NCBI GenBank assembly: GCA_023053575.1
Contig: JAKZAP010000021.1
Location: 8,804,212 to 8,868,211 of the forward strand
From: Branchinecta lynchi
Lineage: Eukaryota; Arthropoda; Branchiopoda; Anostraca; Branchinectidae
Direction of reading: 5' to 3'
DNA length: 64,000 nt
How positions within the stretch are numbered: the first letter of the stretch is position 1; the number at the start of each line of letters is the position of its first letter. Made by a program: the position numbers and the translations under genes. This document shows, in pieces, positions 1 to 64,000 of this stretch. The notes below the pieces were generated by a model. The model had not been told where the DNA came from. It saw nothing but the letters and a program-made list of their open reading frames with translations, and did not search any database.

Positions 1-2370
1 TAATCGGCTGTTATGCTACAATAATCTTCAGCGATGAGGGGTTTGCAACTTTTGCTAGCTGGTGTACCCATTATTTGTTTTCGGTGAACTTGATGTCTAT
101 GAAGGGAGAGGGACCCGAACTTGTAAGTGGGGATCGGCTCATGAGGGGCTAAAAATTTTTGCAAATGGGTGAACATTGGATTCGATTTCTATAAATCTGA
201 CTGTAAGAAAGTTTGTGTCGATGGTCTATCGCTGTAGCCTAGGATTAACTGTTTACGCAACAGATACAAACGAAAATCTAATACAATGAGATAGTTTCAT
301 AATAATTAATAGTAATAGTAATAATAAAGTACGGATAGCTTTATAATACAAACTAGATTATATAAGATATTGTTCCAAGTTTTGCAACTTTTGCTAGCTG
401 GTGTACCCATTATTTGTTTTCGGTTAACTTAATGTATATCACGGGAGAGGGACTTGTAAGTAGGAATCGGTTCACGAGGGGCTAGGAATTTTTGCGAATG
501 GGTGCACATTGTATTCGATTTCTATAAATCTGACGGTAAGAAACATTGTGTCGATGGTCTATCAATGTAACCTGGGATTAACTGTTTACACAACGGATAC
601 AAACGAAAATGTAAAGCAATGAGGTAGTTTCATAATAATTAATAGTGTCATCTCTGGTATTTTAATCCTGAAAAGTTACGGATAGCTTCATAATACCAAC
701 TAGATTATATAAGATATTGTTCCAAGTTTTCGTCCGTCACGATGTCTACGATTGAAAAGGATAAAGTTCAACTGACTGCAAAGTTAATTTAGTCCCTTCT
801 TCCTATATTATTTTGTTGTTGTTATTACAACGCTGAAGAATAGCTTTTGATCATATGATTAATTTTTTTAGAACATCCCGTTTAAAAAGATTCGATAAGT
901 TGACAACTCCAGCATTAACCGACAGCGAAGAAACAAAACCAGTTTGAAAGTTTAAAGGGGTTGACAACTTCAGTAGTAACGTACACACTGAAACCAAAAA
1001 TAGGCGATATCAGTGTTGAGACATGTAGGGGACATGTATGCAACAGTCAACTCGGCAATGAGGGGTTTGCAGCTTTTGCTAGTTGGTGTACCTGTTATTT
1101 GTTTCTGATGTATCCGATGGTAAGAACAATTTGGTTCCCAATTGTAAGACATGCAAGGGGCTTGTAGGTAATAAGCGGCTGTTATGCTACAATCATCTTC
1201 AGGGATGAGCTGCTAGCTGGTGTACCCATTATTCTTATCCGGTGAACTTGATGTCTATCACGGGAGCGAGACTTGTAAGTAAGAATCGGTTCACGAGGGG
1301 CTAGAACTTTTGTAAATTGGTGCACATTGTGTTCGATTTCTATAAACCTGACGGTAGAAAGTTTGTATCGATGGTCTATCGTTGTAACCTGGGATTAACT
1401 GTTTACGCAACGGGTACAAACGATAATGTAAAACAATGAGGTAGTTTCGTAACAGTTAATAGTGTCATCTACGGTATTTTCATCCTGAAAAGTTACGGAT
1501 AGCTTTATAATACCAACTAGATTATATAAGATATTGTTCCAAGTTTTCATCCGATTGAAAAGGATAAAAGTTCAACTGACTGCAAAGTCAATTTAGTCCC
1601 TTCTTCCGTAATTCTTTTGTTGTTGTTTTTACAACGCTGGCTGTTATCATCTTCAGAGATGAGGGGTTTCCAACTTTTGGTAGCTGGTGTACCCATTATT
1701 TGCTTCCGGTGAACTTGTCTATCACGGGGGAGGGACTTGTAAGTAAAAATCGGTTCACGAGGGGATAGAAATTTGTGCAAATTGGTGCACATTGTATTTT
1801 ATTTCTATAAATCTGACGGTAAGAAAGTTTATATCAATGGTCTATCGCTATAACCTAGATTAACTGTTTGCGCAACGGGTACAAACTATATTGTAAAACA
1901 TGAGGTAGTTTCGTAATAATTAATAGTGTCATCTATGGTATTTTAATCCTGAAAGGTTACGGATAGCTTTATTGTTCCAAGTTTTCATCCGTCACGACCC
2001 GATGTCTACGATTGAAAAGGATAAAGTTCAACTGACTGCAAAGTCAATTTAGTCCCTTCTTCCGATATTCTTTTGTTGTTGCTAGGGCAATCGATAGCTC
2101 TTGATGAGGTCATCAAAGTATATGCCATCTATTTTTCGGTACAAAAATTCCTTCAAGAGATACACCAGTTTGAAAGTTTCACGGGGTTGACAACTTCAGC
2201 AGAAAGGTACACACTGAAACCAAAAATAGGCGATACCAGTTTAGTCCCTTATTCCGATACTCTTTTGTTGTTGTTTTCACAACGCTGAGGATGAATAGTG
2301 TCATAATTCACAACAGCCTTTGATCATGTGATTACTGATTGTGTTCTTCTTAGAAAATACCGTTTTATAA
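1..2370. repeat. Helentron-like (HINE) repeat, internal part, cut by the window start
   Basis: Non-coding repeat sharing long blocks with 19,366-20,017, 38,271-40,840 and 55,775-58,887. Typical shared blocks are GACTGCAAAGTCAATTTAGT and GGTTTGCAACTTTTGCTAGC. The block is present several times in tandem within this stretch at roughly 0.5-1 kb spacing. The copy fades near 2,370 and lacks the terminal hairpins seen in the other copies. Short open frames here are not conserved between blocks and are not called as genes. Confidence 0.7.
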
Positions 2371-2475
2371 AATGCACGAGATCATAAAATAAATATTAAA
2401 AAACAAAAAAAAGAAAGGGACTAATCGGGTCTAAAAAATCTTCTTCCTAGATGGAGTGCGGAGAAATGGTGGTGA

Positions 2476-2976
2476 CATGAACAAGACCAAAGGTTTCGAT
2501 GGGATCCCAAAAATTCAATATCTGATCCAGACAACTGGGTCTTGTCTTAGCCAGATCCAGTCATCGCCAGACTCCTTGAACATTTTTACAATTAAAATTC
2601 AGAAACAGATTAAGGCCAAATAGCTAGTCATCTGAGAAAACCAAGTTCAGATATGGATTCAGTATGTGTGTTTACCCCTTTAAGTCATATCTGCTTTGAC
2701 GAAAACTTCCTGCCACTTCTGCCAATTTCCTGGTTTCGGTCGAACTCCAGAACTACTTGTCCGGCGAAAAAAGAAAGCTCAAAAACGAACTCAGGGTTTC
2801 TTCTTTCCCCAATAATGAACATCTAATCAACTTCAAATAAAAATTTAACTTATAACAAATTTTCCGACTCCAGCCGGATTCCGGTCGAACTAAATTTCCG
2901 GGTAAAACGGACGGACAGACGGACAACTTTTGCGATGTCATAGGTATCCCTCCACTCATGTTTTGGGATCCCAAAA
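2476..2976. repeat. Dispersed repeat family R1 (ends in TTTTGGGATCCCAAAA)
   Basis: Starts with a GACCAAAGGTTTCGATGGGA block and ends in the palindrome TTTTGGGATCCCAAAA. Internally it carries the recurring blocks CTAATCAACTTCAAATAAA and ACGGACAGACGGACAACTTT. The same family is seen at 5,902-7,080, 11,240-11,656, 48,813-49,120 (inverted) and 49,393-50,740. It has no coding capacity; the mobilising machinery is unknown. Confidence 0.6.
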
Positions 2977-3801
2977 ATGGATATGCTTTGTAAAACGAGC
3001 AAAGTCACAAACAAAACTCCTATATTAAAACAGAAGCGTTGTCACTGCCGTCCCCCGACCCGCCCGCTAAGCAACCGGACCACACTCTCCCAACGAGTGT
3101 TGCCACATCAAAAATATTTAGAGAGTGACTTTTGGCCCAAAACAGAGAGTTTAGACATTATGTTCATGAAATGTTCCCTTTTGGTCGGCATCCCCCCTGT
3201 AAAAATGATATATCTTAATTTTACTTTCATGAAAAAACTTGAAATAGTCACTTCTGGTCGGAATCCCTGCTGCAAAAATGACACATTTGTCATTTTCTGA
3301 AATAGAGTGATTTTTATGTCCTACGTAGGACTAGAGTGACAAAAACAAAATAGAGTGACAATTCACACTATCGTGCGACATGTGGCAACCCTGCTCCCAA
3401 CTAGTATTTTCAGATATACAACTGCCGTAACACTCACTCAGAAATTTACACGATTATCCGAGACAGACATACTCGTAAATCGTAACAACGTAATTTTCCG
3501 TTCTTCCGAAAACCGCATCCCCGAGCTTGAACCACTAGTTCGGGCGATGGGAAAAGGCGTTTGACTAAAAGTCAAAAACTTCGAAAAATATGTACCTCTC
3601 TTAAGAAGCTTATCCCGAAATTTGGTTACCATATCCCTGGGAAATGTAGCACCCGTGCAAATCACAACAGAAATGTTCTCTACTCAGGTTTCCGGCCTGG
3701 AGGAGTAACTGGCAAGCTCGACCATAAAACGCAGTCGCAGGCTCCGTATTAAGACGTACCTTCTCCTCAGAGGTGAGAGTAATTTACATTCTCGCAGCCT
3801 A
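2977..3801. other. Host sequence, no gene recognised
   Basis: Only short unsupported frames. There are no splice-flanked exons or known domains that I can recognise. Around 3,120-3,360 there are loose repeats of an AGAGTGAC block and a GGTCGG-ATCCC-TG-AAAAATGA block. Confidence 0.4.
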
Positions 3802-4289
3802 CACTGTAAAACTTTCTCCGAGTAAAGATAAAAGTTAACTGCAGTATTTGCTACCGGGATACTGATCTCTACTGTATCTCTACTATTTTGTTGGTTATAA
3901 ATTTTGGGTGGGGTCCTGATAAGTTGACGGCCATTGGTACCCTCGCTTATTCGTTCTTTTTTTTTTTTTTTTTTCGTGGGTTTTCGGGTTGATCTTGCTG
4001 AGTGTCGGTGGGTTTGTGGGGCGAGTTCCCGTCTAGTGGTGAGTCATGGAATTATTAACATTTATTTTGGAATTAGTTATATGTAAAATAGTTTTGTTCT
4101 ATATTGTACCGGGTTTTTGTCAATTGACCTTGTTTCACCGGCTTGACCCTATATTTATTATGATTTTATACATAATTGTAATTAAAACCTTGAACCTTAA
4201 TATTAAACCGAATTAGAGATAATATTATCTCAGTAGAGACAAGATTCATCCCAGTAGCAAATACTGCAAGTTCTTTTTTTACAGTGTAG
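3802..4289. mobile_element. Mariner-like MITE (TIR CACTGTAAAA, TA target)
   Basis: The outer ends are TACACTGTAAAA at the left and TTTTACAGTGTA at the right, so CACTGTAAAA is inverted and flanked by TA. Inside each end sits a second inverted block containing GCAGTATTTGCTAC and GTAGCAAATACTGC. Related copies are at 36,311-36,615 and 52,540-52,820. No transposase is present. Tc1/mariner assignment rests only on the TA flank and the short TIR. Confidence 0.6.
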
Positions 4290-4914
4290 GTAGTTCAATT
4301 GTTGCGGCTTCGTCCGACGGTCACCGCTTCATATGCTGGACAGCTCCGCCCTATATGACTTCTTTGCCCGAATACCCGTTTTTGGCATTATAACTCTCGA
4401 CGGGGTTGAGATATTTTGTTCGTAACTGAATTCTCAGGGTCAAAGTCATAGATAATGTTATTAGTGGTGGTAGTGTGGGTTATCAACTACAAAATAGGAA
4501 CAAGGGCAAGTAGTTTTGTTTGAAGTCGGGATGAGCGTCGATATAGTGATAACAAAACCGCTTGATCAGTATAATTTATTTGCTATTCCTACCGGACCTA
4601 TAACCGGACAGAATCCCTTGGACCTGGAATTTAACTGCTTAATCACGTGGTTTTGAGATTCGACAGTGTGGTGGGCCGTCACGTCTGAATCGATCTATCT
4701 GCTTTGCAGAGGCCAATGGCTTATTTTAAGCATTGTAGTATGATTGTTACTGAAACGACGAACTGATTGATTACATATTTATATTTTAGTGTGATTATGT
4801 TTGACCTATAGGTCAAATTCGGTGAGTGCGCTGTGAAAGTTACCGTTTATGAATAAACTCTACTGTATTCTACTCCTGTTTTGGCTCAGCGCCGAGTTTT
4901 GCTCAAGGTTTCTT
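4290..4914. other. Host sequence, nothing recognised
   Basis: AT-rich unique-looking sequence with no supported coding region and no internal repeat that I can see. Confidence 0.4.
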
Positions 4915-5830
4915 TCTTTTTTATGACACTTGCCCTTCGGCTAAATGCTAGATAGCGATCGTAATTTCTGTCCGTCCGTCGGTCCGCGTTTTGCCAGGGT
5001 TTTGTTAGTACTTACACATAAGCTAGGACGATGAAACTTGGCACACGCATCAAGGACCCGACCAGATTAACAGGGAGGGGGAATCCGGAAACTTGAGGTA
5101 TGTATAACTTTCTAACGGGGTGATCGGGTCTCAGTTAAACTTGGTATGTGGAAAGGCCTCGTGTCTCAGACGACCGAGTTCAATCACGGACCGTATCCGG
5201 TGACTTTGGGAGGAGTTGGACAAGGGAACTGGAAATATTTTGAATATATGTTTATAGTATTTTCTCTGGTCCAACCATCGTGGGGGGGACTGTAGGATCC
5301 GGAATCTAGAGGCATTCATAACTTCTGAACGGATGGTCAGATTTGAATGAAACTTGGCAAGTGGAAAGAGCAATCATCTCAAATGTTCCTTTTGGTTCTG
5401 GACCGAATCCGATGCTTGTGGGGGAGTTGGAGGGGGAAACCCGAAATCTCGTGAAATGCTTGAAGTCGAGGGATCGGGATGGATTTTGGTGGGTAGAACA
5501 ATCACAAGCCCTAGTAGCCCTAGATATATGTGACAGAACCATTTGGAGGGAGTTTCCCGGAATTCTGATGATCGCGAGTTTGGACACTTCCAGGTCTGCT
5601 AAGGACGATGAAACACGGAAGGCACATTAGTGACCAAGCAAACAGACTTAAGGGACCGACACAATGCCCTAAGAAAACTTCCATTCTTGGATCCGACCAT
5701 TTTGGGGGAGTTGAGAGAGACAATTGTAATATACAATGGGCTTTTACCAAAAAAAAACAATATCATAATTAACCTGCCACGTGAAAATCTATACAGATTT
5801 TTTTGTGGCAGGCAGGACTCAATAGTTTAA
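4915..5830. repeat. Dispersed repeat family R2 with about 150-bp internal periodicity
   Basis: Repeated phrases of the type GATGAAACTTGG, AAGTGGAAAGA, GGACCGAATCCG and GGGGGAGTTGG recur roughly every 150 bp. The same phrases occur at 7,135-8,200 and 17,075-17,430. Several medium-length frames in both strands here are by-products of the periodic sequence. Confidence 0.5.
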
Positions 5831-5901
5831 TCACTTAGCATAACTATACTGAGAACGAAAAGGAAAAGGGAAAAGAAAAAAAAAATGCAGTACTATACAT
5901 A

Positions 5902-7080
5902 AACAAGACCAAAGGTTTCGACGGGATCCCAAAAATCTATACTTAATCCAGACAATTGCGAACGAACTACCATACTTGTCCAGAAAAAAGAAAATTCAGA
6001 AGCTAATTCAGCGTATCTCCTAATCCGTATAAAGCACATCTAATCAACTTCAAGTAAAACTTCTTATAAAAAATTCGGTTTCAACCGGATTCCGAACAAA
6101 CTATATGTCCTGTTAAAAAAAAGACTGTTATATGCAGATTCAGCGTGTCTTCTTACCCCTCAATCTGTCATCTAATCAACTTCAAATACAACTTTTGTGG
6201 TTTCAGCCTGATTCCGGGCGAACAAGTTGTCCGGGTAGGAAATACTTTTCAAATAAGTGTTCAGCATGTTTTCTTACCCGTAAATCGAACATTTAATCAA
6301 CTTCAGATAAAACTTTTAATTTTAATTCCGGTTTTGGCCAAATTCCGGGCGAACTTCTTGCCCTGCGAGAAAATGGTTTTCATCATCGTGTTCAGCATGT
6401 CTTTCTACCCCTAAATCGAACATCTAATCAACTTCAAATAAAAATTTTACTTTTAAAAGACTTTCCATTTTTGGCCAACTACTTGTCCGGCGAAAAAATC
6501 GTTTTGACTATCGTGTTCAGCATGTCTTCTTACACTTTTCGACAGGTTTGTTTCCTTCCCCGAAGTTGAACAAGAAGATTGACAGCCTGACGAGGACCCT
6601 TGCCAAGAAGGGCCGAAATATCGCTGATGAAAAATCAGAGCTGACGTATCCGTGTAAACATTGTTTGAATAAAAGTCTTCTTACCCCTCTATCAAACATC
6701 TAATAAGCTTCAAATAAAACTTTAACTTTTAACAAACTTTCTGGTTTTGGCCGTATTCCGAGCGAACTACTAGTCCAATGACAAAATGGTTTTCACCATC
6801 GTGTTCAGCATGTCTTCTTACCCAATAATTGACTATCCCATAATCTGTTTAAAAATATTTCATTTGCCCCTTAATTTAAACCCCCTCACCCACCCCTTAA
6901 TGTATGGCTACAGAGCCCATGTACGAACTCGACCTTAATCTTGACCCAAAGAGTCCTCACACCAAGTTTCATCAAAATATCTAATTCTCTTCGAGAGTTA
7001 TAGCGCGCACAGACGGACAGACGGACAATTTTTGCGATGTCATAGGTATCCCTCCACTTACGTTTTGCGATCCCAAAAAC
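5902..7080. repeat. Dispersed repeat R1, expanded copy with tandem subunits
   Basis: Long R1 copy opening with GACCAAAGGTTTCGACGGGA and closing near GATCCCAAAA. The middle (6,130-6,850) repeats a block of about 120-180 bp containing AGCATGTCTTCTTACCC and ATCTAATCAACTTCAAA about five times. A 141-bp retrozyme-like unit is inserted at 6,534-6,674. Confidence 0.55.
6534..6674 (+). mobile_element. Retrozyme-like / Penelope terminal unit with hammerhead-like core, with target duplication
   Basis: A 141-bp insert in repeat R1, flanked by the direct repeat GTCTTCTTAC at 6,524-6,533 and 6,675-6,684. It holds a hammerhead-ribozyme-like core: CTGACGAG at 6,587-6,594, a stem-loop II (GGACCCTT pairing with AAGGGCC, one bulged A), then GAAA at 6,615-6,618. 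It ends in GTTTGAATAAAA. Near-identical units occur at 14,607-14,737 and 36,421-36,554. Penelope-like elements and animal retrozymes are known to carry hammerhead motifs. Self-cleavage here is inferred, because stem III and the cleavage site are not clear by eye. Confidence 0.6.
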
Positions 7081-7134
7081 TATATAATACAGAAAAGATA
7101 CTCAATATTATAAATAAATATAAGACAATTAAAC

Positions 7135-8200
7135 CTATTGGCAATCCAGCACCGATTCATATCCAAGACGGAAGGGTAATCCGGAAATTACTGACTTCCA
7201 TACGGAACGATTCAACAGGTACGATTCGCGTGAAACTTTAAGGGAAATGAGAACTGATGACTTAGGGATGAAAGTACCGACAGTACCGATTTCATACGGC
7301 CTAGATTTGTTATTTGGCGTCCGAACGGGATCCGGCCACGGTAGGAGGAGGATGAAGCGGGAGCCAGAATAGTTGCAGATGTACTCCAATTCGAGTCAAA
7401 CTTGACGGATGGGAAGAGGAGATGTTAGAGATTTGATGTTTATGGGTTCGAGTGGTATTCGGCCAGTCCCGAAAATTTTGTGGCTCGCATAGTGGTTAAA
7501 CGAGTGGAGTGATTTGAATGAAGGAAAGTAGAGAAATCGTATGCCAAAGATAACATATTTTAGGGTCCGGACCAGATCCGGGCACGGGGGGGGGGGGGCG
7601 AAATTTTCCGAAAATGCTCAGACTCGAGTGAAACTTGATAGGTGGTAAGAGAAGATGCTTTAGATGATGATGGATTTATGTGTCCGAACCAAATTCGGCC
7701 GCGGTGGGGGTAGTTGGAGGGGGGGGGGGGGGGGGTACGGGAAGTACTACGTGTGGCCCGTCTAGGGATCAAACGAGTGGATCTACACTTGGAAGGTAGA
7801 AAATTCTTTTGCCCCAGATGACCCGAGGCGATGCCGGAAATGCTCAGACTCGAGTGAAACTAGATATCCTACTTCTCGGTCCGAACCCAGGGGGGTAGAA
7901 GGGGGTATTTTATGACGTTCTCATCTACCTTCTTGCATCACCTACTCATAACAAGTGCCATACGAGCTCGTAGCTCTTGTTTACGAATATCCGACTAAAA
8001 GGTTACGCATCAGATCGACAACAGTACAACAGTAGGGGGAACTGTGGGGGCGTATCAGAGAACCGGCCAGATTAACTTGGAAATAGTCAGGTCGAGGGAA
8101 TCCCGAAACTTGAACTTTCGAACGGGTGATCGGATCTTAATGAAACTTGATATTTGGAAAGACCTCGTGTCAGTCAAGTGGTTTGGTTTAAGGAATAAAA
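7135..8200. repeat. Dispersed repeat R2 with poly-G tracts
   Basis: Same phrases as 4,915-5,830 (GAGTGAAACTTGA, GGTCCGGACC-like and GAACCAAATTCGG). Contains G homopolymers at about 7,586 and 7,720 that may be assembly-sensitive. No gene supported. Confidence 0.45.
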
Positions 8201-8482
8201 GGTAGAACATTTAAATTGTATCAATATTTATAGCTCTTATATATAGGCTACGTTGCTATATGTTTGAGTGTCGGTTACTGGATCACAATTACTAATTTTG
8301 ATATTTTTTTTTGTTCCGCAGGGTTCTAGATTCTTGATATTGGATTTGCGCTACCACCAAAATCTGTAAACAGTCGTTGTAAAAAACATTGTGTAATGTT
8401 GGACTGGCGAGACTGAAGTGTCAGCTAAGGTCCCCCGAACAACGGCTATAGCGATAAACTTTACCCGTTACCGTCTATAAAA

Positions 8483-8660
8483 AAAAATCAACGAAGAAAC
8501 CAACGAAAATGGGGTTTGTAAAAGGTTTGTACTGAAATAAAAGCGAATATTTCGGGAGGACAACCGCCTCCCTTCTTCAGCGCAGGCAGAAAATTTCGAG
8601 GGAAAATGCCAAAACGAGGCCTTTACAAACGCCATTTTCGTTGGTTTCTTCGTTGATTTT
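8483..8660. repeat. Fold-back inverted repeat
   Basis: The arm TCAACGAAGAAACCAACGAA at about 8,488 is repeated inverted at about 8,657. Pairing extends over about 45 bp (GGTTTGTAAA with TTTACAAAC), with a loop of about 90 bp. Looks like a small fold-back element. The loop carries a GGGAGGACAACCGCCTCCC stem. Confidence 0.6.
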
Positions 8661-9310
8661 TTTTGTGAAATGTCAGGCCAATGTTGTTTACGAAATTATC
8701 TTCGTTGCCGTCTAATTATTATAATACAATATGCAATTACCATTTATACTTCCCATACAAGTTTGACCCTTTAGTACCTGACGTATTTCAGGAGATGGCC
8801 CCTCCCCCCAAAATCCCCAAATCCCAAGCACTGAAAGCAATTCAAGCCGTTTTCCAATTCCATAAAGTGAAAGCAAATATTGGACATTACTTCCTCAGAA
8901 TTCGGAAAGCCGTACGAATATCTGTCTCTGCTTGGAGTCCTTTTGTGTTGGTTTCCGACGAGAAAAGAAGAAATGAGAAAAGCGACCTAATGACAGCCTA
9001 CGGAGTGAAAGAGAGAATACGCTAAAACTCATAAAGGTCGGCGATATTGCATGTTGCCGAGGTTCTGGAAACAAAACGGAAGACTGGATAAAAGGGTTTG
9101 AAAGACTGACGCAGCTGGTAAGTATGGCTGAATAAATGAGAAAAGCGACCTATTAAAGTATTTTTACTGAGCGGCTTGAGCCTGAAGAGGACAATTGCCA
9201 AGACGGGCCGAAATGTAGCTCGAATAAAATGTAGCTGACTTATCTGTTTTGCACTGTCAAATATGATTCGCCGTCAGCTTGGGCTGAAGGACTATCCATG
9301 ACCTATTAAA
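8661..9310. other. Host sequence with a degenerate retrozyme-like unit at about 9,165-9,275
   Basis: No recognisable gene. At 9,182-9,214 the order CTGAAGAG, a short stem-loop and CGAAA repeats the hammerhead-like core seen elsewhere. It is followed by GTAGCTGACTTATC, a diverged form of the 3' half of those units. Stem II is weaker here than at 6,587. Confidence 0.4.
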
Positions 9311-9485
9311 GCCAGGGCCGTATAAAGTGGGGGGGGGTAGGGGGGTTAACCTCCCCCCCCCCCAAAAAAAACTTACAAAAATAATAAAAAAAATTTAGGC
9401 TTTTCCCTCTGATCTTTGTCTTTTTTGTATTTTTTTGTCCGACCCGCAGGCACCCCCCCGCCCAGAAATAAACTCCTGGACACGG
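9311..9485. repeat. G-rich MITE-like repeat (ends GGCCGTAT...), copy 1
   Basis: The interior carries poly-C/poly-G tracts and a block related to CTCTGATCTNTGTNTTTTT. Ends resemble CAGGCCCGTATCCAG and its complement. Copies at 9,762-9,963, 53,103-53,284 and 59,306-59,482. This copy is the most diverged. Confidence 0.45.
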
Positions 9486-9761
9486 GAGCAAAAGAGAGAA
9501 TAAAGTCGCCAAAATTCCTAAAGGTCGGCAATAGCCTAAATGTTGCCGAGATTCCCGAAACAAAAATGGTTGACTGGATAGAAGCGTTTGAAAGACCGAC
9601 GCAGCTGACGAGTATGGCTGAGTAAATGAGAAAAGTGACACGATGACCAGCCTACGGAGCAATAGATGAGATCGACTAAAAAGGGGCACGGCATAGCACT
9701 AAATAGTATAGGAGGCACTTGTACCAAAAAGAGGCACGAAAAATAAAAGGGACCTTTTAGG

Positions 9762-9963
9762 CAGGCCCGTATCCAGTAATTTATTTCGGGGGGGGGGGGG
9801 GTCTTTCGGGGGGTGTTTTTGCCTGCTGGAGGGACAAAAAAGTAAAAAAAAAAACACAGATCAGAGGGAAAAGCCTATAAAAATAATTATTTGTGTATGT
9901 TTCGGGGGGGGGGTCAACCCCCTAACCCCCCCACCCCCCACCCCCCACCCGGATATGGCCTTG
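9762..9963. repeat. G-rich MITE-like repeat, copy 2
   Basis: Left end CAGGCCCGTATCCAG, right end GGATATGGCCTTG, which are approximate inverted repeats. Between them lie long G and C homopolymers and AAAAAGCCTATAAAAATNAT-like sequence. No coding potential. Confidence 0.55.
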
Positions 9964-11239
9964 CTTTTAGGCATCAGATCGAGGGGCAAGAACCATGTTC
10001 TGACGTGCTTTCTTTTAGGCTCTAGAGTTACCTCTCAACTTGTCTACTTGAAATTTCCTGTTTCGGCTGAATCATTTGTCCGGCAAGAAAACTAAGTTCA
10101 AATATGGATTCATCGGGCCTCGTCACTCAGAGGCACTATTTACTCTTCAAATTACAGTATTTAAAATATTCAGATACTTTAAAACTAGGCTGTGCTTTCA
10201 AAAAATGACCTCCAGTTTTGGCTGGTTTAGGCCTTCTTCGAGACCCGTTGACTTATAGCGAAAACAGTAAAATAATATACATAACTGTTTTTTCTGATGG
10301 AAAAACTTCTCCCAGACAACCGTCGACCGCGTGATACACATCGAAGGTAGCAAACCACGGCAAGTGAGAAAATCACCGTATTTGTTTTTAGAGGGGTTAA
10401 AATGTACCGTACGAAACTGGGGTCCCCGGGTTTAGATATACATGGAGTGATTATGGAAGTAGGTTGCGTTAGTATTATAGGTAAGACAGGTCCTTTAAAC
10501 GACTATCTAAATAGCTTCTTACGCTAGGCATAACAAAGAGTCACTACGTCATTGACACAGAGTTTTCGCTTGTATGGCGAAAGGGGCTAAAAACTGGTCG
10601 ACAATTTTTTATTAAATTGTTCACCAGACAGTTGTCGGATGCATTCTGCCTTTTTGACCCACTAAATGACGGTTGATACTTCTGAGAACTAAAACGATGG
10701 AATAAACTTTTTTTTAACTTTAATATAATAATAATATATTGCAAAAAAAAGGCCAGAAAGCCTCTACAAAGTTCTTTTGAAACATTTAGGGTCGTACATT
10801 TGGGAAAGAAACATTCCATCAATTTCTTTCTTGAATTGGCTTATGTTTGAAAGCTGCAACAGCATAGATAGATAGATAGCTATTTAATGCATAAAAGCCA
10901 ACAAGGGCCATCGCACTTCAACAACAAAAGAAAAAATATAAAACAACAAGAACACTAAGCCAATATTTAAATCTACAGGGATATAAAATTTTCCCTGTGT
11001 GCTAACCCTATCCGGATGAACCTTCCAAATAGTTGAATAGCCTGGTTTTCTCTTTCATTCTCTCAATTATCCACTCGCTCCCACAAGCTCCCACTCCAAA
11101 CAACTCTTGTCTCAACCCATTCAATTCCTTCAACCCATTCAATTCTCCTCACCCTATGTTGACTACTATGTCATTCGGCTCTAAGAGTTCAGGCTAAATT
11201 TTTGGATTCCGTGTGATCTACTTGCACGGAATCCAGAAA
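9964..11239. other. Host sequence, no gene recognised
   Basis: Contains a short (TAGA)n microsatellite at about 10,864-10,880. Otherwise AT-rich, with only unsupported short frames on both strands. Confidence 0.4.
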
Positions 11240-12110
11240 ATAATTTTCATGTTCAGATTTGGCATGTCTCCTCACCCCTGAATCGCACCTCTAATCAACA
11301 TCAAATTCAACTTTTACTTTTTACACATTTTCCGGATTTTGCCGGATTTTGCCGGGTGAAGCACTTGTCCGGCGAGAAAAAAAAGTCGAATTCAGCATGT
11401 CTGCTTACCCCTAAATCGCTTATCTCATTAGCTTTCGAAAAATATTTTATTTCACCCCTTAACTTGAAACCCCTCCCCTAAATATACAGCTATAGAGCCC
11501 ATCTACGAACTCGACCTTTCTCCTGACCAAAAGAAACCAAGTTTCATGAAAATATTTCATTCCCTTCGAGAGTTATCGTGATTACAGACGGACGGACAGA
11601 CGGATAACTTTTACAAAGTCATAGGTATCCCTCCACTTACGTTTTGGGATCCCAAAAGCAAAAGCTGGAAGCTCATAGGGCACTTGCAAGGGTGGTTCAA
11701 AGGATCAAAGTAGGAATTCGCCAATTCGCGGGTTTATTCTGATCATATGTGCAAGCAAAACCCTTGAGATAAGAATAACCCTAGTTAATTTTGTTTGAAG
11801 TTGATGAGATGTTGTCGTAAGGGGATAATCGCTGAATTGATGTTTAGCTTTATTTTTTCGCCGGACAAGCAGTTCCGGAATTCCGCTGAAACCGGAAAAC
11901 TGGCAGAAGTGAGGCAGGAAGTTTCGATCAGTTTCATCAAAATAGATATGAATTATAGGGGTCAACACACATGCTGAATCCATATCTGAACTTGGTTTTC
12001 TCAGATGATTAGCTATTTGGACTTTAATCTGTTTCTAAATTTTAATAGTAAAAATGTTCAAGGAGTCTGGTGAACACTGGATCTGGCGAAGACAAGACCG
12101 ACATATCTTG
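11240..12110. repeat. Dispersed repeat R1: one forward copy and one inverted partial copy
   Basis: 11,240-11,656 ends with ACGGACAGACGGATAACTTT and TTTTGGGATCCCAAAA, as in other R1 copies. 11,740-12,110 carries the complement of the R1 interior (compare 2,520-2,760), so two R1 copies meet head to head. Confidence 0.5.
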
Positions 12111-13617
12111 GATCTAATCCGGTTCTGCAAAAGATTTATCAAGAGCATTTATTTGGTATTCCCACAAAGTTCCACCCCGATCTCTCCAGTCTAAGCCGGT
12201 CACGTAAATACCACTGAACAAGAAGCGAATGACTGTCAAAAGTACGACGTGTCCTTTAAAGTTTAACTGAAAGCCAACTTATTTTTGTATCATATAACGG
12301 AATTTATCATTTTAACTGAATACTGATCAACTGGATACACTGGATTCTTCAGATTGTGTTAAGGGATTTTTTTGCCACTATTTCCTCCACTTTGACGTTC
12401 AGAACATCTACTGCTTTCCTCGGAACGCAAAATTCTACTGAGACGCGGAAAATCTGAATCTCAACACAAACGCGGCTTTTCAGTGCCCAGTGATCAGCTC
12501 GTGGAAGGTAGCTCACTGAGTGACACTTGTTTTTCACAAACCGTTTCCGTCAAGCATAAAACACAGGTACAAGCGCATAGATGTAGCCTACCACAAATCC
12601 GACAGGAAAATTCCTGGGGCCAGGACCGATCCCAGGACCGGTTCGAAGATATAAACCGCACATTCAGGGGATCTTCTCATTACCCAGTAAGATTCACTTA
12701 AGGTTTAAAGCCAAGTTGAGTATTCGTTGTGCAAGAACAAAACGAGATTTTATTCGAGGGATAAAGGCAATTTTGGATATTTCGGTTGTCCTTATTCCGG
12801 CAACCGCCGGATCCGGTCGGGGCTCCTTTAGTGCAAGGGGCTACATTCGTCCCACCCGCTCATTAACTGTCCCGTAGGTTTGATAGCAATCAATGAGCTT
12901 CATGTACCCCCCTTTTTTCTCGAAATTATTGATTATTAAATTTACGTTTTGGAACCAGACACATGTAATCTCTGAAATCAAAAGTAAAATAATTTGACGA
13001 ACACAAATTTTGAAAATTTTACTTCGGTATAGTAGCTATTACGAGTTTTCACGGAGTAGAATGGAGCGTTCCATGTGACATCACTGCGCTTCATTTGAGT
13101 CGGCAAAGTCGTTCTCCAAGTCAAGAATGACTTTGCCGCCTGAAATTGGTCTCAAACAGAGAAGTGAAAAATAATTACTACTACACCAAAACCAGATTTT
13201 ATAAATTTATCTTCGTTATAGTATTTTAATTTCTAGATTCGGGGGGATGAGATATGCAACCTATCAGGTGCCAATACCTACTATAAGAAGAGTCACGATG
13301 TCAAGTTAAAACACAGTATTAACAGAAACCGGTAAATACTTGCCATTCTATTTGATTTTGACGCTCCGAGCTGTTTTGTTCGAGCTATTTTGTTCTGAGA
13401 TATTGTCCCCATGAGCAACAGTGAATTTCTGAATCGCGCTTGTAGTCGATACTATGGTTGTACCAAGGTTGTACGACGTCCTGCTTTGGATTAGCTACTT
13501 GGATGTGGGTAGTCTAGACATTGCAATACTCTATATGACTAAGTCCTAAACACGCCAGTGATCATCAGGAAGAAGGAGTAAGCGTCTCCGTAACGACTCA
13601 AACTCAACGACTCAAAT
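12111..13617. other. Host sequence, no gene recognised
   Basis: No supported exon. The stretch at 12,745-12,800 (CGAGGGATAAA...GGATATTTCGGTTG) resembles 60,045-60,090, so a diverged repeat is likely. Confidence 0.4.
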
Positions 13618-13629
13618 CCTGTGTCAACT

Positions 13630-13762
13630 TTTATTCAAACAATGTTTACACGGATACGTCAGCTCTGATTTTTCATCAGCGATATTTCGGCCCTTCTTGG
13701 CAAGGGTCCTCGTCGGGCTGTCAATCTTCTTGTTCAACTTCGGGGAAGGAAACAAACCTGTA
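13630..13762 (-). mobile_element. Retrozyme-like unit in the left arm
   Basis: Complementary copy of the unit at 14,607-14,737. In the hammerhead-like core, CTGACGAG is changed to CCGACGAG. The same change is in the other arm, which fits the two arms being copies of each other and probably makes the core inactive. Confidence 0.55.
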
Positions 13763-13902
13763 ACAAATAACTGAAGCTTCTACCGACTATAAATATCTTA
13801 TTAAGGTAAATTATCTTCAAGTACCAGTATAATGAAAAAACTAGTCCTGAGATTTAATTTTTGACAACGACGCTGTTTTTGCTGCATGATTGGGGCGATG
13901 AC

Positions 13903-14310
13903 AGGAAAGGACTTGCAGAGCATGAGCAAGAAATTGACCACGCGCTCTCCAACGGACACCGTCATAACTATACTTTCAAATCTGCACTTGCAGAACATAT
14001 TTTCGAAAACCCATCCCATTCAGTACATTTTGAAAAAGCCCAAATTCTTGCAACGTGCACCGGACTCCATCAAACCATTCGAGAAGCCGTTGAGATAAAG
14101 AAAAACCAAACAGGCATTAACCGAGATACAGGCGAGTACTCTTTACCGGAAACGTGGAACGGGGTTATTAAGGGAAGAAAATTTAAGCCTCAGTCCCTTA
14201 TTAACAACAAAACCGAAGTCGATCAAAATGCAGAAAAAAATATTTCCTGCCGTCGCCCCAATCGTGCAGCAAAAACAGCAGCCGTGTCAAAAATTAAATC
14301 TCAGCACTAG
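13903..14310 (+). pseudogene. Penelope-like retroelement, C-terminal GIY-YIG endonuclease fragment
   Basis: An open frame running from 13,861 to a TAG at 14,308. From about residue 15 it matches the C-terminal half of the GIY-YIG endonuclease of Penelope-like elements, as I know the family: a KSALAEHIFENPSHSVHFEKA block, then REAVEIKK with the conserved glutamate, then INRDTGEYSLPETW. The reverse transcriptase and the GIY and YIG motifs are absent. The first 14 residues come from the inverted-repeat arm, not from the domain. It is therefore a 5'-truncated dead copy. Related fragments are at 14,335-14,520, 61,140-61,300 (minus) and 63,300-63,500. Confidence 0.75.
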
Positions 14311-14606
14311 TTTTTCCGTGCAGTGATTATTCAAAGTAATAGATTCAGGCAAGTACTCATAATAGAAACGTAGAACGAGGTCATTAATACAATAATATTT
14401 AAGTTTTCAGCCCCTTATTAATGAAAAAACCGAAGTTGATCAAAATGCAGAAAAAACCCTTTCCTGTCATCGCCCCAATCATGCAGCAAAAACAGCGTCG
14501 TTGTCAAAAATTAAATCTCAGGACTAGTTTTTTCATTATACTGGTACTTGAAGATAATTTACCTTAATAAGATATTTATAGTCGGTAGAAGCTTCAGTTA
14601 TTTGTT

Positions 14607-14737
14607 ACAGGTTTGTTTCCTTCCCCGAAGTTGAACAAGAAGATTGACAGCCCGACGAGGACCCTTGCCAAGAAGGGCCGAAATATCGCTGATGAAAAAT
14701 CAGAGCTGACGTATCCGTGTAAACATTGTTTGAATAA
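14607..14737 (+). mobile_element. Retrozyme-like unit in the right arm
   Basis: Begins ACAGGTTTGTTTCC and ends GTTTGAATAAA, like 6,534-6,674. Stem II and CGAAA are kept, but the CTGA box reads CCGA. Confidence 0.55.
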
Positions 14738-14750
14738 ATGTGTCAAAGTC

Positions 14751-17074
14751 AGCTTGGGCTCAAAGAATATTTACCTGTGTCAACCAATCACGGCGATCTT
14801 TGGGAGCAGATGTAACACCACTTCTGCCCTTCTTCCGCTAGGTACCCGGAGAGTTCGCATCGGCAAGGGGAGATAGTCATCAAGAGCATTGGTTTAGTTG
14901 TATGGTAAAAGTTATACTGTTTATTTTTTAAGTTATTCTCTTTCGTGTTTTCCTTTCTTTTTTTCTTTTTCCTTGTTACTTACTCGTCTTTGTGTCTTGT
15001 GTTTATTTTGACGGGTCATAAATAGAATCATCATTGCGAGACTGCGCTCGAATCAACTCCTTTAACTTTAAAGTTTAACTGAAAAGGGCAGAGATGGGAC
15101 AGTCGTATTACCCCTCACTTATTCCCTTTAAGAGGCTTGAAGACCCGATGAAAATGCGTTACTTCGTTGCTCCGCTATTAACGAATAATCAATTTTCAAA
15201 TAGTGGAATTTCGCTGTCATATTTGTGGTATTACCTGTGTCGTATGCTTGACTAAAAAGATTTACGAAATTTCTTTGTCCAGGCACTAAGCAGTCTTAAC
15301 CAGACACTGCCCACCGAAAAGCCTCGTTTGTATTCAGACTCAAACATTCCGCGTCACAGTAGAATTTGCGCTGTGGGGACAGCCGTAGTTCTTCTGAACC
15401 TTACTACTAAGCAGATAGTGGAAAATAAAAAAATCTCCTAGCAGAATCCAAATAACTCAGTGTATTAAGCTAAATGACACAAAACAGGTTTGCTTTTCAG
15501 TCAAACTTTAAAGGACTCATCTTACCTGTATTACTGAATCCACTTGGTGCCCCTAATCGTTCCACCGATCATCTGTGATTTGTATCCACCTTAACGGCCC
15601 ACTTCGGATTTCTGTAAGTAATTTGCCGTGTTTGTCTCTTTTTTGGTGCATATGGCTACCGGTTATTACTTTCAGAGGAGCCCATTTGGTCACATGTATC
15701 AGTTATGCCAAGTTTATCCGTGCCTCGGGACAAAGCGAAGGGGGCCAAATGAGGCTGAAAACAGTTTAACCTTTTCAGAAGCCCCGCAGAGCTTTGGAGA
15801 AGTCACGCATGCTGGAACATTGGAAGAGAAACCGTGGCAACTGAGACTTGTGCTTTAAGGCTCCTTGGGTTTTGATTTTTACCGAGAATATCTACTGGGG
15901 GTTCCCCAACTGTAATGGAAGAAATTCCTCCCTTTGTTGTCATTCATTCTCCATCCATCTCTATCATTCGTTCTTCTTCACCTACTTTTTCACCGGCTGA
16001 CAAATCGTTATTCTGAAACCTACGGGTCACCCTCTCGATCCTAGTGTCTTGATTCGGCCTAAGAATAATTGATGCTTCCTTTTCCGTAGTTTCGGGGTCA
16101 TTAATCATCACCAGATCTACCCTAACTTTCGTATAAACAGGTCAAGACCTTGCGAAAGGATCCATCGATAATTGGTGGAATCAACGTTTAAAGTCGGTAT
16201 CCAAACATGGGGTGTTTAATCTTAAATCACTTCACACAAATTGTTGAGCCGTTCTCTGACCCCGTCGAGGCAAGAAAGGACGTAAGGCACTTTCCTACTA
16301 CAAACAAATTTAGAGTGGATTAGAGTAGAGTAGAATTTAATTTAAAAATGACTTTCACAGCAATCATGCCGAATTTGCATTTCTCATCAACATATAATAC
16401 ATGAAAACGTTGTCAACGGACATTTACAGCAGATTTGCAGATGTCAATATATATATCTACAATTTAAGCACAACCAAATCATATAAATGCAAATGGAACA
16501 AAACAAATTCATTTTTAGTCGTGAGAATTAAAAAGTGTCACGAAAGATGGAACGAAGCTTTTCCTGTATCTTTCGTGAGTGCAAATTACTGGTGTTAATT
16601 TGGGGACTTTCTCGGATTTTTCACGGGGGGGTCTACTTCTGGGAGGATCGTGAATGGGTAGGAATGGGTGGGCGACCAAGAACGAAAATACAGATGAAAG
16701 AAGACATGTGGGGTGCAAAGGATGAACAGTTGTACCTGAATTGTTGACGAAGGACCTAATTATTCTCATGAAAGGAATTTAAGAATCCCGTGGACTTCGG
16801 TCGATATAGACAGGGTTGGCTGACAGGCCTTAAATTTTAACCGAAAAGGGCTGAGATACGACAATATTGTTACCCCTTACTTATTCACTTAGAGAGACTT
16901 GAAGACCAGATAAAAATGCGTTACTTCCCGTTCCGCTTCACGAATAATTGGTTTTCATACAGTGTAGTAGTAGTAGTAGTAGTAGAACAGTTTTACTGAA
17001 AATAACATTTTGTTTTCAATAGCACAACAAAAGCGGGGCTTGCGAGGCTGTGCTAACTTGTGGAGATACAAAAA
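14751..17074. other. Host sequence, no gene recognised
   Basis: A short dispersed repeat (AGACCCGATGAAAATGCGTTACTTCG-like, about 130 bp) occurs at 15,066-15,210 and 16,838-16,955, and again near 36,590-36,690. A (GTA)n microsatellite lies at 16,964-16,986. No exon with convincing similarity. Confidence 0.4.
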
Positions 17075-17430
17075 AAAAATGAGAAGAGAGAAAGTGGAAT
17101 ATAGTCCTGGAAAATTTTGGGCGCCTACGGACCAAACGAGTAGAGCGATTTTTACTGGAACTGGAGGGTACAAAGTACACGTGCCGAAGATGAGGCATTT
17201 TTGGGTTCCCGCCGGATCCAGCCTTGGCCGGGGGGGGGGGGGTCGTGAATTTTCCGCAAATTACCAGATTGGAGTGAAATTTGATGGAAGATACAAGCAA
17301 ATGTCCCATTTCTAGATCCAAGCTGCATCCGACGACAGTGGTAGATTTCGGAAGGGAGTAGATCCGTCGCTTACTTTCTTGCAGGCTACTACTGACTCGT
17401 AACAAGTGCCATCAGAGCTAGTAGCTCTTG
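17075..17430. repeat. Dispersed repeat R2, short copy
   Basis: Contains the R2 phrases GGACCAAACGAGTAGAG, GGAGTGAAATTTGATGG and a GGGGGG tract. The copy ends at TAACAAGTGCCAT, as at about 7,950. Confidence 0.45.
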
Positions 17431-19365
17431 TATATGCGTGATCACAGTAAGCCTGTGCTGAAGGATTAATTTTTGGAGATGAAATCACATCTTTGTATTT
17501 AAAGTGTATTTAAAGAATGTTAAAATGTTTACTTATTCTATTTATTCGAGCGTTTTTCAATCGTGTCTTTTAGTTTATTTTGTCTAATTACGCTGTAAAT
17601 ATAAAGCTAGTCATAAATAAAATACATAAATTCGCTGGATATCATTTTGACCCGTTATCCCGGGCCCCTAAAAGGAGTGTGGCGGATGTGTTGCCAATGT
17701 GCGAACGACTGGTAATAACTTCCCGACCTGACCTGCCCTTTGCCCGACGCCATATCAACCCTTTTTTATCGGGAGTAGTTCGAATTTCTTCCCCTTACTC
17801 AAATCGAAATCAGCACGCTACATATGTTTATCTTGACACTTTTTCACGGCTGAACTGCTTCTAAATAAAATCCGGAAATGGAAAGCCATTTGGTTGGAGA
17901 TTTCCACTCAGACCTCCTTCAAGCTTCTGACGCAGAGGTGCGGATCCTAGTGTAGATGGAGTCATCGTCCGACCTTTTTTGGTCAATACGGAGGCTTTTT
18001 GGGACCTGAGTTTTCTTGAGTAAATAGTAAATACGTTTTAGGGATTTTTATGAATGAATGGATTCTTTTATTCCGCAAAAGACATATACCTGTAACACAA
18101 AACCATAACTATGATAGAACAAAAGAAAACAAACAACGACTCCCCTTTGGCGAGGGCAGACCGATAAATGATATTTTACGAAAATATGACTTGCAATAAA
18201 AACAATACGATCTCTGATTCCATCACTCTTATGCAGAGTGATGCTTTTGCCTTTCTAAAAAATCTTTTTGAAAGGCAAATTTTTAAACATATTTTTGTTT
18301 ATGCACAAAACAGTAGCTGATTCAGACCTATCTATTTCTACCAATTATTTGAAGTGGAACATTATGTGTTTACCTCGTGTTTATCTTGACATGATTTATG
18401 GCAAATGTAAGTGCTCAATCAGTACAGATTTATGGCCCCAACGAGAGATCATAGTGGTAAGGAGGCTGAGACGACAAGGCCGTCTTCCCTCTGCTTGTCC
18501 CGGTAACTTGGCCTAATTCCCTTTTGAAAATATCCTCATAATATAGCAGCCTTCCTCGTGTAGGCCTACAGCGGTGGTCGGTCGGTGTCTAAGCCTTCAC
18601 CAGGATGCCTATCGGGTATCATCATCCTCATCACCGAAAGCGCAAAACATGTTTTCCTCTTTCTCTTAAATAGATATTAAAGCCTTCACTTGGTTCCCAC
18701 GAGGTTCTGATGTCGGCCCAACGAATTTCCAATCCTAGAGTAACGCAATGACAGGTGTTTCGGGTCACTAGGTTTAAGCGGAATTGACAAGGGGAACGAA
18801 AGCAGAAGGGTTGAATTGGCCAAGGTAGCGTAACAAGAAATCTATTTTACACCTCACACGATATGTTTTCATTTCCAACGGAAGTAGAAAACCAGGAAAG
18901 GACTGGGCGGGCCCCGCTACTTACAAATGTTAGGGAAGGATACACTGACAAGTAACCCTTGGTGCATGCTGCTATGCGGTAAGATTTGTCAATTAGTTCA
19001 TACCGTGTTTCATGTGTTATTTTGCATCCAACCATTCTAGGATTACAACATTTAAAACAAACTTCCTGCCTACAGAAATCTACTATTTTTTTTATTTTTT
19101 CCTTTCCATCGAAAAACACATTTGCCGGGACAGGCCGCATTCTCTACGTATCCGACACTGCGACAAAATGCAATGTTCTGCGTCGCATTTTCTTTGAATG
19201 AATGAATGACATTTTAAACCCATTTTTTAAGAAAAAAGAAAAAAAGAAAGAGGAAAACTTTTGCTTGCGCGAAATCGCAGTAGTGTGAACAAGGGTTAGT
19301 AGTGTGTAACAAAGGTTAGGCTCTGTGGGGCGCTTCGGCAGCTTTTCGTTTGCAATGTTTGTTGC
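17431..19365. other. Host sequence, no gene recognised
   Basis: Mostly unique-looking AT-rich DNA. Frames of 60-97 codons exist on both strands but show no known domain and no splice context. No feature is supported. Confidence 0.4.
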
Positions 19366-20017
19366 GTCTGAGGGGTTTGTAACTTTTGCTAGATGTACCC
19401 ATTATTTTGTCCGGTGAACTTGATGTCTGTTACGCGAGAGGGACTTGTAAGTAGAATCGGTTCAGGAGGGGCTAGAACTTTTGCAAATTTGCACATTGTA
19501 CTCGATTTCTATAAATCTGACGGTAAGAAAGTTTGCATCGATGGTCTATTGCTGTAACCCAGGATTAACTTTTTACGCAACGGGTACAAACGATAATATA
19601 AAACAATACGGTAGTTTCGTAATAATTAATAGTGTCATCTGCGGTATTTTAATCCTGAAAAGTTACGGATAGCTTTATAATACCAACTAGATTACAAAAG
19701 ATACTGTTCCAAGTTTCCATCCGTCACGATGTCTATGTTTGAAAAGGATAAAGTTCAACTGACTGCTAAGTCAATTTAGTCCCTTCTTCGGATATTCTTT
19801 TGATGCTTTTTTTAAAACGCTGAACAATAGCTTTTGATCATGTGATGATTCTTTTTAGAACATACCGTTTTAAAAGCTTTGATAAGTTGACAACTTCAGC
19901 ATTTTAACCGACAGCGAAGAAACAAAACCAAAGTGTTTCTCTCGCAACACTTTAGTCGGCGAAGCCGGACTAAAGGTTGCCGCAACACTTCACGTTGCCC
20001 AGGCAACGCAGGTCTAG
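19366..20017 (+). repeat. Helentron-like (HINE) repeat, 5'-truncated, with intact 3' end
   Basis: Homologous to the 3' portion of the copies at 38,271-40,840 and 55,775-58,887. Its 3' end carries a diverged subterminal inverted repeat (AAAGTGTTTCTCTCGCAACAC), then the hairpins GTCGGCGAAGCCGGAC and ACGTTGCCCAGGCAACGC, then GGTCTAGT. A 3' hairpin followed by CTAG, with a subterminal inverted repeat upstream, matches the end structure known for Helentron/Helitron2 elements. Confidence 0.6.
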
Positions 20018-20138
20018 TATTATAATTGATATTATACCAGATCCGAATATCCCAATTCTAATACTCGGTCTACTCCTTCTACTGCTCCCTCACTCCTTAT
20101 TCTAGTTTACTACCGACTGAACACCTCAAATAATTCAA

Positions 20139-20376
20139 TCGTGGGCATTATCAGCCGTGAGCATTTTGGACCGTGAGCATTTCGACTCGTGGACATTGTG
20201 ATCGTGGGCATTATGATTGTTAGCCAAGTAGACTGCCCAAAGCCAGCATCAGGAAGGAATTTATTAGCGGGCAGATGATCCCCCCTCACCAACCCTTGTT
20301 AGCCAAGTAGACTGCCTAAAGCCAGCATCAGGAAGGAATTTATTAGCGGACAAATGATCCCCCCTCACCAACCCTC
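20139..20376. repeat. Two tandem repeats: about 16-bp units, then a 79-bp duplication
   Basis: 20,139-20,216 has about five copies of CGTGNGCATTNTG. Then 20,219-20,297 is directly duplicated at 20,298-20,376 (starts GTTAGCCAAGTAGACTGCC) with a few base changes. The array lies about 200 bp left of the Polinton insertion. Confidence 0.7.
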
Positions 20377-20572
20377 TACGAACACAAGACGTTAATTTCA
20401 TTAACCAAGTCAAGGGCCTGGAAAACTGGACAAGATTCCTGGAGCAGACAAATCGTCACGCTACTAAGCGGCAATCTCGGGTTCCTCAGACACAAAGGAA
20501 AAGAAGATAACGTAAAAAGACGGAAAGAAGTTTATCGATGCGGAAAAACGATTTTTCCCTTTGAAGTATAAC

Positions 20573-20578
20573 CAAGAT
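20573..20578. repeat. Target site duplication of the Polinton, left
   Basis: CAAGAT immediately outside the left TIR. The same hexamer is at 34,121-34,126. Six-base duplications are the known signature of Polinton integration. Confidence 0.92.
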
Positions 20579-21161
20579 AGTAGTATATAATACCGGCTCC
20601 CACTCCACCCTCCCCCCAATTTCAAAACCCCAGTTTAACATCAATTTCTTAAATTTTAACATCCTTTTTACCAAATTATCCCCCTTTTTAAGAACATTTT
20701 TATTTTCTTACTTCCAAAATAAAGGATACAAGAAATGAGAATATTACCCTTTACTACATATAAAATACTACAATATACACTACTTCTTTTTTTTTTACAT
20801 TTTTCATTTTTTATTCAAATATTACTGAGTAAACAGTTCTAAATCCACATATGTGTCTTTGTTCTTGTTTTCCCGTACAATCGGTTGCAAAACTAGATTT
20901 TTCTTTAAAAGTAATTCGTTAGCAATGGCATTATATTTCTGAGTTATAAACAAATCACAGGGTTTGTCATTATGATTAATAACTACAACCAACTTATCAC
21001 CATATTTTGTCTTAGCAATTCTCATTTTAACAATAGTATATTTCAATCCTAGAACTAGTTCTTCTTTCCTGATTGTCTCATTGTATTTATTCATTCTGAT
21101 TGTATTCAAGACTTCCTTTGTGGACTCCATTTATTAGGGGATGATTTTATTAAATAAAAAT
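20579..21161. repeat. Polinton left terminal inverted repeat
   Basis: 583 bp starting AGTAGTATATAATACCGG. Its reverse complement matches 33,538-34,120. By eye there are five substitutions and two one-base indels, so identity is close to 99 percent. The TIR contains a complete gene (20,822-21,130) with its start motif and a downstream AATAAA. Confidence 0.95.
20822..21130 (-). CDS. TIR-encoded small protein, left copy (possible OB-fold, ssDNA-binding-like)
   Basis: 102 aa, highly charged and beta-rich by pattern. A YTIVKMRIAKTKYGDKLVVV stretch near residues 31-50 resembles the first strands of OB-fold single-stranded-DNA-binding-type domains. That is a pattern impression, not an established match. 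The start ATG lies in CCCCTAATAAATGG, the standard start motif of this element, and AATAAA follows the stop. The copy in the right TIR (33,569-33,877) differs by one residue, aspartate to glutamate near the C-terminus. The reading frame is kept in both TIRs, which argues for a real product. Being inside the TIR doubles gene dosage and would let gene conversion keep the copies alike. A protein coating displaced strands during protein-primed replication would suit this place. Confidence 0.75.
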   Translation of the reverse strand: MESTKEVLNTIRMNKYNETIRKEELVLGLKYTIVKMRIAKTKYGDKLVVVINHNDKPCDLFITQKYNAIANELLLKKNLVLQPIVRENKNKDTYVDLELFTQ

Positions 21162-21167
21162 ATAGAC

Positions 21168-22550
21168 TCACAAACTCACATACATATTTTTGTTAATAAT
21201 ATCTAATGTAGCTTTTCTTTCATAATATATAACACAGTAAACATTATATGGTACGGGTTGATTATCTTTCAACGTTAAACTTATTTCAATATCAGCAGTT
21301 GTTCCATTATAAATATTTGACTCGTGTTTGGAAACATCGAAACAGAATAGTGGATATACTTCTTTAAATTCTTCTATACTAACAACACTACCAGTATCAA
21401 ATGCTAATTGTTTATAACCCAAATGTACAAACCTATTGTAAAGATTTGAATATTTACATTTATCATCGCTAAAATCACATTTAAGTGGTTCTTCAGGATA
21501 TTTATCCCCATTAATTCTAAGTTCTATGTCTGTTAAATTCATATGATCAAACACCATATTATTCATTAATTGATTGTTATGCTTTTCATTTTTCTGTAGC
21601 ATCACAACTACTTTTGTTGGATTGTTTCTCTCAGATATAACTTTCCAAGTGTGTTCCTTATTCTGACTAACATCACTTTTATAACTATTACATGCTTCCC
21701 ACATCAGATTATGCTTTCTGTCCTTTGCCAATCCCTTTTCTAAGTTACTCATCATTTCAATACTAGGAGCTACAATAGGGATCTTCCAGGATAAATACTC
21801 GATGACTACTTTGAAATTAGTATTTCCATTTCTTATAATCATGTTGTTATCATCATTTCTTCTTAGAAATATTTTATGCGATGCACCTCTGAAGAATCGT
21901 TTGTTTCCTTTCAAAAATCCAAACAATTCTGATAATGGTAAATACATATTTACTAATTTACTGCTCTTTGTTCTGTTATATCTTTTTTCAAATCCTTTAT
22001 TATAATTATTATTATTTCTCAAACTGACTGTTCCACCCCCTGCTGCAGCCCCTGCAGCCCCTGCAGCCCCTGCTACTACTGGAGTTGCAGTAAACGAAGC
22101 AATAACAGGATTAATTTCTTTTCCTTGATTATAATCCTTATACCAGAAATGATTTCTTGCTGCACTTCTAGAATAATCATCAGAGTATTCAATCAACTTT
22201 GTAACGGTAGTTGTAATACCAACATGATTAATTTTTTCAACCGATTCATCGTTTATTACATATTCAGCGGTACTGAATAAATTAAATCCATTGTTCGTCA
22301 AAGTAGCAATATCGGTTGCAGCTATATTATCTCCATTTTCTTTCACTATTCTTACACTAACATCAAGATAACTTTCACTTGGATAAAACCAGGAATCTAA
22401 TTTCTTCGTTACGAATTCAAACTCTGATTTATTAGATACATTCACATCTGTTTCTCGAATTTCTTTAAATTCATATTTAACCACTGTTTCATCCACAAGC
22501 GGTTCATCAAAAATGTTCCATTGCGGACTGATAACTTTATTTACTGCCAT
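21168..22550 (-). CDS. Major capsid protein, double jelly-roll (hexon-like)
   Basis: 460 aa. It starts in TATATAAATGG. The overall pattern fits the Polinton/adintovirus double-jelly-roll capsid protein, which forms the pseudo-hexagonal capsomers. The middle contains a PLSELFGFLKGNKRFFRGAS-type stretch (about residues 207-226) and a following FLRR segment, which is conserved in this family as I know it. Residues about 158-171 are an Ala/Gly-rich loop, coded by an imperfect CTGCAGCCC repeat at 22,037-22,078. This probably lies in a surface loop, where length change is tolerated. It lies directly after the 118-aa gene and before the left TIR gene. The stop is followed by AATAAA. The frame is intact. 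Confidence 0.85.
   Translation of the reverse strand: MAVNKVISPQWNIFDEPLVDETVVKYEFKEIRETDVNVSNKSEFEFVTKKLDSWFYPSESYLDVSVRIVKENGDNIAATDIATLTNNGFNLFSTAEYVINDESVEKINHVGITTTVTKLIEYSDDYSRSAARNHFWYKDYNQGKEINPVIASFTATPVVAGAAGAAGAAAGGGTVSLRNNNNYNKGFEKRYNRTKSSKLVNMYLPLSELFGFLKGNKRFFRGASHKIFLRRNDDNNMIIRNGNTNFKVVIEYLSWKIPIVAPSIEMMSNLEKGLAKDRKHNLMWEACNSYKSDVSQNKEHTWKVISERNNPTKVVVMLQKNEKHNNQLMNNMVFDHMNLTDIELRINGDKYPEEPLKCDFSDDKCKYSNLYNRFVHLGYKQLAFDTGSVVSIEEFKEVYPLFCFDVSKHESNIYNGTTADIEISLTLKDNQPVPYNVYCVIYYERKATLDIINKNMYVSL
22037..22078. repeat. Short GC-rich tandem repeat inside the capsid gene
   Basis: About four imperfect CTGCAGCCC units in an otherwise AT-rich gene. On the coding strand they give an Ala/Gly run in a putative capsid surface loop. 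Confidence 0.75.
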
Positions 22551-22580
22551 TTATATAAGAAAGAAATTATTAAATAAAAC

Positions 22581-22937
22581 TTATTTCAGAATCTTTAATC
22601 CATTTCCAGTCATTAACGTTTTGATCAAGTCCTGACTTCTTTGATTTAAAATCCTTTTATTTGTACCGATAAGATCCTTCATCGATTTTTTGTTTCCAAT
22701 TACATCAATGAGTTCCTTCTTGTTTACATCGATCAGATCTTTCCCATATTCTATTGCTCTGTTTTTCAACAACTCAAATCTCGGTTTAATAATATTATTA
22801 TACATTGACATAGCCCCATCTTTTATTTGTTTTGCTGACGTTTGAAATAACTGGGAATTAACAATGTTTTTGAATACACTACCGATTCCACTTCCATACT
22901 GCTTTTTATAAAGTAATCGCTTATTATTAATCAACAT
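22581..22937 (-). CDS. Small basic virion protein candidate (118 aa)
   Basis: 118 aa, lysine-rich, with a glycine-rich YGSGIGSVF near residues 15-23, then a long predicted amphipathic helical region rich in NI, KD and IK. The start ATG lies in CTATAAATG. Position, size and composition resemble the small membrane-active or core minor capsid proteins (adenovirus pVI/pX-like) that sit beside capsid genes in adintovirus-like elements. I cannot assign it firmly. It is 30 bp upstream of the capsid gene. No adenain consensus cleavage site is obvious. Confidence 0.55.
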   Translation of the reverse strand: MLINNKRLLYKKQYGSGIGSVFKNIVNSQLFQTSAKQIKDGAMSMYNNIIKPRFELLKNRAIEYGKDLIDVNKKELIDVIGNKKSMKDLIGTNKRILNQRSQDLIKTLMTGNGLKILK

Positions 22938-22965
22938 TTATAGGTAAATAATTTTATTTCACTAA

Positions 22966-23691
22966 TCAATAACCTTTTCTTAAATGCAGCACGTATCCAA
23001 CGTTATCACCATTCAAATCGATAGGTCTTCCCAACTGATCAGTAATTGTCATTCTCAAGGAGTAAATAAAGTCTTTTGTGTTAATAGGAAGGTAGATTAA
23101 TTGTCTAGGATTCTCAACAATTTGACAACCCGGTTCTGTATTAGGAACAAATGTCCAAATGACATCTGATTTACTTTTGTTTACGATAGAACTGTTTACA
23201 AGAGAGCAGTGAATTTGTATTTTATCAACGCTTCTTGTTATATTCGGAAGCTTTGTACCTTCATTGATTTTCTTAGATATCTCACTATCCTTCTCAAATC
23301 CTAAAATCTGACACAAGTCACTATTAAATCTAAACACATATTTTTCTTGTAATAGTATGACAAATCTCATAGATGCTGGATTGGATGAAATTACAATAGG
23401 ACATTTATCTTTTGGGGTATCAAAATACTGACACAAAAAATAATTCAAACAATCATCGTTATACATCCCATTAGGAATAGTAACATTCATCCATTCTGTT
23501 GCATTATTATCTTCATCTTTCCTGTATTGAAATGTATTATTTCCAAATTTATCACTTATATTATGCCATGAATACCACAAAGTACACTGATTCAAACCTA
23601 TTTCATAATCCCAATTACGATTCAATTCGATTGGTTGACTAAATGTTATATCAATGATACTTTCATTACCTTCAATGTTTAACAACACCAT
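22966..23691 (-). CDS. Minor capsid protein, single jelly-roll (penton-like)
   Basis: 241 aa, beta-rich throughout. The N-terminus (about residues 15-45, with the pattern PIELNRNWDYEIGLNQCTLWYSWHN) and the C-terminal IYSLRMTITDQLGRPIDLNG (about residues 209-228) are typical of the Polinton/adintovirus penton-like protein that fills the fivefold vertices. The start ATG lies in TAATAAATGG, and the stop TAA of the upstream 276-aa gene forms the first bases of that motif. AATAAA follows the stop. The frame is intact. Confidence 0.8.
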   Translation of the reverse strand: MVLLNIEGNESIIDITFSQPIELNRNWDYEIGLNQCTLWYSWHNISDKFGNNTFQYRKDEDNNATEWMNVTIPNGMYNDDCLNYFLCQYFDTPKDKCPIVISSNPASMRFVILLQEKYVFRFNSDLCQILGFEKDSEISKKINEGTKLPNITRSVDKIQIHCSLVNSSIVNKSKSDVIWTFVPNTEPGCQIVENPRQLIYLPINTKDFIYSLRMTITDQLGRPIDLNGDNVGYVLHLRKGY

Positions 23692-23694
23692 TTA

Positions 23695-24525
23695 TTAGAA
23701 ATATTTTTTATATATTGAATTGTAATTTCTCTTCGTAAGAAATTTATTTCGCATTAACGAATCCAAAATATCAATAGCTTCATTTCTCACCTCATCAGAT
23801 GTATTTCCGTTTACTCTGCTACCTATCAAAGTGTATAGTTTTGAAATCATTTCATCACAATTCATAAATACTCCAGTTCCTTGTTGGTTGACTAATGGGA
23901 AATAGGTTTGAATGGTTTTTAACCTATTCTTGTATTCTTTTATAAATTCAATGTGTTTATCATACTTACTAGAACTATAACTTTTACTTTTCATACCACC
24001 ATAACTTTGACTTATAGATGTTAAATAATTCAGAGCCCCATCTATTTCGTTATGATGCTTAAGGTAATAATGAGGCATTTTAAAATAATTATCGGTACCA
24101 TTCCAGTCATCTTTATATTTTAAATTAATTTGATTTAATAATTCCACATCAATATTTAAGTTTAGATTTACGTCATATGGTTGTTCTAGATTGGGTTCTA
24201 TCGCATGAGTGGGAGCTCGACTCGATTCCTCTGAAGTAGTGGTCTGTAAAGCTGTTTTAAATGTATCACCTAATCTGATAAACCGTCTTCTTGAATTATT
24301 ATCACCTTCAAGTAGTTTATTAATTATCGTTTCAGCGTTCTCTTGTAATTTTTTGATGGTGTCTTTAGTGTTTTCTTTTTGTGCTATAATAACTGGAGCG
24401 TTTAACTCTGAAGCATATTCCCGAAATCCTGCCTTCTCCATCTCATTTTGTTGAACCTTTCTTCTCTGAACTTCTCTGTTCTTCACTATATCCGATAACA
24501 TATCACTCAAGCGTCTTGAATCCAT
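23695..24525 (-). CDS. Polinton conserved protein of unknown role (276 aa)
   Basis: The N-terminal half is charged and likely coiled coil (about residues 5-85, many K/E/R/Q). The C-terminal 45 residues contain GSRVNGNTSDEVRNEAIDIL and end in aromatic/basic residues. In other Polintons I recall a protein with a similar C-terminal GS-x-AGN-x(4)-E pattern of undefined function. It may be a virion component given its place between integrase and penton genes, but no function is shown. The start ATG lies in TATATAAATGG, 16 bp after the integrase stop. The stop codon overlaps the start motif of the penton gene. Confidence 0.6.
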   Translation of the reverse strand: MDSRRLSDMLSDIVKNREVQRRKVQQNEMEKAGFREYASELNAPVIIAQKENTKDTIKKLQENAETIINKLLEGDNNSRRRFIRLGDTFKTALQTTTSEESSRAPTHAIEPNLEQPYDVNLNLNIDVELLNQINLKYKDDWNGTDNYFKMPHYYLKHHNEIDGALNYLTSISQSYGGMKSKSYSSSKYDKHIEFIKEYKNRLKTIQTYFPLVNQQGTGVFMNCDEMISKLYTLIGSRVNGNTSDEVRNEAIDILDSLMRNKFLTKRNYNSIYKKYF

Positions 24526-24541
24526 TTATATACAAGTAATT

Positions 24542-25474
24542 TTATTTCATAATAAATTTTGAAAGTTCTTTTTCATAAAACCCTCCTTGAATTAATTCCC
24601 CACTTTTGTCAGATATTTCATAAGTAATGGGAATGGTAGGTCTGATGGTTGCTATCTGAAATACCTCATCCGTATAATTAGGTAAATATCCTTTATCGAA
24701 AATACTTTTTTCTTTTTTAATTCTGACTAAATCCCCTACTTTGACGTTTCCTGTGATTTTGTAGTCATCTACTGGAGGACACAGAGCACTAAAAACCTTT
24801 TTCTGATTAACCTTTTTACTAGCATCAACTGGTTTCATTTGTATTGAACGGTGGTACGAGTTATTATAATTACTCACAAATAAAGGTAAAATATCAATCC
24901 AATTAGTAGTGTTATTGTGAGTGAAATATTTCCATAACTTTTCTTTTAGCGTTCTGTTGAATCGTTCTACAATTTGCGCTTTCAATTCGCTTTCAGATGC
25001 AAACCAGTGTATGCCGTTATTTTTCAAAAAAGTTTGAACATTTCTCATCACAAATTCTTTACCTTTATCAGTTTGTAGTTTCTTAGGAATTCTTTCTTTA
25101 AATATAACACTGAATGCTTTTATTATTTCAGCACCCGTTTTGTCTTTCAGAGGGATACACCAAGCATATTTACTAAAGCAATCAATAACAGTTAAAATGT
25201 AATTTGTTTTATTATTTTCTTTTTTATATTTTTGCATGTCAACTAAATCAGCTTGCCATTGCTCATCAACATAGTGAACATACACTCGCCTCCTTTCAAA
25301 GTTATGATAGGAAGGTTTGTGTAACGTATACACATTCTCATTTTGCAACACATTTTTTATTTTATCCTTGGAAACCTTAACACCATTTTCTTTTAATTTT
25401 CTGTAAATATCATCCACACCTGAATAATTAGAATAATACGTCTTTAAAATATCTGTTTCTGCGTTGAGGTTTTT
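24542..25474 (-). CDS. Retrovirus-like integrase (rve), probably expressed by -1 frameshift from the zinc-ribbon gene
   Basis: The catalytic core has WQAD (aspartate 1), TDKGKEF (aspartate 2, 60 residues on) and the VERFNRTLK glutamate 34 residues further, so the DDE triad is intact. An SH3-like C-terminal domain follows, with VGDLVRIKK. Upstream of the core is a HTH-like IYRKLKENGVKVSKDKIKN and the TLHKP motif usual in Polinton integrases. This frame has no ATG before the catalytic core and no TAAATG motif. It opens within the zinc-ribbon gene, in its -1 frame, at the heptamer T TTA AAA (25,480-25,474). The start given here is the first codon after the proposed slip; the open frame itself reaches 25,513. 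Alternatives are a one-base indel in the T5A8 run or a non-ATG start. The enzyme inserts the element DNA and makes the 6-bp duplication. Confidence 0.88.
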   Translation of the reverse strand, partial: KNLNAETDILKTYYSNYSGVDDIYRKLKENGVKVSKDKIKNVLQNENVYTLHKPSYHNFERRRVYVHYVDEQWQADLVDMQKYKKENNKTNYILTVIDCFSKYAWCIPLKDKTGAEIIKAFSVIFKERIPKKLQTDKGKEFVMRNVQTFLKNNGIHWFASESELKAQIVERFNRTLKEKLWKYFTHNNTTNWIDILPLFVSNYNNSYHRSIQMKPVDASKKVNQKKVFSALCPPVDDYKITGNVKVGDLVRIKKEKSIFDKGYLPNYTDEVFQIATIRPTIPITYEISDKSGELIQGGFYEKELSKFIMK

Positions 25475-25611
25475 TTTAAAAAGCGATTTTTCCTCGATCC
25501 GCAAATAACACAATTCCCTTTCAGCATTGGAACATTATTTTTTTGTGACACTGCCTTAAACATTGATTCAGTGTCAGTGCTCTTTTTACATTTCATACAA
25601 TAAATCTCCAT
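25444..25611 (-). CDS. Small zinc-ribbon protein, proposed N-terminal part of the integrase
   Basis: 55 aa, too short for most gene finders. It has CMKC near residues 5-8 and CVIC near residues 34-37, a four-cysteine zinc ribbon of the kind found in many large-DNA-virus and Polinton proteins (DUF5679-like, by my recollection). The start ATG lies in TTCTAATAAATGG, the element's regular start motif. The ribbon ends just before a TTTTTAAAAAAAA run, after which the frame stops at 25,446-25,444, while the -1 frame continues into integrase. A metal-binding N-terminal module fused to integrase would parallel the HHCC domain of retroviral integrases. Confidence 0.75.
   Translation of the reverse strand: MEIYCMKCKKSTDTESMFKAVSQKNNVPMLKGNCVICGSRKNRFLKKTSTQKQIF
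25474..25480 (-). promoter_or_regulatory. Candidate -1 ribosomal frameshift site, zinc ribbon to integrase
   Basis: The zero-frame codons are TTT TTA AAA AAA, giving the canonical X XXY YYZ heptamer T TTA AAA. A second slippery run, A AAA AAA, overlaps it. A -1 slip enters the integrase frame exactly. No strong downstream stem-loop was seen by eye. Confidence 0.6.
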
Positions 25612-25642
25612 TTATTAGAAAACAATTTTCTTAAACGAAAAG

Positions 25643-26032
25643 CTACCAACTCTTCATTTTCCGCTGGATGTAGGAAATGCAGTGAAAACCACAGTTTAAT
25701 TCATCTATATTTTGAACAGCAAGATTTTCATAAGCTATTTTTTTCTTTGAAGTTCTTAGATATTTAATTATTTCTTTTCCCGGGGGAATACCGAAAGAAT
25801 CAAAAAATTCTACATGGGGGTATTCAGGTAGATTACAATAGGCAACCCAGTGAGTTCCAGGCATTCCGAGTTTGTCATAGTTGATTACACCACATTCCGA
25901 ATCGTTTATATGTTTGGGTAGCGTATCTAAAGAGAAAACACCTCGAAACTGTGGTATACTCCCTAATGCATCCATAATATCAAAATTGGTTAGAGGTCCT
26001 ACTTTACTTTTGCTTCTTTTTTGATGTCCCCG
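25643..26032 (-). CDS. Adenain-like cysteine protease, probably expressed by -1 frameshift from PX
   Basis: The catalytic set of the adenovirus-type protease is visible: His in GTHWVAY, Asp in EFFDSFG, Gln in the LAVQN segment and Cys in NCGFHC. It would mature capsid and core proteins. The first ATG is at 25,975, but conserved family sequence (GPLTNFDI, then RGVF) begins about ten codons before that ATG in the same frame. No (T)AAATG motif precedes it. The frame opens inside the PX gene, in its -1 frame, and the two overlap at the heptamer A AAA AAC (26,038-26,032). I therefore give the frame from the slip site. The short product from 25,975 (110 aa) would lack part of the N-terminal helix. 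The zinc-ribbon gene follows after 31 bp. Confidence 0.85.
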   Translation of the reverse strand, partial: RGHQKRSKSKVGPLTNFDIMDALGSIPQFRGVFSLDTLPKHINDSECGVINYDKLGMPGTHWVAYCNLPEYPHVEFFDSFGIPPGKEIIKYLRTSKKKIAYENLAVQNIDELNCGFHCISYIQRKMKSW

Positions 26033-26649
26033 TTTTTTGACTTCCTAGGTCTTCCACGTACCCCATGACCGACAACTCTTTGTGTTCCAGGAAGTGTTAG
26101 CGCTCCACCTGTGTTGACATCATCGGTTTTTTCCTTCTTAGGTCTACCACGTACACCATTACCGGTAACTTTTTGTGTTCCAGGAAGTTTAAGCGCTCCA
26201 CCTGTGTTGACATCATCAGTTTCCTTCTCACGTACCCCATTACCCACAACTTTTTGTGTTCCAGGAAGTTTAAGCGCTCCACCTGTGTTGGTCATTTTAT
26301 CCATAATTTTCTTACCAGCGAATGTACCCAAAGCAGCAGCACCACTTGTTAAAGCTGCCTTACCAAGGGTAATTGCTAGCGGTATTAAAAATGGAAGTAA
26401 TCCACCCTTTTGAATCGCTTCTTTCATCTGTTTGTATGATACATCAATATCACAGCCCTTATTATTCATTTTACATGTTTCAATTTTATCAATTTGTCGT
26501 TTACTTAAAAGTAACTTAACTGGTTCTCGTTCATTTTGTCTACTATGACTAACACGTATCTGACATTTTTGTTTAGCACCAAAGCATTTCTTCAGCTTTC
26601 CTTTCTGAAGCTTTGACAAATAAACTGTATACTCCATTGTTTCAACCAT
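25999..26649 (-). CDS. PX-like basic core protein with hydrophobic segment and AT-hook repeats
   Basis: 216 aa. A basic N-terminal region (residues 1-75) is followed by a hydrophobic Gly/Ala/Leu segment at about 82-112 (GGLLPFLIPLAITLG), as in adintovirus PX and adenovirus pX/pVI-type proteins. The C-terminal 95 residues are three tandem copies of a unit of about 28-32 residues beginning NTGGALKLPGTQ. Copies two and three end with RGRPKK and RGRPRK, which match the AT-hook core that binds the minor groove of AT-rich DNA. The start ATG lies in CCCTAATAAATGG. The product likely condenses the genome and may act on membranes. Its 3' end overlaps the protease frame. Confidence 0.75.
   Translation of the reverse strand: MVETMEYTVYLSKLQKGKLKKCFGAKQKCQIRVSHSRQNEREPVKLLLSKRQIDKIETCKMNNKGCDIDVSYKQMKEAIQKGGLLPFLIPLAITLGKAALTSGAAALGTFAGKKIMDKMTNTGGALKLPGTQKVVGNGVREKETDDVNTGGALKLPGTQKVTGNGVRGRPKKEKTDDVNTGGALTLPGTQRVVGHGVRGRPRKSKNGDIKKEAKVK
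26032..26038 (-). promoter_or_regulatory. Candidate -1 ribosomal frameshift site, PX to protease
   Basis: The zero-frame codons TCA AAA AAC GGG contain the canonical slippery heptamer A AAA AAC, directly followed by GGGG. A -1 slip leads without a stop into the protease, while the zero frame ends 11 codons later at 25,999-26,001. The same heptamer is used at retroviral gag-pro junctions. Confidence 0.65.
26100..26290. repeat. In-frame tandem repeats in the PX gene
   Basis: The block GTGTTCCAGGAAGT-TAAGCGCTCCACCTG (plus strand, a run of about 29 bases) occurs three times, about 70-95 bp apart. The units encode the AT-hook-bearing repeats of PX. Confidence 0.8.
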
Positions 26650-26679
26650 TTATTAGGGAATTAATTTATCTTATAAAAT

Positions 26680-27295
26680 TTATTTACCAGCCATCATTTT
26701 TTCTATTCTGGTAACGAATGGTTTGTCAACAGGTTTTAGCTCTAGCTCTAGAAGCCTTTTTAAAATATTTACTACTGCTCTTTCAATATTATCGATACGA
26801 GTTTTTTGACCAGCAATCTTTCCTTCAATTATACCGTTATGGGTGTGTTGCCCCAGAAGCTTTTTGTCATAATCTAAAAGATTCATAGTTAACGTTGCTA
26901 AATTAACAGCATCATTTTTGTTTCTAGGGTTTTGAACATTTGTTATCAACTTGTTTTCAGCGTTAATCTCTTTATCATTAACTCGAACTATTTCTTTTAC
27001 AAATAACCCTTTATCTTTAATCCTTACCAACGAATTATCAGGAGAATCATCTATCGCAGTTAATCTGTTGATATCTTCGCTAAAGTATTGGTTGGCTTGC
27101 ACTTGTCCTGCAGTCATTTGTTCTTTAAATTGATTCATAATCACAGTCATAGATCTTAAGCTAATAGCATCCTTGTCTGCCTTGGCATCACCTAAATTTT
27201 GTAATTCGTCTATCATGTAGGTTAATGTTACCATTTTCGTCAGTAACTTTCGATTCGTTACTTACCTTTTTTCCAACACTACCAAATTTATTCAT
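26680..27295 (-). pseudogene. Fibre-like Polinton protein with one frame change near its N-terminus
   Basis: The start with the element's regular motif (CTATAATAAATG) is at 27,295 and opens a 35-codon frame ending TGA at 27,190-27,188. The main frame (184 codons from an ATG at 27,234, down to 26,680) is offset by +1. The short frame ends in a GNINLHDRRIT motif. The main frame carries a matching second motif, KLITNVQNPRNKNDAVNL (about residues 95-112), and just after the break a run with the same DA-x-x-L ending. This internal duplication suggests the two frames once formed one protein. The C-terminal part has a likely trimeric coiled coil (residues about 140-184). Similar RIT-N-DA-N repeats occur in tail-fibre-type proteins. 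The break may be a one-base indel or a +1 shift at TTT AGG TGA. Confidence 0.55.
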
Positions 27296-27311
27296 TTATT
27301 ATAGAAATAAA

Positions 27312-27989
27312 TTATCCGGTAAATTTTTCAAAGTTTTTCCTGTACTTAAGGGTTTTATCTTTTATTTTTAAATCTATGAAGAAAAAACCGTAGCCCTTGG
27401 TTGCAGTCTCGAATTGTTTGAGAAATTTTTCATTGTCTATACTGGATACATGGCTTTGTCTTATTAATTTTACTTCTTTTGGATTAGAACACTGAAAGAA
27501 TGCAAAATAATTGCACTGGAGCCTTACCACCTTTGGTGTTTTATGATAGCTTTGAGACAAGTAAATAATTGAGGCATTTTTCTTTCTTCCTCTTATGAAT
27601 AAATCTTCTATTTTCTTCTGGTCTTTTTCAGTGACAAAATCGTCAAAGATAATCAAGTTTTGGTATTCAGGGTCTAAGTCGTCAACATCGACAATATCAT
27701 CAAGATTGTTACTTACTGTTAAGACTTTCGATTTGCATTGTGACTCCAAAGTGGTTAAATTGGTTATAAGGTCTTGATATTTATCTTCTTCAAGATCTTT
27801 AGCATACAAGTATATTCGGTTGAAACAAAGATATTCATAAATTAAATTCAAAAGAAGGTTTGTTTTCCCTGTTCCAGAACTACCACAAATTAAGAGTCTG
27901 AATGGCCACTGAGGTGCAAGGTCGTGCTTATTCTGATAAGTGTTTTTTTCACTAAAGTCATAGACTTTGATTGGAGCCTTTTCATTCAT
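27312..27989 (-). CDS. DNA packaging ATPase, FtsK/HerA (A32-like)
   Basis: 225 aa. Walker A GSSGTGKT at residues 36-43. Walker B NLIIFDDF at about 111-118. A following IYLSQSYHKTP segment places a glutamine where A32-type ATPases have their sensor. These belong to the HerA/FtsK superfamily that pumps viral DNA into capsids, and the protein has the normal Polinton size. The start ATG lies in CCTAAATAAATGA. It lies between the 21-bp repeat array upstream and the fibre-like gene downstream. The frame is intact. Confidence 0.9.
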   Translation of the reverse strand: MNEKAPIKVYDFSEKNTYQNKHDLAPQWPFRLLICGSSGTGKTNLLLNLIYEYLCFNRIYLYAKDLEEDKYQDLITNLTTLESQCKSKVLTVSNNLDDIVDVDDLDPEYQNLIIFDDFVTEKDQKKIEDLFIRGRKKNASIIYLSQSYHKTPKVVRLQCNYFAFFQCSNPKEVKLIRQSHVSSIDNEKFLKQFETATKGYGFFFIDLKIKDKTLKYRKNFEKFTG

Positions 27990-28020
27990 TTATTTAGGAA
28001 GAATTTTTCATTATAAGATT

Positions 28021-28198
28021 TACTTGAGTATTTTAAGTATATACTTGAAGTTTTGAAGTAGGTACTTGAATTTTTTAAGTAGGTACTTGAAGTTTTGAAG
28101 TAGGTACTTGAATTTTTTAAGTAGGTACTTGAATTTTTTGAAGTAGGTACTTGAATTTTTTAAGTAGGTACTTGAATTTTTGAAGTAGGTACTTGAAT
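28021..28198. repeat. Nine 21-bp tandem repeats between the ATPase and polymerase genes
   Basis: The phrase TACTTGA recurs at 28,021, 28,042, 28,063, 28,084, 28,105, 28,126, 28,148, 28,169 and 28,190, so the period is 21 bp with one step of 22. Most units read AAGTAGGTACTTGAA followed by a T run. AAGTA and TACTT form an imperfect palindrome in each unit. The array runs right up to the polymerase stop codon, and AT-rich DNA separates it from the ATPase start. Confidence 0.9.
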
Positions 28199-31100
28199 TT
28201 AATGTTTATAACCTAAAGGTAAAGTGTGTATTTTATCGCTTGTTACTATCCTTTTATCATCCTTAGGATCTAACGCTTTTTTATTCTGTTCTTCTAGAAA
28301 CATATTGTGCTTGTATGATCTTAAGTTAAACTGTGTTATAGAAAGGTTTTCCGTTTTACCAAACAGTACATCCTTATAGTTTTGAATGGTAATTTTATCT
28401 TTAACTATATTGGTTTTTATTCCTTTCAGTTTTTTGCTAGCTTTTGAAGGGTCTTGGTTGTCCTTTAAATAAGCATATACCTTTGATCGTAATCCAACAA
28501 ACTCTGTCATAACCTGTCCACCTAATTCATCTTTCATCATTCCTATCACTTTCTTATTGACATTAGGGAATCCGTATGGATTATCTTTCGCATAATCAGA
28601 TGTATCGAACCTCTCATTCAAATCCTGTTTGATATCTTGATAAAAATCTTCAGTTCTAATATCATATATGAAAGAATCAGTGTCCATATAACACAAATCA
28701 ATTTTATCTCCATATTTAGGCTTTATATAATCATAATGGAATTCATACATCAATAACTTGGATAGTTCCAATACAGCAAAGCCGATATACATTGGTTTGT
28801 CTAATTTTATCTTTTCCTTTGACATTCTTGCTACTGAAAAGTTTTCACTGAATATTATTTCAGATTTAAAGTTGGGTTTCTTTATTATTTTTTCTCTTGT
28901 TGCATCATCCGTTATTATTTCCATATCCGCTCGCTTCCTTACGTTTTCCATAGTTTTTCCAAAGCAAGCATTATTCATAAGCTTAAAGAAATCCTTTTCA
29001 AAATCATTTGTACCTTTAGTTCTAAGTGCTGTGTTGTGGTCTATATATCCTTTTAAGTAAGCACTTTCAGTGAATCCTAGTATTCTGTGTACTCTTTTCA
29101 ATATCAAACCTTTTTGTAAATAGAATTCTAGATTCCTGTGGTGAACTACATAGTTGGTTTTATCTAATACTGTGGTACATAGCTTACCGTTAAAGTGTTC
29201 CGGTGCTAATGGTAAATCCTTGTGTAATTCGTGTAGTTCTTTTGGATATTCTAAATCTACCTCATATATAACACCTACATCTTGTCTCACCGACTTAATC
29301 GTAATCACCGACTTGATATGAGTTTTTAGATGGTTGTAATACTCGATTGATTCGTATTCATTCCTTTCTTTCAAATCATCCGGTATGGAAATGAATTGGA
29401 AATCATTCGCTGGTAAATTCTGCGACATCGCCCACCCATATAAATTATTAGCGTCCAAATACATTAAATAATTAGATGGTTTATTCTCATTATAATCACT
29501 TGTATATTTATTATTTGCTTTTGCGTATCTTTTTATACATTGGGATACACCACCTCTTATTCCCTTTTCAATGAATGTATACATGTCTTCCTTCGAGAAT
29601 AGCGGCAAGTCTACTTTCGAATGCTTTAGGAAAGCATCCCATGTTAGTCCTGGAGCTGAGTAGTAATGAAGTGGATCCAGATCATAATTATGTATACACA
29701 CATTTCTGAAGTTCTCTACAACATCCGACAATATTAAAACATCACTTTTTAGGTATAATTTAGTATAATCAAGTAATGTTTCACAGTTAAATTGCTTCCA
29801 TATAGATACCGCTCTTTTATAATCACTTTTGTCAATACCTTTCCCCGTCAACCTAGAATAAAAGCTTTCTATTGGTGGTAACTTTGTACATTTCATTTTA
29901 TCGAAACTGTCTACGAATTCATAGGGATATACCCCTTTTTTAATTATTTCTTTGAATTCATCGTCATTTTTGAAGCTGTTAGATGTGAATTTGAAATTCT
30001 GTCTTAGATGATTACAAGGTACTTTGCAATCACATTTCGCTAAATTTGCTGATAGTTTGTCTAAAGATGAAGCCATAAATCTAATTGAATCTATAAACCG
30101 CATCTCATATTTTATTTCCGTATCCGCTTTTGTAATAATTATTGATTTTGAGAATGAGATGAAACTTTCTGCACTTTCAAAAATTCCGTTATCAGGTATC
30201 AATTCTCTAACAAATAAATGAGAATCATATTTTGATAAATTATGCATTACTACCGGGATATGCCTAGGAATCCTGTATTTCATATTACATTCAGCATGAG
30301 CAAATCCCCTATCTTCTCCTGTCATGTGGTCGTGATCAAAGTGAGGATTTTCAGTAATTTCAGTTGTACAGATGTGACAAGTCTTATTCATTAGATTTTT
30401 CCATTTTTCGGTAATTTCTGCATTGGTATAAGTATGGTTTCTTTGTCTGCTTTCATATTTGTTTGCAATTTCTGTGGATACTTTTGTAACGGTTTTAACA
30501 AAATGTTCTGCAGCGTCTTCACCGAAATAGTCATAGTATTTGTTCTGGTTTGTATCAAAGGAACAGCATACCTGAAATCCGTAAGCAAATGGTTTCTGTT
30601 TGGCCACTTTTATTGTTTTCTTTCCGTTTACCTGATTGTATTCTTCGTTATAAGACTCAAAGTCTGCTATTATGCAATAAGGTACTTTCATTTGTTTTGC
30701 AATATTTTTATATTGTACACTTGAACCTTCAGGAGGCATTATAATATCAGGATCTTCGCAATTATTTTTACTTTCATGTTTTTCATATTGTTCTTCTTTT
30801 GTAAAATGCCTTCCGCAAAAAGTGCATAGGTATGTCTTTGTTTTATTTTTAGAGATTTGACTACCAACTAATCTGCTCAGATCCTTTACCAGTACATAAT
30901 GATTATCGAAATATAATAAATTAATAACATGTTTAGCTGTTTTGCCATTGATTGTACTTTTTAGTATATGACTTCTGATAATTTTCTCTTTTTCAATTTG
31001 AAATAAACAAATCTTAATGTTGTATCTATTTTCAAATTTGTGTATATCTTTAGTATCCATTGGGAAGTTGGTAACCCCTTCGAAATCAAATTCGTTCTCA

Positions 31101-32275
31101 TATTGTTTATATTTCGAAATTCTTTCCGGATGATCCTTAGCTGGATGTAGATTTGCTAAGATAGACCAAAGGAAACATTTCTGGTCGTTATTTTCAATAT
31201 TCAAGCAAGCTCTTTTATTTTTTACGAAATCTGGCAGTATTTTAAACGTTCCTCCCATGTAAGATTCTATTCGTGTCATCCTATAATCAATTCCTTCATA
31301 CCGACTGAATTGTAGCCCAGATCGAGGGGTATTACTTAAAGAACTAAGTCTCTTGTTATTATCATCCAAATGATTATGAGTAAGAATGCTATTTTTATTT
31401 AAAATCCAAGAAGTACTGTTGTAATATACTACTACTTCTTCATCATTTTCCTGTCTATAGAATATAACCCTGGTTACAAACTGAACTCTATATTGATAAA
31501 GTTCATTCATCCGCCGCTGTAAATCGGCGAAAGTAAAAGCAATAAGAGTATGTTCATCTCTTCCATTGCTTTCAACTGATACGTTTACAGTGAATATATT
31601 TTCACTTTCGCTAAAAATAGTAGGCTGCTGTTCTTCTTCCGTTCTAAATAAATGATCAGGAATTAATTTTTCTTCTTTGATTTTTTTCTTATTTATGAAG
31701 AGAGTTGATAAACCAATTGGTTTCTGTCTACTGTTATCACGTCTTTCTGTTTGATCTTTTATGATATCTCTATTTTTCTGTACGGAATCTTTATGTTCGG
31801 TAATAATATTATTATAGTATTCTTCAACTCTTTTTAGTACTTCTTCTCGGTTTCCGCGAGTTGATAGGTTCTTGTTTTTCAGAAATTTCTTTAATTCACT
31901 TGTCTCTTTTTCTTTGTTATCATTGTATTCTTGTTTTAGTTTTGTAATGGTGATATTATTTTCTTTTATCTCATCTTCCAGAATGGTTCGTAATCTCGGT
32001 TCTGGTTTGTAGTCGGATGGTCTGTTCTTATTATGAGTTCTTTCGTTTCTGCGTTCAATTTTAATTTTATCTTCAGCTATCAAAATATACTTGTTAAGAT
32101 GGTTTATTATATTATTTGTTATTTCATGTTTCTTAGCTCCATTTGTTTTGATTTTATTAATTTTCGCATAAGTCCGCAGTTCATTATATGTGTATAGCGA
32201 TAATCTTTGTATAACCGCTTTGTTGTTTGATATAACCTTTTTACAAAGCTGAATAACCTCTGCAGTATTCATCAT
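28199..32275 (-). CDS. polB: Protein-primed DNA polymerase family B, with SAP, OTU-like and EndoVII-like regions
   Basis: 1,358 aa, the replicase. The N-terminus has two SAP-like DNA-binding motifs (residues about 25-60 and 127-155; the second contains LSTRGNREEVLKR). KCFLWS at 366-371 and NHYVLVKD at 458-465 give a Cys/His arrangement like the OTU-type protease domain reported in Polinton polymerases. CTFC at 484-487 starts a zinc-finger-like patch. The exonuclease has DFES at 538-541, HNLSKYDSHL at 678-687 and YLKSDV at 841-846. An EndoVII-like CHIC...FDHDH...CN lies at 633-664. Polymerase motif A is LDANNLYGWAM (940-950), motif B is NNACFGKT (1,101-1,108) and motif C is YMDTDS (1,196-1,201). 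All catalytic aspartates are present. The start ATG lies in CTATTAAATG. The gene appears functional. Confidence 0.93.
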   Translation of the reverse strand: MMNTAEVIQLCKKVISNNKAVIQRLSLYTYNELRTYAKINKIKTNGAKKHEITNNIINHLNKYILIAEDKIKIERRNERTHNKNRPSDYKPEPRLRTILEDEIKENNITITKLKQEYNDNKEKETSELKKFLKNKNLSTRGNREEVLKRVEEYYNNIITEHKDSVQKNRDIIKDQTERRDNSRQKPIGLSTLFINKKKIKEEKLIPDHLFRTEEEQQPTIFSESENIFTVNVSVESNGRDEHTLIAFTFADLQRRMNELYQYRVQFVTRVIFYRQENDEEVVVYYNSTSWILNKNSILTHNHLDDNNKRLSSLSNTPRSGLQFSRYEGIDYRMTRIESYMGGTFKILPDFVKNKRACLNIENNDQKCFLWSILANLHPAKDHPERISKYKQYENEFDFEGVTNFPMDTKDIHKFENRYNIKICLFQIEKEKIIRSHILKSTINGKTAKHVINLLYFDNHYVLVKDLSRLVGSQISKNKTKTYLCTFCGRHFTKEEQYEKHESKNNCEDPDIIMPPEGSSVQYKNIAKQMKVPYCIIADFESYNEEYNQVNGKKTIKVAKQKPFAYGFQVCCSFDTNQNKYYDYFGEDAAEHFVKTVTKVSTEIANKYESRQRNHTYTNAEITEKWKNLMNKTCHICTTEITENPHFDHDHMTGEDRGFAHAECNMKYRIPRHIPVVMHNLSKYDSHLFVRELIPDNGIFESAESFISFSKSIIITKADTEIKYEMRFIDSIRFMASSLDKLSANLAKCDCKVPCNHLRQNFKFTSNSFKNDDEFKEIIKKGVYPYEFVDSFDKMKCTKLPPIESFYSRLTGKGIDKSDYKRAVSIWKQFNCETLLDYTKLYLKSDVLILSDVVENFRNVCIHNYDLDPLHYYSAPGLTWDAFLKHSKVDLPLFSKEDMYTFIEKGIRGGVSQCIKRYAKANNKYTSDYNENKPSNYLMYLDANNLYGWAMSQNLPANDFQFISIPDDLKERNEYESIEYYNHLKTHIKSVITIKSVRQDVGVIYEVDLEYPKELHELHKDLPLAPEHFNGKLCTTVLDKTNYVVHHRNLEFYLQKGLILKRVHRILGFTESAYLKGYIDHNTALRTKGTNDFEKDFFKLMNNACFGKTMENVRKRADMEIITDDATREKIIKKPNFKSEIIFSENFSVARMSKEKIKLDKPMYIGFAVLELSKLLMYEFHYDYIKPKYGDKIDLCYMDTDSFIYDIRTEDFYQDIKQDLNERFDTSDYAKDNPYGFPNVNKKVIGMMKDELGGQVMTEFVGLRSKVYAYLKDNQDPSKASKKLKGIKTNIVKDKITIQNYKDVLFGKTENLSITQFNLRSYKHNMFLEEQNKKALDPKDDKRIVTSDKIHTLPLGYKH

Positions 32276-32320
32276 TTAATAGGGGAACATTTTTATTAAT
32301 AAATTTCTCCCGTCTGAGTT

Positions 32321-32339
32321 TTCTCAGCCGTAAAGAAAA
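32321..32339. other. Small hairpin upstream of the polymerase gene
   Basis: CTGAG TTTT CTCAG forms a perfect 5-bp stem with a 4-base loop, about 40 bp upstream of the polymerase start. Confidence 0.4.
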
Positions 32340-32402
32340 GCACTGGTTTTCCAAATCCTTTACTATGTATTTTCCGACGCCCTTATGGGTTTCGCACATG
32401 CT

Positions 32403-32545
32403 TTACTACTAGTCACGGGTTTCCTTTATTCTTTACTACTCTTGACGAAATCGGCATTTGGTTACTACTCTTAACGAAAATCCGCTTTTGGTTACTACTC
32501 TTGACGAAATCGGCATTTGGTTACTACTCTTAATTTTGTTAGAAA
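32403..32545. repeat. About 29-bp tandem repeats between divergent genes
   Basis: TTACTACT recurs at 32,403, 32,433, 32,462, 32,492 and 32,521. The central units read TTACTACTCTTGACGAAATC followed by GGCATTTGG. The array lies between the divergently oriented polymerase (minus) and 139-aa membrane protein (plus) genes, so it could hold a shared upstream control region. Confidence 0.8.
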
Positions 32546-32576
32546 TATTTTTCGAAACAATTTTATTATATTATAA

Positions 32577-32996
32577 ATGGAAGAATTAGAAAAGAAAATG
32601 TATGTTTACCGTCGCAGTTACAAGTACTACAATCGTATAAGTAATAGCTTACTTGTATCCAAATTCCTCTTTTCAGCAGCAGGAATGTCTGCGTTTCTAG
32701 TGCTACCGCTAGCTTCTTTAAGTTTGGGTGCTGTTATCATCGAAATAATTGAAAAGCAATTAAGAATTGCTGATAGAAAAGCAGAATTTAGGACAAATTA
32801 CAATTTTTATACTGAGTTGTTCTCAATGCTAAAATGCGGACAATTAACAATTGAGGAGGTAATTCAGAGAGAAACAGAGATGCGTAAAACCTTTCGATTT
32901 TTTCCTCGCGAAAAATACATGAAACAAGTCCGTCTGAATGGCTATAAATATTGTAATAAATCTATAAAAAGTCAAGAGAAATTACCAAACATATAG
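32577..32996 (+). CDS. Small membrane protein of the Polinton (139 aa, unknown)
   Basis: 139 aa. Hydrophobic residues about 23-58 would form one long or two short membrane segments (SLLVSKFLFSAAGMSAFLVL and ASLSLGAVIIEII). The flanks are basic and a charged C-terminal half follows. The ATG lies in ATATTATAAATGG, the same start motif as the minus-strand genes, which supports it as a real gene. It is the only gene outside the TIR on the plus strand. The function is not recognised; membrane interaction during entry or exit is only a guess. Confidence 0.65.
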   Translation: MEELEKKMYVYRRSYKYYNRISNSLLVSKFLFSAAGMSAFLVLPLASLSLGAVIIEIIEKQLRIADRKAEFRTNYNFYTELFSMLKCGQLTIEEVIQRETEMRKTFRFFPREKYMKQVRLNGYKYCNKSIKSQEKLPNI

Positions 32997-32999
32997 TCT

Positions 33000-33164
33000 A
33001 TTGCTATACTGAATATTGTTTCCTAACTGTCAAACAGATCTTTATTTCATACGCGCATTAATGAGCTGCGTCATTCAAAGGTCTCGCCGTCAATTTGGGA
33101 TGTAATTACAGTCTCCGGCGTGACTAACACAATCTCATCTTAACTCGGAAACTTGTGCGAATTG
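33000..33164. other. Polinton spacer downstream of the membrane-protein gene
   Basis: No gene seen. It contains ATCTTTATTTCATA downstream of the stop codon. Confidence 0.4.
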
Positions 33165-33420
33165 AACAAGGACCCTTGGTGTAGTGGCTCAACGCTCGGC
33201 CGAACGTTGACTCATCACCATTCAGACCTTCGAATCCCACTGACCGCAGTTTCTGTTTGTCGATAGTGGGATGGTAATAAAAACTTGCGGGTTCCCCGTT
33301 CAGGGCCCCCCAGACTAAGGCCACATCACCACAAACACTACACCAATCGGGGTGTACCAACATCACACCTCTTAATTTTCAAAGTCTGGGGGTGTGGGGT
33401 TTTGCAAAAATATTTTATAA
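33165..33420 (+). mobile_element. tRNA-derived SINE-like insert
   Basis: TTGGTGTAGTGGCTCAACG fits a pol III A box, and about 50 bp on CCTTCGAATCCCA fits a B box. The T arm does not pair as in a true tRNA. The downstream body has CCCCCCAGACT and its inverse AAGTCTGGGGGT. GC content is higher than in the surrounding Polinton DNA. This looks like a SINE head and body inserted between the membrane-protein gene and the right TIR. No second copy is seen in this window. Confidence 0.45.
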
Positions 33421-33537
33421 AGTTCAAAATCGGTAATCATCATATCATCATGCAAACTCAGTACTGCGTTTTTATCTATCGCGTTTATGTGATAAACGTG
33501 GTTGGTTTCTATTACCAGATGTTTCAAAGCGATTGGG

Positions 33538-34120
33538 ATTTTTATTTAATAAAATCATCCCCTAATAAATGGAGTCCACAAAGGAAGTCTTGAATACAAT
33601 CAGAATGAATAAATACAATGAGACAATCAGGAAAGAAGAACTAGTTCTAGGATTGAAATATACTATTGTTAAAATGAGAATTGCTAAGACAAAATATGGT
33701 GATAAGTTGGTTGTAGTTATTAATCATAATGACAAACCCTGTGATTTGTTTATAACTCAGAAATATAATGCCATTGCTAACGAATTACTTTTAAAGAAAA
33801 ATCTAGTTTTGCAACCGATTGTACGCGAAAACAAGAACAAAGAAACATATGTGGATTTAGAACTGTTTACTCAGTAATATTTGAATAAAAAATTAAAAAT
33901 GTAAAAAAAAAGAAGTAGTAGTATATTATAGTATTTTATATGTAGTAAAGGGTAATATTCTCATTTCTTGTATCCTTTATTTTGGAAGTAAGAAAATAAA
34001 AATGTTCTTAAAAAGGGGGATAATTTGGTAAAAAGGATGTTAAAATTTAAGAAATTGATGTTAAAATGGGGTTTTGAAATTGGGGGGAGGGTGGAGTGGG
34101 AGCCGGTATTATATACTACT
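33538..34120. repeat. Polinton right terminal inverted repeat
   Basis: 583 bp, ending CCGGTATTATATACTACT. It is the inverse of 20,579-21,161. Homology stops abruptly at 33,538 on the inner side. Confidence 0.95.
33569..33877 (+). CDS. TIR-encoded small protein, right copy
   Basis: 102 aa, identical to the left copy except for one Asp/Glu change. It has the same start motif (CCCCTAATAAATGG) and AATAAA after the stop. It reads outward, toward the end of the element, like the left copy. Of the substitutions between the TIRs, only two fall in the gene: one silent and one conservative. That hints at constraint. Confidence 0.75.
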   Translation: MESTKEVLNTIRMNKYNETIRKEELVLGLKYTIVKMRIAKTKYGDKLVVVINHNDKPCDLFITQKYNAIANELLLKKNLVLQPIVRENKNKETYVDLELFTQ

Positions 34121-34126
34121 CAAGAT
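34121..34126. repeat. Target site duplication of the Polinton, right
   Basis: CAAGAT directly after the right TIR, matching 20,573-20,578. Confidence 0.92.
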
Positions 34127-34529
34127 AATCGGTTTAGCCCTGGAAGACGATCTAAGATAGATAGAAAAAAACATCCTAAAGGCAAACATGAAAGCTGTCA
34201 CACATCCTAATGCCCCGATTTCTTCGTAAATAGTGAACCTGCAGTGTCAGAAGTTTCATAAGGGATAAAACAAGGATTCGCAGCTTTAACAGACAGCACT
34301 TAGGATGTTAGCTGTTATGTTTTTCAAACGTTACACGTTGAAAAGTTATGCATAGGTTTGCAAGAAGAGCCGAACACCACCGTAAAAACATATGCTGACT
34401 TTTTTGTTGGTCATCGTGATACTGGAAAAGTAAGCAGCTGCTTATTCGGCTCTTCCTGGCAATACTTCTCGTGCATGACGTTTGCATTAGCACAACCGAT
34501 ATCATCCCAAGTATTAGCTGCGCTTTTGA
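34127..34529. other. Host flank, nothing recognised
   Basis: Unique-looking host DNA beyond the Polinton. No supported coding sequence. Confidence 0.4.
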
Positions 34530-34925
34530 GGATACCATGGTATCTGATACCTCGGTCTAAAGTCGTTTTTGCAGTAGGTATCTGATACCACGGTCAAATG
34601 GCGTTTTTGCAGTTATCGTGGTATCTGGCCAGTTATCGTGGTATCCGATATTCAGATACCACGATCGGACCGTGGTGTCTGAAAAAGTCATCTCACTTTC
34701 ATCAATTTTTGTCAAATTGGTGGGAAAGAAGTTTGGCACTTAGTGCTGTGACTGAATAACAGTTTTTCTTTTGGGATGACTTCGAAAAGCGCAATTTCGG
34801 CAATTGTCGTTTTTGCACAGCAACCGTACATCAGATACCACGGTGACTGCAAAAACAACTAATTGCAGATCCAGTTACCGTGGTGTCCGTGATAACAGCT
34901 ACTATGGAATCTGCAGAAACGCAAC
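34530..34925. repeat. Cluster of GTGGTATC / GATACCAC motifs
   Basis: About ten close variants of CGTGGTATCTG or its complement occur in about 390 bp. Several form adjacent inverted pairs such as ATACCACGATCGGACCGTGG. Each is separated by phrases like GTTTTTGCAG. Spacing is irregular, so it is not a clean tandem array. Confidence 0.6.
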
Positions 34926-36310
34926 TATTCCCTGTTGAAACTGCGCCTCCTTGCGTCATCTTTTATGAGGCTTGCGGTGAAAAAAAAATGCCCCGGGGTA
35001 GGCCCTCTTGTAAGCGATGGGGGCCCAAAAGGGACGCGACGCCGCAATACTCCTGATGACTAACTCTTCGTGCCGATGCAAAATCGCCCTGTACCTAGTG
35101 GAAGAGCCGGAAGCGGTATCACAGCTGCTCCCAAACATCGCCGTGATAGGTTAACACAGGATTGAGTTGTTGAGTTTGAGTCGTTAGTGCTACGTTTTCT
35201 CGTTCTTCCCGAGAATCACTAGCGTGTTTTGGACTTGGTCATATAGAGTATACTCTTGTCTTGATGACTTGATGACAAACAAATCTTACGTATCCTCTTC
35301 GACTATGAAGATGAAAAATAGATATTTAAGGAAGAATCTTTAATTGTTTTTCCACAAGTTCATTTTCCAGCTTGAGCGGTTTGACCGTGAACAGGAACCT
35401 TGCCAAGAAGAGCCGAAATATAGCTCTAATAAAATCTAGCTGACTTATCCGTTTTGCACCGTCAAATATAAGACCCTTTCTTATTTTCTAGACCAATGTC
35501 TTTTCCGTCTTTTTCTAGCAAAAATAACAAAAGCAGAAGATGGATGGAGGAGAGAACAAAAAGCAATAGGAATGAGAATGCGACTGACGAAAAGAAGCTA
35601 TCGGAACTTTTACCCACCCGATGAATAACGCCACTCAAGCCAACGTGGGAACAAAAGACAATGCGACAAACTCTGGAAGTAAAGGACAGCAAACGGACAA
35701 TGGGACGAAAGGCATCAAATGTGAAGGCCGTAATTTCCGGGGGTGAGAGCAAAGCTAGCCTTCAGAAAACGCAAAAGCCGGAGACAATTTGGCACTTGCA
35801 AGTACACAATAGGAGTAATCAGGGACCCACAACTTTCCTGTAATGACTCGCCATTCAGGGGGCTTGTCATTTCCTATGCTTCTGTGTTGCTATGTTGCCC
35901 GAGCCTCGCCTAGTTTCCAAAAATTCAGCTTGAGTCGAATCGGCGTTCTTGCTCAGATAGACAAAATACCAGCATGCCACCAGGTACCTAAGCTAGCACA
36001 AAAGATCCAGGATACTCTTCAATTACAGAGAAATATTCCTAGTTCAGCCCAACAGCTGCGAAAAATTATGTCTATCTGGATAGTCGGGTATTTCATCCCC
36101 GTGGGTACTCCTCGAACTATCTGACACTCGGTCAAGAGCGCATCAGAAATCTCTTATTGACAAGCCCCCTGAATGGCGAGTCATTACAGGAAATTTATGG
36201 GTCCCTGGTAATACTGACATACTATATATGACATCACTTAAATGTTCGTTCAGCCCTCCATTCTAGCCGTATTTGAAGTGTAACCAAATAGGGCTGAGAG
36301 CCGACAGTCT
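34926..36310. other. Host sequence, with a degenerate retrozyme-like unit at 35,352-35,470
   Basis: At 35,352-35,470 the order GGAACC, TTGCCAAGAAG, GCCGAAATATAGC and AGCTGACTTATCCG is that of the retrozyme-like units, but the CTGA box is lost. The phrase ATGACTCGCCATTCAGGGGG at 35,843 recurs inverted at about 36,182 (arms roughly 25 bp). No gene recognised. Confidence 0.45.
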
Positions 36311-36615
36311 ACACTGTACAAAAAAATCTTGCTGTATCTGCTGCTACTGGGATGAATCTTGTCTCTACAAAAATAATCTTATCTCAGATTCGGGTTGATT
36401 TTATCTTAGTAGAGTTGATTACAGGTTTGTTTCCTCCCCCGAAGTTGAACCAGAGTATTGACAGCCTGACGAGGACCCTTGCCAAGAAGGGCCGAAATAT
36501 CGCTGATGAAGAATCGTAGCTGACGTATCCGTTGAAAACATTGTTTGAATAAAAGAGATAAGATCAATCCCAGTAGCAAATACAGCAACCCTTACTCGGT
36601 GAAAATTTTTACAGT
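36311..36615. mobile_element. Mariner-like MITE interrupted by a retrozyme-like unit
   Basis: The ends TACACTGTA and TTTTTACAGTTTA and the inner blocks GCTACTGGGAT and ATCCCAGTAGCAAATAC match the MITE at 3,802-4,289. A retrozyme-like unit at 36,421-36,554 splits it, so the unit moved in after the MITE. Confidence 0.65.
36421..36554 (+). mobile_element. Retrozyme-like unit with intact hammerhead-like core
   Basis: Begins ACAGGTTTGTTTCC and ends GTTTGAATAAAA, as at 6,534-6,674. CTGACGAG, stem II and CGAAA are all kept. After the core, AATCGTAGCTGACG could close a third stem. No clear target duplication is seen around this copy. Confidence 0.6.
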
Positions 36616-36700
36616 TTAGTTACGCATCACTCATTCCCTTAAATAGGCCTGAAAACCCGATAAAATGAATATTCTTGAGCCCAAGCTGACTTTGAAACGT

Positions 36701-36832
36701 ATATTCAAATAATAAATAAAACAGAAACGTCAGCTACGATGCTTTAGCAGCGATATTTCGGCCCTTCTTAGCAAGGGTCCTCTTCAGGCTGTCAATATTC
36801 AAGGTCAACGTCGGGGAAGGAAACAAACCTGC
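36701..36832 (-). mobile_element. Retrozyme-like unit, inverted, intact core
   Basis: On the minus strand it reads GACAGCCTGAAGAGG, stem II, CGAAATATC, then a hairpin with TGCTAAAGCA and CGTAGCTGACG. This gives a three-way junction: CAGC can pair with GCTG (stem I), stem II is strong, and the third hairpin has one bulge and one mismatch. Confidence 0.6.
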
Positions 36833-36952
36833 AATAAATAACTGAAGCTTCTACCGTATAAACATCTTAATTGGGATAAATTACTTTTGACTACCACTGT
36901 GGGGAAAAACAGCCTATTTGGGGAAGTTACTTTTAAATACCATTGTAGGGAA

Positions 36953-37047
36953 AACAGCCTGACGAGGACCCTTGCCAAGGAGGGCCGAAATATCGCGGCT
37001 AAAGCATCGTAGCTGACGTCAGTAGCTGACGTATGCATTATTTGAAT
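36953..37047 (+). mobile_element. Retrozyme-like unit, partial
   Basis: CAGCCTGACGAGG, stem II and CGAAATATCGC are kept, followed by TAGCTGACGT twice. The 5' part of the unit is missing. Confidence 0.5.
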
Positions 37048-37110
37048 ATACCAACAAAAATGTGTTACTTCGTTTGTCCAATAATTGATTTCACCGAATG
37101 AACTTATCTT

Positions 37111-37240
37111 TTATTCAAAAAATGTTTACAACGGATACGTCAGCTATGATTCTTCATCAGCGATATTTGCCAAGAAGGGCTGAAATATCGCTGATGAAGA
37201 ATCATAGCTGACGTATCCGTTGTAAACATTGTTTGAATAA
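37111..37240. repeat. Long near-perfect hairpin made of two facing retrozyme-unit 3' halves
   Basis: 37,111-37,168 is the inverse of 37,183-37,240 with very few mismatches (58-bp arms, 14-bp loop at 37,169-37,182). The arms contain AACGGATACGTCAGC and the complement GCTGACGTATCCGTT. The loop carries what remains of the CCAAGAAGGGC stem. Confidence 0.8.
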
Positions 37241-37517
37241 ATGTTTCAAAGTCAGCTTGGGCTCAAAGAATATTTGAACTTATTTCTTTCGGATTTGTGG
37301 TACCTTTATGCACCTGTCCCTCTATGCTTGAAATACTGAGCAATCAAAAAGGTCAACCTGACGATAGCTGACGTATCCGTTGTAAACATTGTTTGAATTA
37401 ATGTTTCCAAGTCAGCTTGGGCTCAAAGAATATTTGAACTTATTTCTTTCGGATTTTTGGTATCTTTATGCACCTGTCCCTCTATGCTTGAAATACTGAG
37501 CAACCAAAAAGGTCAAC
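37206..37517 (+). repeat. 161-bp tandem duplication
   Basis: The stretch from TAGCTGACGTATCCG to AAAAAGGTCAAC is present twice in direct tandem, with few differences. Tandem units of this size with hammerhead-type sequence are the form expected of retrozymes, but the core itself is incomplete here. Confidence 0.75.
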
Positions 37518-38047
37518 CAATGGCGAAAAATAAAATAAAAATGGCGTTCCGTGCAAGACATCATTATCCGACTCATTTTCCGTGCTTAGCGTCTTCAATC
37601 CTGGAAATGCAGGCTTCTTTAAGTTCAATGGGTTTAATAACATATATAAAAATAAATCGCACATAATCAAAACCAGGACGCCGAGCACCACAATCTTTAC
37701 ATTTTAAACATAATACGCAGAGTGGTAAATGATCCTTCTCTCAGACACAACCTTACCTCTAAAAAAAAAAAAAAAAAAAAAAATAACCAATTACCTTCCT
37801 ACACCTTACCCCAGGGGAAGCCATCATAAGTTTAAAAAAGGAAAAGAAAAAATAAATATTATTTTTATTTTACACAATCCTTTTTTGTTAAATTGAAATT
37901 GTCCACGTCTGGACGAAATTTTAGGTTGTCGTGCAAGCAGCGCACATCCTGAGCGTTATTACTAGAGCCTCAGATGAAAAAACTACTAAATCCCTCTGAT
38001 GAGTCCAAATATTTGTGTGTATTCAGTAAAAATAACCTGCCTGTTCA

Positions 38048-38082
<35 letters not shown>

Positions 38083-38270
38083 CATCGGGTGTGATCAGTA
38101 AGAATAGACAAATAGCCTAATTCTTAAAATTGATGATCAAAGTGACCACAAAAACTGGCTTCAGTCATCTAAGGCAAACTTCAGGTTCGCATGGTAGCCT
38201 AGTACAATATTTGATAGCATATAACAGATAATGTATTTTCCCGCATTCTTGTGTTAAACTTAATGAAATT
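37518..38270. other. Host sequence with A homopolymers
   Basis: Poly-A tracts lie at about 37,761-37,782 and 38,049-38,080. No gene recognised. Confidence 0.4.
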
Positions 38271-40840
38271 GTGTTGCGAGAGAGCAACACTTTGGTTTTG
38301 TCCTCGTTTTTTTTGTTGTTTTTTTTTCCTATGCCGCCGATTTCATTTTATTCCTGGTAACTGGGAAGGGTCTAACCTGTGCGGTTTCTACGGAAAGTGT
38401 GGACCTTAGGCCGGATTGATGAATATGACATTACATTTTGGAAAGCTCCGTAAAACTCTTGCCTGGGGCCAATAAGGATGGTTTTTTTGCTTGTCCTCGA
38501 GCCAGAGCCTACGGTTTGCGAAGTGAAGTGGAGTTATATAGCCTATGTAAGAGAGGACTACCTGAAGTTGTGTAGCGAACCTCTCGTTTCATCAAACCCT
38601 GTTTCTGCTTTCGAGTGAAAAGCTCCGTTCTAGCACGCACGCAAGCAGTAAATCTATAAGTTTAAATATAAGAGGCAGCTACCGGCCCCACAGCCAACAT
38701 ATCTTCTTTGAGTGATATAGAAAAATCTACAGAGACAAAAAAGTGGCTTTTTCCCACGGGTCCGAAACTGCTGCCATCTATTGTTTCTGTCCATGTCTGC
38801 GACGATTTCAGCTGAGTTTATCATTTTTTTTTTTTTTGCACTTGGGTTTGCGGTAGAGTAACGGTATCAGATGTGCGTCTTAAACTTTAAAAGTTCTCTC
38901 ATTGCTAAGGAAACTAGAGCTTATCCTTTGCTCATTTCTAAGTCGTAACGTTAGAAAGTTGGCCTACGGCAAAAAAGTCAACTTTTGAACTAAGTCAGGT
39001 AGAATTTGTTTTTCGACGGCAATCGATAGCCATTGACGAGCTGATCAAACTATATGTCATCCATTCTTTGGTACAAACATTCCTTCATGAGATACACCAG
39101 TTTGAAAATTTCAAAGGGGTTGACAACTTCAGTAGTAATGTACACTGAAACCAAAAATAGGCGATACCAGTTGTGAGACATGTAGGGGACTTTTAAGCAA
39201 CAGTCGACTGTTAGCTCATAATCATCTTCAGCAATGAGGGGTTTGCAGCTTTAGCTAGTTGGTGTACCTGTTATTTGTTTCCGGTGTATTCGATGGTAAG
39301 AACAATTTGGTTCCCAATGGTAAGATATGCAAGGGACTTGCAAGTAATAATCGGCTGTTATGCTACATTCATCTTCTGCGATGATGGGTTTGCAACTTTT
39401 GCTAGCTGGTGTACCCATTATTTGTTTTCGGTTAACTTAATGTATATCACGGGAGAGGGACTTCGGTTTACGAGGGGCTAGGAATTTTTGCGAATGGGTG
39501 CACATTGTATTCGATTTCTATAAATCTGACGGTAAGAAAGTTTGTGTAGATGGTCTGTCAATGTAACCTAGGATTAACTGTTTACACAACGGATACAAAC
39601 GAAAATGTAAAGCAATGAGGTAGTTTCATAATAATTAATAGTGTCATCTATGGTATTTTAATCCTGAAAAGTTACGGATAGCTTTATAATACCAACTAGA
39701 TTATATAAGATATTGTTCCAAGTTTTCGTCCGTCACGATGTCTACGATTGAAAAGGATAAAGTTCAACTGACTGCAAAGTTAATTTAGTCCCTTCTTCCT
39801 ATATTATTTTGTTGTTGTTATTACAACGCTGAAGAATAGCTTTTGATCATATGATTAATTTTTTTAGAACATCCCCTTTAAAAAGCTTCGATAACTTGAC
39901 AACTCCAGCATTAACCGACAGCGAAGAAACAAAATCAGTTTGAAAGTTTAAAGAGGTTGACAACTTCAGTAGTAACGTACACACTGAAATCAAAAAATAG
40001 GCGATATCAGTTTTGAGACATGTAGGGGACATGTATGCAACAGTCAACTGTTGGCTCATAATCATCTTCGGCAATGAGGGGTTTGCAGCTTTTGCTAGTT
40101 GGTGTACCTGTTATTTGTTTCTGATGTATCCGATGGTAAGAACAATTTGGTTCCCAATTGTAAGACATGCAAGGGGCTTGTAAGTAATAAGCGGCTGTTA
40201 TGCTACTATCATCTTCAGGGATGAGCTGCTAGCTGGTGTACCCATTATTCTTATCCGGTGAACTTGATGTCTATCACGGGAGCGAGACTTGTAAGTAAGA
40301 AACGGTTCACGAGGGGCTAGAACTTTTGTAAACTGGTGCACATTGTGTTCGATTTCTATAAACCTGACGGTAGAAAGTTTGTATCGATGGACTATCGTTG
40401 TAACCTAGGATTAACTGTTTACGCAACGGGTACAAACGATAATGTAAAACAATGAGGTAGTTTCGTAACAGTTAATAGTGTCATCTACGGTATTTTAATC
40501 CTGAAAAGTTACGGATAGCTTTATAATACCAACTAGATTATATAAGATATTGTTCCAAGATTTCATCCATTACTATGTCTACGATTGAAAAGGATAAAAG
40601 TTCAACTGACTGCAAAGTCAATTTAGTCCCTTCTTCCGATATTCTTTTGTTGTTGTTTTTACAACGCTGAACAAATGCTTTTGATCATGTGATGATTCTT
40701 TTTAGAACATACCTTTTAAAAGCTTCGATAAGTTGGCAACTTCAGCATTTAACCGACATGGAAGAAACAAAACCAAAGTGTTGCTTTCGCAACACTTTAG
40801 TCGGCGAAACCGGACAAAGGTTGCGGCAATGTAGGTTTAG
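38271..40840 (+). mobile_element. Helentron-like non-autonomous element (HINE), full length, 2.57 kb
   Basis: The 5' end is GTGTTGCGAGAGAGCAACAC plus TTTGGTTTTGT. The inverse (AAACCAAAGTGTTGC, TTTCGCAACAC) lies about 60 bp before the 3' end. After it come a hairpin-forming GTCGGCGAAACCGGAC and the end GTAGGTTTAG. The interior is tandem blocks without coding capacity. One inverted repeat at the 5' terminus, its partner set back from the 3' end, and 3' hairpins match Helentron/Helitron2-derived elements. No Rep-helicase is encoded. Confidence 0.6.
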
Positions 40841-41341
40841 TTATATCTGGTACGACCCTTTTATTTATGTTAGGAAGTATTTTAACTTCCTTGCTGGGTT
40901 GCACTCTATACTCAGAAAAAAAGAACCTTCGACGCATACGCTCGACATACTTCAGATATCTGAGATTTCTTCTCTACCTACCACGGCGCAAGCGGAACCG
41001 CTGGCTGCTCCGCCGTAGGTTAATTTCCGACCCACTGTTGACGCTTGAGCCCTCTCCTCTATTTTGTGTTCTTCCATTGGAAACTTACCTGCCCACGATC
41101 CCATCAATGTGATTCTAAATTAGTGAACCTTCTGGAAAATATTTTTCGAGCGTTTTGCGATTATTTTATATTTTATTGTCCTTTTCTATTGCACTTACGT
41201 CCTTGGGCAGTGCGTCATAAATCCTTCATTCTTTCATTTAAGTATTATGGTTTGAAACAAAGCTTCTGATACACCCCATTTAAGTTTTTGTATGTATGAC
41301 TTATATTTTCACAAATAGATACTATTTCAAAGGGTCATAAG
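40841..41341. other. Host sequence, no gene recognised
   Basis: Frames of up to about 80 codons in several phases, with no domain or splice support. Confidence 0.35.
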
Positions 41342-41785
41342 CAGAGATGGGCGAATTCGAAGCCGAATTCGTGCTTTAGGTCGGATTCGAATCCGGATTC
41401 GAATCTTGTGCTTGTCAGACTGGATTAGGATTCGGACTCCAAACTTATCTTATGAATCCGCTAAAGTTTCTAGTCTACATCCTTCCAGTTTCGGTTTTTT
41501 CCAATTTTTACACAGTGGGCTTGGGCAATCCAACGTTTTGGTCTCCACCACCAACCATCCTCAGTAATCTATCACGTTATCTGATTATCTTAGATATCAG
41601 TGCTTTTTGTCCCCTCTGATTTTTAACCTATAACCTATGTACATGATTTGATTTTTGTTAAGGTCGAATTCAAATACGGATTCGAATCCTCAGCATGAAA
41701 TGGGGAATTTGGATTTGGAATCGGATTCGTACCTAGCCCTGGATTCGGATTCGAATCCTTACATGATCGGATTCGCCCATCTCTG
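41342..41785. mobile_element. MITE with TIR CAGAGATGGGCGAATTCG
   Basis: Left end CAGAGATGGGCGAATTCG, right end CGGATTCGCCCATCTCTG. The interior repeats GGATTCGAATCC-like palindromes. hAT-like TIR start (CAG), but no convincing 8-bp duplication is visible in the flanks. Confidence 0.65.
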
Positions 41786-41887
41786 GACTTTAGAGATATT
41801 TTCTTGTGACGTTAACACAAGGACATGCACACATACGTAAGGCTACGCGCTACTCCAACCAATGGCTCCTTACCTTTAAATGCTCTA

Positions 41888-41991
41888 CTAGCAAGCGAGA
41901 AACCCCCCATCCACTGGCAAGGTGACGCCGTTGATCATTTTGGCTCTGTCACTTAGAAGGAACACGATAGCGTCGACGACGTCTTCAACCT
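41888..41991 (-). CDS. DCXR: Dicarbonyl/L-xylulose reductase-like gene, last coding exon
   Basis: The acceptor TCTTTTCAG ends just before 41,991. The exon completes a codon begun with G in the previous exon, then reads [17 protein letters not shown] and ends GGFLAC and TAG at 41,890-41,888. This matches the C-terminus of dicarbonyl/L-xylulose reductase (SDR family), which has the same exon junction position before E-V-E. The exon supplies the last helix-strand of the Rossmann fold and the C-terminal tail at the tetramer interface. The family reduces L-xylulose and alpha-dicarbonyls with NADPH. Phase agrees with the exon at 51,044-51,263. Confidence 0.88.
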
Positions 41992-42570
41992 CTGAAAAGA
42001 CAGACAGATTTTTTATTGACTGATTGATACGTTGGTTCTCCGTCCCCAGGCTAACAGAGCACTCGTCATTAAGCATTGTCCAAATAGGTGTTGTAAGGTG
42101 TATTACGGCGTATAAGGCCTATTGCAGATTCCTCTTTTCCTCGGGGCGCGCTGTAATAAGGCGAAAAAGAAAAATGGAGCTCGGCACTATTCTCCCTTAC
42201 GCAGAGCCAATCAGATTGCTTGGTTGGGTCCGCCAGCGGGCCGAGGCAAGGCGCAGCGCCGTCAGTGTTGCCACAGGAAGCACTAAAGTCCTAAGGCGTA
42301 TTCTCGCCGTTACCCGAGGACTCCACTTGAGGAGTCCCCGTGTGGAGAGTCCCCACTCCCCGTATTCTCGCGAGTCCCCACGGACGGGGAATGCTCCGAT
42401 TATCATCACCATCACCAAAAAGGACTCCCTTTCAGAGTCAGAGGGGAATCAATTTTAGCCGGTGTTGGTGCAATGCAAAATTAATTGAAAGCAATCAGAA
42501 TAAACAAAATAAAAAATAAAGTGGATCCAGACTAATTTCGTCAACTGTATATTTTTTTTCTTGAACAAAA

Positions 42571-42940
42571 TCCGTTTTGGAAGCATTCCCCGTGTTCTTG
42601 CTGTTTCTGTACGCAGAGTCCGCGTGGAGTGACTCCCTCTATTCTCGCCGTTCCCTTCGATTCCCCGAGGAGTCCTCGGGGAACGGCGAGAATACGCCTC
42701 TACTTTGTTGGAAGCTAAAGAAACAACTTTTCTTCAAAAGAACACGTTTTGTTCTGTTACGACTGCTTACTGCTAGTTCGAGGACCAAAGCTGTCCATCC
42801 GTAAACTTAAGGTGTATTCTCGCAGTTCCCCGAGGACTCCTCGGGGAATCGAAGGGAACGGCGAGACTAGAGGGAGTCACTCCGCGCGGACTCCGCGTAC
42901 AGAAACAGCGAGAACACGGGGAATGCTTCCAAAACGGATT
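42571..42940. repeat. Large palindrome inside the TIR element
   Basis: 42,571-42,699 is repeated inverted at 42,811-42,940, with a 111-bp loop. Each arm itself contains a smaller palindrome built from CCCCGAGGAGTCCTCGGGG and the TIR sequence CTCGCCGTT. It looks like a fold-back derivative of the host element's own ends. Confidence 0.8.
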
Positions 42941-44014
42941 TTTTCTTTCGGAGCATTCCCCGTCGGTGGAGACTCGCGAGAATACGGGGAGTGAGTCCCC
43001 GGGACAAACAAAAATGCGGGGACTCCTCACTCTACGTTCACACAGACGCGAATATTCGCAGAATAGCCCGATTATTCGTCGACCACAAATTTCGCGCCAC
43101 AAAGCTACAAATTCGCTGCGATATTTCGGAGAATCGCTGTAGTTGGATCCAACTACAGCTACAAAATCGCGCCACAAAAATCATGGAAAGTGGATTTAAT
43201 TTTTAGAAAAATGATGTTAGCTGTCAAATTTCAGCCAGTTATATATGGAAAGAGTAGTAAGAAACACAAGCAAAGGCATCTGGTCCTAAATTACCTGAAA
43301 GCACAGGAGAAAGTTGCTTCAGAGTTGCGGATGGAAGGAAGGTAAGATCACTTTGAGACCAACAGCTAGGCTAGAATGGCATACATACTGTATTACTAAA
43401 TACTGAAAGTTGACTGTAAATCATTCATCTTTAGAGCTGGCTTATTATGTATTTTGTCATTTTGGAGCATCTTAGCTGGGGTATGGTTACAACAGGGATG
43501 CGTGTAGGACTGTAGACTGTAGGTATGAGCCATGTCGTGTGTGAGCTGCTGTGATAAAATCTTTTCTTTGCGCGAGACTGATCCTGCAGAAGTTACCTGG
43601 TGCCTGGTGTCCTCTGTTCACCTTTTCCTTTTTTATTTTCCAGCTCTGCAGCTAGCCAGCTGTGAAACTTGTAGCATAAGGATTTTTTTTTTTAATTCAC
43701 AACTTTCTATGCAAATTTCCTGGCTGAATTGTTTACCCTAACCTAAATCAAAGGGTCAACAGATCAACTAGATTCTAGGTCAACGTTACACTATTTAATT
43801 TTTTTTAATTAGAAAAACTAATTGTAGGAGGGGTGTCCAACCTCGAATTTACACAACCTCGAACCTGGCCTAAAAAGGATGGAAGGAAATTTCAGTCAAG
43901 TACTAACTGTCAAGAAGGAACCCTGACTGACCCAGGACCTGTTTTAGACTGTAGAGAAGTTTCCTTGTAAGGTTTTCATTCCAAGTTCGAGGTCATATAA
44001 ATTCGAGGTTGGAT

Positions 44015-44318
44015 ACCCGATGAAAAATTTGTAGCCTGCGTAGTTATGGTAGTAGTACACAAAACTTGCATGTAATACTATGTAATAGCAAAGAGTATTA
44101 TCATTTAATGTGCCTCAGACTGGTCCAGTCTTATGTAGTAGTATCTAGTAGCATCCTGTCTTGACATAGTACCATCCAGTCTTGCTAATAGTAGCATATA
44201 GTAGTATGCAGTAAGACGGTAGCCTTGAAGTAGAAGCATGTAGTAGCATCGTTAGTACTGCATGCTAGTTTTTCGTATTACTTCATAGTACTATTCTGAG
44301 ATAAATTTTTCATCGGGT
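44015..44318 (+). mobile_element. MITE (TIR ACCCGATGAAAAATTT), copy 1
   Basis: The 304-bp element has ends ACCCGATGAAAAATTT and AAATTTTTCATCGGGT. The interior is rich in TAGTAGTA and AGTACTA words and contains CAGACTGGTCCAGTCT. Two more copies lie at 47,120-47,424 (inverted) and 47,542-47,846. Confidence 0.75.
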
Positions 44319-47075
44319 ACCCCTCCTGCAGAAGAAAACCAAACAACGTTGACTATAGGCTGAATTTATACCTAAATAATAAACAGAGACCTTTGGTTGT
44401 GGTAACATTATTCTTGCTGCTATTTGTGTTTGTTTTAGTCTAACTGTTAATCAGTTTATTGATAAAGCCTTATTTTGTATACGCTAAATTACTGAAGATT
44501 GTATACAGACATGTCAGGCGTTTGTAGGCTATGCCACATAGCTCAGCAGCGATGTGTTTGCCGGCAAGGCAATCCATTCTCATAGGCTAACCTGGTTGCG
44601 TCCCCTTTGGTGTTCATTATTGTGTTTTTGTTGAAAGTTTCCACTGCATTTGTTTGCCACTGATTATACCAGTTAAAGTAAATATACATTAAACATCTGT
44701 TATAATTAATTTAAATTTTATTAAAAGTAAAATTCCTCTGTGCTTGCAAAGTTTTTTGATAATATCAACTAATAATGTGGTTGCTACTGATTTAAATATT
44801 ATTTTCATTACAGGATGTTGGACGGATCAACTTGCCAAGGAGCAGCTCTGGTTTGCAGACAGTCAGAAAGGAGAAGCCTTACTGAACATTTTGCAGTTTG
44901 CTCCCAACACTAGATATTCTTCCTTTATCAGAGGCTACAGTCCTGGACAAGCTCAGTGATGCTTCTTAGAAAAGAAGTGATTGGCACTAAAGGGAACTAG
45001 CCTATTTAATGACTACAACGACAACAGCAGATTTTCTTTGGCGTGAGGAGGCCAAACATCATGATTTGTTTATCAAGAAGCTTCTCAAGCTGAAACCACT
45101 CGAAGAAGAGATTAAAGATGTAAGAACACTAAGAACAATCCATTTGAGGAACATTGAAACTGAACCAGATTGAAATTGTGGTAGAGTGTACCAAACTTCG
45201 AATAAATGAGAAGTTTTTTGTTCTGTTTAAGCAGAATGTGGTACCGTAGCAATCTAAAATTTGGTGAAGAGTCAGTTGATGGCCACTTGCTTCCAGTTTA
45301 CAGCAAGTATTAATGGAATTTGTCGGCAGTTTGGAAATTATTTCGTGAGTTGTCATTGATGATATATGGCCATGCTCTAGGTTTCGAGAGTGAAATTACT
45401 GAGCAGACAGATAAGATAATGAACTCGGACCCTGAAGGTACAGACACCTTTAGTACTGATGGTCTGTTTCAATTAAGTGTATCTGATCAACAGCATTTAC
45501 TGGATTCAGATCACAACGGTTAATAGAGTTTCAACCGCATTGTCTAGTAAAAGGCAAGAACAGCTAGTGACAAATGTGTAAGTGTACTAATGAGTATACT
45601 AAATGGGAGCTGAAGTGACTGCAATTAGCTGACGCAGCTTTTGATTTGTCAGTGTTGCTTGCCTTTTACAGCTTTCAGTGTGGGTGCAAGCTTAGGCCTC
45701 TTTAGTGAACCTACTGATGCACTAAGATGGGTATTGGAATACAGCTTGTGTAACATCGGATAGAAGACAGTCGTATGTTCGACTACTGCAAGGGAGAGTC
45801 GTGGAATTAAGCATTCAAGTTATTATACTGTTTTTGTTCCAAGTTTATGAGTAAACCTGACCCTTTGCTTAGTTTTCGACACCCGGAAGGAGTGTACTTT
45901 TTTCTATTTCTACAAACATTATCTACTAGGCTGATTTTTCTGCATAAGTTCAAATCCTGTGCAATCATACCCATAGTGGTGTACACAAAATTACAAAAAG
46001 TATATTCGGAAACAAAAAATTATGTACGTTTTTTTCAAGAATCACGGGCTTTTCCCTTTGTGTTTAGAAGGATATTTGCAAGTCAGAATCGGAATCAGCG
46101 TAGTAGGTTAGCTGGTCGTAGTAGGCTAACAATACAAACAGGAATTCCAAAGCCACGTTCGATTCATCAACAGTTATCTATTATTATCGAATACCAGCCG
46201 TAGATGTCGTTTTATTCAACTACGGTGTAGCGCTGTTGTTGTTTTATTTAAAGCTGTAGTCGTAGTTACTACTTTTTCGTTTTATGATGTCTGTCGAAGT
46301 TCTAGCGATGATGGAAATCGTTCGTCTGTTGTCGTTCGATTTGTTCGACGAAAAATTAAATTTCCGTTGAGAATGGCGTCATTTTCCGGGAAGAATACTA
46401 TTGACAATTTTAGGATAACATAGGTGGATGACAGTTGGTGAATCTAACACGGCTCAAGAGTTCAAGATGACATTTGTAGATGGTCAACTTCATGACTTCT
46501 TTGGCCCTCGCTTGATTCAACTATCCACCCCTGACTCAGGTAGAGTGGTGGATAGACCCGCAATCCATCGTCAGAACCGTTACCCGAGATTGAGAATTTA
46601 GTTTTCATATTTTTATTATCGTACTGTCTTCGGTCCCAGACTAATGAGTAAAACCCGCATTTTGTTATTTTGAATTATTTGCCACCTTTTGTAGCTGAAC
46701 CCAATCGTCGTGTGGGAACCCTGTTGCAATTTTGTAGCTGCTACAAAACTACAGCGAAAATGTAGTTCCGCACCCGACTCCTCTGTGTGAACGCACAGTC
46801 AAGTGGAGTCCTCGAGGAACGGCGAGAATACGCCTTTAATAGCTTTTTACAATATATTGCGCGTCAAACTCTACTGGTGTACTTCACTAGTACTAAGAAA
46901 CTCCAAAAACTATATCAGCGAGGCACACCGAACGCTAAATTCATAAGAACTTCTCGGGTTCCTTATTTGAACAGGCGTGTGTATCAAGACGTAAACATCG
47001 CGTATAGCACTATTCAGCTCATTACACCTATTTGGACAATGCTTTAGTAGGGTAAGAATATTGGGCTTATCGGTG

Positions 47076-47083
47076 CTTTAAAG
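47076..47083. repeat. Target duplication CTTTAAAG, left
   Basis: An 8-bp direct repeat, also present at 48,051-48,058. Confidence 0.8.
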
Positions 47084-47119
47084 CAGTGGTTCCCAACCGG
47101 TGGTATGCGTAACCAAAGG

Positions 47120-47424
47120 CCCGATGAAAAATTTATCTAAAAATAGTACTATGAAGTAGTACGAAAAAGTTGCATGCAGTACTAACGATGCTACTACATA
47201 CTTCTACTTCAAGTCTACCGTGTTACTGCATACTACTATATGCTACTACTAGCAAGACTGGATGCGACTATGACAAGACAATATGCTACTGGATACTACT
47301 ACATAAGATTGGACCAGTCTGAGGGACATAAATGATAGTATTCTTTGCTATTACATAGTATTACATGCAACGGTTTCGTACTACTACCATAGTACTACGC
47401 AGGCTACAAATTTTTCCTCGGGGG
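47120..47424 (-). mobile_element. MITE, copy 2 (inverted), nested in the hAT-like element
   Basis: Inverse of 44,015-44,318 with moderate divergence. Its right end runs into a poly-G tract (CCTCGGGG). Confidence 0.7.
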
Positions 47425-47541
47425 GGGGGGTGTACGAGAGATCCTCGTAAGGGGTATGCAAAGGTCCCCAAATCAAGTTAGTCTATAGCTTTAATACCTC
47501 GCTTCAGTCGTTTTTTAATCCCCTAACTCAGTTTCGGTATT

Positions 47542-47846
47542 CCCGATGAAAAATTTGTACCCTGCGTAGTATAGTATGGTAGTAGTACGAAACGTTGCAC
47601 GTAATACTATGTACTAGCATAGAATACTATTATTTAATGTGCCTCAGACTGGTCCAGTCTTATGTAGTAGTATCTAGTAGCATCCTGTCTTGCTATAGTA
47701 GCATCCAGTCTTGCTAATAGTAGAATATACTAGTATGCAGTAACACGATAGCCTTGAACTAGAAGCATGTAGTACCATCGTTAGTACTGCATGCAACTTT
47801 TTCGTACTACTCAATAGTACTATTTTGAGATAAATTTTTCATAGGG
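47542..47846 (+). mobile_element. MITE, copy 3, nested in the hAT-like element
   Basis: Same orientation as 44,015-44,318 and more similar to it than copy 2 is. Ends CCCGATGAAAAATTT and AAATTTTTCATAGGG. Confidence 0.7.
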
Positions 47847-48058
47847 TTGTCCTCAAGATCAGATACCCCTGCGTACGGCGGGTACGCAGCTTCAAACGTA
47901 AATGCCTTATGATTGATGACAGTAAATAGTCTTTTCTGACGTTCTGATCGTGGTAAAATAGTAAAATAACAATTCGTCCAAAAAAGGGGTACGGAACCGT
48001 TTTGAACCTTGATTAGGGGTACGCGGTACGGAAAAGGTTGCGAACTGCTGCTTTAAAG

Positions 48059-48812
48059 AACCCGTTGCACCTATATTTTTAGGCTAAGTTAAGACATCGA
48101 GCTTGATATCGGAAACATCGAAACGGACAGTTACAATAACCGAGCCGAAGGCGAGGTAGGTTATAAAAAACATCTACCGAGCGCAGCAAGGTTGACATTT
48201 TTAAATGGCCGCCGAGCTCGTTATTCCCATTTCAACCGAGAAGGAGGTATGTGAACTGTTACAACTTCTTAGACCACTAAACATGCATATCCTTTCAAGT
48301 CCACAAGTTAGAGATGGACATGGCTTAATATCAACCTCTCCGAATGCGATTTGACTTCATTCAACCTCTCTGGAGGTTTATATGAAGTCATATCAACCGC
48401 TAAATTTCTCTGTGAAGATTGTCGTAGTATAACTGACCGTGCGTCATAGGATGATATGCATTAGGCCGCGTACGTGTTCGGAAAAATTATGACTTTATCA
48501 ACTTTAGGTCATCGTTCCATACACTCTCCTTGCCGAAATGCCGAACCATTTTCATGTTTGGCCGCTGGACCGATTCGTCCCATTAGCCGTATTTGCCGGT
48601 TTTCGAGGCGGATCAGGCTCCCGCCCCCTGCTTCCGAGGAGATCAATGGTCAGAAATACAGTTTTACAAGTTTTCCGTGATGGTCATCAAACACCAAGGG
48701 GGCTGCGCGCGACTGAAAACATCCGAGATGAGTTTCTAGTCTTTGAGAAGCCCAGAGGCGTTTCAATGAAGCCGTTGTGTGTTCGAAGTTTTGAACACAA
48801 CTACTGAGACTT
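48059..48812. other. Intronic host sequence, no gene recognised
   Basis: Slightly GC-richer stretch at 48,470-48,800 with overlapping frames of 68 and 89 codons. No domain recognised and no splice support. Confidence 0.4.
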
Positions 48813-49120
48813 TTGCTTTTTGTGATCCCAAAATGTAAGTGGAGGCATACCTACGACATCGCTAAGTTGTCCGTCTGTCCGTCTGTCTGTGAGCACGGTA
48901 ACTCTCGAAGGGAATGAAATATTTTTGATGAAACTTGGTGTGAGGATTCTTAGGGTCAAGGTTAAAGTCAAGTTCGTACATGGGCTTTGTAGCCCTATAT
49001 CTAGGGGTGGGGGAGGGGGTTCCAAATTAAGGGGCAACAAAACAAAACTTTTTAAAAAGCTATTGAGATAGCTTATTACGGGTAAGGGGTTCTTGGGGTT
49101 CTTGCCGGACAAGTAGTTCA
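48813..49120 (-). repeat. Dispersed repeat R1, inverted copy
   Basis: Starts with TTTTTGTGATCCCAAAATG and TCCGTCTGTCCGTCTG, the complement of the R1 3' end. Ends near TTCTTGCCGGACAAGTAG. Confidence 0.6.
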
Positions 49121-49392
49121 CAAACCGGACACAAAATTGTCGACCAGTTTTTGGCTTTACCAGTCCCTACCCCTTTATTCACAAACTAGTATAGCTCTGC
49201 GCGTGGATGCCGGCATTAATTTGTTTATTCTATGTGACGTGGGAGAGATCTAGTGTAATCGACGGTCAAAGGGGTTGATATATATTGTTCAAACGAGGAA
49301 ATATATAGCGAGGATGATAAGATAAGATAAGAGTTTATTCCACTAAAAGCACAGAGGCCTTGGGATAAAATAAACATAAACAAAAATAAAAA

Positions 49393-50740
49393 ACAACAAG
49401 ACCAAAGGTTTCGATGGGAGCCCAAAAATCTAACATTTGATACAAACAATTAGGTCATGTCTTCGCCATTCAGTCTTCGTCAGATTCCTTGAATATCTGT
49501 ACTCTTAAAATGAAGTTCAAAAATGGATTCCGCATATCTTCTTGCCCGATACCGAATCTCTAATCGATTTCAAAAACAACTTTGAGCTTCAACCAAGTTT
49601 CCAGTTTCAGCAGAATTAGTGATGCACCATCTGCCCAGCAAGAAAACTAAGTTCACATATGGATTCAGCGGACCTCCTTACCTCCTCAATGAATATTTTA
49701 TTAGCTTATAAGACATACATGTTTTCACCGAAAATTCGTAACCCCTCCTCTGCCTCTAAAGATAATCCTCATTGAACAATATTCTCGCTAGAACAACATT
49801 ATTTCCTCGTTTGAATATTATATAAGATAAGATAAGATATGTATTACCTTAAAAGCCCAAGGGCCATGGCAATACAAACAAACGTAAATACAATTACAAA
49901 CTTATTTCTAACTCCACTCAAACTACAAAAAATGATTTCTATGAATCGTTGACAGCTTGAGGATTCTACCTTTCTTTATAGTATCATAACACTCGCTCTT
50001 AACATTTGCTCCATCCATTCCTGATAACACTCATTTACTCCAAATATTTCACTTCTCAAATCATTCAATTCCGTGCAGTCACACAAAAGAAGTAAGGACC
50101 CATCCTCCCAATCTGCCTACCCGTGTAACTCCTCCTATCTCCCAGCGGTAAAATATCAGCACGCATACTAATTAATAATTTCAATTCCTCCCTATCGAAA
50201 CCCGCTTTAAAATAAACACATTCACATTTCACCCCATGTCCCTTTCGCCTCTGTATAAAATCTTAGAGAACCACTTGGACCTTCGATTACACAATTCTCT
50301 CCGACTTCCACAAACAAATGATTGTCGGCACCCACGTGCACAGAGCTATAATCATTTGAGAATAAAAGGGTAGGACCGCTATAGCCGAAAATTGGTCAAC
50401 AAGTTTGTGTCCGGTTTTCACTGGATTCCGGGTGAACTAATTGTCCGGCCATATTCGGATTCAGCATGTCTCCTTACTCCTAAATCAACTATCTCAATAG
50501 CTTTTAAAAAATGTTTTTTTTTTGTTTCTTAATTTGAAACACCCTCCCCCACCACTAAATGTAGAGCTACAGAGCCCATCTACGAACTTGACCTTACCCT
50601 TGACCCAAAGAATCATCACGTTTCATCAAAATATCTTATTCCCTTCGAGAGTTATCGTGCTTACAGAAGGACAGACGGACAACTTTTGCGATGTCATACG
50701 TATCCCTCCACTTACGTTTTGGGATCCCAAAAAGCGCAAT
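49393..50740 (+). repeat. Dispersed repeat R1, long copy
   Basis: Opens with AAGACCAAAGGTTTCGATGG and closes with ACGTTTTGGGATCCCAAAA. The middle (about 49,800-50,380) does not match other R1 copies and may be an insertion. GATAA-repeats lie at about 49,320 and 49,820. Confidence 0.5.
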
Positions 50741-51043
50741 TCAAATCCTGTACAGCGCTGGTCGGATCAGTGGAATTTCTTCTAGATATATGTTTGGGCT
50801 TAACTGATTAAAAAATATTCCAGAAGAAGGGTTGATTGGAGACATTTGTTCATTTCTAAATTGTTCGGTACTGACTGAAATAAGGACAGATGCAAAATGG
50901 AGCAAAAATCATAGCTTGGAAACACTATTTCGTATTTGGATTCGGTTTTTTCATGCAATGTTAACGGAAGTCATACAGATGGGGATGATACTTGGTACTC
51001 TTCTTTCAGGTGTCCTTTAAAGGTCGTATTCAAGAGAACTTAC

Positions 51044-51263
51044 CCGCGAACCTATTCATCGGAATCCTTGACTTCATAGGATCGCCTTTTGCTGGATCGG
51101 CCCAAGCGGACTTTCCAAGTTCAGTCAGTACAACCGTGGGGTTAACGCAGTTGACACGTACGTTGAATGGACCCAACTCCAACGCCATCACACCAGTTAG
51201 GCTATCTAAAGCTCCCTTTGACGCACAGTAGATGGCGTGATCCTTTAGAGCAGCTTTGGAAGC
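51044..51263 (-). CDS. DCXR: Reductase exon with the catalytic YxxxK
   Basis: Acceptor TTTTTGCAG before 51,263, donor GTAAGT after 51,044. The 220-bp exon starts in phase 0 and ends with one base of a split codon. It encodes ASKAALKDHAIYCASKGALD, which holds the SDR catalytic Tyr-x-x-x-Lys (YCASK). It continues with MALELGPFNVRVNCVNPTVV and ends in NRFA. Order, length and junctions match vertebrate dicarbonyl/L-xylulose reductase as I know it. Confidence 0.9.
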
Positions 51264-52134
51264 CTGCAAAAATGAACACACTAGCAGCTTCTTAAGCGAG
51301 AGGGTCTACAGGGATGGTTATTTGTTTTATTTATTTTTGTATTTATGTACAGCGGAGGAATTCGATATCAAGCAAAAGACACGAAAAAAAAAAAAAAAAA
51401 ATACGATCTTCAAACTAAACGGGTTCTGGATTAAAGAATTGGCTAGGATTTTTTGTGTTTATTTATGGTAAGATGCAACGGTTTATTTTGTTTTGTTCTA
51501 TGTTACATGTCATGACCGCTGTATGGTCTTTCGGATAGTAGTTATTATCATTATATATCGACGGTATTTTTCCGAAAGGTTACAAATGAAATTTTTTTAA
51601 ATTTAGAGAAAAACCTTTCACCTAGAGGAAAGGCTTGACATTCCCAGAAAGAAAACGCTATCACTCCGTAGCGGTTGCTCTGATTTGGCAGAAACTACTA
51701 CCAGTCACACAGTTGCTAATACTACATAGCTAATAGGTTAGTCTAGTTTTCTTTGTTATTTCTTTCTTTTTTTTGTCCTTGTTATACTCCATTCCCCAAA
51801 CTTTGTGTTTAAACTGGCTGCATAAAACCATTCATTCATTCATTTAATAACGCCACTTACAACTCTTTGGAAAGATACTTTCTGGGATCGGTTAGCGCTC
51901 CACCGCGAAACAATAAACTGCAAAAAGATGGGACTTTCAAGCGAAAGAGAGAAACTCAGAGTAGCATTCATGTAGGACTTTATTTTGGTCTGGGAAAGGC
52001 TTAAAACAGCCAAAAACCGTGGGTTATTTGTTGAAAGCAAGCATAGTTTTAAAATATTCAATTAGTTTAAAATACTGTCAGTCGAAGAGTAAATAGCGCG
52101 AGGGGTCCTTTAAGGTTTAACCGCTTTCACTTAC
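51264..52134 (-). other. Reductase intron
   Basis: Intron between the two central exons. The phrase TTTTGTCCTTGTTATACTCC followed by CTGGCTGCATAAAACCA at 51,773-51,830 recurs at 52,617-52,675, so a short dispersed repeat is present. Confidence 0.7.
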
Positions 52135-52237
52135 CTGGGAAGAGACATTCACGATAGCTCCATACTTTCTCTCGACCATGCCTCTTGCTACTGCCTGCGA
52201 AACATTCATCACTGCTTTGACATTAACGTTGAACACC
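52135..52237 (-). CDS. DCXR: Reductase exon with the catalytic serine
   Basis: Acceptor ending TTAATGTAG before 52,237, donor GTAAGTG after 52,135. The 103-bp exon encodes [20 protein letters not shown] and ends GAIVNVSSQ, whose serine belongs to the SDR Ser-Tyr-Lys catalytic set. It was missed by simple frame listing because it has only 34 codons. Phases join cleanly to 59,543-59,795 (two bases carried in) and to 51,044-51,263 (phase 0). Confidence 0.9.
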
Positions 52238-52539
52238 CTACATTAAGAATACACTATTTAGAGGTTTTAGGCCAACACAACCTACTCAAGAACTCGAGAA
52301 ATCGAGTAAACTCTACCGTGTAGTCGCCATTCTGAAAGTACGGTCCCAGCAAAGCTCAAACATAAGGAAATTGGAAACAACTTCTAGCTTTAAGCTATTT
52401 GGTTGAATAAAGTTGATAGACTGATTCACTGATTGATATCCTGGGACTTTCTGGGCGAGAAACTACGGGATCACAGGGAGTGCGTCCATATGCGTGTGTT
52501 CTAACATTCGTCTATGTAGCCTAAATTGATAAAAAAAAC

Positions 52540-52820
52540 AAAAAAGTCTTGCAGTATTTGCTGCTGGATTAATCTGGTCTCTAAAAAGATAATCTTATAG
52601 ATGTTCCTTTCTTTTTTTTTGTCCTTGTTATACTTTATTCCCCAAACTTTGTAATTAAACTGGCTGCATAAAACCAATAAAATACCAGGCTCGAATATAA
52701 TGTAGCTGACTTATCCGTTTTGCACCGTCAAATATGATCATATCTCTCAGATAAGATTAATACCAGTAGCAAATACTTCAGCTAACTTTAATCCCTACTC
52801 CGAGAAACTTTTACAGTGTA
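52540..52820. mobile_element. Mariner-like MITE copy with inserted repeats
   Basis: GCAGTATTTGCTGCTGG and the end CCAGTAGCAAATACTTC...TTTTACAGTGTA match 3,802-4,289. A short repeat (52,605-52,680) and a retrozyme 3' fragment (TGTAGCTGACTTATCCG, 52,690-52,738) sit inside. Confidence 0.55.
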
Positions 52821-53102
52821 CGTCCATGCCAGCCTTTTCCAATGAAACACATTTGGTTCATGACAATTATTTTCTACTACGCAAAGCATCATTCACGCTG
52901 TCTTGTCCGACAGGACATCAATAACTGTCAGCTGACAAGGCAAGAAAACGGCACTGAGGACGGTATTTGACTTCAGGACCGAAACGACGCTGAATCGAGC
53001 GCGGCTTTAGATTTCTTTCATTCTGATTTTTTTGTTCTTAGATAATTGAGCAATCGCTTTATGGGCAGATTTACTGATCATTACAGTGAAAGAGAGATTT
53101 AC

Positions 53103-53284
53103 CAAGGCCGTATCCAGGGGGGGGGGGGTTAGGGGGTTGACCCCCCCCCCCCGAAACATACACAAATAGTCATTTTTAGAGGTTTTCCCCTCTGATCTAT
53201 GTGTTTTTTGTACTTATTTTTACTACCAGCAGGCACCCCCCCGAAAGGCAACCCCCCCGAAATAAATTCCTGAATACGAGCCTG
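53103..53284. repeat. G-rich MITE-like repeat, copy 3
   Basis: CAAGGCCGTATCCAGG at the left; CCTGAATACGAGCCTG at the right. Long G and C tracts and CCTCTGATCTATGTG inside. Confidence 0.55.
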
Positions 53285-53639
53285 ATCATGACTATGATCA
53301 TAGCTAACAAAAGGAATCACTTTAGCCTACTGTAACATTGTTAGAAATTAGTTCCGTGTTGTTTTTTGTATGGTTTTATGTCTTTCAGTAGGCTATACTA
53401 CTTTTTCCTCTTTTTTGTATTTCATACTCCGTCTTTCTCTTTAAGAGTGTATGATAGGTTATAAATAAATTATTATCATTACTATCATCTGTTTTTCAAA
53501 GAAGCTAAGAGATCAGCAACTCCCCAAATCGGTTCCTTTCGATTCTGAAAAGCAGTTCAGTTTTTGACGACGGTTACAATAATCTGCGCATTTACAGTCC
53601 AGAGGGAAGAGACAGGAACGTCACAATGGGTGGGTGGAG

Positions 53640-54540
53640 GGAGACTCCCCCCGTCAAAAGTAATTTCGTCGGGCGAAAGTTCACTTGTTTGTACGGCGCG
53701 GACACAAGAAATAAAACTTTGTATGCTTTGGTCGGACGTCGGTCGACTCGTAGGCACATCGGGTTCTTTTTATACGCAAGAAATAAAATCCTGCAAACAT
53801 TTGTCGGGCAAAATGCACAAGAAATATAATTCTGCATGCTTTTCTCGGGTCTCACTATTCTCGTCGGCAAATCGGGTTCATTTTATAGATAGGGAATACG
53901 GAGGAAATAACAAATGTTATGCTTTTGCCGGGCGTACTCTTCGGCACATCGGGTTATTTTCATACGCAAGAAATAAAATCCTACAAACATTTGTCGGGCA
54001 AAATACAGAAGAAATCGAATTCTGAATGCCTGTCTCGGTATTCTCGTTGGGAGATCGAGTTCTTTTTATACATAAACATATATTTATACGTAACAAATTC
54101 TGCAAACTTCGTCGACCACACCCGGGAAGTTCAAGTCTCGTCGGCCCAACGGTGTTTTTTACACGTAAGAAATCAAGTTGTGTACAGTCTAGTCAGGCAA
54201 GATACAGAACAAATCAAATGCCGTATGGTTTTGTCGGGCGTCGGTATTCTTGACGACACATCGGGCTCTTTTTAACGTAAGAAATCAAATTCTGTACATG
54301 TTTATCGGGCACATCCGGAAAGCTCAAGTTTCGTCGGCAAATCGGCTTCTATTTACACGTAAGAAATACAGACATTCACAGCCTTGTCGGGCAAAACACG
54401 GGAGAAATCCAATTCTGAATACTTCTGTCTGGCGTCCGTATTCTTGTCGGCATATCGGATTCTATTTATACTTGAGTACTCCAATTCTGCAAACATTTGT
54501 CGGGCACAAATTTTTCCGGAAAAACTACAGATTTAAAAAA
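53640..54540. repeat. Diverged minisatellite, about 0.9 kb
   Basis: Units of about 50-65 bp with the words TTGTCGGGC, ACGCAAGAAAT, AAATTCTGCA and CACATCGGGTT recur about 15 times with drift. Long frames on both strands (for example 153 codons from 53,564) are translations of these units and not genes. Confidence 0.75.
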
Positions 54541-55774
54541 TTTAGCCTGCGGCGCTTAGTTTAACTTGTTCTAGGTAAAGTCGTTGGCAGATTCACTTTT
54601 TAGTGAAAGCTGAAACGAAAAGTCGGATATGTTAATTTAAAGATACGAATCTACATTAAATGAACACTCGATCAACTAATGAATTACAGTTAGTTTTACA
54701 CAAATTATCGCCTACGGCGCATTTAGAAGAAGGATGTTTCATTTAGTTGGCGATTATGGATTTAAATTCTTGGTGGTTTCTAAAAACGATTAAAGCTAGA
54801 ATGGTAGGTACAGCAAAATTTTTCCGGAAAAAAAGGCAGATTAAACAAATTTCGCCTGCGCCACTTACTTTAACTTTTTATGGGTAGCCTACAGTCGTTG
54901 TAAGCTTCGCTTTTTTAGCGAAAGACGAAATGAAAAGCCAAATATAATATACGAAATTACACTAAAGGAATAATCTCAAGTGATGTATTACAGTCAGTTT
55001 TAAACCGGTTCTATTATGCTGGCGGGAAAAGTACGCCATTGCCACGAAGCGGCAACGACGTATGTTGTCAACAATTTTTTTAGTCCGTCGGCACAAACCG
55101 GACGTCCCCCCCCCGAAGGTATAAGGCTAGTGACATCCCTGGGGAGGGTTAAAAGTTATGAGGAAATACTGAAAATAGGAGGAAATCATTTTGGTTCAAG
55201 TTTAGTAAATCGTATTATTGGTAAAGATGTCATTTTCTTTTTTTTTCTATTTATGAAAACAGCACAAAGCCGGCAACACGCCGGAATTTTGCTTTCTTGT
55301 CAGATAAATGTCAAAATAAAACATACTGTCAATCAAAACTAACAGCAAATTTTCACTGGGGTCCTGACGTATTGTAAAACAACGGTTCTTTATCTCAATC
55401 CTTCTCGTGATTTTCCTATTTCGCGTTTTCTTACTTATTGAAATGAAGCCAATGCTCGTTTCTTTGCGTTTTTGTCAAAATCGAGAACTGGGAAAGCTTC
55501 GCGATTCTGCAGAATCGAGGAAGTTGCTTTGATAGTCATGTCTCGACTCTGGTTCTCTTTCCTGATTCGTCATCAAAGGTCGCATGTTCCATCCCCTATA
55601 AACAGGTATTAACGGGTAGCTACATTAGTGTTTTTGTCAAGAATTAGAACGAAGAAGTGAGAAGAGCAAAAACGGAAACTTGTCCAAGAAATGAGAATGG
55701 AGAAATGAGAACTGAGAATTCAGATAGAAAAAGCAACCAATAACTAAACTCTCACTGTCCAAAAAGTAGTGATT
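54541..55774. other. Intronic host sequence with a diverged duplication
   Basis: GGAAAAACTACAGATT and CCTGCGGCGCTTA at 54,516-54,560 recur in changed form at 54,822-54,870, so this stretch is partly a diverged tandem duplication of about 300 bp. No gene recognised. Confidence 0.45.
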
Positions 55775-58700
55775 GTGTTGCGAGAGCAACACTTTGGTTT
55801 TGTCCTCGTTTTTTTTTTTTTTTTTTTTTTTTTTTCCTATGACTCCGATTTCATTTTATTCCTGGTAACTGGGAAGGGTCTAACCTGTGCGGTTTTTACG
55901 GAAAGTGTGGACCTTAGGCCGGATTGATGAATATGACATTACATTTTGGAAAGCTCCGTAGAACTCTTGCCTGGGGCCAATAAGGATGGTTTTTGCTTGT
56001 CATCGAGCCAGAGCCTACGGTTTGCGAAGTGAAGTGGAGTTGTATAGCCTATGTCGGAGAGGACCATCTCAAGTTGTGTAGCGAACCTTTCGTTTCATCA
56101 AACCATGTTTCTGCTTTCGAGTGGAAAGCTCCGTTCTAGCACGCTAGCAGGCAGGCACCAGTTTCAAATTGAAGATGGACTAAAATCTATAAGTGTTAAA
56201 TATATGCGGCAGTTACCCGGCCCCACAGCCAACATATCTTCTTTGAGTGATAAATAGAAAAATCTACAGAGACAAAAAAGTGGCTTTTTCCCACGGGTCC
56301 GAAAGTGCTGCCATCTATTGTTTCTGTCCATGTCTGTGACGATTCCAGCTGAGTTTATAATTTTTTTTTTTTGCACTTGGGTTTGCGGTAGAGTAACGGT
56401 ATCAGATGTGCCCCTTAAACTTTAAAAGTTCTCTCATTGCTAAAGAAACTAGAGCTTATCCTTTGCTCCTTTCTAAGTCGTGACGTTAGAAAGTTGGCCT
56501 ACGGCAAAAAAGTCAACTTTTGAACTAAGACAGGTAGAATTTTTTTTTCGACGGCAATCGATAGCCACTGATGAGCTGATCAAAGTATATGTCATCCATT
56601 TTTTGGTACAAAAATTCCTTCATGAGATACACCAGTTTGAAAATTTCAAAGGGGTTGACAACTTCAGTAGTAAGGTACATTGAAACCAAAAATAGGCGAT
56701 AGCAGTTATGAGCCATGTAGGGGACTTTTAAGCAACAGTCGACTGTTAGCTCATAATCATCTTCGGTAATGAGGGCCTTGCAGCTTTTGCTAGTTGGTGT
56801 ACCTGTTATTTGTTTCCGGTGTATTCGATGGTAAGAACGATTTGGTTCCATTTGTGTACGCGATTTCAGCTGAGTTTATCATTCGTTTTTTTGCACTTGG
56901 GTTTGCGGTAGAGAAATGGTATCAGATGTACCTCTTAAACTTTAGAAGTTCTCTCATTGCTAAAGAAACTAGAGCTTATCCTTTGCTCCTTTCTAAGTGG
57001 TGACGTTAGAAAGTTGGCCTACGGCAAAAAAGTCAACTTTTGAACTAAGACAGGTAGAATTTTTTTTTTCGACGGCAATCGATAGCCGCTGATGAGCTGA
57101 TCAAAGTATATGTCATCCATTTTTTGGTACACAAATTCCTTCATGAGATACACCAGTTTGAAAGTTTCAAGGGGTTGACAACTTCAGTAGTAAGGTACAC
57201 ACTGAAACCAAAAATAGGTGATACCAGTTGTGAGACATGTAGGGGACTTGTACGCGGCAGTCGAGTGTTAGCTCATAATCATCTTCGGCAATAAGGGGTT
57301 TGCAGCTTTCGCTAGTTGGCGTACCTGTCATTTGATGGTAAGAACAATTAGGTTCCCAATTGTAAGACATGCAAGGGACTTGTCAGTAATAATAGGCTGT
57401 TATGCTACAAAAATCTTCAGCGATGAGGGGTTTGAAACTTTTGCTAGCCGGTGTACCCATTATTTTTATCCGGTGAACTTGATGTCTATCACGGGAAAGG
57501 GACTTGTCAGTAGAATCGGTGCACGAGGGGCTAGAAATTTGTGCAAATTGTTGCACATTGTATTCGATTTATATAAAACTGACGGTAAGAAAGTTTGTAT
57601 CGATGGTCTCTCGCTGTATCCTAGGATTTACTGTTTTCGCAACGGGTACAAACGATAATGTAAAATAAGGTAGTTTCGTAATAATTAATAGTGTCATCTA
57701 TGGTATTTTAATCCTGAAAAGTTACGGATAGCTTTATAATACCAACTAGATTATATAGGATATTGTTCCAAGTTTTCATCCGTCACGATGTCTACGATTG
57801 AAAAGGATAAAGTTCAACTGACTGCAAAGTCAATTTAGTCCCTTTTTCCGATATTCTTTTGTTGTGGTTAGGGCAATCGATGCCCTTGATGAGCTGATCA
57901 AAGTATATGTCATCCATTTTTTTTGAACAAAAATCCTTCATGAGATAAACCAGTTTGAAAGTTTCAAGGGGTTGACAACTTCAGGAGTAAGGTACACACT
58001 GAAACCAAAAATAGGCGATACCAGTTGTGAGACATGTAAGGGACTTGTAAGCAACAGTCGACTGTAAGCAACAGTCGACTGTTAGCTCGTAATCATCTTC
58101 GGCAATGAGGAGTTTGCAGCTTTTGCTAGTTGGTATACCTGTTATTTGTATCAGGTGTATTAGATGGTAAGAACAATTTTGTTCCCAAAAAGCCAAAACG
58201 GCTTTTATGCTATAATCATCTTCAGCGATGAGGGGTTTGCAACTTTTAATAGCTGGTGTATCCATTATTTGTTCCGATGAATTTGATGTCAATCACGGGA
58301 GAGGGACTTGTAAGTAAGAATCGGTTCACGAGGGGCTAGAAATTTTTGAAAATTGGTGCACATTGTATTCGATATCTGTAAATATGACGGTAAGAAAGTT
58401 TGTATCGATGGTCTATCGCTATAACCGAAGATTAACTGTTTACACAACGGGTACAAACGATACGGTAATCTAAAACAATAAGGTAGTTTTGTAATAATTA
58501 ATAGTGTCATCTATGGTATTTTAGTCCTGAAACGTTACAGATAGCTTTATAATACCAACTAGATTATATAAGATATTGTTCCAAGTTTTCATCCGTCACG
58601 ATATCTACGATTGAAAAGGATAAAGTTCAACTGACCGCCAAGTCAATTTAGTCCCTTCTTCCGATATTGTTTTGTTGTTGGTTTTACAACGCTAAAGAAC

Positions 58701-58887
58701 AGCTTTTGATCATGTGATTATTCTTTTTAGAACATACCGTTTTAAAAGCTTCGATAAGTTGACAATTTCAGCATTTAACCGACAGCGAAGAAACAAAACC
58801 AAAGTGTTGCTCTCGCAACACTTTAGTCGGCGAAGCCGGACAAAGGTTGCCGCAACACTTCACGTTGTCCCGGCAACGTAGGTCTAG
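55775..58887 (+). mobile_element. Helentron-like non-autonomous element (HINE), full length, 3.1 kb
   Basis: The 5' end GTGTTGCGAGAGCAACACTT is inverted at about 58,803-58,823. Then follow the hairpins GTCGGCGAAGCCGGAC and ACGTTGTCCCGGCAACGT and the end GGTCTAG before T. The 5' 700 bp match 38,271-39,000. The interior has more tandem blocks than the 38-kb copy. Poly-T at 55,809-55,835. No protein is encoded. Confidence 0.65.
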
Positions 58888-59305
58888 TTGATCCTGGGAA
58901 TTGTATCACAGCACGAAGGACGTAACCAGTGTTGCCAGATGGTCTTGTTTCCCGCCCATGGGCTTGTTTCTGTTGGGCGGGCAATTTTTGCGGCGGGCTT
59001 GGGGCGGGAAAGTGGGGTTGTTTTGTTAAAATGTGGCTTGTTTTGGGCGTTTTCTGGAGGCGTTTTCCGAACCTTTACCTGACTCAAAATCAAAACTTTT
59101 CCAATTTCCTACCTACACAACTGCTGCATACTACTGAACTTGGAGGCTGGCAACCATAGACGTAATTCACGTAACCTTCGTTCGTAACTCACTTACAACA
59201 GGACAATCGGACGTAAACTTCGGTCGTAACTCACTTGCAATAGGACAATCGGTAGTAATCTTAGATCAAATTGTAAAATACTGGTTGATCCAGCAGGGAT
59301 GTAAG
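58888..59305. other. Intronic host sequence
   Basis: A degenerate repeat of GGACAATCGG and CGTAACTCACTT words lies at 59,160-59,260. No gene recognised. Confidence 0.4.
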
Positions 59306-59482
59306 CAGGCCCGTATCCAGGAATTTATTTCCAGGGGGGGGGGGGGTTGCCTGCCGGTCGGACCAAAAAGTACAAAAAAGACATAAATCAGAGGAAAAAG
59401 CCTATAAAAATGAGTATTTTTGTATGTTTGTGGGGGGGGGGAGTCAACCCCCTAACCCCCCCCCTCCGTGGATATGGCCTTG
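59306..59482. repeat. G-rich MITE-like repeat, copy 4
   Basis: CAGGCCCGTATCCAGGAATT at the left, GTGGATATGGCCTTG at the right. A G tract, AAGCCTATAAAAATGAG and poly-C inside. It is close to copy 2. Confidence 0.6.
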
Positions 59483-59542
59483 GATGTAGGGATAGTAGCA
59501 GATTGCAAATGTGGACATGGCCCATTGCCTTTTCCAACTTAC

Positions 59543-59795
59543 CAATCAAAATTTTCAGGAGATGCCTCCAAAAATGACTCAAGCTTGCCGACACCTGCAT
59601 TGTTAACCAGCAAATCAACAGGTCCGAGTCCTTCTACAGCAATCCTTGTAGCACTCCAATCAGACAGATCCACACAAACTGGGATAATTGATTTTTCAGC
59701 ATCAACTAAAGAAGTCAGATGGGCCTCTGTCTTTGAGAGGGCATACACCTTGGCCCCAAGCTGGGCTAACTGCCGAGCTACGGCTCGTCCAATAC
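59543..59795 (-). CDS. DCXR: Reductase exon with the NADPH-binding and NNAG motifs
   Basis: Acceptor CTCTTCCCAG before 59,795, donor GTAAGTT after 59,543. The exon begins with two bases of a split glycine codon, then IGRAVARQLAQLGAKVYALS, the end of the TGxxxGxG nucleotide-binding turn. It continues with CVDLSDW (the Asp-Leu that contacts adenine in SDRs) and DLLVNNAGVG. The exon that would give the start and the first glycines of the TGxxxGxG motif was not found up to 64,000, so it is probably outside the window. Exons from here to 41,888 give about 226 of an expected 240-odd residues. Confidence 0.9.
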
Positions 59796-59975
59796 CTGGG
59801 AAGAGTAAAAACATGTTACTGCTTAAGCTTAGAACGGCCTAAAGTAACAGCACTAATCAAACTAGGGCTCTATACAACAGGGGGACATATTTTGAAGTGA
59901 CTGATTTAGTAAGATTCAGCATTAACCGTCATCATCGGGGGCACGCGTACAAGCTTACAAAGTCAAGATTAACAA

Positions 59976-60480
59976 AAGAAATAGAAAACCGTGATTTTCG
60001 GGGTTTTTTCTTGATCAGCTAATTATCCCTCTAGGATGATGTGCGAGGGATAAATATAAATTCGGATATTTCGGTTGCACTTCCGGCAAACCGTCCTAAG
60101 CGAAAAACAAAACAAAACTAAATCATAAAATCCACCCCAATCACAACAGGAGAACGATGCGGAACCAACAAACAATAAGACGAGATGTAACTAAAAACCA
60201 GAAGAAAACGGTGGGGATGCAGATAAAAATAAAATAACGAAAGATAAAATGTGCGTGTTAAAAATGTATATGTACAAATCTGTGATTATTTACAATTCTG
60301 AGCTCTGTTTATATTTACAATTTACCATCCGTCTAGGAAAGCGCAGAAGCTTTCACCCAGAAAACGGCCCACTCGAAAAATCCATTATACGTTGACTACT
60401 TTTGATAAAATCTTCCACTTGAGAGGGATAATTAGCTGATCAAGAAAAAACCCCGAAAATCACGGTTTTCTATTTCTTTC
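59976..60480. repeat. Inverted repeat with about 58-bp arms
   Basis: GAAATAGAAAACCGTGATTT at 59,982, through TTGATCAGCTAATTATCCCTC, is repeated inverted ending at about 60,478. The loop is about 385 bp. The right arm abuts the LINE C-terminal frame, and a related AAAGTCAAGATT word lies just outside both arms, so the structure may be two LINE ends in head-to-head orientation. Confidence 0.65.
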
Positions 60481-60483
60481 GTA

Positions 60484-60696
60484 ATGAATGGTCAGCTTGG
60501 CTTCAAACCTTATATAAAGTCAAGATTCCACAAGGACGTTTTTAAGTGGGGTTTTGGCAACAGAATTGTTGATCCTTGGAACAGCCTTACCGAAGATGCG
60601 GTTAATGCTGAATCGATCAGTAGTTTCAAGTGCATTGTTGATGAGATTTTTAACTCTGATCAGTTCGACTACTCAAAATTTCTTAGAGTTATTTAG
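60484..60696 (+). pseudogene. Non-LTR retrotransposon (CR1/Jockey-type) ORF2, C-terminal fragment
   Basis: 70 codons ending in TAG. The pattern KSRFHKDVFKWGFGNRIVDP, WNSL, a VNAESISSFK stretch and IVDEIF fits the conserved C-terminal end of LINE reverse-transcriptase proteins of the CR1/Jockey group (R-x-FF-x-NR-V, WN-LP, V-A-S-x-FK). No reverse transcriptase motifs lie upstream, so this is a 5'-truncated copy. Confidence 0.65.
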
Positions 60697-61139
60697 AGGC
60701 GAAAGCCTTTTCTCTTGCTTTGTATTATAATTTGTTCGCCTTTACAGGCTTTATTCAACTCAGGATTTTTGAAAATCCGAACGAAATAATACCTCAGGAA
60801 TCAAAAGTATTTTTGTCCTACATACGAGAGAATTTGTGGACTGAATGTTGGGTTCTTTCTCCTAGAATCACTAAATCGGCTACTCTGATGGTTGAATAAG
60901 CATTTCTCGCTAAGAGGAGCCAAAGCAATATTTTGGCAATTTTTGAAAAAGGTCCTCTTCAGGCTGCAGATGAATATTCCTTCAGCCCAAGCTGACTGCG
61001 AACCATATTTCATAGTCCAAAAGTTTTTGCAGTTTGATAAACTTCGGTTTTGTTATTAATAAGGGACTGAGGCTTCAATTTTCTTCCGTTAGTAACCCAT
61101 ACCACATTTCTGGTAGGGAGTATCTCGGTTTGTGCCGGC
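60697..61139. other. Host sequence with Penelope remnants
   Basis: 60,950-61,010 holds GGTCCTCTTCAGGCTGCAG and GCCCAAGCTGAC, a deleted retrozyme-like unit on the minus strand. 61,040-61,110 matches the complement of the Penelope 3' part (compare 14,150-14,220). Confidence 0.45.
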
Positions 61140-61320
61140 TCGGTTTTTCTTTATCTCAACGGCTTCTCGAACACTTTGATGGAATCCGGTGCACGATGAT
61201 ACATTCTTGATGATACAAAGCTTTGAAAAAGCCCAAATTCTTGCAAGAAACCTTTCCTGTCATCGCCCCAATCGAGGAGCAAAACCAACAGCAGTATAGA
61301 TGTAAAATTTAAATACCTCC
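61140..61320 (-). pseudogene. Penelope-like GIY-YIG fragment, rearranged
   Basis: On the minus strand it contains CATCAAAGTGTTCGAGAAGC and GATGACAGGAAAGG, matching parts of 13,890-14,090, but in altered order and with deletions. No open frame of use. Confidence 0.5.
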
Positions 61321-63290
61321 ATGTCATCTTGCGAAAATCGCGAATATTCACTAATAAATTGGAAAAATTAAAAAAAAAAGTTGAAAAATATGATGCTGAG
61401 CTCGAGTATCATGTCTGTACAAATTTTCATCTGTGTCGGACCACAACCGAGGGACTTAGTCTCTCACCCTATATAACTTTATCAGAAGTATCTCCCTGCA
61501 AGTGAGCAGATCAACTCTGTGGCAGTGGTTTGCTTTTTAAGACTTGGACCACTTCCTCTGTACAAAGGGTTCAGAACGTTCTGAACATTGGCGGCTAGAT
61601 GAATTGGTCTTACGCAGAATTCCTTTCTATTAATTAGAATCTGTTTGGCTGCAACTTCTTCAGTTTTCAGTCAACGAGGGAGTTTTTATAATATAATTTC
61701 CGTTGAAGATTTGTCAAATGCGCAAACGAAGGAGTTTCGATTCCCCTCCCCTCCCTCCCCCGTAAGAACAACGAATAGACCTAGAAAGAAGTCCTTATTC
61801 GAGGCTGGTCCCATCGTTTCGCTTGTGAGGAGTTCATGACTCTTTCCCTTGTTTATTGATTGTTATGGTGGGTTTTCATAAGAAATAAAAATAACTGACG
61901 TAAAATAAGTTCAAATGAATGACATGCTCCTTGACGGACCTGCAGCACCCGGTAACATCCACTGACAGCGCAGAATAATTATACCGCAATTATACCGCAC
62001 CAGGGTTTTTTTAAGTGAGAAACCCCTCATAATATATCAAACATCCTTTCTGCTAAGCTTAATCTACGGAGGAGTAAAAGGCAGGTTATTTCTGATGTTC
62101 GTCAAGTTCAATCAGAATTACCGTCTTCCGGATACGAAACTGCGGCCCCTCCCCTGCCGATCCTGTTTTTTCTAACCTAGTAATCAAGTAAAATACAATC
62201 ACTAGTTACAAATAAAAAAACTCTTTCGTTTTCCTATCATACATATCCTTCGTAGCCTATCTAAATCACACCGTAATTGCCTTTAAAGCACAATGGACAC
62301 TTCTAATGCTTTATTTTGTATTAAATTCTTCACAAATAAACATTTCCGACTTCCTCTAGGATGCGCTACGAAAATCGGACGTTTTCTTGTTATCGCTTAT
62401 CTTTACCTCTCTCGCATTTCGGCGATCTAAATCTTAGGTGCTGGGATATCGTGGCAGGAAATTCAAAAACTCCCGGCAATGCTTGATAGAAAAGCATATA
62501 TTTGAGATGTCAATAAAGCAGGGTGCAAATGGGGAATAGGAATCACTAGAAGACAGGTTGAATCTCCAAAATATTCTAGTCATATATAATTTAAGTCTTC
62601 GATGGTTTTCTTCCACTTCTTCTTCGGTCGTAATTTGGCTAACGTGCTTTGTAAAATGCACCGGAATATGCAATAAGTTCATAAAAATAACTTAGTTTCA
62701 AAAATCATTCAAAAGCAAATAGACTGTTCAGATCTGAATTCTACAAGCTGATTTAGGCATTAAATAAAGATCAAATAAGTATTATAAGAAAAATCACTCA
62801 TATCTTTGTCCAAGCTAGTAAATTTGAGCATGTACTAGCCTAAAAAATTAGACTTTGAAATATCACAGAGAGGAAACTCTTGAAAAATCTGCTGAGCCAG
62901 GGGGTACGCATTGGTCCTAGGTTGTTACAGAGTGGGATTGCGGTAGTTTGATGTGCCCATTGAACTTTAAGGCGATACAACCCTTGGCTAACCTGACTCA
63001 TCACATGATTGTTGTGTGCCGCGTTTGGACATTATTGCATAGTGAGGGGGCGCAAACTCCCGAAAATTGCATTTTTCTTGCGAAAATTCGACATATTCTT
63101 CAGTTTTTCCGTATTTTTCTATTTTGTAAAATATTTCAATTTTTCGGAATATTCGCAGTTTTCGAGAGGTCTCCGAATATTTCAACTTTGCGAATTTTCG
63201 ATTGAACTTTTCAACTGAAAAATTCGCTTTTTACATCTATAAACAGCAGTGTCAAAAATTACATCTAGCACTAGTTACAGATACAGTTAG
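61321..63290. other. Host sequence, no gene recognised
   Basis: AT-rich. 63,050-63,240 is full of GAAAATTCG/CGAATATT words that could pair, a low-complexity feature. No supported exon; in particular the first exon of the reductase was looked for on the minus strand and not found. Confidence 0.4.
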
Positions 63291-63299
63291 GCTACAAAT

Positions 63300-63670
63300 A
63301 CATAGATACAGGCGAGTACTCCCCATCAGAAACATGAAACGGGGTTATTAATAGACAAAATGTAAGCTTCAGTCCCTTATTAATAACAAAACCGGCGTTT
63401 GATCAAATGCAGAAGAAAACCTTTCTTGTCACTGCCCCAATCGAGCAGCAAAAATACCAGCAAAAATTAAATCTCAGGACTAGTTTCTTCTATACAGTGG
63501 TATTAAAAAGTAATTTCTCCGAATTTGATATTTAAAGTCGGTAGAAGCTTCAGCTATTTATTGCAGGTTCGTGTCTTTCGCCAACGTAGACCCTGAAATT
63601 CGACAGCTTGACAAACATTGCCAATAAGGGCCATCGCTGCTTAAGCATCGTAGCTAACATATCGGTTGTA
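63300..63670 (+). pseudogene. Penelope-like 3' fragment with degenerate retrozyme-like unit
   Basis: 63,306-63,480 matches 14,130-14,300 (ACAGGCGAGTACTC, AACGGGGTTATTAA, GTCCCTTATTAA) but the frame is broken. 63,560-63,680 has TTGCAGGTTCGTG, TTGACAAACATTGCC and AGCATCGTAGCTAAC, a decayed copy of the unit downstream of Penelope ends. Confidence 0.55.
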
Positions 63671-64000
63671 TGCACTGTTTAAATATAAGTTTAATGTCCA
63701 GTGTCTTTTTTTAAATACAATGAATGTAAAGTGTTTTTGAATAGATATTCTGCAGATTAAAAATGTAGTTTTTATTTTACCTTGGGATGGCATGATTAAA
63801 TTCTTTTTCATGTTCTGCAGCAAGTCTCTTTCCACAAGTTTCCAAAAGTACAGGAGGGGTCACTGATCTCAAATTACACAACCTCAAATTTTGATGCAAA
63901 AATGTAAAAATGTCAGGAACCAGGACAGGACAGTCAGGAACCAAATTCTGACTATTTTCAACAGTCATGACTCTCAGCCTATGTAAATTATTTACCTTTT

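What the first reader, a model, noticed from the sequence alone, without database searches (positions are those of the whole stretch)
25444..25513. Integrase appears to be joined to a zinc ribbon by a second -1 frameshift
Seen: a 55-codon zinc-ribbon gene with a standard start motif runs into T TTA AAA (25,480-25,474). The -1 frame from there is integrase, which has no ATG before its catalytic core. The zinc ribbon ends just before the heptamer. This is the second gene lacking its own (T)AAATG start, and the slip has the same direction and type as at PX-protease. Two independent decay events both giving -1 at ideal heptamers would be a coincidence. Inferred: a low-dose zinc-ribbon-integrase fusion, analogous to Pol expression in retroviruses.
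Basis: partly seen in the sequence, partly recalled or inferred. Interest (0 to 1): 0.88.

Follow-up and report, generated by a model that had tools for sequence, protein, structure and literature searches.

The report
Conserved zinc-ribbon/integrase frame split in Polinton
A virus-like jumping gene present in hundreds of copies in one large eukaryotic genome keeps its integrase out of frame behind a small zinc-ribbon gene, and evolution has guarded both reading frames, so the integrase is probably made as a rare fusion through a slip at a run of A's.

Summary
The window holds a complete Maverick/Polinton (TIRs, 6-bp target-site duplication). A DUF5679 zinc-ribbon ORF (25611-25444, -) runs through an in-phase T TTA AAA (25480-25474); the -1 frame is an rve integrase with no ATG before its catalytic core. 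It is not one-copy decay: of 100 junctions listed in map order (309 forward and 309 reverse reported), 96 carry the same -1 phase, 2 an uninterrupted frame, 2 another phase. The phase is shared by copies up to dS about 0.3 apart, while integrase dN/dS is about 0.14, also in the 80 codons before its first ATG. Constraint changes frame at the junction. Best reading: low-level -1 recoding (ribosomal at the heptamer, or transcriptional slippage on the A run) makes a zinc-ribbon-integrase fusion, as OrfA/OrfAB in IS3-type insertion sequences. Not shown: the fusion itself. No convincing stimulatory RNA structure was found, heptamer conservation is uninformative, a non-AUG start after the heptamer and systematic run-length miscalls are not fully excluded, and no relative outside this genome was found. 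The parallel PX-protease slip is weaker: the protease has a conserved ATG and the PX frame stays constrained to its stop.

The parts
20573..20578 (.). 6-bp target-site duplication, left copy (CAAGAT)
20579..21161 (.). left terminal inverted repeat (begins AGTAGT)
   Evidence: main arms 99% complementary, a 33-nt link between them 79%
24542..25477 (-). rve-type integrase reading frame downstream of the slip site; first in-frame ATG only at 25237, inside the core
   Evidence: (rve 55.4 bits)
25474..25480 (-). in-phase slippery heptamer T TTA AAA, inside a T5A8 run (25482-25470)
   Evidence: present in phase in 68 of 75 split copies
25444..25611 (-). DUF5679 zinc-ribbon ORF, 55 codons, TAAATG start; its last ten codons overlap the integrase frame
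25643..25975 (-). adenovirus-like protease frame from its own ATG; in the -1 frame relative to PX
   Evidence: (Peptidase_C5 below cut-off, E 0.16)
26032..26038 (-). second in-phase heptamer A AAA AAC in the PX gene, ahead of the protease frame
25999..26649 (-).
   Evidence: (AT_hook just below cut-off)
27312..27989 (-). A32-like packaging ATPase
   Evidence: Pox_A32 51.3 bits
28199..32275 (-). PolB-like ORF with SAP and endonuclease VII-like domains
   Evidence: YMDTDS motif read by eye, no Pfam PolB match
21168..22550 (-). double jelly-roll major capsid protein
   Evidence: 97.8 bits
33538..34120 (.). right terminal inverted repeat (ends ACTACT)
34121..34126 (.). 6-bp target-site duplication, right copy (CAAGAT)

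Best explanation
The Polinton family in this genome expresses its integrase by -1 recoding. Most ribosomes translate the zinc ribbon alone and stop ten codons past the slip site. A minority of translation events, either by ribosomes slipping back one base at T TTA AAA or on mRNAs altered by polymerase slippage on the adjoining A run, continue in the integrase frame and yield a zinc-ribbon-integrase fusion of about 356 residues. Shown: the -1 phase is the common state across the sampled subfamilies of a recently multiplying family; the integrase frame is under purifying selection, upstream of its first ATG too; constraint passes from one frame to the other at the junction. Inferred: that the fusion is made, by which of the two slips, and that low dose and DNA targeting by the zinc ribbon are the benefit.
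For: Phase: 96 of 100 listed junctions, in four local haplotypes (A8CC or A9C followed by TCA or TCG); 75 of 88 analysed rows, a set enriched on purpose for odd and divergent ones. In the integrase tree the 8 rows of the other main phase need at least 6 changes. Integrase dN/dS among 47 split copies with an intact integrase is 0.142 as ratio of means (294 pairs at dS 0.2-0.5), 0.12-0.14 in the bins from dS 0.02, 0.25 below 0.02. The 80 codons before the first ATG give 0.136 against 0.169 for the rest (444 pairs). That ATG is absent in 12 of 57 intact copies, 8 of them split. Frame switch: upstream, zinc-ribbon frame pN/pS 0.156 against integrase frame 0.977; the 20 codons after the heptamer, integrase frame 0.229 against continued zinc-ribbon frame 0.735; integrase codons 4-80, 0.145 against 0.836. 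The integrase lacks the TAAATG found at 8 of 9 minus-strand gene starts examined, protease and integrase not counted. Five copies with identical integrase DNA on four contigs are all split (L002, L003, L005, L006, L008; fetched as best matches).
Against: No marked RNA structure downstream: z -1.86 (9 of 200 shuffles as good) and 0.78 for two stretches. Parsimony per site is confounded by recombinant haplotypes, and the heptamer is not clearly protected: 7 changes in its seven positions, 4 of them at one position. 7 of 75 split copies have lost it; one of these, L074, keeps an intact integrase. Near-cognate codons after the heptamer (codons 10, 13 and later ones) are conserved, so a non-AUG start is not excluded. 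One intact split copy, L053, has an ATG at codon 43. The junction A8 is the only run of 8 or more in the element's ORFs, so a systematic run-length miscall cannot be checked elsewhere in them. No relative outside this genome was found (viral and prokaryote collections only), so the state cannot be polarised beyond the family. Haplotype numbers behind the frame test are small (9-22) and pairs are not independent. No RNA or protein data.
Confidence: 0.57

Rival explanations
1. The integrase is an independent protein started at a non-AUG codon (ATT/ATA at codon 10, ACG at codon 13, or a later one), from the zinc-ribbon mRNA or one of its own; the zinc ribbon is a separate protein and the heptamer is incidental.
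For: Near-cognates at codons 10 and 13 are present in 47 and 46 of 47 intact split copies, and six further ones up to codon 51 in 46-47; the heptamer could be chance (p about 0.14 for this overlap); no convincing structure; L074 lost the heptamer yet keeps an intact integrase.
Against: Integrase codons 4-12 already look constrained (pN 0.055, pS 0.342, only 5 haplotypes); TTG codons upstream of the heptamer are disfavoured because the integrase frame is unconstrained there (0.977); the start motif of most other genes is absent; natural 356-codon frames show that the fusion is readable.
Confidence: 0.2
2. Split copies are defective; integrase is supplied in trans by the few uninterrupted copies or by another element.
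For: Uninterrupted copies exist (2 of 100 listed; L017-L020, L054, L055) and are scattered over the tree.
Against: Integrase dN/dS about 0.14 across split lineages; identical young copies are split; uninterrupted copies are no commoner than the other off-phase class (2 and 2 of 100), as expected of run-length noise. Copy-to-copy recombination could blur this.
Confidence: 0.12
3. Artefact: the assembly systematically miscalls the length of the A run, so that copies look split although the DNA is not; or this copy alone is in error or decayed.
For: The run is a homopolymer and the only one of 8 or more in the element's ORFs. PMC10120064 (passages) notes that collapsed short-read assemblies of near-identical viral insertions gain false frameshifts.
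Against: Hundreds of separately placed copies. The phase is the same whether the run is 8 or 9 A and in L053, whose run is broken so that none exceeds 6 and whose integrase is intact, as well as in L079 (longest 6) and L074 (longest 7). Runs of 10-31 A or T occur in the window.
Confidence: 0.06
4. Splicing or another RNA-level rearrangement joins the two frames.
For: None found; not tested.
Against: Both sides of the junction are constrained up to it, leaving no evident unconstrained intron.
Confidence: 0.05

Closest known systems
IS3-family insertion sequences (OrfA/OrfB to OrfAB), e.g. ISSau2 (PMC5771124, passages read) and IS1447 (PMC6211511, passages read)
   Same: A small 5' ORF is fused to a DDE catalytic ORF by recoding in an A-rich overlap; usually -1 ribosomal, in IS1447 transcriptional slippage on a run of nine A.
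   Different: Bacterial; OrfA of ISSau2 is a helix-turn-helix protein, here the first domain is a DUF5679 zinc ribbon; here the element is a virus-like eukaryotic Polinton and recoding is not demonstrated.
Retroviral gag-pro-pol -1 frameshifting (recalled)
   Same: -1 slip at X XXY YYZ, integrase made as a minor fusion; the integrase core here matches PFV integrase chains.
   Different: No RNA genome, no gag or pol; no convincing structured stimulator was found here.
Maverick/Polinton and adintovirus elements (PMC8097293, PMC11071308, PMC11071296; passages read)
   Same: TIRs, rve integrase, packaging ATPase and jelly-roll capsid gene.
   Different: The passages seen treat integrase as a gene of its own; the only -1 ribosomal frameshift suggested in them is hypothetical, in some adintovirus Penton genes (PMC11071296).

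Membership tests
Maverick/Polinton | terminal inverted repeats and 6-bp target-site duplication | tested here: met
   (that 6 bp is typical is recalled)
Maverick/Polinton | retroviral-type rve integrase | tested here: met
   55.4 bits
Maverick/Polinton | A32-like packaging ATPase and jelly-roll capsid protein | tested here: met
[quoted passage not shown]
   1358-aa ORF with a YMDTDS motif read by eye; Pfam scan gave SAP and Endonuclease_7 but no PolB family
Maverick/Polinton | adenovirus-like cysteine protease | tested here: inconclusive
   Peptidase_C5 E 0.16, below cut-off
Programmed -1 ribosomal frameshift site | overlapping -1 frames with an in-phase X XXY YYZ heptamer | tested here: met
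Programmed -1 ribosomal frameshift site | frame relation conserved while the downstream product is under selection | tested here: met
   within one genome only
Programmed -1 ribosomal frameshift site | slip site conserved beyond its surroundings | tested here: inconclusive
   68 of 75 intact, but parsimony confounded by recombination
Programmed -1 ribosomal frameshift site | downstream stimulatory RNA structure | tested here: inconclusive
   z -1.86 and 0.78: nothing convincing; pseudoknots not assessed; not all known sites need one (recalled)
Programmed -1 ribosomal frameshift site | fusion product detected | not testable with these tools
   no RNA or protein data
IS3-type OrfA/OrfAB system | bacterial IS with a helix-turn-helix OrfA | tested here: not met
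   576-Mb genome, zinc ribbon instead of HTH; analogy of working only

The most novel reading that the evidence does not exclude
A eukaryotic virus-like DNA transposon has convergently adopted the dose control of bacterial IS3 elements and retroviruses: its zinc ribbon is made as a free protein (perhaps a regulator) and only rare -1 recoding attaches it to the integrase. Uninterrupted variants that arise by run-length mutation leave few descendants because too much integrase is harmful. A second -1 site may do the same for the protease.
Probability: 0.38. Interest if true: 0.78.

Novelty: new variant of a known kind. Interest (0 to 1): 0.62.

Why it matters
Recoding that doses an integrase is known from retroviruses and bacterial insertion sequences. 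A conserved case in Polintons, a lineage that some authors place at the root of many eukaryotic dsDNA viruses, would show the same control evolving around a related rve catalytic core in a third setting. It would also mean that Polintons whose integrase looks like a broken or start-less ORF can be intact. The family's hundreds of near-identical copies make this testable with ordinary RNA and peptide data from the host.

Tried and rejected
Relatives outside the genome: close search of viral contigs and genome contigs found none. Degenerate motif scans of viral contigs found nothing, one hit that by its ORFs looks like a phage and gave no integrase match below E 2, and four loci with only distant matches (26-30% identity); the one read in detail, L106, looks by eye like an insertion-sequence transposase. 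The protein database was switched off. No collection of animal genomes was on hand. Other Polinton families in the genome: the PF04665 and PF21738 searches score only 150 of 798 and 126 of 871 candidates; of the 40 loci taken near matches, 35 gave integrase hits and five none (L082, L085, L088, L089, L095). Heptamer conservation by parsimony: uninformative. Downstream RNA folding: no convincing structure. PX-protease recoding: not supported by the frame test. A first PX-protease frame test used a wrong offset and returned no rows; corrected. My note called one protease C-terminus intact; one search showed that both alleles simply end differently. PHROGs gave only transposase-type matches for the integrase and nothing firm for the other five proteins sent; the zinc ribbon had no PDB match. 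The direct DNA search of the junction did not complete. Structure prediction was not run. Papers: no hit for polinton with zinc ribbon, polinton with programmed ribosomal frameshift or DUF5679; 19 papers hold polinton, integrase and frameshift, of which I read passages on that word in six (decay, miscalls or search settings, besides the Penton suggestion), found it absent from the main text of a seventh and read an eighth only for ribosomal frameshifting, which it uses of another virus; eleven were not opened.

Full report
What is there. The window carries a complete Maverick/Polinton between terminal inverted repeats 20579-21161 and 33538-34120 (main arms 99% complementary), flanked by the 6-bp duplication CAAGAT. 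On the minus strand lie a PolB-like ORF, an A32-like ATPase, a PX-like ORF, a protease, the zinc ribbon, the integrase and capsid genes. The zinc ribbon 25611-25444 is Pfam DUF5679 (42.6 bits) and the integrase is rve (55.4 bits), whose core also matches PFV integrase chains (best E 3.5e-11). T TTA AAA is in the zinc-ribbon phase at 25480-25474, and the integrase continues in the -1 frame. Its first in-frame ATG lies inside the core. Eight of nine minus-strand genes examined (protease and integrase not counted) start at TAAATG, a word that occurs 12 times among 288 ATG on that strand of the interior. The protease and the integrase do not start so.

Not a single decayed copy. The window lies in a 576-Mb genome of unnamed origin. 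A pattern with exact flanks is reported 309 times forward and 309 times reverse, its reversed control 0 and 0. The tool lists the first 100 in map order: 96 with the window's phase, 2 with the uninterrupted phase, 2 in another phase. Two score-ranked lists agree: of 131 scored integrase matches 124 have the frame lengths of the split state, 4 are uninterrupted, 3 other; of 150 scored zinc-ribbon matches 136 have a 55-aa frame, 7 one of 356, 1 of 350, and 6 one of 44, 45 or 64 aa. Among 88 rows analysed in detail (87 places; L031 and L069 are one; 20 were chosen mainly for odd frames, and 40 mainly for divergence or a differing ATPase frame, of which 5 dropped out without integrase hits), 75 are split, 8 have the phase of an uninterrupted frame and 5 other phases. 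Of those 8, six are truly open (L017-L020, L054, L055) and two carry a stop (L056, L097).

Not a run-length miscall, as far as can be seen. The junction A8 is the only run of 8 or more in the element's ORFs, so a systematic miscall cannot be checked elsewhere in them. But the phase is the same with 8 and with 9 A, and in L053, whose run is broken so that none exceeds 6 and whose integrase is intact; also in L079 and L074 with longest runs of 6 and 7.

The split is inherited. On a tree of integrase DNA the 8 rows of the other main phase need at least 6 changes (two long-branch rows, L066 and L086, are misplaced there, and many inner branches are weak). The split phase occurs with several different local sequences, so it predates their divergence, unless recombination carried it; recombination between copies is visible. 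Uninterrupted and other off-phase copies are equally rare in the map-order list (2 and 2), as expected of run-length mutation after insertion.

Both frames are guarded. Among 47 split copies with an intact integrase, mean dN is 0.0348 and mean dS 0.2440 in 294 pairs with dS 0.2-0.5, ratio 0.142; the largest dS is 0.313 in a pair with L074, which has lost the heptamer, and 0.288 in the highest listed pair without it. The 80 codons before the first ATG give pN/pS 0.136, the rest 0.169 (444 pairs); that ATG is missing in 12 of 57 intact copies. The zinc ribbon (44 codons, 75 copies) gives 0.39 to 0.09 from the lowest dS bin to that of 0.2-0.5. Upstream of the heptamer the zinc-ribbon frame has pN/pS 0.156 and the integrase frame 0.977; in the 20 codons after it the integrase frame has 0.229 and the continued zinc-ribbon frame 0.735; over integrase codons 4-80 the values are 0.145 and 0.836. 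So translation is in one frame before the junction and in the other after it. The tests use 9-22 haplotypes, and pairs are not independent.

Mechanism. A ribosome slipping one base back on T TTA AAA would continue in the integrase frame; slippage of the polymerase on the A run could have the same result. By codon arithmetic the slip product would have the junction residues seen in the natural 356-codon frames. Against a strong ribosomal signal: no convincing structure (z -1.86 and 0.78), and 7 of 75 split copies have lost the heptamer, five of them by TTA turned into TAA; L074, one of the seven, still has an intact integrase. Parsimony does not show the heptamer as protected. Starts at TTG upstream of the heptamer are disfavoured by the frame test; ATT/ATA at codon 10, ACG at codon 13 and six later near-cognates are conserved and remain a rival, though codons 4-12 already look constrained (5 haplotypes).

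The second junction. PX to protease is also in the -1 phase in 83 of the 86 copies that could be scored, 10 further rows being unscorable, and AAAAAAC is present in 85 of those 86 stretches, at the window's place and followed by GGGG in 84 of 89. But between that heptamer and the PX stop it is the PX frame that is constrained (0.15 against 2.60), the protease frame only after the stop (0.27 against 0.76), and the protease ATG is kept in 82 of 84. No stretch after it folds better than shuffles (z 0.33 and 0.62). The protease may simply start at its ATG.

Comparison. The layout, a small first ORF and a DDE catalytic ORF joined by recoding in an A-rich overlap, matches the OrfA/OrfAB system of IS3 insertion sequences, which use -1 ribosomal slippage (PMC5771124, passages) or, in IS1447, transcriptional slippage on nine A (PMC6211511, passages). 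For Polintons and adintoviruses I found only a hypothetical -1 site in some Penton genes (PMC11071296, passages). Searches for polinton with programmed ribosomal frameshift or with zinc ribbon returned nothing, in a library that lacks most subscription papers and did not hold the adintovirus (PMC8502044) and nematode-polinton (PMC10748475) papers.

Verdict. The split is real, common to the sampled subfamilies and compatible with function; -1 recoding into a fusion is the best explanation at about 0.57.

Noticed in passing
window 21162-33537, minus strand: TAAATG, in several genes as TCTAATAAATGG or CCTAATAAATGG, sits at most gene starts of the element (8 of 9 minus-strand genes examined, and the 102-aa ORF of the terminal repeats); it may be a promoter/start motif.
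   Followed up: partly
window 25643-25720 and the same place in other copies: The protease C-terminus exists in two main alleles that differ in distance to the zinc ribbon (window type in 28 of 84 rows, the other in 48), mixed over the integrase tree.
   Followed up: partly
window 26016-26282: The PX gene holds 81/93-nt repeats with an AT-hook-like GVRGRPRK unit, and the PX-to-protease distance varies among copies.
   Followed up: no
window 28009-28221: 21-nt tandem array between the PolB-like ORF and the ATPase, overlapping the end of the former.
   Followed up: no
window 28199-32275: The PolB-like ORF carries SAP domains and an endonuclease VII-like domain and has no Pfam PolB match.
   Followed up: no
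zinc-ribbon region of the fetched copies: Zinc-ribbon haplotypes are mosaic relative to the integrase tree (sites with 7-12 parsimony changes), suggesting recombination or conversion among copies.
   Followed up: partly
G000, whole genome: Very large young Polinton family: 309 forward and 309 reverse exact-flank junctions in 576 Mb and at least 131 integrase copies at 99-100% aa identity.
   Followed up: partly
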